A DNA stretch of 64,000 nucleotides, taken from positions 276,412,016-276,476,015 of the forward strand of contig CM056993.1 of NCBI GenBank assembly GCA_029891345.1, in the 5' to 3' direction. Both the position numbers and the translations under genes were made by a program. Of the stretch, positions 1 to 64,000 are shown one piece after another. Each line of letters begins with the position of its first letter. Position 1 is the first letter of the stretch. The notes beneath the pieces were generated by a model. That model was given only the letters and a program-made list of their open reading frames with translations, had not been told where the DNA came from and did no database searches. Source of the stretch: Dryococelus australis (taxonomy: Eukaryota; Arthropoda; Insecta; Phasmatodea; Phasmatidae).

Positions 1-208
1 GACGAGTATATGCCCAGTGTATTGTTAAGTTTTATTTTTTTTTCATTAAACGCATACAATTTCACCATAACCACGCCACACAAATGTTTTTGTACACGGA
101 ATCGATTGATCTTGACGAGAGCTGTCGATTGAAACTTAACGATCGTCGTAACTTCTCCTAGTCAAAAGTTATACTACGCGGAAGTTATGAGACGAGGCGA
201 AACGAAAA
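1..208 (+). repeat. Dispersed repeat H, copy 1 (cut by window start)
   Basis: This stretch is closely similar to 21507-21728. Shared blocks include CATACAATTTCACCATAACC and GATTGATCTTGACGAGA, and both copies end at GGCGAAACGAA. Homology is already present at the first base, so the element starts outside the window. No coding capacity is seen and the class is unknown. Confidence 0.75.
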
Positions 209-254
209 AAGCCTCATCAACAATTGCCGTACCGTACACAACATTAGCCACATA

Positions 255-400
255 AGAAATGGCAACGTCCACAACTGTGACTTGGCGTGACTTACATGGC
301 GCGCATAACGTGAAAGATGGCCATCTCTGAGTATCTTGCGCCGCTTTTTTAACTCCGGCGAATCAGAATGCAGAACGTCATAATAAACGTAGTAATCAAA
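255..400 (+). repeat. Dispersed repeat J, copy 1
   Basis: It aligns with 43345-43470. Shared blocks are CAACRTCCMCAACTRG, TTGGCGTSACTT, GATGGYCATCT and TTTTTAACKCCGGC. The two copies have diverged clearly. Class unknown. Confidence 0.5.
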
Positions 401-789
401 TCACGTTTCCAAGAAACGAAAGTGGATTGTATTTGACGTCGGATTCCTGCAGTGCAGTAAAGTGTCATCTTTGTTATTGTTTCGATTCTTCCCGTGGAAA
501 TACGTAAGTAAAATTATTAATTCCATGTCATTAATAATAAAAAAACAAATAGCAAATTATAGCTTTCCTTAGCGCCTATGTATACAATTCATAACGTGAG
601 AACATAAAATATTTCCCGTTTACATACTATGAAGTGATTGGTCACACAATACTACCGCAAATTACGTCAAGGCCAGATGTGGACAGTCGAGATTAATGCC
701 CTGTAAGTAACACTATGTAATTCACGGCAATTGTAGATACGGCTTTAAGCTCCGCGATCGTTCTTGGCCCTCCGTTCCCGATCTATCGA
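401..789. other. Unassigned AT-rich DNA
   Basis: No repeat was recognised. Two donor-like GTAAGT sites occur near 504 and 703, each after a short open stretch, but neither has a convincing acceptor. Confidence 0.3.
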
Positions 790-1060
790 ACACCCTCACA
801 TAACGCACCTGGCGCGCGCGCCGGGCGGAGGTCGCGCCACACAGCCGACGAATACGGCGGGTCATTAGGGGTCCGCGAGTATGGGAGGTCTCGCGGGCAC
901 GGGGCCCCGGTGTCCCTGGGACATAAACGCGCGGCACGCCCGCCGCATCGCAAGCAGGGGCGTGGTTTAATAATAACACTTCCCTCATGCCGTGCCAGGT
1001 GCGGCGCGCGGAGGTCCCTGGGCTGGCCCGCCGGCACCTTTCATCTGTACTCGCGCCTCA
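790..1060. promoter_or_regulatory. CpG-rich island-like stretch
   Basis: A block of about 270 bp is much richer in G, C and CpG (GGCGCGCGCGCC, CGCGGGCACGGGGCCCCGG) than the AT-rich DNA around it. CpG-rich blocks in CpG-poor genomes often mark promoters or young insertions. No TATA box, Inr or exon could be tied to it, so a promoter role is inference. Confidence 0.3.
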
Positions 1061-1137
1061 CCGAAACAGTATGCCACAGGCCGGCAGGGTCGTCCTCCCA
1101 CTGTTGCAGAGCTTCCACTCAACAGCGAAGAGATTTA

Positions 1138-1784
1138 AGCCTAGTACACACGGGCATCTTTCTTGTGCAATAAAGTGAGCACGTTCCTGTGCACCCCCAC
1201 TTGCATCGTGTGAATGGCCGCCGAGTATGCCAGTTACTAGCACACAAGAGCTTGTATACTAGCTAGTGCCATATAGCGACGATCCTATTTTTCGCCATCT
1301 TTCCTGCACAAGTCGAATGTAAACAAGTAATATATTTTGTTGACGCTAGCAGTAAGCAGATATGGTAATGTTTTTAATACGATAAAATGTTTAATAATCC
1401 CACTATCGTAAATAATTATGTGTATGAATTTACAAAAAAAAAATCAAGAGGTTTATCTTTTTTCTGTGAGTGATCTTACATTTTGTACATTTATTGATAT
1501 TTAGTGTTTGAAATACGTCTGATTGAACTAAATATTTTATTCTTTTTTATCGCAGTTGCTATTGGTAACGCAGAAATCACCAATCACCCCCACAACCCCA
1601 AAACCTTCTTCCAAATCATACATAGTTGACCTCAACCATCCACTTTCTTGCTCACCGGCTAGTGTAGTGTGTATGGATCACACAATTCCGTGCATACTAG
1701 CTAGTAGGCAATTGAGTGTTCAATTTCTTGTTCACCTTTACATTCACTTCCTTGTACAAGAAAGATGCCCGTGTGTACTAGGCT
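1138..1784. mobile_element. PIF/Harbinger-like non-autonomous element, 647 bp
   Basis: The element is bounded by terminal inverted repeats starting AGCCTAGTACACACGGGCAT. They match essentially perfectly for about 29 bp. It is flanked by TTA at 1135-1137 and TTA at 1785-1787. A 3-bp TWA target duplication is the hallmark of the PIF/Harbinger superfamily. Subterminal motifs TACTAGCTAGT recur at both ends. The interior has a short open stretch from 1556 after a pyrimidine tract and CAG, but no transposase motif. The SINE at 1788 abuts the right end. Confidence 0.75.
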
Positions 1785-1787
1785 TTA

Positions 1788-2023
1788 GGTGGCCTTAACA
1801 TCGAGGTCTTGAGAGCCGATGTGGTTGAAGCGAGGTGAGTATAGAGAGGCGCCAGTATGCAAGGGCGGGGGGAAACGGGATATCCTCGAGAAAACCTGCC
1901 GACCAGCGGCATTGTCCAGCACGATTCCCACATGTAAAAACCAGGACAACCCCGCCGGGAATCGAGCCCGGTTCACCTTGGTGGGAGGCGAGTAGTCTAA
2001 CCCCCACACCACTGCGGCCCCCA
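1788..2023 (-). mobile_element. tRNA-derived SINE, copy 1
   Basis: Read on the minus strand it opens with GGGGGCCGCAGTGGTGT. The tRNA-like head has a degenerate A box and a B box related to GGTTCGANTCC, with GGGCTCGATTCCCGG visible. The family body follows (TGGGAATCGTGCTGGACAAT) and the tail ends near CTCAAGACCTCGATGTTAAG. Open frames over it are by-products of the repeat, not genes. Confidence 0.85.
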
Positions 2024-2100
2024 CGAAGTTTCGAATGTGTACTACAGGCGCCAACAACTTACATGGTAGTTTGCACCTTCTTTGCTGAATGATCTAATGC

Positions 2101-2719
2101 CGCAAATATATTTTTGGTTAATTATCAACTACTGCAAAGACGGTTTACCACAATCAAACTTTTTTGTTTTATCTATATATCAATGGCAATGTTAACATTC
2201 AAATTTCGCGAAAACAGCACATCAATTTTTTTTTGTCAAGGCATGAAGGTTACACCATTATGACAACGATCTAAGGAATTCATTATTTGGTAACCTAAAA
2301 TTTAGTAAGTTTCATCACGTACTAAAAACTACGATTTACGAAAGATCGTACGAAGATTTCTTTATTGTATAGAACAAGCTCAAAGAAATATTTTTCTTCG
2401 CTATAAAAATAGGCATCATTGTCATAAAAGCAAAATTTACAAAGAAAAAATGTAATAACAACAAACATCAATTTCTTTAACATTTGGTTTGAATAAATTC
2501 ACGAGATTGGTACTGTGAACAAAAAGCCTTAAAGTATTTCTTTGCTATATAAAGATATTTGTACATGTTTTTTTACAGTGTGCAGTCACACCTGGATAGA
2601 TAGTGCACAACAGGCGTCAGCTGTTCATTGTTAATGTAGTACTTTTGAAAACAGTATTTGATTTGAAAATGTTCACTGCCCATAAACTGCACGCACGCGC
2701 ACACACACATACACACGAG

Positions 2720-2723
<4 letters not shown>
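2101..2723. other. Unassigned AT-rich DNA
   Basis: No recognisable gene. At 2570-2583 the sequence TTTTTTTACAGTGTG resembles one end of family D and also a splice acceptor, but no partner was found for either reading. Confidence 0.3.

Positions 2724-2790
<67 letters not shown>
2724..2790. repeat. (TA)n microsatellite
   Basis: An almost pure TA dinucleotide tract of about 67 bp. A family A element begins at its last base. Confidence 0.95.
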
Positions 2791-2794
<4 letters not shown>

Positions 2795-3134
2795 CTATTT
2801 CAACAGGTAACTATGATTGGCATGCAATCAGTTCAGTTGGAAACGATGGAGGGGGAAGTCTTCACGTTGAATTATAAGTGCGAGGTAAACATTTGAGAAT
2901 ATTAAAATTATTCATTTTGCTTTCAGTTTAATGCATATAAGTGTAAAAATTAACAAACATGTAAAATATTTACTTTTCCAATATTTTCAAAGTTTTACTT
3001 GAAGGGCACAGTGATAAAGTGATTGGGCCCCATGACAGTGTTACTTTTAGATATGGTAGAAGAAAACACACTGTGCGTACAACCAGATCTTAAGCATGAC
3101 TTTGAAAAATACCCAATTTACCGTGAACAGCCTA
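2791..3134 (-). mobile_element. MITE family A, copy 1 (internally deleted)
   Basis: Starts AAGGCTATTTC and ends CCGTGAACAGCCTA, flanked by TA on both sides (2789-2790 inside the microsatellite, and 3135-3136). About 90 bp of the usual left interior is missing. From 2837 it follows the family consensus, for example TTGGAAACGATGGA against TTGGTAACGATGGA in other copies. The open frame at 2807-2884 with plausible splice edges is part of this element, not a host exon. Confidence 0.8.
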
Positions 3135-3136
3135 TA

Positions 3137-4183
3137 CCTGGTATGTAGGCTACTGTGTCACTGAATAATCTGCTGGAGGTGTCTACAATGTAGGCCACAT
3201 CTGGGTAATCATAGAGTACGGGGTTCCAAACACACTAGAGGGCCTGCTATGTAGACAAGGAGCTGTGCTGCCTGAGTGGGTTGAAAGTGTGCCAGTGACG
3301 GAGAATGTGTAGGTCAAATACACAACATCATACTATAATGGGTGGATATCACACTACAGGCTCCTACCATCTAGATAACATCTGCACAACGACCACTGAT
3401 GTGTAACTAAATCACGATGTGGAGCTGCAGTTGTATCGAGTCGCGTAGTATCGGTGCCAATAATGCATATCGATGTGGTGATATTAACATGACACCACGA
3501 AATGGGTGATCGAAGGAGAAATGCTCGATAGGCCCCTGCTGTATCAACTAAAGAAACTAACACGAGCCAAAAACCAAAACGGCATTCATGAAAACAAACG
3601 ACAGTTCTTTTCCTGTACATAAACGAAAATCTTTCAGCGCACGTAGGTGAACAGTAGGTTTTTACTCACGAAAATGCTGCACCTGAATTTAGTCTGATTA
3701 TACGGAGTACTCATACGTACTGTGCTTCCTATTCCATGGATCCATCCGCGAATACTAAATATCGAAATAAATCTGGCTAAATATATTCACTTTTCGCATG
3801 GTCGTATAGTACAAATTGGCCCCGTTTATACTATCAGTGTAAACCTAACCTGTTCTTATGTAGGCAGAGGACTCACTGTATGCCAGTCCTGTGTCACGCG
3901 ATGAAACCAACATTTCTATCAGATGAAGTGGGGTTCTTGATACAGTTTTGCCTGTGTATGTAGTGTAGCAGAGAAGTGATTTATTCCGAACTTGTATGAA
4001 GTCTATTTTATTATTGGGGCAGTGTTGTTGTGTGATTTCGAGGCATTTTGTCATGGCTTCATGAATTATTAGCTCCAAGCGTGAAATACATTTTATGTAC
4101 ACCATTATTGCAGTATTTTTTTAATTAAGTTCGTTTCGGCTATTTTCTTTGAATAATAACGCTTATCGCATATCCCACCACAG
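3137..4183. other. Unassigned, possible coding fragments
   Basis: No repeat homology seen. At 3163-3311 (+) a frame without an initial ATG stays open for 47 codons and reads like protein (motifs VYNVGHIW and LLCRQGAVLPEWVE) up to a TAG at 3309. The same frame looks coding again just after that stop. It could be an exon or a decayed gene; no family recognised. Confidence 0.25.
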
Positions 4184-4287
4184 CTGTCCCAATGCTAGTT
4201 GACCAGCACATGGAAACATCTGCCATCTACCAAATGATCGAAAGCTGTATCAATCGATTGATGAGCGGTGAAACATGGTTGTATAAG
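4184..4287 (+). CDS. Candidate internal exon a, unknown gene
   Basis: A 104-nt segment lies between an AG acceptor (TATCCCACCACAG) and a GT donor (TATAAG|GTAGGG). It starts with two bases completing a split codon, then 34 open codons containing MLVDQHMETSAIYQMIE and INRLMSGETWLY. Composition looks like a real helical protein segment. No copy was found elsewhere in the window, unlike the surrounding repeats. It ends on a codon boundary, compatible with the in-phase start at 8025. I do not recognise the family. A chance open frame remains possible. Confidence 0.4.
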
Positions 4288-4839
4288 GTAGGGTTCATTT
4301 CATGAAGTAGGGTAAATTTTGACAGACGAAGTTACCAAACTATACAGTACGTAAACCGCAAAATATGTCCTCGTTTGCTGATGAGTTGTTGTAGGACCTA
4401 TTTTGTTACGTTGGCGATCTTGACGACTATGAAAAAAAAAATTGTGCGCAGAGTAAAAAATTAAGTCAAAACTAATCATATTTACGTCAATAGTGGTTAA
4501 ATAATCTTTTTAAAATAACATTCCAATTTTTGGGCTAAAATTATTATTATTTTTTTTTTTTTGGCTTTAAATACAAGGTGAGCAATAATGGCAGAGCATG
4601 CGAACACTGTCGGTTAGTGGAAACGTTCCCAGCCCAGTCAACGCAACTGCACGTACTCTTTTTTTCGTCATGGTTACATGAACACCTCGCTGGCAGTTTA
4701 TTAATTTCGTAACTACTTCCATTAGGCGTAGTTGGTGTTTTGTGCCTTTCTAGTGTGTCTTCTTCGGTGAAATGTAATACTGACGGCATGGCATGTAAAA
4801 ACCGCTTCGTACAATCGCTTAGTCCGCCATTTCCAGTTA

Positions 4840-5259
4840 CAGTCTATTCGCGGTTTCTTCGCACTTTTTGACTCAAACCTTTGAAAAAGCACCCCATGTA
4901 TGGAGTGCTTGGTTCTTTCTTAAACATGTAATGAATTGTAACCGTTTAATATTTCGGTTAACGTAAAAGTATCTTGTCTTTAGTTAAATTAAACATTTAT
5001 TTATGTTATAATTATTAATTATAATATTTACGTTGTATTTAATATGAACAAAAACCAGGGTGAAAATAGGTGTGTTGGTAATGCTTGGTAAGAAATAGAT
5101 TTTTTGTAACTTTTTACTACACTGAGTGCGCACGAATGCGGTGCGTTAGCCCTCTGGTGTAATTTTCTGAGCTTTGTGTTTATATGAGGCGTAGTAATAT
5201 CCTGGGAGTAGAACTTTATCAAGGCTTCAGAAAAGTAGGAAGTAACCGTGAATAGACTA
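4840..5259 (+). mobile_element. MITE family C, copy 1
   Basis: Ends are CAGTCTATTCGCGGTTTCTT on the left and the complement of TAGTCTATTCACGGTTACTT on the right, with TA at each border. It sits inside repeat I. This is the most complete C copy and gives the family length of about 420 bp. No open frame of interest. Confidence 0.75.
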
Positions 5260-5801
5260 TAGGCCTATACCATAACGTAAAATATTTACGTTCGGAATGT
5301 TAAGTTTGTAGGTTTCGGGAAACAGGAAAGTGTTGTAACTGAATGATTCTGCTAAAAATTATTTAATATCAGTGGTAGACAAGCATAATTTTAGCGAAGA
5401 AATCGTCCAAGGAATGCCATAGAAAAAAGAAAACATGTTCGGGAATCGCATTAAGGAATTACAAACAGTGAGCGTGTCCGTTTTGTATCTAATGTATTTC
5501 GAAACAGTTATTACAATGTTTAAAATGTGCGTGACCTAAACAAAACCCTACATTTCAACCCTTTGTTTTGTAGAGTAAAAGATAGCATTTATTTGTTATA
5601 AGGCTAACTTCGTTAAAAATGTTTGTCTACCGAGTGTGTTAGTACTCTCACAGGTACGAACACTAACTTATTTATCGCATTTTGTACTTCCAAGTTGTAA
5701 TAATTGAATGTAATTTTCGCACGAGTAAAATTATCCACTGCTCTGCCAAAGCAATATGTAGTTCAAAATGACGCTGTCTCGTAACTACGAAGAACCGCAA
5801 A

Positions 5802-5861
5802 GTGAGTGAGTGATGAGTGAAGAGATTTGGGCGGCTCTTAACAGCGAGGTCTTGAGAGCCG
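5802..5861 (-). mobile_element. SINE tail fragment, copy 2
   Basis: Only the 3' part of the SINE is present: GAGATTTGGGCGGCTCTTAA followed by AGCGAGGTCTTGAGAGCCGA. It interrupts repeat I, whose other copy lacks it. This is consistent with a 5'-truncated retroposed insertion. Confidence 0.7.
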
Positions 5862-6667
5862 AAAAGAAACACAAAGCAATGTTGACTCATGAAAGACGTT
5901 AAAGTTTCCATCCCCTCCCCTCGAAATAAATCACAGTCACAGCAGCTTTACTTGGCCGTAACAAATGATAAAACAGGTTGGAATGATAATTTCGCTATAA
6001 TATACTAAAATTGAGTATTGAACTGAAATTGTAGCTAACGCCAGTCTTGCATTGCCTCCATTTAAAGTGAACGTAAGGAAAAAGTGAGAAAAATGTGTGC
6101 ATTTGTTTACAAACGCGTTATTTCTTCGTTGACGGAGAACCTGTGGTGGAAGGATATATTGCGGTCGCGCTTCCTTCCAACTACTATCAGTAAACATGGA
6201 AACTGTACAGGATATTTTCTAATTTGATACTCTGTGCCAATATGGGGGATTCCACGAATTGATGAAATAACTGTTTTGCACAAGCGACGTTTTATCTAAT
6301 GCCCGAAAAATGCAATTCCTTACGTGAGAGCTTGAATATTGGTCTCAGTAATTTCTGGAAAATAAATAAATAACCAACGAAGTAGAACAAAAATATTCGT
6401 CGAAAAAAAAAAAGTTGCAGCAACACATGTCTTTGATATCGCTCTTGTCCTGGTTTGCAATCGGAGCTGAATTAGCGCTGCTGTACAAATTAAGCCAAAC
6501 CTGAAATTCAATTTTACGAGTAAATACAATAGTTTTCCAAGAGTATCATTTATTTGGCATAACCAGAGATAACACAAACATCAAAACTAACAGGAGTGTT
6601 CAAATTTAAAGAAGCAGCCTTCACCAGGATGGAGCCAAATGGAACAAAAGGCCACCACAATTCACAC

Positions 6668-7637
6668 GAGTAGATGTATAATACCGATCCTAGCACAGTG
6701 CAATAATTCGACTAAAAATCGAATAAATTTCTCATTTTCAAGCAACTTTTTCAAATTTTCTGGAGGCATCATTTATCTCTTCAATTCGATTCTCAAAAAA
6801 TAAGCAAATTAAGGCCAAATCTGCAAGGCAAATCAAGCAAATTTTACATTTTCAAAAATTTGCGAGCAGGGTTTCTTCCCAGGCAAATTTAAGCAAAATT
6901 CAAGCTAGGATCGGTAGAGAGTAAATGAGAGCTGGCGCAGTCCACTAATACAAGTAAAAATCAAGCAAATTAAAGCCATATCTGCACGCTAAATCTGTAA
7001 GCCAAATCAACCAGCCAAAAAAAGTATCACAAAAAATGACAAGAAAATTTGACAGCAAAATCAAGAAAATTCTTAAGAGAACTCTATATCATGCATACAT
7101 TTTCCATTTTTTTTTTAAACCTTCATATTTTATATCAATTTGTTTCTCATTTATTAATTTCAAACTATTTTTATCGAATATTCTTCCATATCGATCTGGT
7201 AATGTAATTTTATACTTAGGTACCATCTAGAATACAATTAATTATTTTTTTACCAAAATTAGATTCATAAATTTGAATATCTGTAGCAACATCACATTAA
7301 TTTCGTTCGAGATCTTTTAGTTTAGTGAATCCATATGAATTGTTTAAGTTGCCGAGCAGGGATTCCATTTTGATTTATAAAGAGAAATTTATTAACAGGA
7401 AGAAAAAATGGTGCTGAAATTTTATAATATGATGATTAAGCTTGCAGGTTTGGATTTTAAAAAACCCTGCTCGCAATTTTGTGAGGAGTGTTGAAATTTG
7501 ATTGATTTTGGCAATTAAATTGGAGTGAAAAATGAATTTTGCTTGAAAACAAGAAATTTACTCGATTTTGGCTGCAATTTGCTTGATTTTTAGTTAAATT
7601 ATTGCACTGCGATAGGATCGGTATTATACATCTACTC
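6668..7637. mobile_element. Non-autonomous DNA element with long terminal inverted repeats, 970 bp
   Basis: Both ends start GAGTAGATGTATAATACC and continue GATCCTA, then CAGTGCAATAATT and ACTAAAAATC. Weaker similarity runs to GCGAGCAGGGTTT about 200 bp in from each end. ACAC flanks both sides (6664-6667 and 7638-7641), a possible 4-bp target duplication, although the right flank is AC-rich. The interior is AT-rich with no transposase motif. Superfamily not assigned. Confidence 0.7.
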
Positions 7638-8024
7638 ACACACCCCACAACGGAGACACTGTTGACACTTGACAGTCGGCAGCCTACATCTTAAAACTGT
7701 AACACTATGGGCCATTTGCACAGTCATGTCAAAGTGTAACAAACTTAAATACTAACTAACAGTTATGTACGCAAAACATTTACTCAATTTTCGACTGTTC
7801 ATCAACGTTGCCCAAAAATTATTATTTTAAATACAAGGGCAAACTTCGACTCGAATATAATTCAACTGTGCATATTGCAACACGTCTTCGAGTCATGCAG
7901 GCCATGCTTTATACAGATATCACAAAGTCTCATTTATACAACCAATACTTTTTTTTTTCCAATATGATCTCGTAAGCAAGGTGATAACGTAAGCTTTAAA
8001 AAAAAATCTCTCTGAAAACAACAG

Positions 8025-8181
8025 AACGATATAAACATACATGACTCAAAATTAGTGCTGTTTAATACGTCAGCAACCCGTCACATGGTAATAGTCCGAT
8101 TCCCACATTCGAAAAGAGGATCCCAACCAGTTGGAAGTGCATATTACTGGTTTCAAGCTCGTGTAAAACAGATCGACGACG
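8025..8181 (+). CDS. Candidate internal exon b, unknown gene
   Basis: Preceded by TCTCTCTGAAAACAACAG, which gives an acceptor with a pyrimidine run, and followed by a consensus donor (GACGACG|GTAAGC). The exon starts in phase 0, matching the end of candidate exon a, and ends with one base of a split codon. Its 52 codons include LVLFNTSATRHMVIVRFPHS and SAYYWFQARVKQID. No repeat copy was seen. It pairs with the next candidate exon across a 113-bp intron in the same frame. Family not recognised. Confidence 0.4.
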
Positions 8182-8294
8182 GTAAGCAGCTAATAAAATA
8201 AATACCTATACCTCCCCGACAACCTAAGATGCTTCGCTTATAACCTGCCTAAAACAAATAGTTTGCTCGGTTAGTTAATTTGCCCAATTTATAG

Positions 8295-8458
8295 AACGTT
8301 ACTTCGCAATTGGCGGCTATCCATTCGCACAAGGTGTGATCAGTTCAGCGATACTTCGGATGTATCTGGTGGGGAACACGATGGTGACAGGGCATATTTA
8401 CAGAAAAGAGAGGTACAGGATGAAATGGGTGCAAAAAAAAGGGTTGTTGGATGTCTAA
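8295..8458 (+). CDS. Candidate terminal exon c with stop codon, unknown gene
   Basis: The acceptor is TTTATAG after a branch-point-like GGTTAGTTAAT. The first two bases complete the codon split at the end of exon b. The frame then runs 53 codons to TAA at 8456-8458, with motifs RYFAIGGYPFAQGVISSAIL and GHIYRKERYRMKW. Phase agreement across a short intron is the main support. No AATAAA was found in the next 150 bp. An internal donor-like AGAG|GTACAG at 8413 could end the exon earlier. Function unknown. Confidence 0.38.
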
Positions 8459-8880
8459 TTTCATTTTTGTGGAGGAAATGTCTGTATATGTTTAATTTGG
8501 AGGGCTAAAAGTTGTTACCTCTGTGGCCAAGTGTGACCTTTTAACACTGATAATGTAGATAGTTCTCTTTTTATTATTTGTGAGTGTCTTTTTAGACGTA
8601 CTTATTTCGTTATTCCAGGTCCACGAAAAAAAAAAAAAAAAAAAAGACAACAGCCTCTCTTCACATCTGATGCGACGGCAATGTCAAAAGTGTACCTCCT
8701 TGTCGCCTTGTTTCGGCAAAAAAAAAAAGACAATTCACAAGGATGGAGAGGTACCAGGTTAGGTTTCTGCAGTCGCTGCTGGTTTCTCGGAATACAAATT
8801 GTTCCGTCTCTATTTAGTCCACTGCTGCTTCAGTAAAACGGAGTCGAACAGCAAATCTAAATAATTTGCGATTTGATATA
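8459..8880. other. Unassigned, with A-runs
   Basis: Holds a run of about 20 A from 8626 and a shorter one near 8720. If exon c is real, this would be its 3' UTR and flank. Nothing else recognised. Confidence 0.3.
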
Positions 8881-8882
8881 TG

Positions 8883-9472
8883 TAGGCTGTTCTCGGTAAA
8901 CTGAGCACTTTTGAAAGCCCGAGGATTTGAGAGCCGATGAGGATGATTGAGGAGAGTATGGAGCAGTGCTGGAATGACAGGGCGGGGGAAGCGGGATATC
9001 CCAGAGAAAGTCCGCCGACCAGCGGCATCGTCCGGGACGATTCCCACATGCGGAAATCCGGCAGTAACCGGACGGGGATTGAACCCGGTTCACCTTGGTG
9101 GGAGGCGAGTAGGCTAACCGCTGACACACCACGGTCCCTGAAATCCCTGCTCAAGATCTCCTTATATGAATATTGTAAAATTAACACTGCCATGAGCCGA
9201 TAACCTTATTTGCCCATTGGTAAAGTGAAAGTGTAGAATTATTATAAAAAGAGATATTTAAAAAATGCGCTAATACTTACACTGGGCAATAAAAACAGAA
9301 CGCTAAATAAATCACTTAAATATTGACAAATGTTAACACACCATTTCTAATTCAGTGGAACTACTTTCCCTCTATCGTTGCCAACGTTACTGGGCGCATG
9401 CCACTCAATGCGCTCGTTAAAATATACGCAGGAAGGGACAGTGATATTTTTAAAACGTTGATTTCAAAAGTT
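8883..9472 (+). mobile_element. MITE family A, copy 2 (interrupted by a SINE)
   Basis: The left end GTAGGCTGTTCTCGGTAAAC runs to GAAAGCCC at 8920. The family sequence resumes at 9139 (TGAAATCCCTGCTCAAGATC) and continues to GATTTCAAAAGTTCT near 9472. The right terminal bases have decayed. Confidence 0.75.
8921..9138 (-). mobile_element. tRNA-derived SINE, copy 3, inserted in MITE A
   Basis: A SINE lies inside an A copy. The host sequence TGAAAGCCC at 8912-8920 is repeated as TGAAATCCC at 9139-9147, a 9-bp target duplication with one change. This fixes the ends of this copy: minus-strand start GGGACCGTGGTGTGTCAGCG, B box GGGTTCAATCCCCG. It shows movement by retroposition. Confidence 0.85.
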
Positions 9473-9579
9473 CTATCTATCTATACTTTCCTAACTATGG
9501 CAGCTGGTACATTACCAAATAATGATGCTCACCGATCGCCATGAAATAATAGAAACGTGCCTCGTAGAATGATCACTGC

Positions 9580-9957
9580 AGTCCGTTCATGGTTATTTCA
9601 AATTTTTCTGAAGCCCTGCTGAAGTTATACTTTCAGGTCATTCCTCCACCTCATGCAAACAAAGCCAAACTAAGTCTACAAGAATTACGTAAAAATGACA
9701 GCGCATCGAATTTTTGTGCACTCAGTTTAATAATAGTTTATGTGAAGACTATATCTTACTTGATATTATCAACACGCATATTTTCTTGTTTTTATTAATA
9801 ACAATTATAAATTAAATATTATAATTTATAAGTAAAAATTAACTGTACTTTAACTAAAAAAGATAAATTTATGTTAACAGGCGTATAAAACGCTTGTGAT
9901 AAATGTGACGTTTAAGAAGCAGTCAGTCATATCATTCATTGGGATATTTTTCAGAGG
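9580..9957 (-). mobile_element. MITE family C, copy 2 (truncated)
   Basis: Runs from CAGTCCGTTCATGGTTATTT through TTCCTCCACCTCATGCAAAC to TTTTTCAGAGGTTT, where a SINE cuts off the end. It matches C copies at 16308, 26043 and 59012. Confidence 0.65.
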
Positions 9958-9960
9958 TTT

Positions 9961-10200
9961 GAGGGGTAGTGGTTAAACTATTCGCCTCTCCCACCTAGGC
10001 AAACCGGGTTCGATTCCCGGCGGGGTCGCTACCGGATTTTCGCACGTGGGAATCGTGTGCCGGACGATTCCGCTGGCCGGTAGTTTTCTCTGGGATCTCC
10101 CGTTTCCTCCGTCCTTTCGTTCCGGCGCTGCTCCGTTCTCGCCTTCCTTCACCCTCGTCGGCTCTTAAGACCTCGACGTTGAGAGCCGCCCACATTTCTT
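9961..10200 (+). mobile_element. tRNA-derived SINE, copy 4
   Basis: Contains A-box-like TAGTGGTTAAACT and B box GGTTCGATTCC, then CGGCGGGGTCGCTACCGGAT, TGGGAATCGTGTGCCGGACG and the tail CTTAAGACCTCGACGTTGAG. It lies between a C fragment and an A fragment. Confidence 0.85.
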
Positions 10201-10206
10201 AACTCA

Positions 10207-10251
10207 CTTAAGCAGGACTTTCAAAAGTGATCAGTTTACCGTGAACAGCCT
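10207..10251 (-). mobile_element. MITE family A end fragment, copy 3
   Basis: TAAGCAGGACTTTCAAAAGT through CCGTGAACAGCCTA is one A terminus only, directly after the SINE tail. Confidence 0.7.
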
Positions 10252-10264
10252 ACATAGCTTGAAT

Positions 10265-10725
10265 ATCGTTGCAGTGTGTTAAATACGCGTTTTAATATTA
10301 AACCATTACACGTGTTCACATGATACCAATGTACGAAAAGAAAACACACTTCAGACGAGGTATGTATAATACTCTCAATACATCATACACATTATAAATA
10401 CCATTACACACCAACATAGCTAAAATGGCTTTTTCACATTGCTGTATCTCATAATATAATGGTCGGAAACATGCGAAACTATTACAGGGACCTGCATTGG
10501 ACTTTGCTGCAGACTTCCCACCAATAAAATTATAGAGTCTCCGCTTAAAGTCCAACAGGTACAGGCAGCACGACGAAAACACTGCACGCCAATTCCGCGC
10601 CTTGCGCGTAGGTGTGAAGGGGCACTAGGCGCGCATGTCAGTGTCGCCCTTATCGCTAGCTTGCTTCTGAGCCTCAAACGCGCTATAAAAGCTCCAAGTA
10701 GGCGGAGCCCTTAAAATCTCTTCAC
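10265..10725 (+). repeat. Dispersed repeat F, copy 1
   Basis: Matches 44285-44755 and, less closely, 60712-61618 and the complement of 45108-45575. Shared blocks are CGTTGCAGTGTGTT, CACTGCACGCCAATTC, CAGTGTCGCCCTTATCGCT and the right end AGTAGGCGGAGCCCTTAA. Length is about 460 bp. No coding frame and no class assignment. A family A copy begins about 15 bp downstream. Confidence 0.65.
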
Positions 10726-10739
10726 TTGCCGACTCAAAT

Positions 10740-11120
10740 GTATGATCTACTTACATGCACGTTGTGTATTCTTACGCCTTATGTGAAATTAACATTGCCC
10801 TGGGCCTCATCACTTGATTTGTGTGACGGTCAAGTGAAACTTCGAAGTTATTAGAAAAGTAAACATTTTATAAATCTGCTAATTTCTACACACTGGGGCG
10901 TTAAAAAGAACAGAAAGAGTAAGAAATGATTAATTATCACAAATGGTTACCTAACACTTTTTTATTCGACGTTAAGATATGGAACTACTTCCCCTCCACC
11001 GTTACCAACTTTACCGGGCGCATGTCACTCAGGGCGCCCGTTAAAATATATGCAGGTAGGGGCAGTGACTTTTTTCTTCTAAGGTTGACTTCAAAAGTGC
11101 TGACTTTCGCGAACAGCCTG
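10740..11120 (+). mobile_element. MITE family A, copy 4 (left end missing)
   Basis: Starts inside the element at GATCTACTTACATGCACGTT and runs to CGCGAACAGCCTG, followed by TA. Both the middle and right parts match the family. Confidence 0.75.
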
Positions 11121-11130
11121 TACTATAAAT

Positions 11131-11405
11131 GTGTGTGTAAGTGACGGCCGTGGCAAGTGTCAGAGAGGAGTTTGCCGGCGAAGCTCCGGGGCAAACCGGC
11201 AGTTCGTGATCAGCGCGAGTCCTCTCGGCCCACGTGCTGCTTATCTGATCGCCCACTATCGCACGTTATATCGCACACGGAAGAAAGTTCATTTTCCCTG
11301 GGGAGAGTTGAAATCTGGAGGGGAACGCCTTCGCCCCCTCCCGCCTCCATCCTCCATGAATACACGATGCTTTGTGGAAACTGGGTTGCAGCTGATGCAT
11401 CGTAA
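11131..11405. other. GC-rich stretch, no gene recognised
   Basis: Moderately CpG-rich sequence with two overlapping open frames of 82-93 codons that resemble no known family. Family D copy 1 starts at its right edge. Confidence 0.3.
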
Positions 11406-11684
11406 ACTCTAAAAAAATTTGTTTGAACTTTTACAAGCAAAATCCTGGGAAACCCAGTTGCCGCAAGAAAATCCTTTGTAAAACTACAAAGAGTTTTCTT
11501 GTAAAAATCTGCAAAACATTTCTTTATGTTACAAATGATAGCCTTGTATTACAACTGGCATCATTGAGTAGTGTAAATAAAATTACATTTTTTTAAAACA
11601 AATCTAATGAATTAGCGAGATAACTAAATAATAATAATTCAAAATATAATTGACAAAAAAAAAATAACATATATACCTCGCCGG

Positions 11685-11760
11685 CACTGGGATTAGAACT
11701 CAACACCCCTTGTATTACTAGCACGCACCATTATCCACGAAACCAACTTCACTTGCGACA
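11685..11760 (-). repeat. tRNA-like segment
   Basis: On the minus strand, A-box-like GTGGATAATGGTGCGTGC and B-box-like GAGTTCTAATCCC lie about 35 bp apart. This suggests a second tRNA-derived SINE or a tRNA relic. No clean cloverleaf could be drawn. Confidence 0.3.
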
Positions 11761-11861
11761 TTAACGATTATTTTTATTGTAAATATACGTACAAATACAT
11801 ACAAAATAATATTTAAGTTATACGGTTAAGAAGAATAGGTAAGTCTTTTTTTTTTTTGTTA

Positions 11862-11906
11862 AGAGATTTGGACGCCTCCTAACAACGTGGTATTAAGAGT
11901 CGATTT
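11862..11906 (-). mobile_element. SINE tail fragment, copy 5
   Basis: AAGAGATTTGGACGCCTCCT followed by AACAACGTGGTATTAAGAGTC is a decayed 3' end of the main SINE, inside family D copy 1. Confidence 0.55.
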
Positions 11907-12286
11907 AAGAGTTATGTTTGGCTAGGAATAACTAATAAATAATTAATAATACGGTCACGTTTTATTAAACTTGTTTCATTATCATTATTTGAGTTGTTTT
12001 AAGTGTCTTACGTAACTCAAACTTGCAATACAATTATTTTTGCGCCCATGGCTTATGCACAAACAGCTTTATACGGTTTCACGTTGTTGAGTGTCCGCCA
12101 TTTTGCTGAAGCTCGTGGATACGGCTCAGTATAGTACAAACATCTCCTAAGGTCTATTACAAACACGCACCTTGTAGTTTTACAAACGAGTAGTTTCACA
12201 AGAAAAATCTGTGTACAGTTACAAGCATTTGTAAAATTACACCTATTTCTCAGTAGAAGTTACATATTTTTTTTTTTAGAGTGTAG

Positions 12287-12371
12287 GACTCGCAAACTGG
12301 CTGTTGAAACGAGCACAGTGCTCCTGAGACTTCTGCTATACATTAACTGGTCCTGCAAAAACAACGCGAAG
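12287..12371 (+). CDS. Weak candidate exon next to a transposon end
   Basis: The AG at 12285-12286 is preceded by a long T run that is the end of family D copy 1. The following 85 nt stay open for 28 codons (motifs KLAVETSTVLLRLLLYINW, CKNNAK) and end at a good donor, GCGAAG|GTAAGG. A second acceptor-like TTAACTAATGCAG lies only about 40 bp downstream, too close for a normal intron. It may be a chance frame or an exon whose acceptor comes from the transposon. Confidence 0.2.
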
Positions 12372-12412
12372 GTAAGGTGGCGATCAATTGTAAACTTTCT
12401 TTAACTAATGCA

Positions 12413-13685
12413 GGTGACGCAAATGATTCTATACTGCATAAACTATTCAAACACAATTTGAATATTACTGAACTTGGGTTAAATCAGAATGCGTGTTTTC
12501 CTTTTAAAACGTGATTTTAAAAAAAAAAAAAAAAAAGAGATCTAGTCAAATATTAAAATATTTAATATCGACATCACCGACTCCACTGTACGATATGAGT
12601 GCTAAAGTTGGTATTTTTAACTCTTGTGAATATTGACGGGATAGTGACTATCTTTAATATCACAAAAATAAATTATTTTACTATCTTCAGAGATCATTAA
12701 TTATACAGTTTTCTCAGTTCGTTCTTCTAAGCAAGCATTTCTTTTAAGACTTTCATTGCCATAAATTCTTTTTTCTGATTTATACTAGCTACTAATGAAG
12801 TACTTTCCAAGTACAACTGCAGGGCAGCCAGCAATAATAGTATCCAAACATTATTTATTTAAAAAATATATATATATCAACATTATGTATTGCTTGCCAT
12901 AGTACTTTAAAACTGTGATACAAAATTTGAAACATGGATTACAGCCCGTAACTACAGACCCTGTATCATTTCTCGGTATAGTCTTGCAGTAGGTTCCCAA
13001 TTTCCTCGATATTCTGTTTCACTGGCTGCTCTCTTCGTCATTCCATTATCCTGTTCGACTAGATTCCCGGAAGACCTTTGCGAATCAAAATGCGCCACCA
13101 GGGAACGTCCATCTGTTAAAGCAGATGTCTGCTTTGCTTTTTAAGCGTTTCCTCATTTTTACTAAAGTTAGCAACATATACAACAAATTATACCTAATTA
13201 TACCTAAGTCCAACAGATTTTAAATGTATGCACCCGAATTTCAAAAACTTATATCATTACAGTAAATCCTACTTACTGGCTATGGTAATATAATTGTTTC
13301 AAAAATTTATGATGAAACATTTCAAGTTATTTTTGTAGTGACTTCATGATTAAATAACATTTGCAGCTCCTGAAATGTTATGTCTGTGTTATGTAACGTC
13401 TATATATACCTATGTACCTTGAAAATAGTAGATGTACTAGTGAATTTCTGAAATGAGTCCCCACTGAAGAATCTTCCATGAAGGCAATCATTATATAGCT
13501 TCTTAATATAACCCCCCACACATTTCTCAAATTATATTTCAAAAACGCCCATTCACATATTTATTACACTTCATAAATGACAAAATCACATTTATAATTA
13601 GGTCTGTGGTGTCGTAGGAAATAGCTGATATCCATTGGCACCGCAAACACAGTATAAGTGAATATTACCAAGCCAGTTTACTTAC
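12413..13685. other. Unassigned AT-rich DNA
   Basis: No gene or repeat recognised. Contains an A-run near 12518-12536. Confidence 0.3.
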
Positions 13686-13746
13686 CCACCATCCTAATGA
13701 GCACAGCATTCTGGTCAGTTCTGTCGACAGATATTGCTCCCCGCCT
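13686..13746 (-). CDS. Candidate 61-nt internal exon, unknown gene
   Basis: On the minus strand the acceptor is TTTCTTTCTGATTGCAG, with a clear pyrimidine tract, and the donor is GATGGTGG|GTAAGT, a full consensus. Two of the three frames are open across all 61 nt (RRGAISVDRTDQNAVLIRMV or GEQYLSTELTRMLCSLGWW), so the phase is undecided. The start of the first frame looks like the RRGAIS pseudosubstrate of PKA type I regulatory subunits, but the rest does not match that family as I know it. Splice signals are the strongest of any candidate exon here. The gene is not identified. Confidence 0.42.
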
Positions 13747-13750
13747 CTGC

Positions 13751-14767
13751 AATCAGAAAGAAATGACATGCCTCAATTTCACAAACACAAAACTCAAACA
13801 TTATAATAATTAATAAAAATCGGAGACTGTCGCGTGAAAATAATAGGAACGTACGTTGTAAGCTCATTCTTTTTATGACCTCATTACTATAATACGTTAA
13901 AGGCATTTGTACACTTAATGCAAGCTTACAAAATTGTTCAGAGTTTTAATAAAATTTTATTATATAGACAGCAACAATTACTGTTAAAAATTTAAGGGGC
14001 ATTATGACTTATAACATGCAAACCAGATATATACGGAACTAATAAACGCAGTAAGTTCGTTGTCCAACAGAATTTACAACACTGCCGATGTCTTAATTAG
14101 CCTACGTCAATACGTCGGATAAATACAGAAATTTGTATTACTGCCGCAATTTATGAAAGTTTTCATAAATCATTTAGCAGGAAAATAGGGAGGAATAGAG
14201 GGGGAAGGGGGATCGACAAATTCGCTGAGTACCAGTTTAATTTACAATTCCTTTTCTTTTTTTTTTATTGTGATTTTGACAAAATTTTTATTTCATTACT
14301 TTAAGAATAACCACGCTAAACCCAAGCATTTCAATAACTAACATTTTTCCTTTGAAAACTATAGAGCAGAATATGCTAAGTGAATATAGTTTGAGAACGC
14401 TACAAACTAATTAATATCTCACATCCACAGAATCTTCAGCGGGCCCTGTCCGGTGATCCGGGAAGGCTATACACCACGAGCAGGTTCACGCACACTCGTA
14501 CGCCCCAACTACAAACTAGGTTAATGTAGTCAGTCCTCCGGGGCCAGTAAGTTTATAATCGCTACCTCCAGGCGGGGGATATATCTGCAGGCCATCCAGT
14601 TAGCGTCCAGATGTCCGAGGGCTTACTAAGCACACAGCCGCCGGGCCGCAAGCTCCTTCGTGCGCAAACCGTGCTAGCGTCTAGATTATTCGCAAGTGAT
14701 TATGTACAAAGAAGTTCCAAAAGACATCCCTGCGCTCGGCTCTAAGGTGGAGGAGCTAAGTGTTTAC
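13751..14767. other. Unassigned; GC-richer block at 14440-14760
   Basis: Mostly AT-rich without features. 14440-14760 is GC-richer (GCGGGCCCTGTCCGGTGATC, CCGGGCCGCAAGCTCC) and unlike any repeat here. It could be an exon, an LTR piece or a promoter; nothing decides between them. Confidence 0.3.
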
Positions 14768-15084
14768 ATTCTATTCACGGTGAAATGAGCACTTTTGAAT
14801 GCCCTTCTTAGAATCTACTTGTACGTACGTTGTGTATTCTTCCGCCTTATGTAAGATTGATATTGTCGTGGGCCTCATCACTATTGATGCGTTGGTCACG
14901 TGAAACTGTGAAATTATCTGAAAAGAAAATATCTAACTAATCTGCTCATTTTTACACTCCAATGCATTAAAAAATAAACAAAAAGCGAAAGAAATAATCT
15001 AAGTTATCAGAAATGGATTACCTAACACATTCTATTCGACTTTAAGATACGGAACTACTTCCAATCCATCGTCACCAATTTTAC
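14768..15084 (+). mobile_element. MITE family A, copy 5 (right end lost at a B insertion)
   Basis: Runs from TCTATTCACGGTGAAATGAG through TTGATGCGTTGGTCACGTGA to CACCAATTTTAC, where a B element begins. The A right end is not seen beyond B. Confidence 0.75.
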
Positions 15085-15086
15085 TA

Positions 15087-15309
15087 TAGGCTGTTCATGG
15101 TAAGGTTTATTCAAGGCACTTGTCAATTTCATTATTCAGTTAATTTTTGTCTTTACACCGCTTGTTGGTATAAAAATTATCAAGTAACTAACAAATGCAA
15201 TGTATACATTTCAAACGTTAACAGCTGAGGCTACAATAAAATAAAATTATTTGCTATTATTTCTGTTGTAAGGGCCTTAAAAAGTGCTCACTTTACCATG
15301 AACAGCCTT
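15087..15309 (-). mobile_element. MITE family B, copy 1
   Basis: TAGGCTGTTCATGGTAAGGT on the left and CACTTTACCATGAACAGCCTT on the right, with TA on both sides (15085-15086 and 15310-15311). The interior matches the copy at 25428 in the same orientation (GTTAACAGCTGAGGCTACAA). Confidence 0.8.
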
Positions 15310-15477
15310 TAGTAAACATTCCTAATTTCGTGACAAGTAGGAGCCGACCGTCGTATATTCTGACTAAGCAAATGTTAACTTTCCTTGCAGTGATATTTCG
15401 TGCAGGGGCATATTTTCGTGCCCAAAAGCAAAGCGTATCGTACCCAATCATCACGAGATATGACATCTCTGAAGAAG

Positions 15478-15713
15478 GGGGCCGCGGTGGTGTAGTGGTT
15501 AGACTGCTAGCTTCCCACAAGAGGCAAACCGGGGACGCTCCCAGATTTTCGCGTGTGGGGAAAATGTATCAGACGATGCCGCTGGTCAACGGGTTTTCCC
15601 AGTGATCTATCTTGCATTCCGACGCTGCTGCATTCTCACCACGCCCCACCCTCATCTGCTTTCAAGACCACGATGTTAAGAGGCCCCCCAAATCTCTCCA
15701 CTCCATCACGCCC
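15478..15713 (+). mobile_element. tRNA-derived SINE, copy 6
   Basis: GGGGGCCGCGGTGGTGTAGTG with A box TAGTGGTTAGACT. The B-box region is changed to CAAACCGGGGACGCTCCCAG. The tail is CAAGACCACGATGTTAAGAG then CCCAAATCTCTCCACTCC. Confidence 0.85.
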
Positions 15714-16307
15714 TTCTCTGAAGTAAAAGCAAACAAAGCTGCTTAATGGAGGTGGCACAAAATTTGCCACGGCTTTTTCCTCATCAGCAGGAACACCCGT
15801 TTTCATAATCGATCTTAAGACACTACGGAAAAAAAAAAAAAAAAATCCCGCAATCAGATGTCTCATATTTGCCCATGGCTTACATAAGCTAACGACGCCG
15901 TAGAATCGCCTCAACGTCTGGAAGGCGTGACAGTGTTAAAGGCTGAAGTAAAGCAACCTCCTATGGAGCACTACACCTTACTGTACAATATGCAGGACTT
16001 ATAAAGTAGTAGTACAGACACCGTACCGTCAAGATTGTCAGAAAAGTGCTATTTATGCTGTATATGAAAGAATATATATATTTTACAGCATTATAAAATA
16101 TTTTACTAAAACATACTTTTTAAATGTAAAAAAATTATCTGTTAAAATTGTCTCTATTTTTAACCAAATTTAAGCATATTTCCATTCTGGATGCTTCAGA
16201 AAGCAGAATTTGCATGGAAATTGTCATCACGGGATACCATCATAATGTTTACTATGATTGTATATAAGAAAATTGTAATAATAATGCAAATGTGGCGTGC
16301 TGTTGGG
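15714..16307. other. Unassigned DNA
   Basis: Contains an A-run at 15828-15845. No gene or repeat recognised. Confidence 0.3.
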
Positions 16308-16599
16308 TAGTGCATTCGTGGTTACTTCAAACTCTGAAGCCCTTCTCAAGTTATTTTCACGCTATTCCTACCCTTCATGCAAATGGAGCTTAGAGACTAC
16401 AAGATTACCTCCAAAGGGACATCACACCATATTTGTACGCACACAGATTAATAATATTTTGCAAGAGAAATTTTTATTTCAAACTAGGCGTTGCCAACAC
16501 ACGTATTTATCTCAGTTTTTATTCATATTGATTATAAATTAATCAAGCAGAAGGGTGCATGAGGCACGTGAGAAGTTAAATTTGGAGCAAGTACATCCT

Positions 16600-17010
16600 T
16601 CAGTGCAATGAGGTAATATATGGAGCACAATACATACCTATTCTGTCTAACACATGCGTCGGAAACATTGGCCTGTGAAAAGAAGAGAGATGAATGAATG
16701 AATGAATGTAGGCATGAATGAATGAAGAGCAGGCAAGTGAAATGGAATTTCAGAGAAGCCGATTAGGGGTAACGAAAATTGACAGGATACGAAATGATAA
16801 GATTATAGATGTATTAAAAGAAGATACGTTACAGAATAAGAAATGATGAGGATGAGATGGCATGGCCATATGAAGAGAATGGAAAATGATAGGATACGGC
16901 GGAGGACATGTGAAATGTATATGCGGGGCAAAAGGCCCAGGGGAAGGCCTAGAAATAGGTTACTGAAGAAGTGGAGAAAGTTGAAAGGAATTAAAACTGG
17001 GGCAGGGTGA
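16600..17010 (+). pseudogene. Non-LTR retrotransposon 3' end (reverse transcriptase C-terminal relic)
   Basis: Three frames together give the typical C-terminal region of a LINE polyprotein. At 16629 a frame reads LTHASETLACEKK, comparable to the usual YGSETW motif. At 16738 RLGVTKIDRIRNDKI appears. At 16843-17010 MMRMRWHGHMKRM then GKRPRGRPRNRLLKKW ends at TGA. The last segment matches the LRWxGHVxRM and GKRxRGRPRxRW signature well known in arthropod LINEs. Frameshifts, a stop and a (TGAA)n expansion show it is dead. It is inserted in family C copy 3. Confidence 0.7.
16689..16728. repeat. (TGAA)n microsatellite within the LINE relic
   Basis: GATGAATGAATGAATGAATG is followed by a second short run of the same tetranucleotide. 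It interrupts the LINE reading frame. Confidence 0.9.
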
Positions 17011-17072
17011 GAATTGAGAGTTGGAATATACTTTCATGTAAGTATAAAACACTAATGATACACGACATATTT

Positions 17073-18055
17073 CACTGTAAAAATTTTGTACAATGTTACA
17101 CAAATGTATGAGGCAGCAAAATCTCCACAGAAATGAGCGTGTTTTACACCAACATATGTCAATGTTTTTCTTCTCTGCATCTAAGTAAATTCGTCATAAA
17201 AATTAGTAAAGTATCAAGTAAACTACTACTAATTTTTCATAGGATGGTATGAATTTACACTCGCTATGTAGCAGAAACTGGCAACATTCGTGTATTTTTT
17301 CTCCATGGGAAGAAAATTTATACATACACCGCAATTACGTATTTTTACTTACACAAAATAAAATCACACTTTCATTGTAATGTAAATACACAATTTCTGA
17401 ACATTTCTCACTATTTTACCAAGTTATATTATTGTCAGTATCAATTCTTTACATGTGCCTCATATTAATTCACGTGTTATCTATGTGTAGTTTTACAATA
17501 CAATTTCACGTTATTGTACTCCTTTCTGCAATTTGTTCGTACTAGTTAGACCTATATTCCCCACAGCTAGACCACATATTTTAAACAAATACTTGTAGTT
17601 ATCTTTGAAATCTTAGAAACATTCGTGTTAAATTACAAATGCTGTACAGGTTTTAGCAAATTACACATCAAAATGTAAAATTTCGGAAATTTTGTAACTA
17701 TACGCTTAAGAATAGTCCCGAATATAATGTAAGTTTACACATATATAGTCACTGTAAAATTACATAAGGTAACATGTACAACTACACTGACAGTGCGTAA
17801 TTTTACAACGATGACGTAGTAATAAAACAAGATTTTGATGCAAGGAGTGTGTATTTTTAGACATACTCCAAAGTGTGTAAATTAACAACATTATGTTTAT
17901 TAAATCATTCTTGTAGTTTCACCAGACTTGTAGCGCGGTCTGGATTCTTAAGAACATTTGTATAAAATTGCATATACTGTTTTACAAATTTCACATCTAA
18001 AATGTCAAATTACCACAAATGTGTATGTGTAAATTTACATATATTTTTTACAGTA
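17073..18055. mobile_element. AT-rich element family D, copy 2
   Basis: The left end CACTGTAAAAATTTTGTACA and the complement of the right end TACTGTAAAAAATATATGTA form short inverted repeats. The interior repeats TGTAAAATTACA-like motifs in both orientations (17641-17790 and 17960-18050). The flanks CGACATATTT and TTGGGAAACAACC are adjacent in family C, so the insertion is real, though the exact target duplication is unclear. No coding frame. Confidence 0.55.
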
Positions 18056-18133
18056 TTGGGAAACAACCAAACGCGTCACACACAGAGTGATTTCCGAAAA
18101 GTTTGATTCAAAAAGTGTGCAAGTATTGTGGAT

Positions 18134-18512
18134 ACACGATAGTTGTGATATTGTACAGTTTTACGCCACGTTATTTTTAGGTCGCAGTGACTGTTCTGCG
18201 CATCATTTTAATGATGTTTGAATTAGTTGCTATGTTGAACCAGTTACAAAGTCAAATGGCGTAGAGCAGTGCTTTTTAACTGTGAGTCTGACAGCTGCAG
18301 AAGTAATGTTCCTCAAGACTGGATAAAGAGCCAAATTTCGTCTTCTTATTCTAGATTTTGAGGATATTTAATGGTTTCGTAACATCACAGCCATAACTTG
18401 ATAAAAATATAAAATCATTTGAAAATAAACATTCATGTTCTTTTAAAAGCATTTTAACTTCAAATATGAACTCCGACAAATTAAAAAAAAATTATTTTAA
18501 CACAAATTTTGG
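18134..18512. other. Unassigned DNA, possible hAT end at 18270
   Basis: AGCAGTGCTTTTTAACTGTG near 18270 recalls hAT terminal repeats of the type CAGTGGTTCTTAAC. No partner end was found. Confidence 0.2.
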
Positions 18513-18778
18513 ATTGGAGTGTAGTGAAGTGGTGAGATTTGTATGGCTCTTAACATCGGCGTCTTGAGGGCCGATGACGGTTAAATGAGGTGAGTGTGGA
18601 GCAGCGTCGGAATGTGAGGGCATGGGAAACGTGAGATCCCCGAGGAAACCCGCAAACCAGCGGCACTGTCCGGTACGATTCCCACGTGCGAAAATCCGGG
18701 AGCGACCCCGCCAGGAATCGAAGTTGATTCGTCAAGGTGGGAGTCGAGTAGTCTAACCACTAAACCACCGCGGCCCCA
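18513..18778 (-). mobile_element. tRNA-derived SINE, copy 7
   Basis: A full-length copy. On the minus strand it begins TGGGGCCGCGGTGGTTTAGT with A box TAGTGGTTAGACTACTCGAC. The B box is decayed (AACTTCGATTCCTGGCGG). The body is CTCCCGGATTTTCGCACGTG and the tail TAAGAGCCATACAAATCTCA. Confidence 0.85.
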
Positions 18779-18780
18779 GA

Positions 18781-19631
18781 TGCATATGAAATAAGGGCGA
18801 GCTGCATAACAAATTTTCAAGAAATATTTCTCATGAATTTCCTACATCATAAACATTCAATTTGAGCTGTCTCGTAAAGTTACATTTTTTTCTTTCCTAA
18901 TTCTGAGATAAAGCTGCACAAAACAACACATATAGGTAGATGGTTTCTTTCGTTTATGAAAACATAATTATCTTCCGTCATAATAGGTTTTTCATAATAC
19001 TATTTTTAATAACAAATTAAAAGTACCATGCTAAAAAATTTCTAAGACTATTGAATACACTTAAAAAGCTTATGTAAGGCAGCGTCTAGCACATATAAAT
19101 AAATTTACGATGTTAACAAAAGATACTGTTTCGAGTATTCTTGTTTAAAATGTAGTCTCAATGTCAGCGTATTCGAAAAAACTTATATTTCCTAACCGAT
19201 CAAACGGAGAAATTTAACAATGAAGTTTTTCCTTGAAAGAGACGCGAATGCGAACGAACCGAACACAGAATAATATTATCCTCCTATTTAATAATTAACA
19301 TAGGAATGCGTTTGTGGGAATTGGTTTTGTTATCAAATGATTTTAATCATCCTACATGGGAGAGAGTTCAAGTTCATGCAAACCGACAAAACTGATACTC
19401 GGGGGGGGGGGGGGGGGGAGTACCGATGCATACCTATGTGAAATAGGAGGCCACGCGCGTAACATACGAGCACACACAACCGTAAACTGCAAACGTAAAT
19501 ATTTATCCTCGTTCTAAGAGCATGAATGGAAATAAAAAAAAAAAAACTGCACGCTCGCGTGCCAAGTAACGTGTTAGCTGAGTCACGTAACTGAAGGACG
19601 TTGGCGATTCCTTCTATGTGCAGACACTTAC
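18781..19631. other. Unassigned; G18 run
   Basis: No gene recognised. An uninterrupted run of 18 G lies at 19401-19418 and an A-run near 19535. If the exon at 19632 is real, the DNA to its left is the start of its first intron. Confidence 0.3.
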
Positions 19632-19773
19632 CCATGGGATCGATGGAATAGAAACGGTACCTACGGAACACAGATCCCTGCTCTGGACGATACTTTGCAA
19701 TGGGGATTACGTATTCGAATGAAAAATTACTTCGGACATGCGTCGCTATGGTGTTCCTCTGTGACGCCTTCAT
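19632..19773 (-). CDS. Candidate first coding exon, unknown gene
   Basis: On the minus strand an ATG at 19773-19771 opens a frame of 47 codons (MKASQRNTIATHVRSNFSFE, then VIPIAKYRPEQGSVFRRYRF). It reaches a consensus donor, CCCATGG|GTAAGT. The exon ends with one base of a split codon. An in-frame TAA lies eight codons upstream of the ATG, so this is the only start. No repeat copy found. The 61-nt exon at 13686 is also on this strand. Joining them directly would enter the only closed frame of that exon, so another exon must lie between or they are unrelated. Function unknown. Confidence 0.4.
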
Positions 19774-19797
19774 CGTGTCGCCAGACTTTTCTGCTTA

Positions 19798-20033
19798 TTA
19801 ACTGTTCACGGTAAAGTGAGCACTTTTGAAAGCCCTCTTATTCGGATTAATAGTCAATAAATGTATTTTACTTTAGACTTAGACGTTAAATTCCGAATGG
19901 TGTGGATTATCCACGTTGTGTTTATTACTTACATGGCAATATTTATTTAAAAAGGTGTTTAAATGATAATAAATAGCTGAAACGAAACAGTAACTAGGGC
20001 CTCAAAATTGTCCACTTTACCGTGAGCAGCCTA
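19798..20033 (+). mobile_element. MITE family B, copy 2
   Basis: ACTGTTCACGGTAAAGTGAG on the left and TTTACCGTGAGCAGCCTA on the right, TA on both sides. The interior has CAATAAATGTATTTTACTTT and TTATTACTTACATGGCAATA. Confidence 0.85.
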
Positions 20034-20244
20034 TACATATTTGTCTTCGCCTCTGTTCGTGTGTGTTGTCTAAATTGGCTCGTCTAGAATTGTTTGTGTT
20101 GTTTGTATTGTCTTTGTTGTTCGCTCGTCTGTCTCTCGTCTTCTCTTGTTTCGTTTAATTTAGTACGAATCTTGACTCAAATACTTGCCAGGTTATTTTT
20201 CTATACTTTAAATGTCTATTGACAAAAGATAGTGTTGGCTTGTA

Positions 20245-20481
20245 TAGGCTGTTCGCGGTTAAGTAAGCACTTTTGAAAGCCCCCTCATTTGCAATAATAG
20301 TCAATAAATATATTTTATTTTAGCCTTAGGCGATAACTTCTGAGTGTGGTGGAATATAAACACTGCATTTATTACTTACATGGCAATATTTATTTTAAAA
20401 TGTGGTTAAAGGATAAAATATAACTGAAAGTAAAAAATTAACTAGGGCTTCAAAAGTGCTCACTTTAACGTGAACAGCCTA
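20245..20481 (+). mobile_element. MITE family B, copy 3
   Basis: TAGGCTGTTCGCGGTTAAGT to TTAACGTGAACAGCCTA, with TA at 20243-20244 and 20482-20483. Same orientation as copy 2, with 211 bp of unrelated DNA between them. Confidence 0.9.
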
Positions 20482-20483
20482 TA

Positions 20484-21506
20484 TTCGTTTATATTTGTGG
20501 GATGGACCCCCGTGGGAACCCCGCATCCAAGGTCAAGAAGCGAGGAAGTGATACGAGCGATACTAACACGCACTTCTAGCGCCTCGTCGCTCCTAAGCGC
20601 ACGGTGTGCAGTGTTTCCGTCGTAACGCTGTACTGCGCAGATTAGAGCCAAACAGTGGGGTTTTATTTCACGCGATGAAAGACCACACATTAAACTACGC
20701 CCGTATCTTTGTACTTTTCTCTTGCCGCGTAAGGAAACTACATACGCGAGCTTTAAAAATGCGATGTTTGACCATTTTCACGAATTTCTTTCTCCAAGAA
20801 TACACTTAGTATGGGGGGAAAAAAAGGGGGCATAGATAATTGTTTTTTATCTTTCCTGACAAAGAGTTGCATTTGCAGAACATTTATTTACCGAGATACG
20901 CGTATTCGCGCAAACAAATATTTCACGAAAAATGCGGAGATCCACCCCACTCTTAATGTCATCCCCTGTGTTGTCCTTTGTGAGATATCTCTGCAATGTC
21001 GTCCCTACGTCGAAAGTAAGTTCTCACTTGAATAGATCTATGTAACTCCCTTCAGGACCTTAAAATGTAGGGTTTATTCGGCTTCGTGGTTTCTGATGGT
21101 GTTTACAGAGCAGTAAAACAGCAGCAGTGCAGAGGAGCTCACCTTGCCAAGGAGTGTTTGATACCAGACACGGTGTGAAATACTTTGTGCTTTTTGGAGC
21201 ATTAGATGTCCCAAAAGTCGCCTTTAACAAAATCGCACACCTGCGATCAGACGTTGTATTCTCGGCCGAGTTAGTTTACGTCGAACATAAAGCTGTTCAG
21301 AACAACCACAAAAATTGGGTTTGGCTGTGTTGGAGACACGGCCGTTTGTTTGGCGTGAATACGTCTACGTTGACGCACTCGGACGCCTTGATGTTTATTT
21401 TACGTTCCCGGAACAGCTTCACTCGATCATATGGGGTTTTATGGGGATCACTGGATTGCTTTTGAGATGCTCTTTTCAACCGTATACGATTTCTTTATTT
21501 CGACTA
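20484..21506. other. Unassigned, several open frames of unknown meaning
   Basis: Moderate GC. At 21127-21465 (+) a 112-codon frame (motifs GVKYFVLFGALDVPKVAFNK, NWVWLCWRHGRLFG) and an overlapping frame lie directly before repeat H copy 2. They may be a decayed coding part of the same element. No protein family recognised. Confidence 0.25.
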
Positions 21507-21728
21507 GGCTTTTTGATAAGTATAGGCCGACACTGTGTTAAGTTTTCTTAATTTTTTTTTTTTACATTAAACGCATACAATTTCACCATAACCACGCCAC
21601 AGAAATGTGTTTATAGACGCAATCGATTGATCTTGACGAGAACTGTCGATTGAAACCTAAACGAGCGTCGTAGCTTCTCCTAGTCAAAAAGTTATACTAC
21701 GCTGAAGTTATGGGACGCGGCGAAACGA
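21507..21728 (+). repeat. Dispersed repeat H, copy 2
   Basis: Homologous to 1-208 in the same orientation. Similarity starts at GATAAGTATAGGCC and ends at GGCGAAACGAA. Confidence 0.75.
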
Positions 21729-23161
21729 ACTCAAAATTGCCCCCCCCCCTCCCCCCTTTTCCACCCCTCCCCAAGCGATGCTTCGCAGTCCTCATTCAAC
21801 GTAACATATTCTTTGATGCTTTGGCAATCGAGTGGTGTAACTGAATTTTGAATGTAGACGATAGATTCGGAGCTGCAATGCCAAACTGTATCCCCGATTT
21901 TGTTATCATCGGATTTTCTGGATTGCCTCCCAATATGGTTGCAAATTTAAAGGCTATCGCGTCAAAATAAAAGTTTAAAAATGAGTTACAGCTGTTATTT
22001 TTCAGTATGGCTGCGTAAATTCCAAAGTGGATTTGCTTTCACTTGCGCACTCGAAACCCAAATCGGCGAGAGAGTCAATTAAATACGATTCACTGAAAGT
22101 TAGTTACAGAGTTATTACAGATTGGATATTCAGTCATATTAACGGAGTTACCAGTGACCTGGTGTGGTATTTATTCTAATGTCTGGAGATACGACGTAAT
22201 ATATGCTTTGATTTTATTTTCATTCGCTCGTGCTTGAGATGGAAAAAAAATTGTGACAGTCACAAAAAGTTTGGGTATTCAGCCTGCCAATTTTTTTATG
22301 TGGTGAACTCAAATTTGTTTTTTTTTTTTTTTAGTACTAAACTCTTGTGGTCATTAAAAATTTATTGTGTTGCGGTACTCTCCACCACAAATTATTTTTA
22401 AACGCTCAGCGAACTGGTATACGCCATCTCCCACTATATATATAGCGCCTACAACTGAAATAAGAATAACTAGCCAGGGATTTCACAAGTGTTCACAGAC
22501 GCATACAATTGCAGGTGTTAAAAGGAGCGTCCAAGAGGCCAAAAATGTTTTTATATATCTGTAGCAATACGCATACTTTTCTGTTGGAATACGAAAAAAA
22601 TACTGTGAAAAAAAGGGGCGACAATGGAGAAAAACTTCATAAAAAAATTGAATGATTTAGGCTCCCTAATTTGTTTTAATTAAAGCCCCCCCCCCCCCCC
22701 CCCGTTTAGATTTAAAATGGACCAGTAATGTGTAAGGTCACAGTTCAAAACAGTTGTTAATATTATGAGAATTGCGTGAAGAATATTTCTTGGAAAATAG
22801 TTGTGTGGTTCGCCAGTATCTTATAATTTAAAATTATAAACAGAATTTCAAGTGAATACAGCGGGAATTCAGACGCTTAGTGAAGTTTAAACAAGAGTCA
22901 GGTTTCAAAGAAATGCAACACGCAATGTTTTCAAATATCACTTAAGCTGAAACTAAACATTGTATGTAAAGAAATTTTTTAAATTTGTACGAATCAAGAC
23001 TAAGTTGAAAATTCTTATATTTACTCTACAAAATACCATTTGTATGGTATTTCAACCAAGTTATCAATAACGTCACACGAAACAATAAAATATTTGCAAC
23101 ATCTAGGAAAAATTTACTTTTGAATGGCTTTAATGGAAACACGCTGCCACTGCCTTATTTA
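21729..23161. other. Unassigned; C-rich tracts
   Basis: Contains a C-rich stretch at 21738-21770 and an uninterrupted C18 at 22686-22703. No gene or repeat recognised. Confidence 0.3.
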
Positions 23162-23569
23162 TAGGCTGTTCGCTGTAAAATGAGCACTTCTGAAAGCCCT
23201 GCTTAAAATCGACTTGTATGCACGTTGTGTATTCTTCCGCCATGAAAATTAACATTGCCATTGACTTCATTACTTTATTCATGCGTCGGTCAAGTGAAAC
23301 TGCGAAATTATTAAGAAACTAAATACTTTATAAATTTGTTCATTTTTACACTTCGATACATTAAATAAACACAAAGCGAAAGAAATTATTTTTAACTATC
23401 ACAAACAGTTACCCGACACTTTTTATTCGCCGTTAAGATAATGAACTATTTCCCATCCTTCGTTAAAAACTCTACTGGGCGAATGTCTCTCAATGCGCCT
23501 ATGAATGCAGGGACAGTGGCATTTTATAAGGTTCATTTCTAAAGTGCTCAATTAATCGAGAATAGCCTT
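23162..23569 (+). mobile_element. MITE family A, copy 6
   Basis: TAGGCTGTTCGCTGTAAAAT to ATCGAGAATAGCCTT, with TA at 23160-23161 and 23570-23571. Full length with small deletions. Confidence 0.9.
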
Positions 23570-23571
23570 TA

Positions 23572-24060
23572 ATGCTACTGATGTTTGTAATTAATGGCTC
23601 ACCTACCAAGCCTGCAACCGCACGCAGTTTAAAAGGGGAATAAATGTTAAAGAAATAATTTCTCAATGTTCCAATTTTAAATATAACCATTCCGAACAAG
23701 TATTATAGGTGACATTTCTTATGTGATACAGGCATGTTACGAAACCTTGCAAATTTAATGATTAATTTTTTTCTAAGAATGTAATATTAAAATTTATATT
23801 TTAAAAATAAAAAATGATCGAGTATATTGTTTTGAAGATTTCTTAACGTAAGACTATTCCCTAAGAAAGTTGCACTGAATAATTTTTTGTTAGAAAATTT
23901 CTTCTATAATACTGGCAACATTGGTTACCCATTTAAACTCCGTGGCTGCAGGCTTAACGGGGAAGGTAGACAATTGTGAGAAAGAGAGACGGAGAGCGAG
24001 AGAAATAGAAAGGACGGGGGGAGAGACGCAGAAAGAGACGGCGAGTGAAAGAGAGTAAAG
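23572..24060. other. Unassigned; purine-rich GAGAGA tract
   Basis: 23970-24080 is a long GA-rich tract (AAAGAGAGACGGAGAGCGAG and similar). Tracts of this kind can bind GAGA-factor-like proteins in insects, which is only a possibility here. No exon recognised. Confidence 0.35.
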
Positions 24061-24420
24061 AGAGACGGAGAGAGGGGAAATTCAGGAGGCCACGTGCGGA
24101 ACGCGAGCCGAGGCATCTCAAAACACGGCGGGCTATTGATGTTTTTCCGCGGGGTAGTTAAACTGCCACCACGCCCATTGCCCGCGGCACAGCGGCCGGA
24201 GGAGATGCACATGGAGAGGGACGCACGACAGAGGAGGGGTAGCTGTGGCGTCACGCGGTCCCGTGGTCACGTGACGCGGAACTTGGCACGCCGCCAGCAG
24301 CAAGGTCAATGAATTGTCCAGCGCCAGCGAGAGACTCGCCGTGTCGTCAGTGCTGCCCGCCTGCCCTCGTGTACGACGACCGGGCGATACACACCTCGCA
24401 AAAGTCCTTGGGAGTGGAGA
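24061..24420. promoter_or_regulatory. CpG-rich promoter-like region with palindromic E-box
   Basis: A CpG-rich block follows the GA-rich tract. It contains GTCACGTGAC at 24266-24275, a palindromic E-box of the type bound by USF/MITF-family factors, plus CACGTG at 24093 and CGTCACGCGG nearby. The combination looks like a CpG-island promoter, but no downstream exon could be tied to it. Confidence 0.35.
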
Positions 24421-24433
24421 AGTTTGGCTCTTA

Positions 24434-24787
24434 GACTAAAGACGAGGTAGACCGCTTATTCGTCTTCTGCGCATGTACCCAACATTGACCTACCGCAGTT
24501 CTACACAACTGTCAAACACACATGGTCAACAGTGATGGAAGTGTGTGTTTATATCTTGATTTTAAACGACAAGCACTATTATATATATTAAATACCTTTA
24601 CCTATTTGAATTTAGGCTAATCAAAATGCGTTACACATTCGCTACAGCACGTATACATACATCCCAAAGCATTTGTTTACAAATCAGTTTTCTAACATAA
24701 AATCCAAAACATGGCGTTTTCGCTCGACGTGTCGGCAGAATTGCAGTTCAGTATTGGGACACGGATCGGTCTACCTCATCTTTGATG
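24434..24787. mobile_element. MITE family E, copy 1
   Basis: Inverted ends GACTAAAGACGAGGTAGACC and the complement of CGGTCTACCTCATCTTTGAT, flanked by TA at 24432-24433 and 24788-24789. The same termini occur at 43578-43801. The interiors differ in length. TA duplication suggests Tc1/mariner mobilisation. Confidence 0.85.
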
Positions 24788-24789
24788 TA

Positions 24790-25427
24790 TGGTTTGGGCG
24801 GGAAAACGTAACGCAGTTCCCGTACTAGGTAGGCGGGAGCCTTAAGGCCCTTACACAACTGAAAACTTTAACATTTGACTTTACGTTTACTTTTCGACAT
24901 GTTTCTTATGGAGCTTGACACAATGGAACTGTCAATGGTAAAGTCAAGCACGCTTCACTTTACGATTTCGAAAGTTGAAATTTAAAGTCAAAATCAAGGA
25001 GCCATTTTACCGAGAACCTAACAGAGGTTATGTAGAAAGTGCGTTATTTTATTGTAGGGCGACTTTAATATCGGTATATTAAAAATAACTCGTCTTAAAT
25101 TAAATAAATGGCAAACAAATATCATGTGAAGACGAAACAAACCACTTGACTTATTTTAATAAAGTAAATAAATGAGTTATTTTGTCATGAAAAAAACTTT
25201 TAATGTAAATTTTAAGCCCATTTAAAAAAAAAAGGTTGGTAAAATGCATTCCTGGATCATATCATAATTATTTACATAACAAGATGCACATTTTTACGAA
25301 GTTCGCAGAACCGATGTTCAATTGCCTGAACTCTGACTTTATAATTGTATTGTGTATTGGTGGTTTCGTCAGAGGAAAGGAAACGTAAAATCAAATGCTA
25401 AAGTTTTCTATTGTGCAAGAAGCTTTA
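24790..25427. other. Unassigned; possible F-like end at 24823
   Basis: AGGTAGGCGGGAGCCTTAAG at about 24826 resembles the right end of repeat F; the rest of F is absent. Otherwise AT-rich without features. Confidence 0.3.
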
Positions 25428-25660
25428 TAGGCCGTTCACGGTAGAGTGAGTACTGTTTAAGGCCCTTCTAAATTTTATTTTCACCCAATTTCTATCTTCC
25501 TGCTGCTTTTTAATATAAATATTGAAGTGAGGCAAATAAACACTATACATTTCACCACTCTCAAAAGTTAACGCCTAAGGTTGCAATAAGATATACTTGT
25601 TAGTAGTTTATGTATGTTGGAAGGGCCTTAGAAAGTGCTCACTTAACCGTGAATAGCCTA
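25428..25660 (-). mobile_element. MITE family B, copy 4
   Basis: TAGGCCGTTCACGGTAGAGT to TTAACCGTGAATAGCCTA with TA on both sides (25426-25427 and 25661-25662). Interior GTTAACGCCTAAGGTTGCAA matches the B family in reverse. Confidence 0.85.
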
Positions 25661-25739
25661 TAGGAAGGAAACCTGCCCCCTTCTAAATAGGGGATATTGC
25701 ACTACTATTTCGGAGCAGAGTTTTGAAAGACGAGCCTAA

Positions 25740-26040
25740 GGACTGACGTAGGAGCGTAATACCGACCCCAAACATCTCTCTGGGGAGGAGGGGTGGGTTT
25801 GCGAACCCGGCCGTGGCGTGCGGCGCGAAGCCAGGCCACTCGAGCCGGGACACGGCAGGCACGCGAGAGCACGCAGATACGATCGCTCCCCCAGTACGCC
25901 ACATTCCCGGCGATCCGCGGATCAATAAGGCGCCTTCCAACAAGCGCGCGTCTTGGCCCCGAGCTGCATCCACCAGCCCCGACACCCAACAGTCGCCCTC
26001 TCTGCCCAGCCCTGGCGTTGCCAACACTCGCCTGCCACTT
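25740..26040. promoter_or_regulatory. CpG/GC-rich stretch
   Basis: A GC-rich block (GAACCCGGCCGTGGCGTGCG, CCGAGCTGCATCCACCAGCC) with several open frames in all phases, as expected for GC-rich DNA. No exon is supported. It borders a family C copy. Confidence 0.25.
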
Positions 26041-26042
26041 GT

Positions 26043-26795
26043 TAGTTACCACGCTCAACTTTTCTGAACAACTGCTCAAGTTATACTACCATGATGTTCC
26101 TCCGCCTCGTGCAAATTAAGCTTAACCATGTTTAGTGAATTACACTCAGTTGTATAGGTTGTTCCCGGTAAAATAAGCACTTTTCAAAGCCCTGCTCAAG
26201 ATCTACTTGTATGCACGTTGTGTATTCTTCCGCCTTATAAAATTAACATTGCCATGGGCCTCGTCACTTTGTTCATGCGTCGGCCGAGTGAAACTGCGAA
26301 ATTAACAGAAAAGTAAATATTTTTACAAATCTGCTAATTTTTACACTTGGATGCTTTTAAAAACACACAAAGCGAAAGAAATAATTTAACTGATCACGAA
26401 TGTTTACCTAACATTTTATTCGTCGTTAAGACATGAAACTATTTCCCCTCCATTGTTACCAACTTTACTGGGCGCATGTCACTCAGTGCGTCCGTTTAAA
26501 TATATGCAAGCAGGGGCAGTTACTATTTCCTCAGGTTTATTTCAAAAGTACTCACTTTATCGTGAACAGCCCTTAAAAATATTTTGTATAATAACTATTT
26601 CTCACTAGGCGCTACCAACACACATATTTATAAATGAAGCATTATAATTAATAGATAAAATGTGAATAACATTTAAATTTTAGTATAAAACGCTTGCAAC
26701 GCATGGCATATGTTGAAGATAACTAAACACGTCATACATGGGGAGATTTTTCAAAAGTTTGATTCAAAAAGGGCGAAGAAACCGCGAATGGACTA
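26043..26795 (-). mobile_element. MITE family C, copy 4, split by MITE A
   Basis: Left part 26043-26154 (TTCCTCCGCCTCGTGCAAAT). The right part resumes after 26573 with AAATATTTTGTATAATAACT and ends GAAGAAACCGCGAATGGACT near 26795. The two parts are contiguous in other C copies. Confidence 0.75.
26155..26573 (+). mobile_element. MITE family A, copy 7, nested in C
   Basis: TAGGTTGTTCCCGGTAAAAT to ATCGTGAACAGCCCT, with TA at 26153-26154 and 26574-26575. Full length. It interrupts C copy 4. Confidence 0.9.
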
Positions 26796-26801
26796 TAGAA
26801 T

Positions 26802-27128
26802 GAACATTGCAATGGGCCGTCTCACATTATTCATGCGCCATCCAAGTAAAACCGTGGGAATTTTACAAAAATTAAGACGCTGATAATATGAATATTGAAG
26901 TTTTTACGTGTATAAAACGAGAAACTGCGATATCAGTAGCAATTAATGTAAACATTACACACGCAGTACAATGTCGAGTCTTGGAACGGTTTGCAATAAA
27001 TCGCCGCCAACTTTAACTGGGGACCTGCGTGACGATGTGTACCATAGCACATACTGTACGCAGTTAAGGGCAGTAATTTTTCCATATATTGGCCTTGAAA
27101 ACACTTACTTTAGCGTGAAAAAACTTTA
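26802..27128 (+). mobile_element. MITE family A, copy 8 (old, left end missing)
   Basis: Diverged but co-linear: GAACATTGCAATGGGCCGTC, TTCATGCGCCATCCAAGTAA, then TTGAAAACACTTACTTTAGC and GTGAAAAAACTTTA. It lies directly after C copy 4. Confidence 0.55.
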
Positions 27129-27167
27129 TTCGTAAATTCGCACATTTTGTTTCACTGGTACACCAGA

Positions 27168-27205
27168 GGTTCTCGAACTACGGTCCGCGGACCACTGGTT
27201 ATCAG
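27168..27205. mobile_element. hAT-like terminal fragment
   Basis: CAGAGGTTCTCGAACTACGG then TCCGCGGACCACTGG matches the well-known hAT terminus of the type CAGxGGTTCTCAAACT with TCCGCGGACC. The other end was not found. Confidence 0.4.
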
Positions 27206-27227
27206 TGCTGGGTTGGCAGTGCACACC

Positions 27228-27440
27228 TACACTGTAAAAAAATTTAGAGGTAATCAGCTTCCCTTACATGTAAAGGAAGCTAATTACCTCTACATATAAG
27301 GTAAAATTATCTTTCAAATGTAAAGTAAATTTACTTATCAAGTACGGTACTATTCCCTAATCGAACGGGAAAAGTACCTGACAAAAGTGAGGGAAAATCC
27401 CATACAAGTAAGGTAATATTAACTATATTGTATAATAAAT
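27228..27440. mobile_element. AT-rich element family D, possible copy 3 (one end)
   Basis: Begins ACACTGTAAAAAAATTTAGA like the other D elements and contains several TAAGGTAA motifs. A matching right end was not found. Confidence 0.3.
27246..27291. repeat. Inverted repeat, 22-bp arms
   Basis: AGAGGTAATCAGCTTCCC pairs with the complement of GAAGCTAATTACCTCT. The arms are 22 bp with two mismatches and a 2-base turn. Likely a cruciform-prone part of the D-like element rather than a terminator. Confidence 0.75.
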
Positions 27441-29061
27441 TTGTATTTACAATTACACGGGGTATCAGTACTGTTATAATTTTTTTATTACCTATACCCT
27501 CTGACGAAGTGTAACCGAAACAACTCTAAAATCCTCGACACTTGCTGATGCGCTATCCATTAACACCACACAAACGGCTTGACGGCACGAGAGAATATTA
27601 ATTTGTTAGACGGTTGTTTCTACCGCCGCCCCCCCCCCTTTTTTTGCTGTTGAGACAATGCTGAAGAGATGTACGCGTCGTAATGTAATTTTCCCATCCA
27701 CTTATGGGATTTCCCACCGCTATGTACGTGGATTTGACTCCAGAGTGCGTTAATTATACATATGCACGTTAAGAAACCACCACTTCCTTGGTTCTTTATG
27801 AGAGTTCAAAGTTGAGTCTCCTTGTCACTTTTGAATCTTTCCAGGCCACCGGCATTACCAAAGAACATACGAAATTGCTTACAAATATAATATACATAAT
27901 GTATTAGTTTGGTTAACAATATCGTGCGAATTTTTAGCCAATATAAATAGCTTAAATGGCTGAAACTATAAAAGTAAACACTTTCGTAATTAGATATTAA
28001 TAGTAATAACAAAAACTTCCGGGAATATAAAGCATAAATAAAAGAAGGAAGAGTATTTATAATTCCTGCAAAGCCCTTACCAATACGGAATATTCCTGAT
28101 TTGTTATAGAAAATGAGAGGCAGCGTAAAGGTTCGGCCAAGACGATACACGATTACAAGGCGCCTTGTAGGTTTCAAGTTTTCAAGCCGCAACAGTAGCG
28201 GCGGGTCGTAAACTGTGTGGCAACCAAGTCGTTTTCCGCTCTTCAATAGGCTTCTTATTGCGACACATTGCGTCTCCAAGGATAAATTTACTTGGCGAAG
28301 CAATATTTTCATGACTTTCGAACAAACACCTCTATAAAAAAGAAAGACTCTCATTCACTCTGACGGCTAAAACTAAATGTCCTCGGAATTTCTTTAACAG
28401 CGTCAGGGAAAGAGGCAAACGTTTTGCGCAGCGTGGTACAACTGTGTTTATGGATTCGGTTTTAGTAAGGCACGCGTGTTGCATTCTCTCAAGCACGTTA
28501 AGTCGAACGAAATAAAGTTAAGCATGATCTTGCCTCCTGAGTTATAGCCACGTCAAGTAGTGCGTAATTGGCTACTACTCCGTTGCTCTGGAGATGAAGG
28601 TTGCAACATCTTAGGAAACGTCACGACAAAATACGACAGTGACGCTGCTACAACCCATAAGGCGCGAAAGCATGCGAAAGGGAATTTAACAGAAACTCGA
28701 ATGCTGGGTAGAACACTATCTTCTATGTGCGACGCCACACTGCAAACTACACATCTGCACACGCTGCTGAATGTCGAATTTCCATCACCAATGACTCGGA
28801 CTCAAGACTCGTCAGTGCCTTGCCGCTCATCGTGGAAAACCTTAGGACAGAGGTTCTTACACTTTGTGATTCGGAGGATCCACAGCCGTTTCTTTCCTAC
28901 AGGCTTAGAAAATATGTCCATGTACGCAACCTATTTGTTTCACTCTCGAGTTTAGTTTATAACAAAATTTGCGAAAACCTGCTCATTAATAACAAAAAAA
29001 AAAAAAAAATAACACAGTTACAGCATAATCACCACATGTTTATGAAACGTACAATACATTA
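27441..29061. other. No supported gene; two long open frames
   Basis: The longest open frame of the window (27806-28354, minus, 182 codons) is rich in Leu, Ile and Tyr and looks like translated AT-rich DNA. No family recognised. 28727-29062 (+) holds a 111-codon frame whose middle (ISITNDSDSRLVSALPLIVE) reads more like protein, but no splice context supports it. A C-run lies near 27630. Confidence 0.25.
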
Positions 29062-29487
29062 AAGGCTGTTCACGATAAAGTGAGCACTTTTGAAATCAAC
29101 CTTAGAAAAATGTCACTGGCCCTGCCTGCACACATTTTAACGGGCGCACTGAGTGACATGCCCTCAGTAAAGTTGGTAACGAATGATGGGAATTAGTTCC
29201 ATAACTTAACGTCGAATAAAAAGTGTTAGGTAAACATTTGTGGTAAATGAAATTATTTCTTTCCCTTTCTGTTTTTATAATGCATAGATGTGTAACAATG
29301 AGCAGATTATTAAAATATTTAGCCCACTATCCTAATAATTTTACAGTTTCACTCAACCGACGCGTGAATAAAGTGATGAGGCCTGTGGCAATATTAATTT
29401 TGTGTAAGCCGGAAGAAGACACAACGTGCATACAAGTAGATCCTAAACAGGGCTTTCAAAAGTGGTTATTTTACCGTGAACAGCCTA
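29062..29487 (-). mobile_element. MITE family A, copy 9
   Basis: AAGGCTGTTCACGATAAAGT to TTACCGTGAACAGCCTA. TA at 29060-29061; CA at 29488-29489 is probably a mutated TA. Confidence 0.9.
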
Positions 29488-29511
29488 CAGTTTCAATCGC
29501 GGACCTCTTGT

Positions 29512-29697
29512 CTATACGCTGAAGGACCCCGCGGAGTTCGCGGGCCAATGTTTGAATATTACTGCCTTATGATGTAGCGCCATGAGCTGGTCAGTTGTGA
29601 GCAAACCCGATAGCAGTTTGCACAAGGCCTCAAGGCACTCCATGTCGCAAATCCTTGTACCTGTTCGCCTTTCCTTGTACCTGTTCGCCTTTAACAC
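29512..29697 (-). CDS. Open frame with coding-like composition, unknown
   Basis: A 61-codon minus-strand frame ends at TAG. Its central part (CDMECLEALCKLLSGLLTTD then QLMALHHKAVIFKHWPANS) uses GC-rich third positions unlike the AT-rich surroundings. It could be a terminal exon with an acceptor near AGGCGAACAG|GTACAAGG. A 20-bp tandem duplication lies at its 5' side. No family recognised. Confidence 0.22.
   Translation of the reverse strand: MLKANRYKERRTGTRICDMECLEALCKLLSGLLTTDQLMALHHKAVIFKHWPANSAGSFSV
29652..29691. repeat. Perfect 20-bp tandem duplication
   Basis: TCCTTGTACCTGTTCGCCTT occurs twice in a row without a mismatch, so the duplication is recent or an assembly slip. Confidence 0.9.
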
Positions 29698-30770
29698 TGC
29701 ACGCCGCCTAGTTTCCCTTTACGTAATTACTTAATTCCTGCGATTGACATACTGCCCTGTTTAACTTGTATCGTGACGACTGATTTCATGCTATTATGAT
29801 GTACACACACACACAGTACTGCGTTGAAATAAGCGGACCGATGTCAGAATACCGATGGGCGACTAGAAAAAAAAACAGTACAAGCCCACCAGCGTTGAGG
29901 GACCTTAACGTTTATCAAATGGCATAAATGGACTTTAAGGAAACTGAAAAAGACATAAATGATATAAGTAGGTAACTCAGTTCAACCCAACTGCTGTTTT
30001 GTTATAATCAGTTCGTTATCACGCCAACGTTGTTTCAGAAGAGGTTACTAATACTTCCATATTAGCTAAATATGCCTATGATAGGTAGACATTTTTTTGG
30101 TAAATTTTTGAAAAGCCACTATTCTTGGAATGACATCAGGCGATGTCTAGCAAACCTGTAGTTACAAGAGTTTAAACGGGGGGACCGATGTTCTCAATGC
30201 ATCAGTTTTAAAGATAACCGTTTCAAACGAAACTTACTCTACGTCACATTTATCAAGGAATATTGGCACGTATTGGCCTTTTTTATTGTTAGTATTTCCT
30301 TTCTAAAATTTTACTTTACTTATATTAAGATCGCATTTTACGAAAAGAAAATATCGAATGAATAAAATTTCTTGAAAGTTCATTAAAATGGCAGTATACT
30401 CTCAGGAATTCTCGTTGAATATTTTTTCGTTAGAAACAGTTACCTTTAAAAGTGATGCAGATGCATCAAGAAGGAATTTCTGTAACACTGATTTCTCATT
30501 TATAATCTCCGTGGCTGCAGGTTTGGCACACATAGGACATACAAATAATATTGGGACAATAAATACTAGTTAATGTTTCTACTTTAATCTATAGCTGTTT
30601 CGTACATAAAACACGAATAAAGTGTACTAGATGTTTATTAGTACAGACTGTTACCATAAATACAGCCATGACCCGTTAATGTAGTACATTTACGCGTGTT
30701 AAGTTAAAAAAATTGCAAGCCGAGAAAATTTTCACGTCAAAAAACATCGGGACAGTGATTAAGTAAAGTA
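29698..30770. other. Unassigned AT-rich DNA
   Basis: No gene or known repeat seen. Confidence 0.3.
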
Positions 30771-31515
30771 CCCAAATAAGAGATAGGCGCAAAATAAGAG
30801 ACACGGGATTATCCAGCCCGGTAGTTGCTGCACACTCTCGGCTAGGGCAGTAACCCGTTGCGCGATCGCCAGACATCTTCCTGCGTCGCAAAGTAGTTGG
30901 CATTACGCAACGTAACGGACATGTAATGTGTTTTTTCAATTTCAAAAGTTTCGATAGTAAAGGTTTGAGGTGCTGAACGACTTTGACGATGACGATGCTG
31001 AATGCTTTTTTTTTTTTTTTTGCACCGGACTTTTCTCTGAGGACCGCGGAGGAGAAAAAATGGGCACAGTGTGTTGCAAATGTCGCTGGGCACACGAAGA
31101 GTGCGGTGGAGAAGAGGTACACGCATTGTAAATGAAATGACACACACATGAGAGTGAATGCATTTATTTTGTTTGTGTTTTAAAGATAGGCTTTTGTCAT
31201 GTGTACAAAAAAATATTTTTTTAAACTGGAAATGTTACACAATAATGTTAAACGTTTATACATGTTTCATCACAGTTAAACAAACTTTTTCTCTAGTTTT
31301 GTGTTCAGTTAATGGACAACAATACTGTGTATCCTATTAGGAACCCTTCAGGAAAAACTAAATTTTTACAGAATTTTGCTTTTCGGTTTGCTGCAATTCT
31401 GTTTACTATTCTTTAAGGTAAAGTAATTTTCCAACATAAAATTATTTTCAGGCACTAAATATAACAAAGTATTAAATTTATATACGCATTTTATAAAACG
31501 TGTCTCTTATTTGGG
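30771..31515. mobile_element. TA-flanked inverted-repeat element, 745 bp
   Basis: The left end CCCAAATAAGAGATAGGC and the complement of the right end CCCAAATAAGAGACACG match for 15-16 bp. TA flanks both ends (30769-30770 and 31516-31517). A second copy of AAATAAGAGACACG lies just inside the left end. TA duplication fits Tc1/mariner-type mobilisation. No transposase frame in the interior. Confidence 0.7.
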
Positions 31516-31617
31516 TACAACCTATAGCTCTGTTCCATAAGACTTTAACAACGGGCAGTGTACGCTGTATTCCAGCAGACTTGCCTTCATCGTAAACGAG
31601 AACGGTTTGGTAGTCAA

Positions 31618-32500
31618 ATGGAGCGAAGAGGTAAGAGTACTTCGTTCGAGCAAAGGAAACTTATCTTCAATCACGAGAAAAGTAAAATCTACAGAGAAAT
31701 AGCTAAAATACTTCGAATGAAGAAAAGTACAGCGGGAAATACAATCAAGAGATACCGAGATGAGAATCGAATTGATTTAATTCCGCAATCTGGTTAAGTG
31801 CTCTGAAATTATCTGCCGAGGTGTACCTCGGTACTTCACCAGACAATGAGAAATGTTATCGCGTCGGGTGGCCAGAAAAAAGGTAATTTGTCAACGAAAG
31901 ACATAGGAGGAAAAGAATTAAGTTTGCAAAAGAATTTATATATATATATATATATATATAAAGATGAAAAATGGTGGCGGAACGTAATAATTGCTGATGA
32001 GAGCAAATTGAACATATTTGGTTCAAATGGGAGGGTAATGGTTTGGTGCAAACTATATACAGAAATGGCAGCAAACAATCCGCTACCTACAGTCGAACAC
32101 GGTGGCGGAAGTATCGTGGTCTGGGCGTGCATGGCGGCAACTGGGGTAGGAGAGTTACTATTTGTTGAAGAAAACATTGACAAAACAATATCCTTGTACC
32201 TTCTGAATAAACATCTCCATACAAGTGCCGAGAAATTAGGACTTGCGGACAAGTTGATATTCTATAAAGACAGTTATCCTGAACATAATGCAGACGTCGT
32301 GAAGCTGGTTCCTGTACAATTGTGCTGAAGTGCTCCATTCACCTCCACATACACCGGACTTGAACCCAATCGAGAATTGTGCGCATAATAGCACATAATA
32401 GTGAATTGATTTCGGAATTTATGGAGCCCCTCTGTAGCAAACGTGTAATGGCTAACATAGCGAAATTAAAATGAGCTGTATAAAACCTTTTACAACGTAT
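31618..32500 (+). pseudogene. Tc1-like transposase relic 1
   Basis: From ATG 31618 the N-terminal helix-turn-helix is clear (GKSTSFEQRKLIF, then YREIAKILRMKKSTAGNTIK). It stops at TAA 31795, and the second helix-turn-helix is mostly deleted. VNERHRRKRIKFAKE follows in another frame. A TA microsatellite at 31937-31961 shifts the frame. The catalytic core continues as IIADESK, PTVEHGGGSIVVWACM and YKDSYPEHN, then in a further frame PPHTPDLNPIEN. So both Asp and the Glu of the DD34E triad are recognisable, but the gene is broken several times. Confidence 0.88.
31937..31961. repeat. (TA)n microsatellite inside the Tc1 relic
   Basis: Twelve TA units interrupt the transposase between the RIKFAKE segment and the first catalytic Asp region. 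Confidence 0.9.
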
Positions 32501-34267
32501 GTAAGGACAGTAAAATGATAACACTACTGGACATGAAAAATAAAGTTTGCCGTGAGTTTCTATCCTATACGTCATCGTTTTCGAGAAACTAATGCGTAAT
32601 AAATTGCAACTTTTGTAGTGTTCGCTCATAATGCAATAATTTCTAGAAAACAGAGGCGTTTAGCGTAAAAACACAACACGGCATTTTCGTTTACCTTGTA
32701 CGGTAGGAAGAAACAAAAAATATCGGACAGCTACATTTTTTAAATCCACAAGTGGGGTTCCAACTTATCTCTTTTTATGGAAGGGAGTGAATATCCGCAC
32801 GCTATTATTTTATGGCTTGCACATCGTCGTCCATAACGCACTATCCAGAAACGCTGTGATTTCTCCCTCATTCTGACTGCGTTACTGGCAATAAACCTCT
32901 GCTTTAGCTACACTTTTAAGGATGGTTACACTCTTCCGGAATATACTCAGGCTATAGGTTATATACGCGTGTGTGTATTTACACGCACACACTATACTTC
33001 TTGAACGCGCTCCAACTCCACTGTGCAGTTGTACGGCAACACAAGCCAAGCTACGTGTGTGGGACACGCCTTCCTTTCACATTTGCGTTTATGCCATGCT
33101 CAGTTACGCTAACACTCTTCACCGCATAATGATGTTCAGGTTGGAATACTAACGCCAAGTTTCACGGTTTGGGGCGATGCCCTCAGTCATCCAATTTCAT
33201 TTCGTAAATGCGAGAGCGCCAGACACAAATACGAAAGAAAATCTTGCCCCAACTCAACGACCCGTACCTGTGACGAAACTTCGATTCCTCAGGGGCAGAA
33301 TAATATTCTGTTGTTGTAACCGGCCTTGGCCCGTTTATACAGCTTGCAGATTGGTTTCGAAGTTCTACCTAGGCGGAATCAAAAAAAAATTTTCCAAGCA
33401 TGTTCCCATAAACAATTTCAAGATAAATTCTGAATTCATGGGTCGAATGGACACCGTTGCAATACCACAGGAAAATTTATTTGGCAAAGTATCTACGTTT
33501 GATTTACCTCTTCCGAAGCCAATGGGCAAAAAGAAAAGTCAGTATTTTGCTGAATATAGGCCTGCTCGGAGTCGCGACCAGAAAATTCACCAAGGCGCAA
33601 TAGTAGCTAACAGAAATTTTTATTGAACCTTGCACAACCTCCTGGTTGCGGTGAACACATGCGTGGCGTGGCCAAAAACATGGATAGGCTGCGCTGTATC
33701 CCAAGGTTTCCATTATGGACTAGTAGCATACTGATTTGTGATTATGTGCATTTCTGTTTTCAGTTCATCACCCTGTGGAGTGCGATATTTGATCTTTGAT
33801 CAATTTTTTTACGTAATAGTTACCTGCTCTGATTTCGCCAATCAAAATTTACAAACAAATATTGTATATTGTATTTTATTATTTAATGAAACTCATTAAA
33901 TTACTTACCACGAAATACGGAATTCCCAAATTGCTACAGCATTTCATTTTAAACCTTGTTACAATAAATGTGAGAATATGATAAATTTTAAAGAAAAATG
34001 TGTACTCATTTCATAAAAAGTTTACACTGATCGTATTGACCACAATCCTTAAAAATTAACTGCATTGTATGTTTAACTTTTGAAACATTCCAGAAAAGTT
34101 TAAATACCAATTAAGCTGGGTTTTCTTTCAATATTCTAACTACAACCGTATCGAAGTGTTGTCTGACTTGTAAGGAAACTATTATCGACTGTATCTGAGC
34201 TGAAGTCTGCCAATCGCAAGTAACAAAACTAGGCGCTGGCCAACTGGAACACGGCCCGAACTTCCTT
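32501..34267. other. Unassigned DNA
   Basis: A 149-codon frame at 33177-33626 (+) has no recognisable motif. A 46-nt minus-strand segment at 33909-33954 has a good donor (TTCGTG|GTAAGT) but only a weak acceptor. No supported gene. Confidence 0.3.
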
Positions 34268-34480
34268 TCCAGCAAGTGTGTTGGCTGACGCGGTAGCATG
34301 CCTAGCTCGCATTTAGCAGGTCGTGGGATCGATAGCTGCCGGCAGCAGTAGGGGATGTTTTTTGTGCCATGGCTTCCCACCCTTATTCCAGGCAAATGCC
34401 AGCAGTTCTTTGACACGTGCCTCACATTTCCTCACCCATCCTGCTGACCTCCTGATCAACAACACGACGTACATAAAGGG
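34268..34480 (+). mobile_element. Second tRNA-derived SINE-like sequence
   Basis: GACGCGGTAGCATGCCTAGC (A-box region) and CAGGTCGTGGGATCGATAGC (B-box region) are spaced as in tRNA-derived SINEs. The body after GCCGGCAGCAGT differs from the main SINE. A single copy in this window. Confidence 0.4.
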
Positions 34481-35120
34481 AATATAGAGTGTGAATGCTG
34501 TTATTTTTAATTCCAACAAATTAGTGCTCTCGTTAATTGCTAATTAAGCATTCGCCGAAATCGCAAAGTGGGTATGTGAGAAGCAGCTGGTGTTTGTTAT
34601 AGTTCAAGAAAGTCTGTCCCTTACTTAACAAAAACTGACACGTAAACGGCCATAAATACGCCAAGGAATTATTTCTTAATGCGTTAATTCGTGGCCCACT
34701 TCAGATACCATTTGCAAAAATCCTTCCTGTGAAACCCATATGTTACACAACAATAATATTATAATTACGAGGATGTGGTGCAGGAAGTCCATAGAAGTAA
34801 TTGTAAATACCAGCCGATCTACAGGTATGAAGATAACATTTCCAACATGATAAATGTTGCAGGACATACCACTTAAGACAATCCAGCATGCTTTTGCTCG
34901 GAAGCCGCGAAACAAAATCATGTTATTATGTTGTTTTCTTGCACCGAAAACATAATGTAACTATACACGAAACTCGACGAAAGCCTTCTAATAGGAAAAT
35001 AGAAGTCTGTAACACGCCAATACTCTCCACCATTATCAAAGTACCGGTCCCTTTATGATACAAGGCGACGAATACCTCCGCGTTTCCGGGTTTGAACAAT
35101 TATTTTAATTGTGGGTAGAC

Positions 35121-35601
35121 TAAGGTGACCAGACGTCCCGATCTTTTCGGGACAGTCCCAATTTTCGAGGTCGTGTCCCGAATTTTTTAGAGGGTCATTC
35201 AAGACCGCCGTTCGTCCCGAATGTTGGGACTTGACAGTGTTGACTCGTGGTGTGGCCGGTTTTGGGTGAATCTGGACCAGACCAGGGGGGGGGGGGATGG
35301 TGCGGGGGCGGCAGGCCAGTGACCGTCCGTCAATTTTCTGATAAAAGTAAAATAACAAAGAATGTCGTTTTTATTTAGTGTCTTTAATCAATAAATCATA
35401 CGTCTTATGATACATAATTTGTAAAAAAAAAAAAACAATGGTATTCACTTTTTTTAACACAACACCCCCTGTAAACAGTCCCCCCCCCCCCCCCATACAC
35501 ACAAACACATTCACTCCACTACTCTCCCCTTCCCACTACCGACCCATTTATGAGCCAAAACGAGCGTCCCGAATTCGGGGCAGAAAAATATGGTCAGCTT
35601 A
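35121..35601. mobile_element. hAT-like non-autonomous element, 481 bp, inside the mariner relic
   Basis: Ends TAAGGTGACCAGACGTCCC and the complement of TGGTCAGCTTA form inverted repeats, with CGGGAC motifs just inside. It is flanked by a perfect 8-bp duplication, GGGTAGAC at 35113-35120 and 35602-35609, the hAT hallmark. The mariner C-terminal sequence is continuous when the element and one duplication are skipped. The interior has G12 (35285-35296) and C15 (35480-35494) runs and no transposase. Confidence 0.88.
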
Positions 35602-36071
35602 GGGTAGACCCAATGCCGCACCCTTCCCTGCACTCCTTGGACAGACCTAAAGTTGGTCCCTTGCAAAAATTTCTTCAACTCCCTAATCGCAATAATAGGA
35701 TTGTGGCAGACCAATGCTAAAGGCCATTTATAGTCGCACTTCGCCCCAAAAATTTCGAACGTAAACTAATAGATGCACGGTGACCGAAGCACAGTGCCAA
35801 TATCACCCTTCTTGCACTGGCATGCTGTTTGCATGTTCCTCATCCACTGTATTACTGGCATGACCCGTTCGTGCGACAGCTATGGCAGACGGCCTCGTCC
35901 TCTGTCACAATACGGAGCAGTAAATCATCGCCCTCCTGTCGGTAGCGGTCTAGATAATGTTGTTTCGTGGGATCCACTGGGCAAAAACCTTACGATACTG
36001 CAGCACGCTACACAGTACAGTATGAACGCTGCCATGCCCAATGTCGACCACTGAAGCCACTCACTCATCTA

Positions 36072-36466
36072 CAGAATGATTCGCAACTAGACCGACAAAC
36101 TTCGGGAGGTGACTCTTCATGAAAAAGTAAAAGGAAAACATATGTGACACTTTATACCTAAACCGAATATTAAGGGAAGTATGATTCCTTAAAAAAACGA
36201 GATTTTAAATCTTATATGTGCAAAATATCGGTAACGAAGTACAATACAATGACAACTCTCGGAACATTATTGTATGTTATCGGGACCTTCAACGTAAGAG
36301 CCGATATTTTGCACAAATACGGCTTAAAATCTCGTTTTTTTTTTTTTAAAGGCTCATACCTCCCTTGATATACGGTTTAGGTGTAAAGTGTCACATATGT
36401 TTTCCTTTTACTTTTTCATGAAGAATCACCTCCAGAAGTTTGTTGGTTCAACTGAGAATCACCCTG
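36072..36466. mobile_element. Foldback (hairpin) element inside the mariner relic
   Basis: Almost the whole element is two inverted arms of about 165 bp. They share for example CATGAAAAAGTAAAAGGAAA, CATATGTGACACTTTA and GTGCAAAATATCGG, separated by about 65 bp. The termini are CAGGGTGATTC-like, and TA flanks both sides (36070-36071 and 36467-36468). Skipping the element with one TA keeps the mariner frame (ADERI into DE*VASVVDIG) open in phase, confirming the borders. Confidence 0.88.
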
Positions 36467-36510
36467 TATAATCCGTTCATCAGCCTACACTAATTTGTCA
36501 ATCCTTTGTA

Positions 36511-36615
36511 TAGTCTATTCGCGGTTTCTTCGCACTTTTCGGAGCAAACCTTTGAAAAAACATCTCATGTATAAAGTGTTTGGTTGTTTCCTGAATGTGT
36601 CATATCTCAAGCATT
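36511..36615 (+). mobile_element. MITE family C, copy 5 (truncated)
   Basis: TAGTCTATTCGCGGTTTCTT through AGTGTTTGGTTGTTTCCTGA, then homology is lost near 36615. It cuts the N-terminal end of the mariner relic. Confidence 0.7.
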
Positions 36616-37083
36616 TTACCATTCACCTGGACTGATTTCAGGAAACACGGGGAACTTTATTACGATGGCCGAACAGGAAATCGAATCCGCGTCTTCCAGA
36701 AAGGGACTCCAGAGCGTTTATTCTAAGTTTACCGAAACGGAGCTCCCTATGGTGAAATAACGATTTACGTCATATTTCCGGGTTTTGGTATTCTAAGTTA
36801 AAGATGACTTCTCGATTCTCGTGACAAAACGATCGAGAGCACTCGACAGCTATATGTTGTCGAAAACCGCGTCCCGATCGGGAAGTGGAAATTCAATATG
36901 GCGGGTGAAAAGCGTGGTGGCCGTATTTATTGCATATCGTATGGTTTCGGACTTCTTAAACATAATACATAGCATAAAAAAGGTTACAATATATGTGGAA
37001 CATTATTATTTGGATATAATTGCATCCACACATGTTCAGGAGTCTGAAGTTATATTTCTGTATTGTGAGTTAATTATGTAGTG
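36616..37083. other. Unassigned DNA
   Basis: TTATTCTAAG-type motifs occur at 36718 and 36790. No gene recognised. Confidence 0.3.
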
Positions 37084-37870
37084 TAGCAATGGCAGAGAGG
37101 TTATGTGTTTATACGAGCATCGTGTTGGTGTTGTCGGAATAATGAATCGGTAGTTAATTATTTGTGTACTTGCTTTCTTCAAACATAGTTGGTCATAATG
37201 CATTTTCTTGAGTGAAATGTGTAATAGTAATCGGCGCGTGTATACCGCTTCGTAAAACTGCTAGTTCTTTTTCTTAAACGCCGTCTGCAATGAACTGATG
37301 AATATAATTTACGTAGTTAAGTTTGTTAGTTTTAGGAAACGTGCACAGTGTTGATTTTACTGAATCATTCGGCAAATAATTTATTTAATGCTAGCGACGA
37401 ACAGACTTGATTTCAGTGAAGTACAAATGCAAGGATTAACCTAGAAAAACACGTGTTCAAGAGGTTGCGGTGTTTGCAAGAAGTAAATTTGCGTGTTTTG
37501 TAAATGACGTATTTGTAAAACATTACTATAATTATTGTAATGCACGTGGCCTGAAAAAGCCGCACTTTCCACACTTTTGTAGTGCGTGAATAATATTTAT
37601 TTGTCTATATCGTAAATGCAACGAGTGTAGGGTTAACTTTGGATAACGTGCGTGTGTATAGTGCTGCATCTGTACGAATACGATCAGCGACTAATGTATT
37701 GCGTTTTGTTTTTCATTAACGTTACAATAATGTAAATGTTATTTCCATACGAGCAAAATTTACCACTGCTCCATCGAAACAATATGCAACTCAAAATGCC
37801 ACACACTCGTAAGAGCATCAAAATAATGTTGTCTCATGAAAGACGTTATAAATAAAGCGCCCCCCCCTCT
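37084..37870 (+). repeat. Dispersed repeat I, copy 2 (without insertions)
   Basis: The uninterrupted counterpart of 4580-5930. It lacks the C element and the SINE tail found there and so serves as the empty site for both. Confidence 0.6.
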
Positions 37871-39800
37871 AACTCCTCACACCTACGTGCAATGATAAAA
37901 TTAATTAAATGGGCAGCTTCTATCATTTTATAGATAACTGTATAGGATACAGTCTTTGTGTACGAATCACGTGACTTCACTAGTATTTGCAATTCCTGCA
38001 TTCCTACAACAAATCAATTACACACTGTATTATGTGAGATTTGTTGTTTAGGCCTAACGTAATTTTCTAAGCAAACTTTACAGTTGTATTTATTAAATTG
38101 ACATTTTAAGTATCGTCTTCTATACATTTCGTTACATACATCAAAGTGAACGTTGTTTAATAGGACTGTTAAAGCGAAGAGGGAATACTATGTAACGAAT
38201 TATCTCATCTTATAACAGTCGTTTTTATACTTGAAACAGTATGTTCCCTTAAAACGAGTAATATTTTCAACAACCAACCTGTGTGTATAACAAATAACCA
38301 TTGACCGTGTCACCATTTTCCTCAGCCAAGCGTCTACGATGATATCGTAGCCATATCGAGAAATTTCACACTAAATATCCCGTGTTACGCTTTAATAAAT
38401 TGAATAGTATTTGTTTTAAATAAGACAATTTATAAATAATAGATATACGTATGTGCACTTTTATGCGTTAACTAACCACTTAAAACGCACAGTTTATAAG
38501 AATAGCTTTACTTTAATCATACATTATTGCAAGCACAATGTGTGTTTGCATTCGTCACGTTGCCTGCCTGAACACACAGAAAGGAGGGGAAGCGAGTTGT
38601 GGTGGGGTGGTCGGTAAAACCCGAGGATTGTCGAGGTAGTGAGGTCTCGAAACGATAGTGCGCTTAGAATAACTATTGGGGCACATTTTGCTCCCGATCG
38701 TTTCAAACGGCTCGTCTCGATCGGCAAGAAGCAGACTGTCGAGATCGACATCGAGATCCGCCGATAGATTTCCCCAGAAAATTAGAATAAACGCCCAGTG
38801 GTTTACCACTGCCCCCCACCTCGCTCGGTTCATTTAACTATGTGGTTAAATATCCGATAGTTTAGCGATCTGATGAAGTCTTGATTACTATTGTTTACAA
38901 GTTACGAGTTATCCTACATACGACCAGCTGTTTCGTGGTGAGTTTACAATAAACCAAAAGGCCGACATCACAGCCCCGATAGCTACGAAATTTTTTCAAC
39001 AGCCAATCAAAAGCGAGGTCACCGCGACAAATTCGTCGATAGCCCGACAAAAAGAGATTCTATTTATACTTTCTTTGGTGTCGGGCTCGCTGGGTGGAAT
39101 AAAAAATACAAACACATCTTTAAAAAACGAAATTTCGTGCGGGTTTGACTAATGTAAATTTTACGCTAAAAATATTTTCTTTGAGTGTGAATCCTGGTTA
39201 TATTGAATCAGGAAGATAAGTACTTGTTGAATTGTCGAAAATAAGTAATCATGGAATACAAAAATTTGCACCAAAATCCAAAAATATTTTGTTAACAGGA
39301 TTTTCCGAAAGCCACGCAACACTAATCGGATGGCAACTGTCGGGTTATTGTAAACACTGAACTTATTTTGGTGGTGTAAATGGTCGGACTGAGACGTCGT
39401 GTCGGACTGTCGAAACGAGCTCGTGTATTTTTAATCCAGCATCAAAGACCGAACCATAAAACTACCTATGTTCATCAAAAGGTAGCACAATTTTATTACA
39501 AACCGTACTTATAAATGAAAATCAAGTTTCACCTACAGAAGCCACCACCTCCACGCTACTACAAAATAGCGGTGTGGTTACAAGAAGGACAATTCCAGTC
39601 CCGACCCGGGAGCGGCAACCAACAATAAGATAGGACCAGAATTGCGGCCAAAAATAACAGAAGATAGGTCTCTTGCCGCTCGTTCCGTTATTACGAAGTA
39701 GAAGATCAATACCACTTCCCACGCTATTCTTGGAACAGTTAATACCCAAGAAACATGCTGTGGCTGGATGAAAGTCCCACACCTAGCACCCGATCACATA
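37871..39800. other. Unassigned DNA
   Basis: A minus-strand frame at 38555-38833 has coding-like stretches (LSADLDVDLDSLLLADRDE) without splice support. 38990-39090 has CGACAAATTCGTCGATAGCC palindromic elements. No supported gene. Confidence 0.3.
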
Positions 39801-41184
39801 CTGTCTATCTCATATAAGATAGCAAGCTCTTGACAGTCAGTGAGTGGCAACTTGACGTATACGAAACAAACAAAGTGCCGTTAACAAAATTGTGTATCAG
39901 CTGATGCACGAAGGAACAAAAGTTAATATTAAGTTGGCTATTCTGAGTGCACTGGCGACGCACCAGACAAGTGTAAAATACGCGATAGCAAAAAGAGTTC
40001 CTAACATATTTTATTTTTACGTGGTCACAAAAGAGCGGTTGTAAATGTAAAAAACTAATATTTGTGCTAAAGTAGTAAATGTATAGGTGTTCATAATGAA
40101 ATGCACAATAAGACGATTCATAGCCGGATGAAACGCGACTTCAAACCTTACATCTGTTCATGTCGTATTCCCAATGTCCATCCATGCTTTCCATATGTGC
40201 TTGATATTAATTCCAAAAGCCTACAGAAATATTGCATGATAATATTGAGTCATTTTTTCAAATAATTTGACGAAATATATTCCCGATTCGTGTCGTTTCG
40301 AAACAGTAATAGGAGAAAAGTCAAGTTTAAAAAAAGCAGGATCTAGAAGCGGTGAACCTGCTGCTATCTGTCGGTACCAAGCGCGGCTCACACACTTTAC
40401 CCATGGAGGTATTAGTCTATGCAGTGGAAGCCGAGACACAAAAGTGAAGCCGGGCAGCAGACGATAATGAAAGACAAGGGCAGGGCTATTAGTGGCAAAA
40501 AGGCGCACATTTAAATGTAGTTAAATGGGCGTGTTTTTTTTCATTTCATTAATTCCAGATAGTGGCAAAGTATTGTATAGCAATTTGATGCGCAGGCTTA
40601 TTTAGGCCACCTAAATTTGAAAACATCCCGCAAGAACAAAACGCAATAATTACGTCACTGTACAATGTAACTTTTGCCACTCGTAATATGGCGGCTGACA
40701 AAAACAATCGGTCTGCGCATGGGCAGTTGAAAGAATTCTGGCAAGAAATCGGCTTCACTTGATAATCGTGGAGAAGATAGGTTGTTGCCACGCCACCGTC
40801 TATTACCTCCATGGCTTTACCATGTCGTGCGCGCCATCTGTGTGTTCTTTCTCGAACCTTACCAGCTATAACGCTCAAATGAATATGTTTCGTATGTAAA
40901 ATAATTTACGAACAGACACCAATAGTTTTATTTTTCCGCGAGCTCTGCATAGTTTTTAAAGTAACATATATTTCGTGTACTGCGATTTTGATTACTAGTA
41001 ACTTCTATTGGACCGATAATTGTCCGTATATGTCCTAAGCAAGCCATGTTTTTTCCGGAAACCCATTTCCTTATTTTCTTGTAGCATCCAACTGACGCAC
41101 CAGCTGATGGCGAAAGGATGCATAAGCTAAAAGTGAACATTCCTTGAACTGTCAAAATCTTACCATCTTATATGAGATAAACAG
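39801..41184. mobile_element. TA-flanked DNA transposon remnant, 1384 bp
   Basis: The left end CTGTCTATCTCATATAAGAT and the complement of the right end CTGTTTATCTCATATAAGAT continue to CTTGACAGT / TTTGACAGT, about 36 bp with 6 mismatches. TA lies on both sides (39799-39800 and 41185-41186). Size and TA flanks suit a Tc1/mariner-superfamily element, but the frames inside (longest 109 codons, minus, 40549-40878) show no transposase motif I recognise. Confidence 0.72.
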
Positions 41185-41209
41185 TAGATCCCAGGCACCC
41201 AGGCATTAT

Positions 41210-41400
41210 ACGTACAAACACACATCATATACACACATGTTCACACACAAACACACATCATATACACACATGTTCACACACAAACATACATCATATACAC
41301 ATATATTCACAGAAATACACATCATATACACGTATATTCACACATCATTTACATATATATTCACACAAACACGCGCATGCACTCACATAAACACATTCAT
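41210..41400. repeat. Minisatellite, CA-rich units
   Basis: About five units built on CACATCATATACACACATGT then TCACACACAAACA, roughly 37 bp each, degenerating to the right. A shorter repeat of ATATATTTCATATTCACAG units follows at 41410-41465. The open frame across it (HTSYTHMFTHK repeats) is a product of the repeat. Confidence 0.85.
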
Positions 41401-41465
41401 ATACATTAACAGATTATATATATTTCATATTCACAGATTATATATATATTTCATATTCACAGGTT

Positions 41466-42887
41466 GTACATTACATTTCCACATATTATATACATATTAT
41501 AAACACAATGTACTGGTTGATTGATAAGTTACGCAATCACGGCGTTTTACAGACAATGCCGTAAAAACTACATGTCAGTGTCACAGGTCGACTGAACATG
41601 GTGTAAGTATATTCTCACATACCGCTGTTCCCTTAGCGTACCAGCTGTGTGCCGTCAAGGAATGCACAGACCCTACTGTACGAGTGCAAGTTGGAAATGT
41701 GGGACGTAGTAGCGAGATACATCGATGTAGCGACTAAGCAGGAGTGTGTTTACACAATGTAATCATCTACATTAAAAAATAACTTATATTTGTACTATGT
41801 TAAATAAGTTACATATCGCTATAGGTTAGCTGTTCATACTAATATCCCAATTTGCAATCATTATTTCACGGGATATAAAGGACGCCTAATATGTGGCAAA
41901 AATAAAAACAGTCCACAGTGGCCTTACGAACGACCTAAATCTATATATTGCGTAAAGTGTTTGGATAATGTGTAATTTCAGACATATCTGCGCCCACTTA
42001 AAGACATGTCCTATAATGAAATTATTTCACTGAAATAATTGTGTATGTCACCCTAATTCTAAATTAACTTCCACGAAACTCTAATCTAACTTTTTTTAAT
42101 GAAACATTATCAAACAGCACGATAACTCCTACTCAAAGGAAAAGACCGCCATGAGTTCTTACCCTGAAGTCAACTACTTTAGAGAAAACTGTGCATTAAG
42201 TTTGAAGCCAGAAACTACAAACATAACAGGCAAACAACACTTGTAAAGTTCAAATCAGTAAATAACCTTCGCGCAGCTTCGAGGATGGGAACGTAGGGGA
42301 GGCAGTGTAGGGCGGACTCTCCTCAACGCGTGTCGCTGGAGGGGAGGAAACCACGTGACACTGCTCGTGCTATACATACCAAATTAATAACAACGCTAGC
42401 CATTACCACACTGTTAAATACCGCTCTGCGCGACGTACGTTTTTTTTTGACAGGTAATATGCGCACTCAAAACAACACTCCTAACCTTTTTCGGCCGCTG
42501 TTACTATTGAACTGAACTACCCCACCCTTCGTGTAACGTCAATGGACTCTCCCAACTGTCCCCCCGGCTTTTTTAGACTTCTACGAATTATATTCGCATT
42601 TAGATCTCACCCTAACTCTCGATATGCTTGCCAAACATATGTGATTTTATGCACACACATTTCAGCCACGAAAGTTATAATTTTATAACTAAACTAGATG
42701 GGCATATAAAGTCGATTATTAAAAATATTTTTAACATTAGTAGCAAATTGTTTACATTCAATCATAATCATTGTTATGACTGAGCTACGTGACGAAATTT
42801 TTCTGGCAAAACATGCTTTTTGAAGCATTCAGAATGAACATACGTTTACATTTTAATATACAATAAGCTTTTGAAATTAATCAATTG
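41466..42887. other. Unassigned DNA
   Basis: A short open stretch at 41555-41603 (+) lies between TTTTACAG and a strong donor, CATGGT|GTAAGT (16 codons). This alone is too little to call an exon. Nothing else recognised. Confidence 0.25.
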
Positions 42888-43131
42888 TAGTGAAGGATGG
42901 AATGGCGAGATTTGGACGGCTCTTAATATCGAGGTCTTGAGAGGTAAGTATGGAGCAGCGCCGGAATGTACGGGCGGGGGAAACGGGAGATCACTAAAAA
43001 AACCCTCCGACCAGCGGCATCGTCCGGCACGATTCCCGCATGCGAAAATCCGGGATCCACCCGCCGGGAATCGAACCCGGTTCGCCTAGGTGGGAGGTGA
43101 GTAGTCGATAAACTACACCACTGCGGTCCCT
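42888..43131 (-). mobile_element. tRNA-derived SINE, copy 8
   Basis: On the minus strand GGGACCGCAGTGGTGTAGTT, with B box GGTTCGATTCCCGGCGGG (intact), body TCCCGGATTTTCGCATGCGG and tail CTCAAGACCTCGATATTAAG. An internal deletion removes part of the tail module. Confidence 0.85.
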
Positions 43132-43577
43132 AACGTAAACTGTACATTTCTGGCATTTCTGATTTTTTTTTGTGCGTGTCTCTCGTTTGCGTGTAAATGT
43201 GTGTGTGTGTGTGTACTACTTTTTAACAAGTTCTACATGTTTGGTTCACAGTCGAGTGCAGTGCTTTATTGGAAGTCACCCCCCTTTCTTAAGACTCTAG
43301 TGTAGCGGGCGCACATGACATGCATAGCAAAAAGAAGTAAAAACCTGCGTTTCAAATTGCAACATCCCCAACTAGTATTTGGCGTCACTTGCTTGGCTTG
43401 GCATTATGATGGTCATCTGCGAGTATTTCAGGTTTTTAACGCCGGCCAACACGAGAATGTGAAACGTGATAAAAATTGCTATGCAGTATAGCCAGCTTAT
43501 GAGTGTGAAAATTCCTGTGTTAATGAAAACATTATTATTTCATATTAGTTTGCTATTTTCTGATTGGTCAGACAATA
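43132..43577 (+). repeat. Intergenic DNA with (GT)n and repeat J copy 2
   Basis: A GT run lies at 43197-43214. 43345-43470 aligns with 255-400 (repeat J). No gene. Confidence 0.45.
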
Positions 43578-43801
43578 GACTAAAGATGAGGTAGACCGAT
43601 CTCGCTGGATGCGCACAACCAGACTTCGTAACCCAACACTGAACCGTTTTTTTCCGCCAACACGACTAGCAAAATCGGTATGGATTGTATCTCTAGGTAA
43701 GAACACGTAAACAATTGCTTTGAGATGGTTGTATACTTCATCTAGATAAATGTTGTACACATACACAGAAGACGAATAATCGGTCTACCTCATCTTTAGT
43801 C
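43578..43801. mobile_element. MITE family E, copy 2
   Basis: Inverted ends GACTAAAGATGAGGTAGACC and the complement of CGGTCTACCTCATCTTTAGT, TA at 43576-43577 and 43802-43803. It is about 130 bp shorter than copy 1, with little interior similarity. Confidence 0.88.
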
Positions 43802-43803
43802 TA

Positions 43804-44284
43804 TGCGTTAGACACGGGTTTTTTTTCTTTTACGTTAACGTCGATTGTGAACGGACGGTTTTGCTTGCTATTCTACGTAAGTTATATAAGAGGGAGAGTC
43901 GGATGCCATCTTTGAATGTCCTATTATTTTTGCAATTATTTATGTTTGAGATAAGTTTTTGAAAATGTAACTTCGTTAGGGCAAGTAACATCGTTTAATT
44001 ATATCTTAAGGATGATTATCGTTTGACTTCTTGTACTACTATCGCCTGTGTACTTATTCTCTAAAGGTAATCAATAATTAATTCCTACTTATTCCACTAG
44101 GTAAACAAATAAATGTACTCCAAAGATATTCAAATTATTCAATCATTTGATTGATACACTACGCCTTGCCGAAAAAGAGATTTCAATAATGAATGCTGAA
44201 CACAATTTTATGAATCAAAAACTAATAAACCACAATTATTTCTGCCTCAACTCCTTAAGGGCCCCGCCTGCCTGTCATTCGAGC
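43804..44284. other. Unassigned AT-rich DNA
   Basis: No features recognised. Confidence 0.3.
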
Positions 44285-44755
44285 TGCGTTGCAGTGTGTT
44301 CGAAATACAGGTTTTTTTTTTTTTTTTTACCAAACTATTAAACGTGCGTCCAATGTGCTTGTCTACGAAAAGAACGCACACGTCAGACTATGCCTGTCGG
44401 TTACTTCCAAGATGTCACGCACTCTAGAAACACAATTTCGGAGCACTCCAGCATAGCTGAAAACGGCTTACTCAAAGCGCTGTATCTCAAAATATACGCG
44501 TTATATACACAGAGAAGTAATCGAGGGCGTGCATTGAACCTTGCTGCACACGTCTCACCAATAAAATCATACTATCCCCGCTGAAAGTCCCATAGGTACA
44601 TACAGTACGAGAACACTGCACGCCAATTCAGAGTCCTGAACGTAGCGGCGATGGCGCGCTTGTAGTGCGTGGCAGTGTCGCCCTTATCGCTCCCACGCGT
44701 CTTGGCCTCAAACGCGAAAAAAAGCTCAAGTCAGGCGGGAACCTTAAGGGGGAAA
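44285..44755 (+). repeat. Dispersed repeat F, copy 2
   Basis: GCGTTGCAGTGTGTTCGAAA through AACACTGCACGCCAATTCAG and GTGTCGCCCTTATCGCTCCC to CAGGCGGGAACCTTAAGG. Closest to copy 1. It contains a T-run of about 17. Confidence 0.65.
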
Positions 44756-45085
44756 TATCCTTGCTATCTTGGATTTACGTATTTTCCTCACTAACTTAAT
44801 TTTCGGAGTCAAAATTTAACAACCAAGCTAGTCATGACGTAGGGAACATTTTAAAAGTTATTTCTAGATCCCACTTATTTTTCTTACGTGATTAGTGTCA
44901 GATATGTAACCGTAGTCAAACATTATCTAATTATTTGATAATTTCAGTCCCGCATGGGAAAATACATGTATATTTGAAACCCTTCAAATTTAAAAAAAAA
45001 AATCGTTAAGTAGTCGTCCATGTCATGTCTAGCTAGCTTTGATTTTTATTTCTGGTCATACATTTTCATTACGAAGATTTGTAAG

Positions 45086-45125
45086 AAAATTCGAAGATGG
45101 AGTGGACACTCCATCTTCGAATTTT
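45086..45125. repeat. Perfect 19-bp inverted repeat with 2-base turn
   Basis: AAAATTCGAAGATGGAGTG, then GA, then the exact complement CACTCCATCTTCGAATTTT. It sits at the border of repeat F copy 3. The tiny turn argues against a microRNA precursor. A hairpin-capped end or a replication-template artefact are possible. Confidence 0.95.
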
Positions 45126-45575
45126 TAAGGTGGCTGCCCGGTTGAAGGAATCTTGCACGTCTGAGGCCAGAAAGCTTGGGAGCGCTAGGGGCGACAGAGA
45201 CATGCGCTTCAGCTCTCTCATCGCCTCTACGCGCAAAGCACTGAGCTGGCGTGCAGTATTGCCGTTGATAACGCGCCTCTACGAAACTTTCAGCGAAGAT
45301 CCTGCCATTTTACGACGTAAAAATACGTAGAAAGATTTTATGCACGTCCCATTTTTTTTTTGTACCGGAATGTCCATGCCTAAACATGGCCGCGGAAAGA
45401 ACCGTTTGAGCCATTCTCACCGTCACAAAAAAAAGCTTTAGAGAGAAATGGAGGAACGGTATACAGACGTGCGATGCTATTCGTAAGCTGACCTCACTCA
45501 GACACGTTAGACGGTTTTTTAATAAAATGTTATTCTTTGGAGCTCTGCACAGCTTTCGACGGCCTACCTAAGCCG
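45108..45575 (-). repeat. Dispersed repeat F, copy 3
   Basis: Read on the minus strand it follows copy 4 (60712-61618) without the MITE A that splits that copy: AGAGCTCCAAAGAATAACAT, GAGTGAGGTCAGCTTACGAA, then CCATTTTACGACG complement and GGCAGCCACCTTAA at the end. It is inverted relative to copy 2, 350 bp away. Confidence 0.7.
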
Positions 45576-45960
45576 TCAGTGGACGGGGCCTTGGCTACGA
45601 GAGTCACGAAGGCGCGTCGCGCGGGCGAAGACACGGAGCGACTGGTGAATGATGCGCTGCACGCCTCAAGTGAGAATGGTGTCATGGGCCCGGCCCGGCA
45701 CGAGCGAGAGACGCGAACCCACTGTTCGAGCTGGCTGGATGTGTACAGGCGGGGGGGAAGGGAGGGACGGGAGTCAATATTTGCGTCGGCAAGCAGAAGG
45801 CAGGTACGCGCGGGAGAAGCGCTGTTTGGAGAAAACTGGTCCGCGTCCACAGCGACAGGCGCCCCCCTCCCCTTCGACCCATTCGTCGACTGAGTAGGGG
45901 GACCAGGTAATCGCTTTAAGGAAGGTCAGTTCCTGTCGAATCGTTTTTATATATTTTCCG
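45576..45960. promoter_or_regulatory. CpG-rich stretch
   Basis: A CpG-dense block (GAAGGCGCGTCGCGCGGGCG, GGCCCGGCCCGGCACGAGCG) with open frames in several phases on both strands, the usual consequence of high GC. No exon is supported. Confidence 0.25.
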
Positions 45961-46020
45961 CCTCAAATTCGATTACAGGAGGTGCATTACAATTTCTGGC
46001 ACGACAAAGCATGAATACTA

Positions 46021-46433
46021 TAGGCTATTCACGGTAAAGTGAGCACTTTCGAAATCAAACTTGGAAAAAAGTCACAGCCCCTACCTGCATATATTTTAAC
46101 GGGCACATTGAGTGACGTGCGCCCAGTTAAGTTGGTAACTATGGCTGGAAAAGTAGTCTTGACGTCAAATAAATGAGTAAGTAACTATTTGTGCAAAATT
46201 AAATTATTTATTTTCCTCTCTACTTTTCCAATACATCTAAGTATAAGAATGAGCAGATTTGTAACATATTTACTTTTCTAATAATTCCAAACTTTCACTT
46301 GACCGACGCCTGAATAAAGTGATGAGGCCCATGGCAATGTTAATTTTACGTAAGGCGGAGGAATACACAACATACGTACAAGTAGATCTTAAGCAGGGCT
46401 TTCAAAAGTGCTCATTTTACTGTGAACAGCCTA
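46021..46433 (-). mobile_element. MITE family A, copy 10
   Basis: TAGGCTATTCACGGTAAAGT to ACTGTGAACAGCCTA. TA at 46019-46020. The right border runs directly into a B fragment. Confidence 0.88.
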
Positions 46434-46435
46434 AA

Positions 46436-46580
46436 TAGGTCATTCGAGACAAAGCAAGCACCTTGTAAGTCCCTCCCATAGGCATGAACCACTAATAAAT
46501 ATATGTTATCGCAGGCTCAGACAACTTTTGAGAACGGTACAATGTATTACTGTGTTAATTAGTTTCATAGCAATTGCCTC
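46436..46580 (+). mobile_element. MITE family B, copy 5 (truncated)
   Basis: TAGGTCATTCGAGACAAAGC then CATGAACCACTAATAAATAT and TTATCGCAGGCTC follow the B copy at 52079. The right half is lost. Confidence 0.6.
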
Positions 46581-48612
46581 ATTTTACGGTGATTAATACT
46601 CTGCGAATAAGACAGTTTGCCAGAAAAGGTAATAATTATTTAATTATCCAACATCGTATGGTTTTGCTTTAATAAAATTAGAGTCTACGTGTATTCAAAG
46701 AAAAAAAAACCGCATTTTTAGAACTTGCCTGCACAGTTTCCTTATGAGATACCGGAAAAGTACAACCATATGGACCTAATTTTATCAGTGGGTTCTCATC
46801 GCCTGTTTGGTATTTCTTGTATATGGATGAAACCGATAAAAGATCAACACTACAATATTATTGTCATGGTTTGGTAAAATACCACCCACTAAAAAAACGG
46901 CATACCTAAATTAAGTCACAATCAAAATATACCAGTTGTATTCATTATTCGGTATAATGTCGCATAAGTATAAAATATCCTCCAGACCTAGAAATGAAAT
47001 TGTTATCTCTTGAACAGCCTTCGAGTACATTCGATATAATTTCCCAACAAAATACTTTTTTCATGTCACAGGGTTCCGAATTATGAATAAAATTCTTGCA
47101 ATATGATACACTGCCCAAATATATGCCTGAACGGGTAATAATTTTGGGTCCACAGACGTTGGAAAATTTACTTCATGAATACACTATATCACTCGCAAAT
47201 GTATGTCGTTCGCTTACATAATTAACTTTTTTTTTTCACTCTTTTATCCATGCATAATATTTCATGTACATTCTTATGCAAATATTTTCGACATGTCACT
47301 AATGTAACTTCATTTTGCTTTTTTTTATTAATTTTATTTGTGATTATTTTCATACGCAGGATATTAGAATTTAGCAGTACGATGGCAATCTAATATATTT
47401 AGTTGGATTATGTTATGTATTTTCATTTTTGTATTTCTTTATATGTAGATTATTTTTATTTTTGACCTCTTTTTGTGAATATTTCAAGATTTATGGTTTT
47501 ATGTGACGCGGTTTTGAGACGACGTATTCTATGTAGTTTAAGCAGTTAGGCAGTTGAAATCGTATCGTAAGGGCGTTTTGGAAGTGTTTCAGTCCCCATT
47601 GGCCCACAGGTTCAAATCCTGACTTGTGAATGGCTGGCATGGTAATCCCCCTTAAGCTAGCGTCAGCCGATCGAGCTTAACGCTCTATCCATTATCAGCC
47701 TCCATGAAGAACGGATGTAGGTCAGGACCCTCGCCCGCAAGTGGGTAGAGTGTGGGGCTGTTTTTAGTATATAAGGGTGTTCGGTACTTCCCGACGTCAT
47801 TAAAGATTTTTTTTTTTTTTGTTACCAGCGATTAACAGTGTGCTGAGATTCGCCCCTTTCGCTCAGTTTTAGTTGGTCCGGTATCGTAGTGTAGTATCGT
47901 AACGACGTCTACGTATCAGAATAGTATTAAATCCACGTATTAAGCACTCCGCCTTACCATGCATCCGACGAGAGCAGCCTACTACAAGTCCCGTTTGCAA
48001 AATAAACCTGATTCCTACTGCAAAAGCTGTTTACATCACTACAGATAAGATCCTTAGGTATGGTCTACATATGGTACATTTGAGCGTCGGCCATTGGTTC
48101 TAGTGTGTTTAACCCGGCGCCATATTGAATTTTTCAGTGCATTGCACTCCAGCTTAAGTTTTACTACGGTAAACCAAGAAAGAATTGAGTGTTTCCCTGC
48201 GCTAGACAACATAACTCAATACATTGAAGTTTACAACGTAACTTAATATTTTTGTGCAGCAGTAATATTTTTATTTCTTGGAAGTTATAAGATTGAGACA
48301 CTGGCTAGCTTACACAAACGTTATTATAGGGACCAGGCAGGCTAAGAACGGCCACTTTCAGCGACGCTAGGACGTTGTTGAAGTCTTCTAGCTCTTGCCG
48401 ATTGTCATCAGGAATTTTAAAGTACTTTATTCATTAAATATTGCAGAGATAAAAATTGAGAAGTTTGAAATAAAGTACTATTCTCAAACAATAATAATAT
48501 CCAGTGTTGTCTACCTCAGTATAGCGTAGAATTACCTTATCTCCTACTCCTCACTTGAATTGATGCTATTTATTAATATTGTGTTATCTGTGGTGTGTCG
48601 ATATGTGCACTA
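46581..48612. other. Unassigned; possible tRNA-like segment at 47600
   Basis: Mostly AT-rich. At 47607-47632 CACAGGTTCAAATCCTGACT looks like a B box with a partial stem. GATCGAGCTTAACGCTCTAT nearby resembles a tRNA D-arm on the other strand. No cloverleaf could be drawn. Confidence 0.25.
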
Positions 48613-48658
48613 ATGGTGTATCTACTAACTGATCTGCTGAACGAAGGTGTGAAGTACG
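48613..48658 (+). CDS. Weak candidate first exon, unknown gene
   Basis: ATG at 48613 opens 15 codons (MVYLLTDLLNEGVKY) ending in phase 1 at a consensus donor, AAGTACG|GTAAGT. The frame is open back to a TAA at about 48575. No acceptor precedes it, so it would be a first exon. The segment is short and the next exon was not found. Family unknown. Confidence 0.2.
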
Positions 48659-49744
48659 GTAAGTGTGTCTTCAACTCGGCCTAGGTGTGGACCCGGCAAT
48701 AGCAGCTAATATTTATACTGTCATACATTTGCTACAAGATATTATATTTTAATTGCTACACCTCATACTACATGTGTTTGTTTGTTGTGGTTAACAATCG
48801 GAGTTTTTTTCTTCACACGAGTGAAGAACACGGTAAAGTTCATCACTGTGTCATACGCACACTATATGTTAGTGAGTGCCATAGGCAGTTTGGTCCGAGC
48901 TAGAGTCACTGAAGCTATCCAGCATAATTGAATGTTTAAATCGACACAGTCTGCTAGCCTATTCTCTTGAGAGAGAAAGTTTGCAACACGTTTTTAGCAT
49001 GTGCTCATAATGATTGGAAAAACCCAGCCAATTAACCTATTTATGGTAACCAGCACGCACAACATAAATTAACTCCCGAGTTTAATCTTTCTGAAGTATC
49101 AGGTTTGTAGGTGCACACTCTCGCCCGTGCCTACCTGATTAACCACAATCAATATTCACCACTGTATAAACTTGTTATATGTTCATGTACAAGGACTGAA
49201 TAGGCAAGTGCTTACCATACTGTTCTGTTACCCTGCACACGTATGCAATATCGTACTGTACACTTTTGTACACAAGTACTATTCTACATAACTTGCGCAC
49301 AACGTATCAGCCCTGAAAAATGTGGTACAGTATTTTAACTACTCTGTGCAAATTACACGATAAAGTGGCTTTCCCAACATGGTGGCCTATGTACTGCACT
49401 CTGTAGTGTATGTAGAAGTGTATTACAATACTACCACGAATTCCTTTCGTGAGAACGTAATTTTACCGCCAAGGTTTACATGTTCTATGGCGCTTTCTTG
49501 CGCCCTCATATTACACGTACTCACTGCGACGAATGTTTTTGGTAAGAATAATGCCGGCAACCACCGAGCTGTAACCTTGAAATCGACCAATGGGCGTTAA
49601 GTTCCTTGACCCAGCCTTCCAGTCCGGCTGCACCGCGCAGATTTCACACCTCGTCTGAAACTCGACCGTGACAAAAGACTCCACACCTGGAGGGATGTTG
49701 TGCCAAAGTAAATCGCCAACAGGCTACGATAAGCCATCATACTA
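48659..49744. other. Unassigned DNA
   Basis: No repeat recognised. A minus-strand donor-like site (TATG|GTAAGC) at 49215 follows about 13 open codons with a poor acceptor. No supported gene. Confidence 0.25.
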
Positions 49745-50164
49745 TAGGCTGTTCACGGTAAAATGAGCACTTTTGAAAGCCCTGCTTAAGATCTACTTGT
49801 ATGCACACTCTCTCTTCTTCCGCCTTATGTAAGGTAGACATTGCCGCGGACCTCAGCACATTCATGCGTCGGTCAAATAAAACTGTGAAATTATTACAAA
49901 AGAAAATATTTTAAAAATCTGCTCATTTTTACACTTTTATGCATTAAAAAAGGGGGGGGGGGGGAGAAATAATTTCAAGTTATCACAAATGGTTACCTAA
50001 CACTTTTTATTCGACGTTAAGATATGGAAATACTTGCCATCCTTCGTTACCAACTTTACTGGACGCATGTCACACAGTGCACCCATTAAAATATATGCAG
50101 GCAGGGGCAGTGACTTTTTCCTAAGGTTGATTTCAAAAGTACTTACTTTATCGTGAAAAGGCTT
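49745..50164 (+). mobile_element. MITE family A, copy 11
   Basis: TAGGCTGTTCACGGTAAAAT to ATCGTGAAAAGGCTT, TA at 49743-49744 and 50165-50166. Full length. It contains a G-run near 49951. Confidence 0.92.
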
Positions 50165-50361
50165 TAACAACGGCGAAGGGAAGGGATGAGAAGTCAAAAG
50201 TAGACACCTCCCCCTTTAACTGTTGATAAGCACTCACGCTTTATGACAATTTGATTATAATTGTACAAGGGGGAGGTTAGTTCTTACGTTAATCTAAACA
50301 CAGACGAAAACGACAAATTCTTGCCAATGGTGATTTCAGCCACGGGATATTACGAGGTCGT

Positions 50362-50618
50362 GGAGGGCCGCTGAGGTGCAGTGGTTAGACTACTTACCGC
50401 ATTCCACCTAGGCGGACCGGGCTCGATTCCTCGCGGCGTCACTCCAGGATTTTCTAATGTGGGAATCGTGCCGGACGATGCCATTGGGCGACGGGTTTTC
50501 TCGATGATCTCCCGTTTCCTCCGCCCTTGCATTCCGGCACCGATCCACGCTCACCTCGTTTCGCCACAAAGACCTAGCTGTTAAGAGCCGTCCAAACCTC
50601 TCAATTCCACTCCACGAG
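50362..50618 (+). mobile_element. tRNA-derived SINE, copy 9
   Basis: GAGGGCCGCTGAGGTGCAGT, A box CAGTGGTTAGACT, B box GGCTCGATTCCTCG, body GATTTTCTAATGTGGGAATC and tail CCAAACCTCTCAATTCCACT. Confidence 0.85.
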
Positions 50619-51112
50619 GTGCGGTCAAAAAAGAATGCCTTAAAGATGCGATAAAAAAAATCGAAACACTCTTTGAATACCCCGTAAAATAATACGAGAA
50701 AAATCCGCCTGGTGACGTATAAACGACAGGTAGGCGAGAGAACGAAGCTGGCACGCTACTTGATGGCACAGAAGTAGTTTAAAGATGGCGGCTCCATTGA
50801 CAACACGCGTACGTATTTTTTTTTCGCAAACGAAATCAAACCCAAAAAAATTCATCACAGAATGAAAGAGTGGTATGCTGATGCAAGTTTCAGTTCCGAC
50901 GAAGAAGTTGCAGCTAGCGGTGCGCAGTGGCTACTTACGACACTATACAAAGATTTTTTTCCTCGGGGTATCTACGCACTATATAAGCACACGAATACTT
51001 ACATTGCACGGCAGGGGTCTGAAGTCAACGTAATGTAATTTTGATCTTCTCTGTTCAGTGAACTGTATGACAAAAAAATATCGAAGGTTTTCACTTGGCT
51101 CATCATCGTATA
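50619..51112. other. Unassigned DNA
   Basis: No feature recognised. Confidence 0.3.
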
Positions 51113-51524
51113 AAGGCTGTTCAAGATAAAGTGATCACTTTTGAAATCAACCTTAGAAAAAAATCACTGCCCCTGCCTGCATATATTTTAACGGGCGCAC
51201 TGAGTGACATGCACCCAGTAAAGTTGGTAACGATGTATGGAAAGTAGTTCCATATCTTAACGCTAAATAAAAAGTGTTAGGTTACCATTTGTGACAACAT
51301 ATAATATTTTTTTCGCTTCATTTTTTTTTAATGCACCGAAGTGTAAGAATGAGCAAATTTGAAAAATAGTTACTTTTCTAATAATTTCAGAGTTTCACTT
51401 GACCGACACATGGATAATGTGATGAGGCCATGGCGATGTTGATGTTACATAAGGCGGAATAATACACAACGTGTATTCAAGTTGCAGGGTTATCAAAAGT
51501 GCTCATTTTAACGTGAATAGCCTA
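51113..51524 (-). mobile_element. MITE family A, copy 12
   Basis: AAGGCTGTTCAAGATAAAGT to TTAACGTGAATAGCCTA, TA at 51111-51112 and 51525-51526. Full length. Confidence 0.92.
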
Positions 51525-51526
51525 TA

Positions 51527-52078
51527 CAATGCGGTAGTTGCAGCTTCAGCGCTGTCCAAAGGAGAAGCGGAGAGAGTACCGTAGAAGAGAGGCAAACACG
51601 AGAGAAAGGATCTGGAGCAAGGAGAAAACCTACGTCACACAGGCTCCTTATCTTAAGACCAAGCTGAATGCAGAGTAGTAGCGAGTTTCATTTCACGCGC
51701 GGCAGAGGTGACAGGAAAAGTATTCAAGAACTGGCAGATACCACGGTCCCAGGGCGGTCAACGTACGTGTCTTAAAATAATGTGCCATAAGTTCGACTAA
51801 AAATAAACTGTTTTTGTTTTTCAACGGAAACTAATTAACAAAATATTATTAATATTACAAATAAAATTTTATAAAATTAACAAAAAAATTCTACATTCGT
51901 ACGCAATCATTTTAGAAACGTTCATTTTTATACTATCAAAGAGTTAATTTTTAAAAAATGTCTTAACTTGAACTGAGCCGTAATAAAATTAATCTTTGCA
52001 AATTTGCACATTTATCTTTCACATACATTTTGCTTTGACTCGAGTTATAAGTGATAGTCTGAAGTGTCATCCTAAGTA
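51527..52078. other. Unassigned DNA
   Basis: Moderate GC to 51770, then AT-rich. Nothing recognised. Confidence 0.3.
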
Positions 52079-52315
52079 TAGGCTGTTCACGATAAAGTGA
52101 GCTGTTTTTAAAGTACTTTCAACAGGCATTAACCGCTAATAAACATATTTTATTGCAGTTCTAGGCGTTAACTTTTATTATTGGTGAAATGTATACACTA
52201 CGTATATTAGTCTGTAGCAATATTTATACTAAAAATTGACAGGAAGATAGAAATCTAATGAAAAGAAAAATTCAGTAGGGCCTTAAAAAGTGCTCACTTT
52301 AACATGAATGACCTA
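52079..52315 (+). mobile_element. MITE family B, copy 6
   Basis: TAGGCTGTTCACGATAAAGT to TTTAACATGAATGACCTA, TA at 52077-52078 and 52316-52317. Confidence 0.88.
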
Positions 52316-52317
52316 TA

Positions 52318-53370
52318 GTGAGATTCGTTAGTTGAGATACACTGCATTTTACTGAATTTCAGAACTGCAACATGTTTACAAACAATATTAGTTTGCGAAT
52401 TCGCAGCTGCCTATAATATTTATAAAACAATTCGAATTAAATTATCGTGTGGCAAGATGATGATCATACTGTATGACATACTTGGTGCACTAGCGATGAG
52501 ACGTTAGTGTGGGTGTGTTCCCATGGTGACCAAATAGCGATGACGTGGCGAGAACAAACTATCCCAGGAATGCGAGAGCTACCGTCAATATTTCTGTATA
52601 TTACGTACAACGGATTTTTTTTACTCGCTACTTTCTTAAGGGAAACCTTTTCCCGCCGTCTTGTATTCTTGATTTCCTAGCTTATTGATATTTTTAAAAG
52701 AGAATTCCGAAAATACCTCTGTACACAACTATCTACTGACGTTGCACATCAGTAGAGACATAATGACTGGACTACGAACTCGTAGATATTCTCGTCGTAT
52801 TGATTTTCCCTAGTTTTGGCACAATTAATATCATGACGTCATATGAGTTCGCGGTTGAGTTGTTATGCCTGTACTGCTGTACTAGTTGGGTACAGCGATA
52901 CTTTCGGAATTTTCTTTAACATAAACTATAAAATCCAAGAACTGTCCTTAAGGGGAAAAGGCTCCGCAATCTTATATTTTCATTACTTTTGCTAAGAGTT
53001 CGATTTATGAATGTTTAACGAAATTTTTCGCGCGATATGGCATAAACCATAGTTTCTTTAGCTTTAAAAACTATTAAAACTCTACCGCACTTATTAATTT
53101 TTGACTAGTGACTGCCGGCAACAAATAAGTAACTTTTTCTTGCGGGCGGTTCTAGAAATCATCCTGGCAACAGTGGTCAATAAATTATACCTTCTCGACG
53201 CCCAAAATAAAATATGAAATCTGTGGTACACGTAACGGCGAGAATTCCGTAAATCCAGGATGGCAGGGACTGATCCATCTTAAGGCCCCTGTTTTCTACC
53301 GTGAGGCCAATCAGGGGAAACCTTACGTATTAAAATTACCTGAGCTTACGTCTAAAAACGAACTACATAG
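52318..53370. other. Unassigned; scattered CTTAAGGGGAAA motifs
   Basis: CTTAAGGGGAAAAGG-like motifs at 52636 and 52945, and an inverted one near 53290 with GTAAATCCAGGATGGCAGG. The same combination occurs at 44742-44790. This hints at a further repeat family whose ends I could not settle. Confidence 0.3.
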
Positions 53371-53945
53371 GTGTCCATGGTGTACCTGGAGTCAGAGCAG
53401 GAAAATCGTGTCCAAAGGGCGCAAACGACGCGTGTCGTCGGGGTTGTCTGTGTGACGGAGTTGTTAACACACAAGCAGATCCCCCGAGTTACTCAATCAC
53501 TGAAAACGAGAGGTTGGTTTGGAAGTGACAACCATGACATGACTATCGCTAAAATAATGCTGCATGGCTTCTGCTCTGCGTCGTTCCTCATAGTCCCGTC
53601 CGCACGAGCGAGCGAAAGAGTGTGCCAAGGCCAGGCGGGCGGTAACGCGAGAAATGTGCGGCTATTTACAAAGGCAGACCGCCGCGTGTACGAGGCAGGC
53701 GCGCTCCTGAATTTCTGTGGTTATCTTTTGACGAATGCTCTGGTCATCGCCCTTGCCCCTCTCAACGAGATTCAGGGGTGCGGGGAACCTTTTAGATGGG
53801 GCGCGAAGACATCGAAGCGACGAGTCAGTAGATCGTCGAGTGGCGGTGAGTGACCAGCGGGAGTGGAGTCTGCGGACTGCGAGCATCGATACAGTGAAGA
53901 GTTAAGACAGACGGGCATGTCTGTTGAACTGGATGCGCGAGTGTA
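53371..53945 (+). promoter_or_regulatory. GC-rich region ending in a strong donor site
   Basis: GC-rich DNA with a 160-codon open frame from 53371 that resembles no known protein. Near its end TCGAGTGGCG|GTGAGT at 53846-53848 is a consensus donor. A CpG-rich promoter with a non-coding or short first exon would look like this, but there is no proof. Confidence 0.22.
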
Positions 53946-54458
53946 AGGCCGTGGTTACACGAGTGCTGTTAAACACAATCAGCTAAATACATTCGGTAGC
54001 CATGTCTGAACAAGTTTAAAAACAGAACGTGTTTTCGCAGTTACACATCCAAAGCAGAATGAAATCAATGGAAATTCTAACCTCGACAAACATGGAACTT
54101 AAAATGTATTACATTTAATTATAATAGCCTCCAACATTTATCACTATTGATCATTTTAATTGTATGAAACCTACACTTTTACTGTAATGACATAATGGGC
54201 GGGTACTAGTACAGTCAACATTAAACTTAAGTTAATTCAACAAGTCCAGCAACTCCCGCCAAATTCAGCAATATTTATTACACTGCTTGTTTACTTCGAA
54301 GCAGCCACTAGGAGCGCAGCAGAGAATAGAAGTCGTTCGAAAAGACATGAAAACTGTTCATTTTGAACGAGAAACAACTGCGATCGGAACTCGTTCGAAA
54401 GTAATGTAACCTCTTCAATTTGAGTGAAGTAGTTCTGCATCCCGTGTAACCGTGGCCT
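53946..54458. mobile_element. Inverted-repeat element, 513 bp
   Basis: The left end AGGCCGTGGTTACACGAGTG and the complement of the right end AGGCCACGGTTACACGGGAT match for about 20 bp with few differences. The target duplication is not clear (GTGTA against GTGAC). Superfamily undecided. No coding frame. Confidence 0.65.
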
Positions 54459-54585
54459 GTGACATTTGGAATGATGCAATACACAGAATGAATATGTACG
54501 AGTGTGAATTAAGTGAATGTAACCAATATGCATACGTTGAAAGGGACTTAATTATAATTGAGACAGACATTACATTAGAGGATAA

Positions 54586-54842
54586 TAAGAGTGAGAGAAG
54601 AAATTTGGGCGACTCTTAAAAGCGAGGTCTTGAGAGCCGATGAGGGTGAAATAAGGTGAGTATGGACCAGCGCCGGAATGAAATGGAGAGGGAAACGGGA
54701 GATCCCCGAGGAAATCAGGCAACCAGCGCCATCGTCCGGCACGATTTCCGTTTGCGAAAATCCGGAGTAAACCGGCCAGAGTTTGAACCCGGTTCGCCTT
54801 GGTGGGAGGCGAGCAGTCTAACCGCTCAGCCACCATGGCCCC
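54586..54842 (-). mobile_element. tRNA-derived SINE, copy 10
   Basis: On the minus strand GGGGCCATGGTGGCTGAGCG, B box GGGTTCAAACTCTGG, tail CTCAAGACCTCGCTTTTAAG. GATAATAAGAGT before it and GAATAACAAGAGT after it look like a diverged target duplication. Confidence 0.85.
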
Positions 54843-55028
54843 GAGAATAACAAGAGTAATTAATAAAGGAGATAGATAGTTTAATGTTGTAAATAATAGC
54901 TCTGCGAATAAATTAACAATCAAATTTAGTTATTTTATTTTTGTTAAGACCATCTGTGACGAACTGGGACATGCCCTTCTGGCGCCATGTAACAATAATA
55001 TTACTGATCGGTGTTTTGTATTTTCCAG
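54843..55028. other. Unassigned DNA before candidate exon
   Basis: AT-rich. Its last bases, GGTGTTTTGTATTTTCCAG, form a strong acceptor for the following open segment. Confidence 0.35.
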
Positions 55029-55234
55029 GAAACACGGTTTTCTCGAGATCAACGCAATCATTCTTTTGAACGCGCAGTCGTTCAACAATCACCTGTCCTC
55101 ATTGCCATATTCTCCGTACCGTTAACGCCTTGCCGCGTGTGCACTTGTATGATATGTAAACTTAGAAAGAGGCTAATATTGAAACACGCAACATCTTTTG
55201 GCATATGGTTGATTTTATTGTACTGGCCGTACAG
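55029..55234 (+). CDS. Candidate internal exon, unknown membrane-type segment
   Basis: A strong acceptor (TTTTGTATTTTCCAG) opens directly on a codon boundary. 68 codons follow without a stop to a donor-like CCGTACAG|GTATTC, ending with two bases of a split codon. The segment includes ERAVVQQSPVLIAIFSVPL, a Cys-rich CRVCTCMICKL and a hydrophobic FGIWLILLYWPY that could span a membrane. No repeat copy was found. Family not recognised; a chance frame is possible. Confidence 0.32.
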
Positions 55235-55716
55235 GTATTCGAAATAACGGTGGGAGGTAAACTGTCAAAATTTGTTATTGCCTTAGCACTAGAACTGTGA
55301 TATAGTAAATTATAGTATACTGTGAAATACAGCTGTCTATCGATCGTCATCTACTGTCTACCTTCCCCCCCCCCCCAAATCACCCGGAAAACAAGCCCTA
55401 CCGCCTTATTCTGTGTGCCATGAATGCCGCCGACTATTCCGTCCGATATACCATTAAATACAGCCTGCATCGCCAAACTCAGACTACAAAGACGCGAATA
55501 CTGTTTTTTGCCAGGTGCCCCTGCTTCAGGAGTCCCAATCTGCAGAGAACAAAATATAATTCATAAGTCTGCAGCTAATAAATTACACGTATTTTAGACT
55601 GTCCACGTATTTAGAAAAAAAAATAGTTTAAACTAAATGTCGGAACTGTTCACGCAACCCGTTTTTAAATTGACACTACCCCACTCAAAACTAGGTATAC
55701 GAAATGTAACGTTCAT
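55235..55716. other. Unassigned DNA
   Basis: C-run near 55366. No gene or repeat recognised. Confidence 0.3.
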
Positions 55717-55784
55717 GATTTAGAAGAGACTCGAACCAGCGATCTTTCGGTTATGAAGTGACATGTCCATCGGCAAACTAAATC
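55717..55784 (-). tRNA. tRNA-Met(CAT)-like relic
   Basis: On the minus strand GATTTAG and CTAAATC form a perfect 7-bp acceptor stem 68 nt apart end to end. Inside are CTTCATAACC (CAT at the anticodon position) and B box GGTTCGAGTCT. The T-stem and anticodon stem have mismatches and the D-arm is unclear. Most likely a tRNA pseudogene or a tRNA-derived repeat head, not a working gene. Confidence 0.35.
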
Positions 55785-55944
55785 TTAATTTTCTATGGAA
55801 CGTAGTGGACTTCCTAAGGTCAGCACCCGTTCTTGATCTATCTGCTGGAGTGTGTAATCAACCAGGTAAAGTACGTTCCCGCCCACGTGTTCTGTGAGAA
55901 TAGCAATTATTATTCAATACAGATATAAAAAAAACACGACGATA

Positions 55945-56372
55945 AAGGCTGTTCACGATAAAGTGAGCACTTTTGAAATCAACCTTAGAAAAAAGTCACT
56001 TGTTCTGTCTGCATATATTTTAACAGGCGCACTGAGTGACATGCGCCTACTAAAGTTGGTAACGAAGGATAAAAAGTAGTGCCATATTTTACCGTCGAAT
56101 AAAAAGTGCTACGTAACCATTTGTGATAACTTAAATTACTTCTTTCCCTTTCTGCTTTTTTAATGCATAGAAGTGTAAAAATGGGCTTTTTTTTATATAT
56201 ATATATATTTACCTTCCTAATAATTTTACAATTTCATTTGACCTACAAATAAATAAAGTGCTAAGCCCCGTCGCAATGTTAATTTTACATAAGGCGGAAG
56301 AAGACACAATGTGCATACAAGTAGATCTTAAGCAGGGCTTTCAAAAGTGGTCATTTTACCGTGAACAGCCTA
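55945..56372 (-). mobile_element. MITE family A, copy 13
   Basis: AAGGCTGTTCACGATAAAGT to TTACCGTGAACAGCCTA, TA at 55943-55944 and 56373-56374. Full length, with a small TA-repeat expansion near 56198. Confidence 0.92.
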
Positions 56373-56374
56373 TA

Positions 56375-57031
56375 GTCAGTTGGAAGCGAGCGGTCTTATT
56401 AATTTGATAGCTTTCGCCGTAATTACTATTTCAGTTGCAGTTGAACGCATTGTAAATATCATTTTCACATTACATTATCTGCAATGAACAACACAGCCCT
56501 TCACTGAATCCACCTCCGTAAACACAAACTATTACATCATAGTGTTAATTATTAACTGCAGGCACAGCTTTGTGTGTATGAAACGTCGGAATTACACCAC
56601 GTTGATCGAGAGGAGATGGATGTAGCATACTCTACCCACGAGCTGCGCGGAACGAAATTCGATTTCCAATCCAACTACGCGTAGGCTGAACGGAAAGGTC
56701 GAGCCCCGCTAAAAGCAGGCAGGCGGCACAGTACTAGAAAAACAAGACACTGAAGAGGATGAGCTTTCAACGAGGTGGGGCTTGGAAGGCGAGATTCGCG
56801 AGTTAATCTTAGAGCACACGTGATGCGTATACTTTAAATATATTTAAGTTAGAACTTGCTGTTACGGGACCTCCCTAGTTGTCAAGTGGTTGTCACTGTG
56901 AGCAGTTATCTACACTCTAATTTAAAAAAAAAAAAAAAAGTGGAATTTTTCGATTTAAATCTTTTTTCACGGCAGAAATTAAAGTCGATAACTTCTTGGC
57001 AGTTCATACATTTGGTTACTGAAACACAACA
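56375..57031. other. Unassigned DNA
   Basis: No features recognised apart from an A-run near 56923. Confidence 0.3.
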
Positions 57032-57032
57032 G

Positions 57033-57298
57033 TGAAGAGTGGAGTGGACAGATTTGGGCGGCTCTTGACATCATGGTCTTGAGAGCCTATGAAGGGTAAG
57101 TGAGGTGAGAATAAGGCAACGCCGGAATGCAAGGGCGGGGGAAGCGGGAGATCCCAGAGAAAACCCGCCGACCAGCGGCATCGTCCGGCACGAATCACCC
57201 GCGAAAATCCGAGAGCTGCCTCGCCGGGAATCGAACCCGGTTCGCCTCGGTGGAAGGCAAGTAGTCTGACCACTACAGCACCACGGCCCCATTTCTGT
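57033..57298 (-). mobile_element. tRNA-derived SINE, copy 11
   Basis: On the minus strand GGGGCCGTGGTGCTGTAGTG, A box TAGTGGTCAGACTACTTGCC, B box GGTTCGATTCCCGGCGAGG, tail CTCAAGACCATGATGTCAAG. The flanks ACAACAGTG before and AAAACAGTG after suggest a short target duplication. Confidence 0.88.
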
Positions 57299-57299
57299 A

Positions 57300-58089
57300 A
57301 AACAGTGTTTAAAACTATAACGACGATGCTGAATCTTTTCAGAGCAGATTGCAGTAGTAAAACCCTACAGTCTCTGCTTAAAGTTCTGAGGAAACGGAAT
57401 ACACGCGAAGCTTGTTCATTCCGTTTTCCACAGCGCCGCAAAGCTGCTCGGGCGTAACCTTGAGCCATTCAAAATGGTTTACTAGGGAGGCACTTTAAGG
57501 GCTTCTGTTCCAGTGAAGGATTCTGCACACGTAATTTTTGTTGACTCTTCTGATATACATCCAGTTCTGAGTTAGAAAAAAAACCGCCTGAAACGGAGAG
57601 ATTCGCACAGTTAGGCTAAGGCGGCAAGTTAATTTTTTCTGAGATGTGTGCGAAGTGCCCGTAGTGTCTGTTTATTACATTTGAAAAGCCTCTTCGAAAA
57701 ACGACTAAGTCGTGAAAAGCGACCAACATTTGACAAATTAGGTAAACATAAAATAAATTGAATACAAAAAAGTGTGATATCACAGTCGTTCATGCCTTCG
57801 AAAAAAAATTAAAATATTCTTCAGTATAAGCATCTCAATATATGCAACATTGTTGCAGGTTACAGTCTTTAATGCATCTCACTATTCACACTCTTGTTGT
57901 CCTTGCGCGAAAATATATCGTGGCATCTATTCCACCGACACACTTGCAGGCCAGGTTATGTAGGTAACTACACTTTTGAGGACATGTACCCGAAGTCACT
58001 AAAGACTTGCTTGCTGCAAACCATGATCTGCAAACCGTTCCGGAAATTTTGGGGGTGTTCAAGTTAGGCGGACCATCCTGTATAGGAGC
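57300..58089. other. Unassigned; possible transposon end at 58050-58080
   Basis: The complement of 58052-58080 reads CAGGATGGTCCGCCTAACTT beside TA and resembles the CAGGGTG-type end of the foldback element. Its partner was not found. The rest is featureless. Confidence 0.3.
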
Positions 58090-58460
58090 CATTCCCTTAC
58101 AACACAGGCTTTGTGCTTGGGATCACTGTCTTGGTAAAACTTATAAGTATCTCTGATCCCTACTTTTTCTGCACTTTCATGTGACTGTTCTTTGAGAATG
58201 CTCAGACATACCTCAATTATCCTATCAATAAACACCAGCAGAGGACATGCACATGCTCACCGCCAAGCTTTGCTGTAGGCTGATGGTTCTGAATATCGAT
58301 CTGCGTATTTGCTCGTCGCCACATTACTTTTCCATCAGACCTGTACGGGATGAAATATAGCCAGCTGCCGTTGCTCGAAGGTGGTATTAGACGTCTTACA
58401 GCTAATGTTCTACTGATGATCACAACTATCAGATAACTACACCAACGGCCTTGCACACAC
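58090..58460 (-). pseudogene. Tc1-like transposase relic 2
   Basis: On the minus strand YRSDGKVMWRRANTQ and PTAKLGGEHVHVL correspond to the GSDGRVxVWR and PTVKHGGGSVMVW motifs of Tc1 transposases. A frameshift follows, then ESAEKVGIRDTY and KFYQDSDPKHKACVVREWLL with the second catalytic Asp. The region of the first Asp is unrecognisable and the DPNPIE end is missing, cut at another element. It is less complete than the relic at 31618. Confidence 0.85.
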
Positions 58461-59011
58461 TATAACTCAACCCCAATAGCGAAAATGTGGATGAATTGTA
58501 TTATGTCCCCCCCTCTCGGTACGAAACAGAATTTAAAGATCGCCGTCCGAATTTTAAAGTGACTTTGTATGCAGTGACATAAGAAATTAACAATTACGTG
58601 ATGTATTTGACGTTCTACAGCGGGTGTTTGTGGACTATTGGTAGTGTAACTTTACTAATTAGGAACATAATTTTCGTTACACAATAATTATACATACAGT
58701 TTATATATATATAACCTAATACTTTTTCTGAGGCTTAAATATTTATTGTACTAATTTATTCAGCGCCGATTTCTAGTGCGTGGCACTTATTTGCCTGCCA
58801 ATAAGTGCCATTCAGTTACTAAGTAAGAAGCTTGTTAGGGAGAACTAGTCGTTGGGGTGGATTTTAATATGAATTAAAAGGGTCCCGATGTACTGCGCAC
58901 ACCACGTTCCTCATTCATGAAATCGTTTTGGATGCATATACCGAATGAGCAAGAAAATCGCTCTCCTACCCACGCTCTCTTAACTGGCTGGTACAGCCCA
59001 TTCTTGTTACT
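58461..59011. other. Unassigned DNA
   Basis: No features recognised. Confidence 0.3.
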
Positions 59012-59814
59012 TCTAACTAGTTTGAAGCCCAACTAATGTTCTACTTTCAGGATATACCTCCGCCTCATTCAAACTAAAGGACAACGCACCACATTCGTGC
59101 GCAGTCAGTTTCATAATATTTTGCACGAGAACTATTTCCTACAAGGCATTAACAACACACCTATTTTCTCCTTGTTTTTGTTTGCACTAATTACAAATAA
59201 ATTATAATTATACATAAATTATAATTATACAAACTATGAGTAGAGACTGTTCACGGTGAAATGAGCACTTTTGAAAGACCTGCTTAAGATCTACTTGTAC
59301 GCACATTGTGTATTCTTCCGCCTTATGTAAAATTAACATTATCATTGGCCTCATGACTTTATCCATGCGTCGGTACAGTGAAACTGTGAAATTACAAGAG
59401 AAGTAAGCATTTTACAAACATGTTCATTTTTACACTTTGATGCATCAAATAAACAGAAAGCGAAAGAAATAATTTAAGTTATCACAAATGTTCACCCAAC
59501 ACTTTTTTATTTGACGTTAAGATATGGAACTACTTTCCGTCCATCGTTACCAACTTTACTGCGCGCGTATCACTCAGCGCGCCAGTTATGTATGAAGGCA
59601 GGAGCAGTGACTACTTCTAAGGTTGCTTTCGAAAGTGTTCACTTTACCGTGAACAGCCTTTAAATGTTTAATTTTACCAAAAATTAGATACATTTACGTT
59701 AAAAGAAGTATAAAATGCTGGTGATACGTGACAAATTTAGGAAACAACTAAACAAGTCGTACATGAGTTAATTTTTTAAAAGATTTTATTGAAAAAGTGT
59801 GAAGAAACCGCTAG
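59012..59814 (-). mobile_element. MITE family C, copy 6, split by MITE A
   Basis: TTGAAGCCCAACTAATGTTC, CCTCCGCCTCATTCAAACTA and CATAATATTTTGCACGAGAA lie left of the inserted A. AAGTATAAAATGCTGGTGAT and TTGAAAAAGTGTGAAGAAAC lie right of it. Confidence 0.75.
59243..59660 (+). mobile_element. MITE family A, copy 14, nested in C
   Basis: GAGACTGTTCACGGTGAAAT to TACCGTGAACAGCCTT, TA at 59241-59242 and 59661-59662. Full length. Confidence 0.92.
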
Positions 59815-60711
59815 GTGGCTGCCAACTCGGTGCGGCGAAGCAGGAAGCTACGACGTAACTGCAGTATTGCCAGATAGAGGAATCAAATTCTGGTACATTG
59901 CGCGATGAAATTCTGGTATTTTTCTAAAATTCTGGTACTCTAATAAAAAGGAGCCGGACTACCAATTTTCCCCCCTTACAACCACACTATAGGAAAACAG
60001 GTGGAACCATTACAGTAATTTAATGTCCCAAATATAATTTGCGCCATTTTAGAACAACAATGATTGTATGACATTGTATTGTTGTTGGTTAGATTTTACA
60101 TATAGTATTAACTTTTTAGGCTGCTCAGAGATTACTTACTATTGAAATTTTGTAATTTTCTTTCAATATATTTAGTCAAAAAATAACAGTAATTTTAAAA
60201 TTATTAATGGCCATATAATTTAATTTTACACTATGTATTGTACAGATACAAAATGATTTAAATCAAGAGATACTTTTGCTACATCAGTAGACTTTTAGCA
60301 AATTTTCATTACCAATAAAATTCTGGTATATATGCGTACCAGAATGCGAAAAATCTGGTAACTGGTACTAGGATGGAAAATCTGGTACAAATACCAGAAC
60401 TCTGGTACGTCTGGCAACAATCCGTGACTGACGACCGCGCCGAGAGAAACGGAAAAACATACCGAACGGCCGGCAGGGTTTCAGTACTCGGACCAAGAGA
60501 AGCGGACCCGCGCCGAGATCCAAGAGGCCGATGTTTGTTGAAATCGGCACTGTGACGCGCGCAGGCGCTGTCGTTGGCCGATAACGACAACCAACCACCT
60601 GCCGCCGTGACTTGGGCGCGGGCCAGAGCGCTCCGTGGCGGGGGAGTGTGGTACCCCCTCCCCCACTCCGTGGCAGGGTGACACTTGAAGTACTCTCTCA
60701 CAGAAGTTAAC
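59815..60711. other. AT-rich then CpG-rich DNA (60420-60700)
   Basis: 60420-60700 is GC- and CpG-rich (GACGACCGCGCCGAGAGAAA, GCGCGGGCCAGAGCGCTCCG) with several spurious frames, the longest 169 codons on minus. No exon supported. Confidence 0.3.
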
Positions 60712-61618
60712 GTGGCCGCCTTGGTAGGCCGCGAGAAGCTGTGCAGAGCTCCAGCAGAAAACGTTTTATTAAAAAAACGTCCGACGTGTCTTGAGTGAGG
60801 TCCGATTACGAATAGCATTAAGAAACGTTACGCGTCTGTATACTGTTCCTCCATCTCTCTCTAAAACATGCTTTCGTGATAGTGAAAATTGCTCAAACAG
60901 TTTTCTTACGGTCATTTTTAGGTATAGGCTGTTCACGGTAAAATGAGCACTTTTGAAAGCCCTGCTTGAGATCTACTTGTATGCACGTTGTGTGTTCTCC
61001 CGCCTTATGTAAAATTAACATTGGCATGGGCCTCACAACGTTATTCGTGCGTCGGCCAAGTGGAACTGTGAAATTATTCGAAAAGTAAATACTTTATAAT
61101 TCTGCTCATTTTTACAGTTTCATTCATTAAACAATACATAAAGAGAATTAAATTCTAAGTTGTCACAAATGATTACCTAACACTTTATATTCGACGTTAG
61201 AATATGGAACTACTTTCCATCCACCGTTACCAATTTGACGGGGGCGCAGGTCACTCAGTGCGCCCGTTAAAATATATACAGGTAGGAACGGTGACCTTTT
61301 TCTAGCGTCCATTTCAAAAGTACTTACTTTACCATGAACAGCCTTTATGAACAATCCAGTATATAAACGAAGGACGTGCATCAAACCTTTACTTTTATTA
61401 TTACGTCTTAAAATGGTAGGTAGCGTCTACGCTGAAAGTCGCGTAGAGGTGCATTATCGACGGCAAGACTGCGCGCCAGTTCAGTGTTTTTCGTGTAGAG
61501 GCGATTAAAGAGTTGCGTGCTCATGTCTCGGTCGCCCCTATGCTCCCATGCATTTATGCCTCAGGCGTGCAAAATTCCTTCAACCAGGCAGCCACCTTAA
61601 ATGTGTCGAATGCGAAAA
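60712..61618 (+). repeat. Dispersed repeat F, copy 4, split by MITE A
   Basis: Left part 60712-60924, right part 61346-61618. Both align with the uninterrupted complement of 45108-45575: CTGTGCAGAGCTCCAGCAGA, GAGTGAGGTCCGATTACGAA, then GGACGTGCATCAAACC and CAGGCAGCCACCTTAAA. Confidence 0.72.
60925..61345 (+). mobile_element. MITE family A, copy 15, nested in repeat F
   Basis: TAGGCTGTTCACGGTAAAAT to TACCATGAACAGCCTT, TA at 60923-60924 and 61346-61347. Removing it with one TA leaves TTTTTAGGTATGAAC, matching TGTTTAGGCATGGAC in F copy 3, which confirms the borders and the 2-bp duplication. Confidence 0.95.
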
Positions 61619-62021
61619 AAAAAAAACATTATTTTTTAATCGTAACAAATATTTCTCAATTGGTATTGTATGTAATGCCATTTTCCTCGAATAAAAACTT
61701 TTTACACTTTATATTTTGATGTCGGATACAAAAGTTTTCTGCTTTGTTACAGCCATGACAATAACTAACTTAAATGTACTAATGAAAAAATTTACGTTAA
61801 CTAGTGCCGTGGGCAACGGCACAACACATATGCAATAAAAAAAAAACAGTTTATGCATGTTTTCAAAATAAGGAAATGTTTTGCACATGTTTAGCCTTTT
61901 TTTTTTTAATGCGGAGTGTCGTCTCATCAGAATAAAAGTTCACAGGCGAGGTCATGTGGCAGTGACACACTCGCTTATCTCTCTCTAACACTCGACAATT
62001 GGTGCAAGGGAACCCTCGATA
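61619..62021. other. Unassigned AT-rich DNA
   Basis: A-runs at 61617 and 61838. No features recognised. Confidence 0.3.
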
Positions 62022-62246
62022 AAGTATATTCGCGGTTTAAACCTTAAAAAAAACCACCCCTGTATGACGTGTTTGGTTGTTTCCTAAATATACCACGTAT
62101 CATAAGCATTTTATATGTTTTAACATAAAAGTGCCCCCCCCCCCCTTTTAGAGATTTAAGTTTTCCTTATATTTTATCTATAAATTATAACAATTTATAA
62201 CTAATACGAATAAAGAAAGAAAGAAAATATGTGTGTTGGCAATGCC
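62022..62246 (+). mobile_element. MITE family C, copy 7 (truncated)
   Basis: AAGTATATTCGCGGTTTAAA, CTGTATGACGTGTTTGGTTG and TTTCCTAAATATACCACGTA, then ATGTGTGTTGGCAATGCC where an A/B end begins. Contains a C-run at 62134. Confidence 0.65.
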
Positions 62247-62248
62247 TA

Positions 62249-62300
62249 TAGGATGTTCACGGTAAAGAGAGCACTTTTGAGGTCCTTGTTACTTCTTTAC
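62249..62300 (+). mobile_element. A/B-type MITE left end, nested in C
   Basis: TAGGATGTTCACGGTAAAGA then GAGCACTTTTGAGGTCC. Only the terminal repeat is recognisable, so A or B cannot be decided. Confidence 0.6.
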
Positions 62301-64000
62301 TATCCATTTTTTATAGTTCCACAGTAGAATGAAATGGAGGGAGCTGGAACAGGGGCTGCGGTGCCACAATGGCCATCTAGGATGATGTGACGTGGAGACC
62401 ACCACTGCTCTGCCATTCCTCGTCATCAGTGTCAATCTTGTTTATCCTTCGGAATTTCCCCTTTTTCCAACCTCCTGCTCTATCATTCCACCATGTCTCT
62501 TCATGCTCTTGCATTCCGATTGATTCCTTTACTTCATGCTCCGGCATTTCGATTTTTATTTCATGCTCTCACATTCCTTCCTGTCTCTCTCTCCCTCGCC
62601 TGTTCTATCTCGTTTGCTCTATCCTTTGGTTTTCTCATATTCATGCTGGTCTATTTTCTCTCTCGGCTTATCTACCACCACTTTCCTCTCGCTTGCTTTT
62701 TACTTTCTCCAACTTTAATTCCCGCACCTGCCACCAATCGGCTGCTATAGGCGGCCATATTTAATTCTCGTGCCTACCACCAGAGTGTGTGTGCTAAATT
62801 ATACCATTCTCAGCTAGGGGTGCGGGTATTGATAAGGCCAATTTGTGTGTTGGTAATCACATGCCTGCAGGGGCATGCTAATATTTAGGAGTTTAGTTCA
62901 AACGGTGGTTGCTAGGAGTGTTATTATTTTTTTTAGTTGGTGGTTGTTTCGGAACTCAAAAATGCCGGAGGCATGCAGGATCGCTCCAGCACCCCTTGGA
63001 TGGGCAGTCGAGCATCTTGACTACAAGACTACTGCGACATCTAGGCAAGGAAAATGTTTAATCTCGAATATGCATATATAGTGATTATCATCCTGGCATC
63101 AGGAAAAAAAATTGGACAGGCCCCGACTTGATATATAAAAATCGCTATTGCGTGGTTAAGAGAAAAATAAAGTAAATATTCGCATTGGTCTATGCACTCC
63201 CCAGATAATAGACTTATCACGAAAACAAGGGAATGTTGAATACACATAGAAAAAACTACAGGCACCTTACATGTGCACACACACACACTTTTTATGTGTA
63301 AAAGTTTATATATATAATACATATATTATATATAAATTAATATAACTTTTACTATTCATATTCTGGCCTGCTGAGTGCTGGCAAGTAATTAAAAACTATA
63401 TCTGCATGTAACATGCATGCATACATACATCCATGAGCCAATTGCACTGCAATGTGCATGAATGGCGATCATGTGTGCTCGTGCACATGCACTTCTGTAT
63501 CTCCAACTTGTCTGTGCATTCGAGCATATGTACTTCAACTTGTCCGTGCATTCAGCATGGTACAGAGTGAAGCCGGCCCCATGCACACGGTCCTATACAT
63601 CATGTTGTGCAAGACAGCAGTGCAAGAGCCATATTCGTCACAGCACTGTAGCAACTAGCAATTTGCCTGAACCATTTCTTATTTCACCTCCAAACACCAT
63701 AAATTCTATCATTAAACGTCCCTGTGTACGTCAGGTAATTGCGAAAGGTCATGTAGTGGAAATTAGGTTTGTTATTTTTTATTGTTTTCACGTGGACAAG
63801 GGTAAATCATCTTCATCTGCTGCAATATCTTCCGGAAGTAATGTGCGCTACCGCTGTGTCCTGGGTTCTATGTCTGGTTTTTTCTTCATTTCAGCAGTAG
63901 GAGGAATAGGGTCATAAAATATCTAGTCGTATGAGATAGATCAGAATGCCACTTCCAAAGTAGCATCATGCTCCATGCACACATGCTTAGTCGTGTACAT
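62301..64000. other. Unassigned; CT-rich block and AT palindromes
   Basis: 62400-62720 is pyrimidine-rich (CTCTCACATTCCTTCCTGTC) with overlapping open frames that reflect composition. 63300-63355 is an imperfect TA-rich palindrome. A strong acceptor-like CTTCATTTCAG at 63888-63898 is followed by only a few open codons in the frame without an early stop. No gene supported. Confidence 0.3.

What the first reader, a model, noticed from the sequence alone, without database searches (positions are those of the whole stretch)
34990..36510. Three-layer nest: mariner gene split by a hAT element and a foldback element, with both empty sites readable
Mariner motifs are interrupted twice. The 481-bp insert has an exact 8-bp duplication (GGGTAGAC), and skipping it joins VRHWVYP to further mariner C-terminal sequence. 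The 395-bp foldback insert is bordered by TA, and skipping it with one TA keeps the mariner frame in phase (ADERI into DE*VASVVDIG). So the host element itself shows the borders and duplication size of two otherwise unclassified elements.
Basis: partly seen in the sequence, partly recalled or inferred. Interest (0 to 1): 0.75.

Follow-up and report, generated by a model that had tools for sequence, protein, structure and literature searches.

The report
Dead mariner holding two miniature transposons
A long-dead mariner transposon in a large genome carries two smaller mobile elements side by side, and related copies elsewhere show where each one landed; it is a clear but ordinary case of transposons inserted into a transposon.

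Summary
The 481-bp insert (35121-35601) has an exact 8-bp duplication, GGGTAGAC. Its family shows 8-bp duplications of type nnnTAnnn (24 of 40 copies, window included, match at 7 or 8 positions). Two other copies sit in repeats whose unfilled versions hold the site once. Longer relatives join the same ends to a hAT-like transposase C-terminus. It is most likely a deletion-derived hAT MITE. The 395-bp insert (36072-36466) is a TA-flanked MITE with long inverted repeats. Relatives show both host sites unfilled. L101 aligns straight across the hAT site (its left part is matched by 0 of 3000 random pieces). 39 of 49 genomic mariner matches spanning the foldback site have no net gap, and two alternative joins fail. 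The host is a fossil about 151 bp shorter in its core than L101, and mariner similarity is not recognised beyond about 36510. "Three-layer" is wrong: the inserts lie side by side in one host, so there are two levels. Both families can be delimited from their other copies. This is ordinary nested-transposon biology: new members of known kinds.

The parts
35013..35120 (-). mariner host relic, C-terminal piece (includes the left copy of the 8-bp duplication)
   Evidence: DNA alignment to L101 directly left of the site, 0 of 3000 random pieces and 0 of 2000 shuffles score as well; GIRRLVS*RDRYFDNGGEY resembles mariner C-termini
35113..35120 (.). left copy of target duplication GGGTAGAC
35121..35601 (.). 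hAT-type MITE, 481 bp, ends TAAGGTGACCA / TGGTCAGCTTA
   Evidence: 40 copies scored of 363 candidates; flank table; longer relatives with a hAT-like transposase C-terminus
35602..35609 (.). right copy of target duplication GGGTAGAC
35610..36071 (-). mariner host relic, middle piece (helix-turn-helix end, first acidic motif IVTEDE, LKKFL; core about 151 bp shorter than in L101)
   Evidence: 50.4 bits to a profile of genomic mariners, 42.0 and 17.9 bits with stricter profiles; L101 coordinates
36072..36466 (.). foldback-shaped MITE, 395 bp, ends CAGAATGATTC / GAATCACCCTG, flanked by TA
   Evidence: 34 other copies scored; borders in 20 of them plus the window; join tests
36070..36071 (.). left copy of TA
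36467..36468 (.). right copy of TA
36469..36510 (-). mariner host relic, short piece on the N-terminal side (IQRIDKLV*ADERI)
   Evidence: weak alone (3.8 bits); supported by the joined match

Best explanation
A mariner element died here by point mutation and internal deletion. Two non-autonomous DNA transposons of different kinds then inserted into it independently by cut-and-paste. One is a hAT MITE, an internal-deletion derivative of a transposase-coding hAT element, which duplicated 8 bp around a central TA. The other is a Tc1/mariner-type MITE with long inverted repeats, which inserted at the TA of TCTATA. Shown: borders, duplications, repeat families, and host continuity across both sites in relatives. 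Inferred: which transposases moved them. The order of the two insertions cannot be told.
For: Exact 8-bp duplication; family-wide 8-bp duplications, 24 of 40 at 7 or 8 of 8 positions, mean match 0.74 against 0.37 between unrelated copies; two further unfilled sites, L021 and L024; L101 unfilled at the hAT site; hAT-like C-terminus in long relatives. Foldback: TA on both sides in 17 of 21; the joined peptide has 64 other genomic matches at E up to 10, 49 spanning the junction, 39 of these without net gap; of the 9 spanning matches with E under 0.01, 7 have no net gap (counted by hand). The inserts are 0.053 and 0.056 substitutions per site from consensuses of other copies, while no DNA-level copy of the host was found with the middle piece or with 34600-35120.
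Against: No Pfam mariner match to the host pieces. The gain at the foldback junction is only about 4-6 bits: 2, 37 and 13 of 3000 random joins do as well with the three profiles, and the first profile was seeded with loci found by the joined peptide. At the hAT junction the protein profile does not discriminate: reading on into the insert scores 18.0-19.2 bits (controls 122 and 148, located) against 14.9 for the joined site, and 70 of 3000 random joins do as well. The hAT domain match is below Pfam's cut-off. No autonomous partner of the foldback element was found.
Confidence: 0.92

Rival explanations
1. The foldback element really runs TACAG...CTGTA (399 bp) with another TA outside as its duplication, here decayed to TC on the left; the reader's TA would then belong to the element.
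For: In 10 of 21 copies the borders read TATA on both sides, as expected if a terminal TA were part of the element.
Against: This join does not extend the mariner match: 49.8 against 57.0 bits, 40.7 against 45.6 and 16.6 against 22.2. Departures cluster as TCTA left (2) or TAGA right (3), mirror images that point to a target preference rather than random decay.
Confidence: 0.06
2. A 397-bp element ACAG...CTGT slipped between T and A without duplicating anything, like dinucleotide-specific insertions described for ATon elements of Aedes aegypti, which insert at AT (abstract of PMC3422177).
For: The net gain at the unfilled site is 397 bp and cannot by itself separate this from a TA duplication.
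Against: TA duplication is the rule for Tc1/mariner-type elements (passages of PMC2170065), and long-armed mariner MITEs are known (passages of PMC4161770). Nothing here points to a Helitron-like mechanism.
Confidence: 0.06
3. There is no mariner host: the motifs are chance reading of unrelated DNA, and the two inserts are simply neighbours.
For: No Pfam match; the middle piece gave no DNA copy.
Against: 50.4-bit match of the middle piece, next best elsewhere in the window 3.3; collinear DNA alignment to L101 over both sides of the hAT site.
Confidence: 0.02

Closest known systems
hAT MITEs of the Buster group, such as Mar of Drosophila willistoni (PMC3517528, passages read)
   Same: 8-bp duplications of consensus nnnTAnnn; short terminal inverted repeats; derived by internal deletion from a longer element with transposase remnants
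   Different: Different terminal sequence (TAAGGTGACCA here, CAG(G/A)GGTAGGC in Mar); transposase phylogeny not tested, so Buster membership rests on the duplication consensus only
mariner MITEs with unusually long terminal inverted repeats in Drosophila (PMC4161770, passages read)
   Same: Short non-autonomous elements with enlarged inverted repeats
   Different: No transposase-coding parent was found for the 395-bp family, so its parentage is inferred
mariner transposons of this same genome (loci)
   Same: Helix-turn-helix and C-terminal motifs in the same order
   Different: The window copy is broken by stops, is about 151 bp shorter in the core than L101, and carries two inserts

Membership tests
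hAT superfamily (481-bp insert) | 8-bp target duplication | tested here: met
   exact in the window; 24 of 40 copies at 7 or 8 of 8 positions; lengths 6, 7, 9 and 10 show no excess
hAT superfamily (481-bp insert) | short terminal inverted repeats | tested here: met
   TAAGGTGACCA against TAAGCTGACCA in the window, 10 of 11; shared by the copies listed
hAT superfamily (481-bp insert) | related hAT transposase | tested here: inconclusive
   long relatives L126 and L127 carry a C-terminus whose only Pfam match is Dimer_Tnp_hAT, E 0.002 and 0.073, 18.3 and 13.3 bits against a cut-off of 21.4; the L080 fragments did not match it; Hermes in PDB at E 0.66, behind two spindle-pole chains
Buster group of hAT | duplication consensus nnnTAnnn | tested here: met
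   T at position 4 in 60 of 80 and A at position 5 in 68 of 80 flank copies
Buster group of hAT | transposase falls in the Buster clade | not tested
   no reference set of hAT transposases at hand and only C-terminal fragments read
Tc1/mariner MITE (395-bp insert) | TA at both borders, consistent with TA duplication | tested here: met
   17 of 21 copies; unfilled site supported by join tests
Tc1/mariner MITE (395-bp insert) | autonomous partner with DDE transposase and the same ends | not tested
   no dedicated search was made; L058's weak similarity was judged a separate element
Foldback/Mutator-type elements with long duplications (definition recalled) | target duplication of about 9 bp | tested here: not met
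   flanks of 21 copies share TA/TATA and no longer duplication was seen on inspection
mariner (host) | transposase motifs in order | tested here: met
   helix-turn-helix region 50.4 bits; collinear with L101
mariner (host) | complete catalytic core | tested here: not met
   core about 151 bp shorter than in L101 and not recognisable beyond IVTEDE by eye; the host is a dead relic
mariner (host) | own terminal inverted repeats and TA duplication | tested here: inconclusive
   none recognised between 33500 and 38000; similarity ends near 36510

The most novel reading that the evidence does not exclude
The foldback-shaped family selects a six-base palindromic target (TATATA, tolerating TCTATA/TATAGA) rather than any TA, and this locus, whose unfilled site reads TCTATA in frame, documents a Tc1/mariner-type transposase with an extended target. 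The hAT family may in addition be a lineage outside Ac and Buster that shares nnnTAnnn independently.
Probability: 0.15. Interest if true: 0.35.

Novelty: new member of a known kind. Interest (0 to 1): 0.2.

Why it matters
The locus fixes borders and duplication sizes for two repeat families of a large genome, using a host whose unfilled form can be checked against relatives. That helps annotation and relative dating. It does not point to a new mechanism.

Tried and rejected
Pfam and PDB searches with the host pieces found no mariner; profiles and DNA alignments from the genome's own mariners worked instead. DNA searches with the middle piece and with 34600-35120 returned only the window, although these searches skip common words; L101 and L106 were later aligned at 72-80% over short stretches. 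A match of 36509-36591 to L063 (77%) first looked like mariner N-terminus, but in L063 it lies outside the mariner coding stretches, so it is treated as another old repeat. The repeat at 36711-38792 was considered as a third insertion into the mariner: no mariner sequence was recognised by eye beyond it and no clear duplication was seen. L058's weak similarity to the foldback ends was considered as an autonomous partner and dropped. The species was not established; a paper search on one guess gave nothing used.

Subsets: of the 34 other foldback copies, 20 were fetched for flank analysis. All 39 non-window hAT copies were fetched, and all are in the 40-row table, those with damaged ends included. 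The divergence estimate used 16 of 39 hAT copies and 20 of 34 foldback copies. From only the 49 of 64 non-self rows starting at query position 10 or earlier were counted as spanning the junction; no net gap does not exclude balancing gaps, and most of these rows have E above 0.01. The first helix-turn-helix profile was seeded with loci found by the joined peptide; the two profiles remove that bias. In one search, controls 122, 148 and 25 contain the window's own middle piece read on into the hAT insert (shown), so they are not independent background, but they do show that the protein profile cannot place that junction. Control 286 likewise contains the middle piece.

Full report
What is there. 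The window lies in a 3.4-Gb genome of unnamed species. On the minus strand, between about 35013 and 36510, lie three pieces of a decayed mariner transposase gene. They are separated by a 481-bp insert (35121-35601) and a 395-bp insert (36072-36466). The first insert is bounded by exact copies of GGGTAGAC; the second by TA, and most of it is a long inverted repeat.

The 481-bp insert. A genome search scored 40 copies, window included, of 363 candidates. Flanks of all 40 show a shared 8-bp duplication: mean match 0.74 at 8 bp against 0.37 for flanks of different copies, with no excess at 6, 7, 9 or 10 bp. Twelve of 40 are exact and 24 of 40 match at 7 positions or better. T and A dominate the two central positions (60 and 68 of 80). 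Two copies, L021 and L024, sit in other repeats whose unfilled versions hold the 8-bp site once, allowing for a few later substitutions and small length changes. Some copies are longer (L080, L082, L083) and carry a decayed transposase end that recurs at 150 scored places of 363 candidates. In L126 and L127 this coding stretch ends about 10 bp before the last 272 bp of the MITE. Pfam's hAT dimerisation domain is its only match, E 0.002 and 0.073, below cut-off. A PDB search ranks Hermes transposase at E 0.66, behind two unrelated chains. The MITE is therefore most likely an internal-deletion derivative of a hAT element. Its duplication consensus is the one reported for the Buster group (passages of PMC3517528). 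Because a third hAT group, Tip, had not been examined for target preference in the paper that named it (passages of PMC3942097), group placement by duplication alone is tentative.

The 395-bp insert. One search scored 34 other copies; 20 were fetched. With the window, TA stands at both borders in 17 of 21 and TATA at both in 10 of 21. The commonest departures are TAGA on the right (3) and TCTA on the left (2, the window among them), which are mirror images. This suggests a target such as TATATA or TCTATA. Mariner MITEs with enlarged inverted repeats are known in Drosophila (passages of PMC4161770); that origin is plausible here but untested.

The host at the foldback site. The middle piece matches a profile of this genome's mariner helix-turn-helix region at 50.4 bits, while the next best stretch in the rest of the window scores 3.3. 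Joining the flanks with one TA gives 57.0 bits and extends the match to the first profile position; two other joins give 49.8 and 49.9, and 2 of 3000 joins to random window DNA do as well. That profile was seeded with loci found through the joined peptide, so I repeated the test with two profiles free of them: 45.6 bits against 40.7 and 41.2 (37 of 3000 random joins do as well), and 22.2 against 16.6 and 16.9 (13 of 3000). As a protein query the joined peptide has 64 other matches at E up to 10; 49 span the junction and 39 of these have no net gap. Of the 9 spanning matches with E under 0.01, 7 have no net gap. L099 and L106 are readable examples; L106 carries a small extra stretch there.

The host at the hAT site. 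The best evidence is L101. Its DNA aligns to the window's flanks joined with one copy of GGGTAGAC, straight through the site, with a single 7-bp gap nearby. The left part alone scores 43 against at most 36 for 3000 random window pieces and for 2000 shuffles, and 14-17 for the ends of the insert. Protein profiles are not decisive here: the joined site scores 14.9 bits and the middle piece 9.0, but reading on into the insert gives 18.0-19.2 by chance, and 70 of 3000 random joins do as well. The left piece alone is equalled by 13 of 2980 random pieces.

State of the host. It has stops and frameshifts, and its core is about 151 bp shorter than in L101. Searches with the middle piece and with 34600-35120 returned no other copy. 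The inserts are younger: 0.053 (hAT) and 0.056 (foldback) substitutions per site from consensuses of other copies. Their order cannot be told, because neither interrupts the other; the structure is two levels deep, not three.

Verdict. It is nevertheless a routine nested-transposon fossil whose two inserted families are also defined by their other copies. Interest is low to modest.

Noticed in passing
36711-38792: A repeat of about 2.08 kb with ends CAGAGCGTTTATTCTAAG / AATTAGAATAAACGCCCAG, 88-93% identical to the copies compared, and whose first 240 bp alone gave 3244 first-look candidates. It lies close to the broken end of the mariner; no clear duplication was seen.
   Followed up: partly
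36509-36591: A short old repeat, 77% identical to a stretch of L063 that lies outside its mariner coding parts; it abuts the last recognisable mariner codons.
   Followed up: partly
50859-51020: A second mariner C-terminal relic on the + strand, 16.5 bits to the C-terminal profile.
   Followed up: no
21312-21557: An unfilled copy of a repeat in which hAT copy L021 is inserted elsewhere in the genome, sharing the 8-bp site.
   Followed up: yes
L049/L063, L067/L071 (and L058 with its neighbour at C17:245060175): Pairs of mariner copies lying head to head with about 0.65-0.72 kb between their matched domains, possible sources of long-inverted-repeat elements.
   Followed up: no
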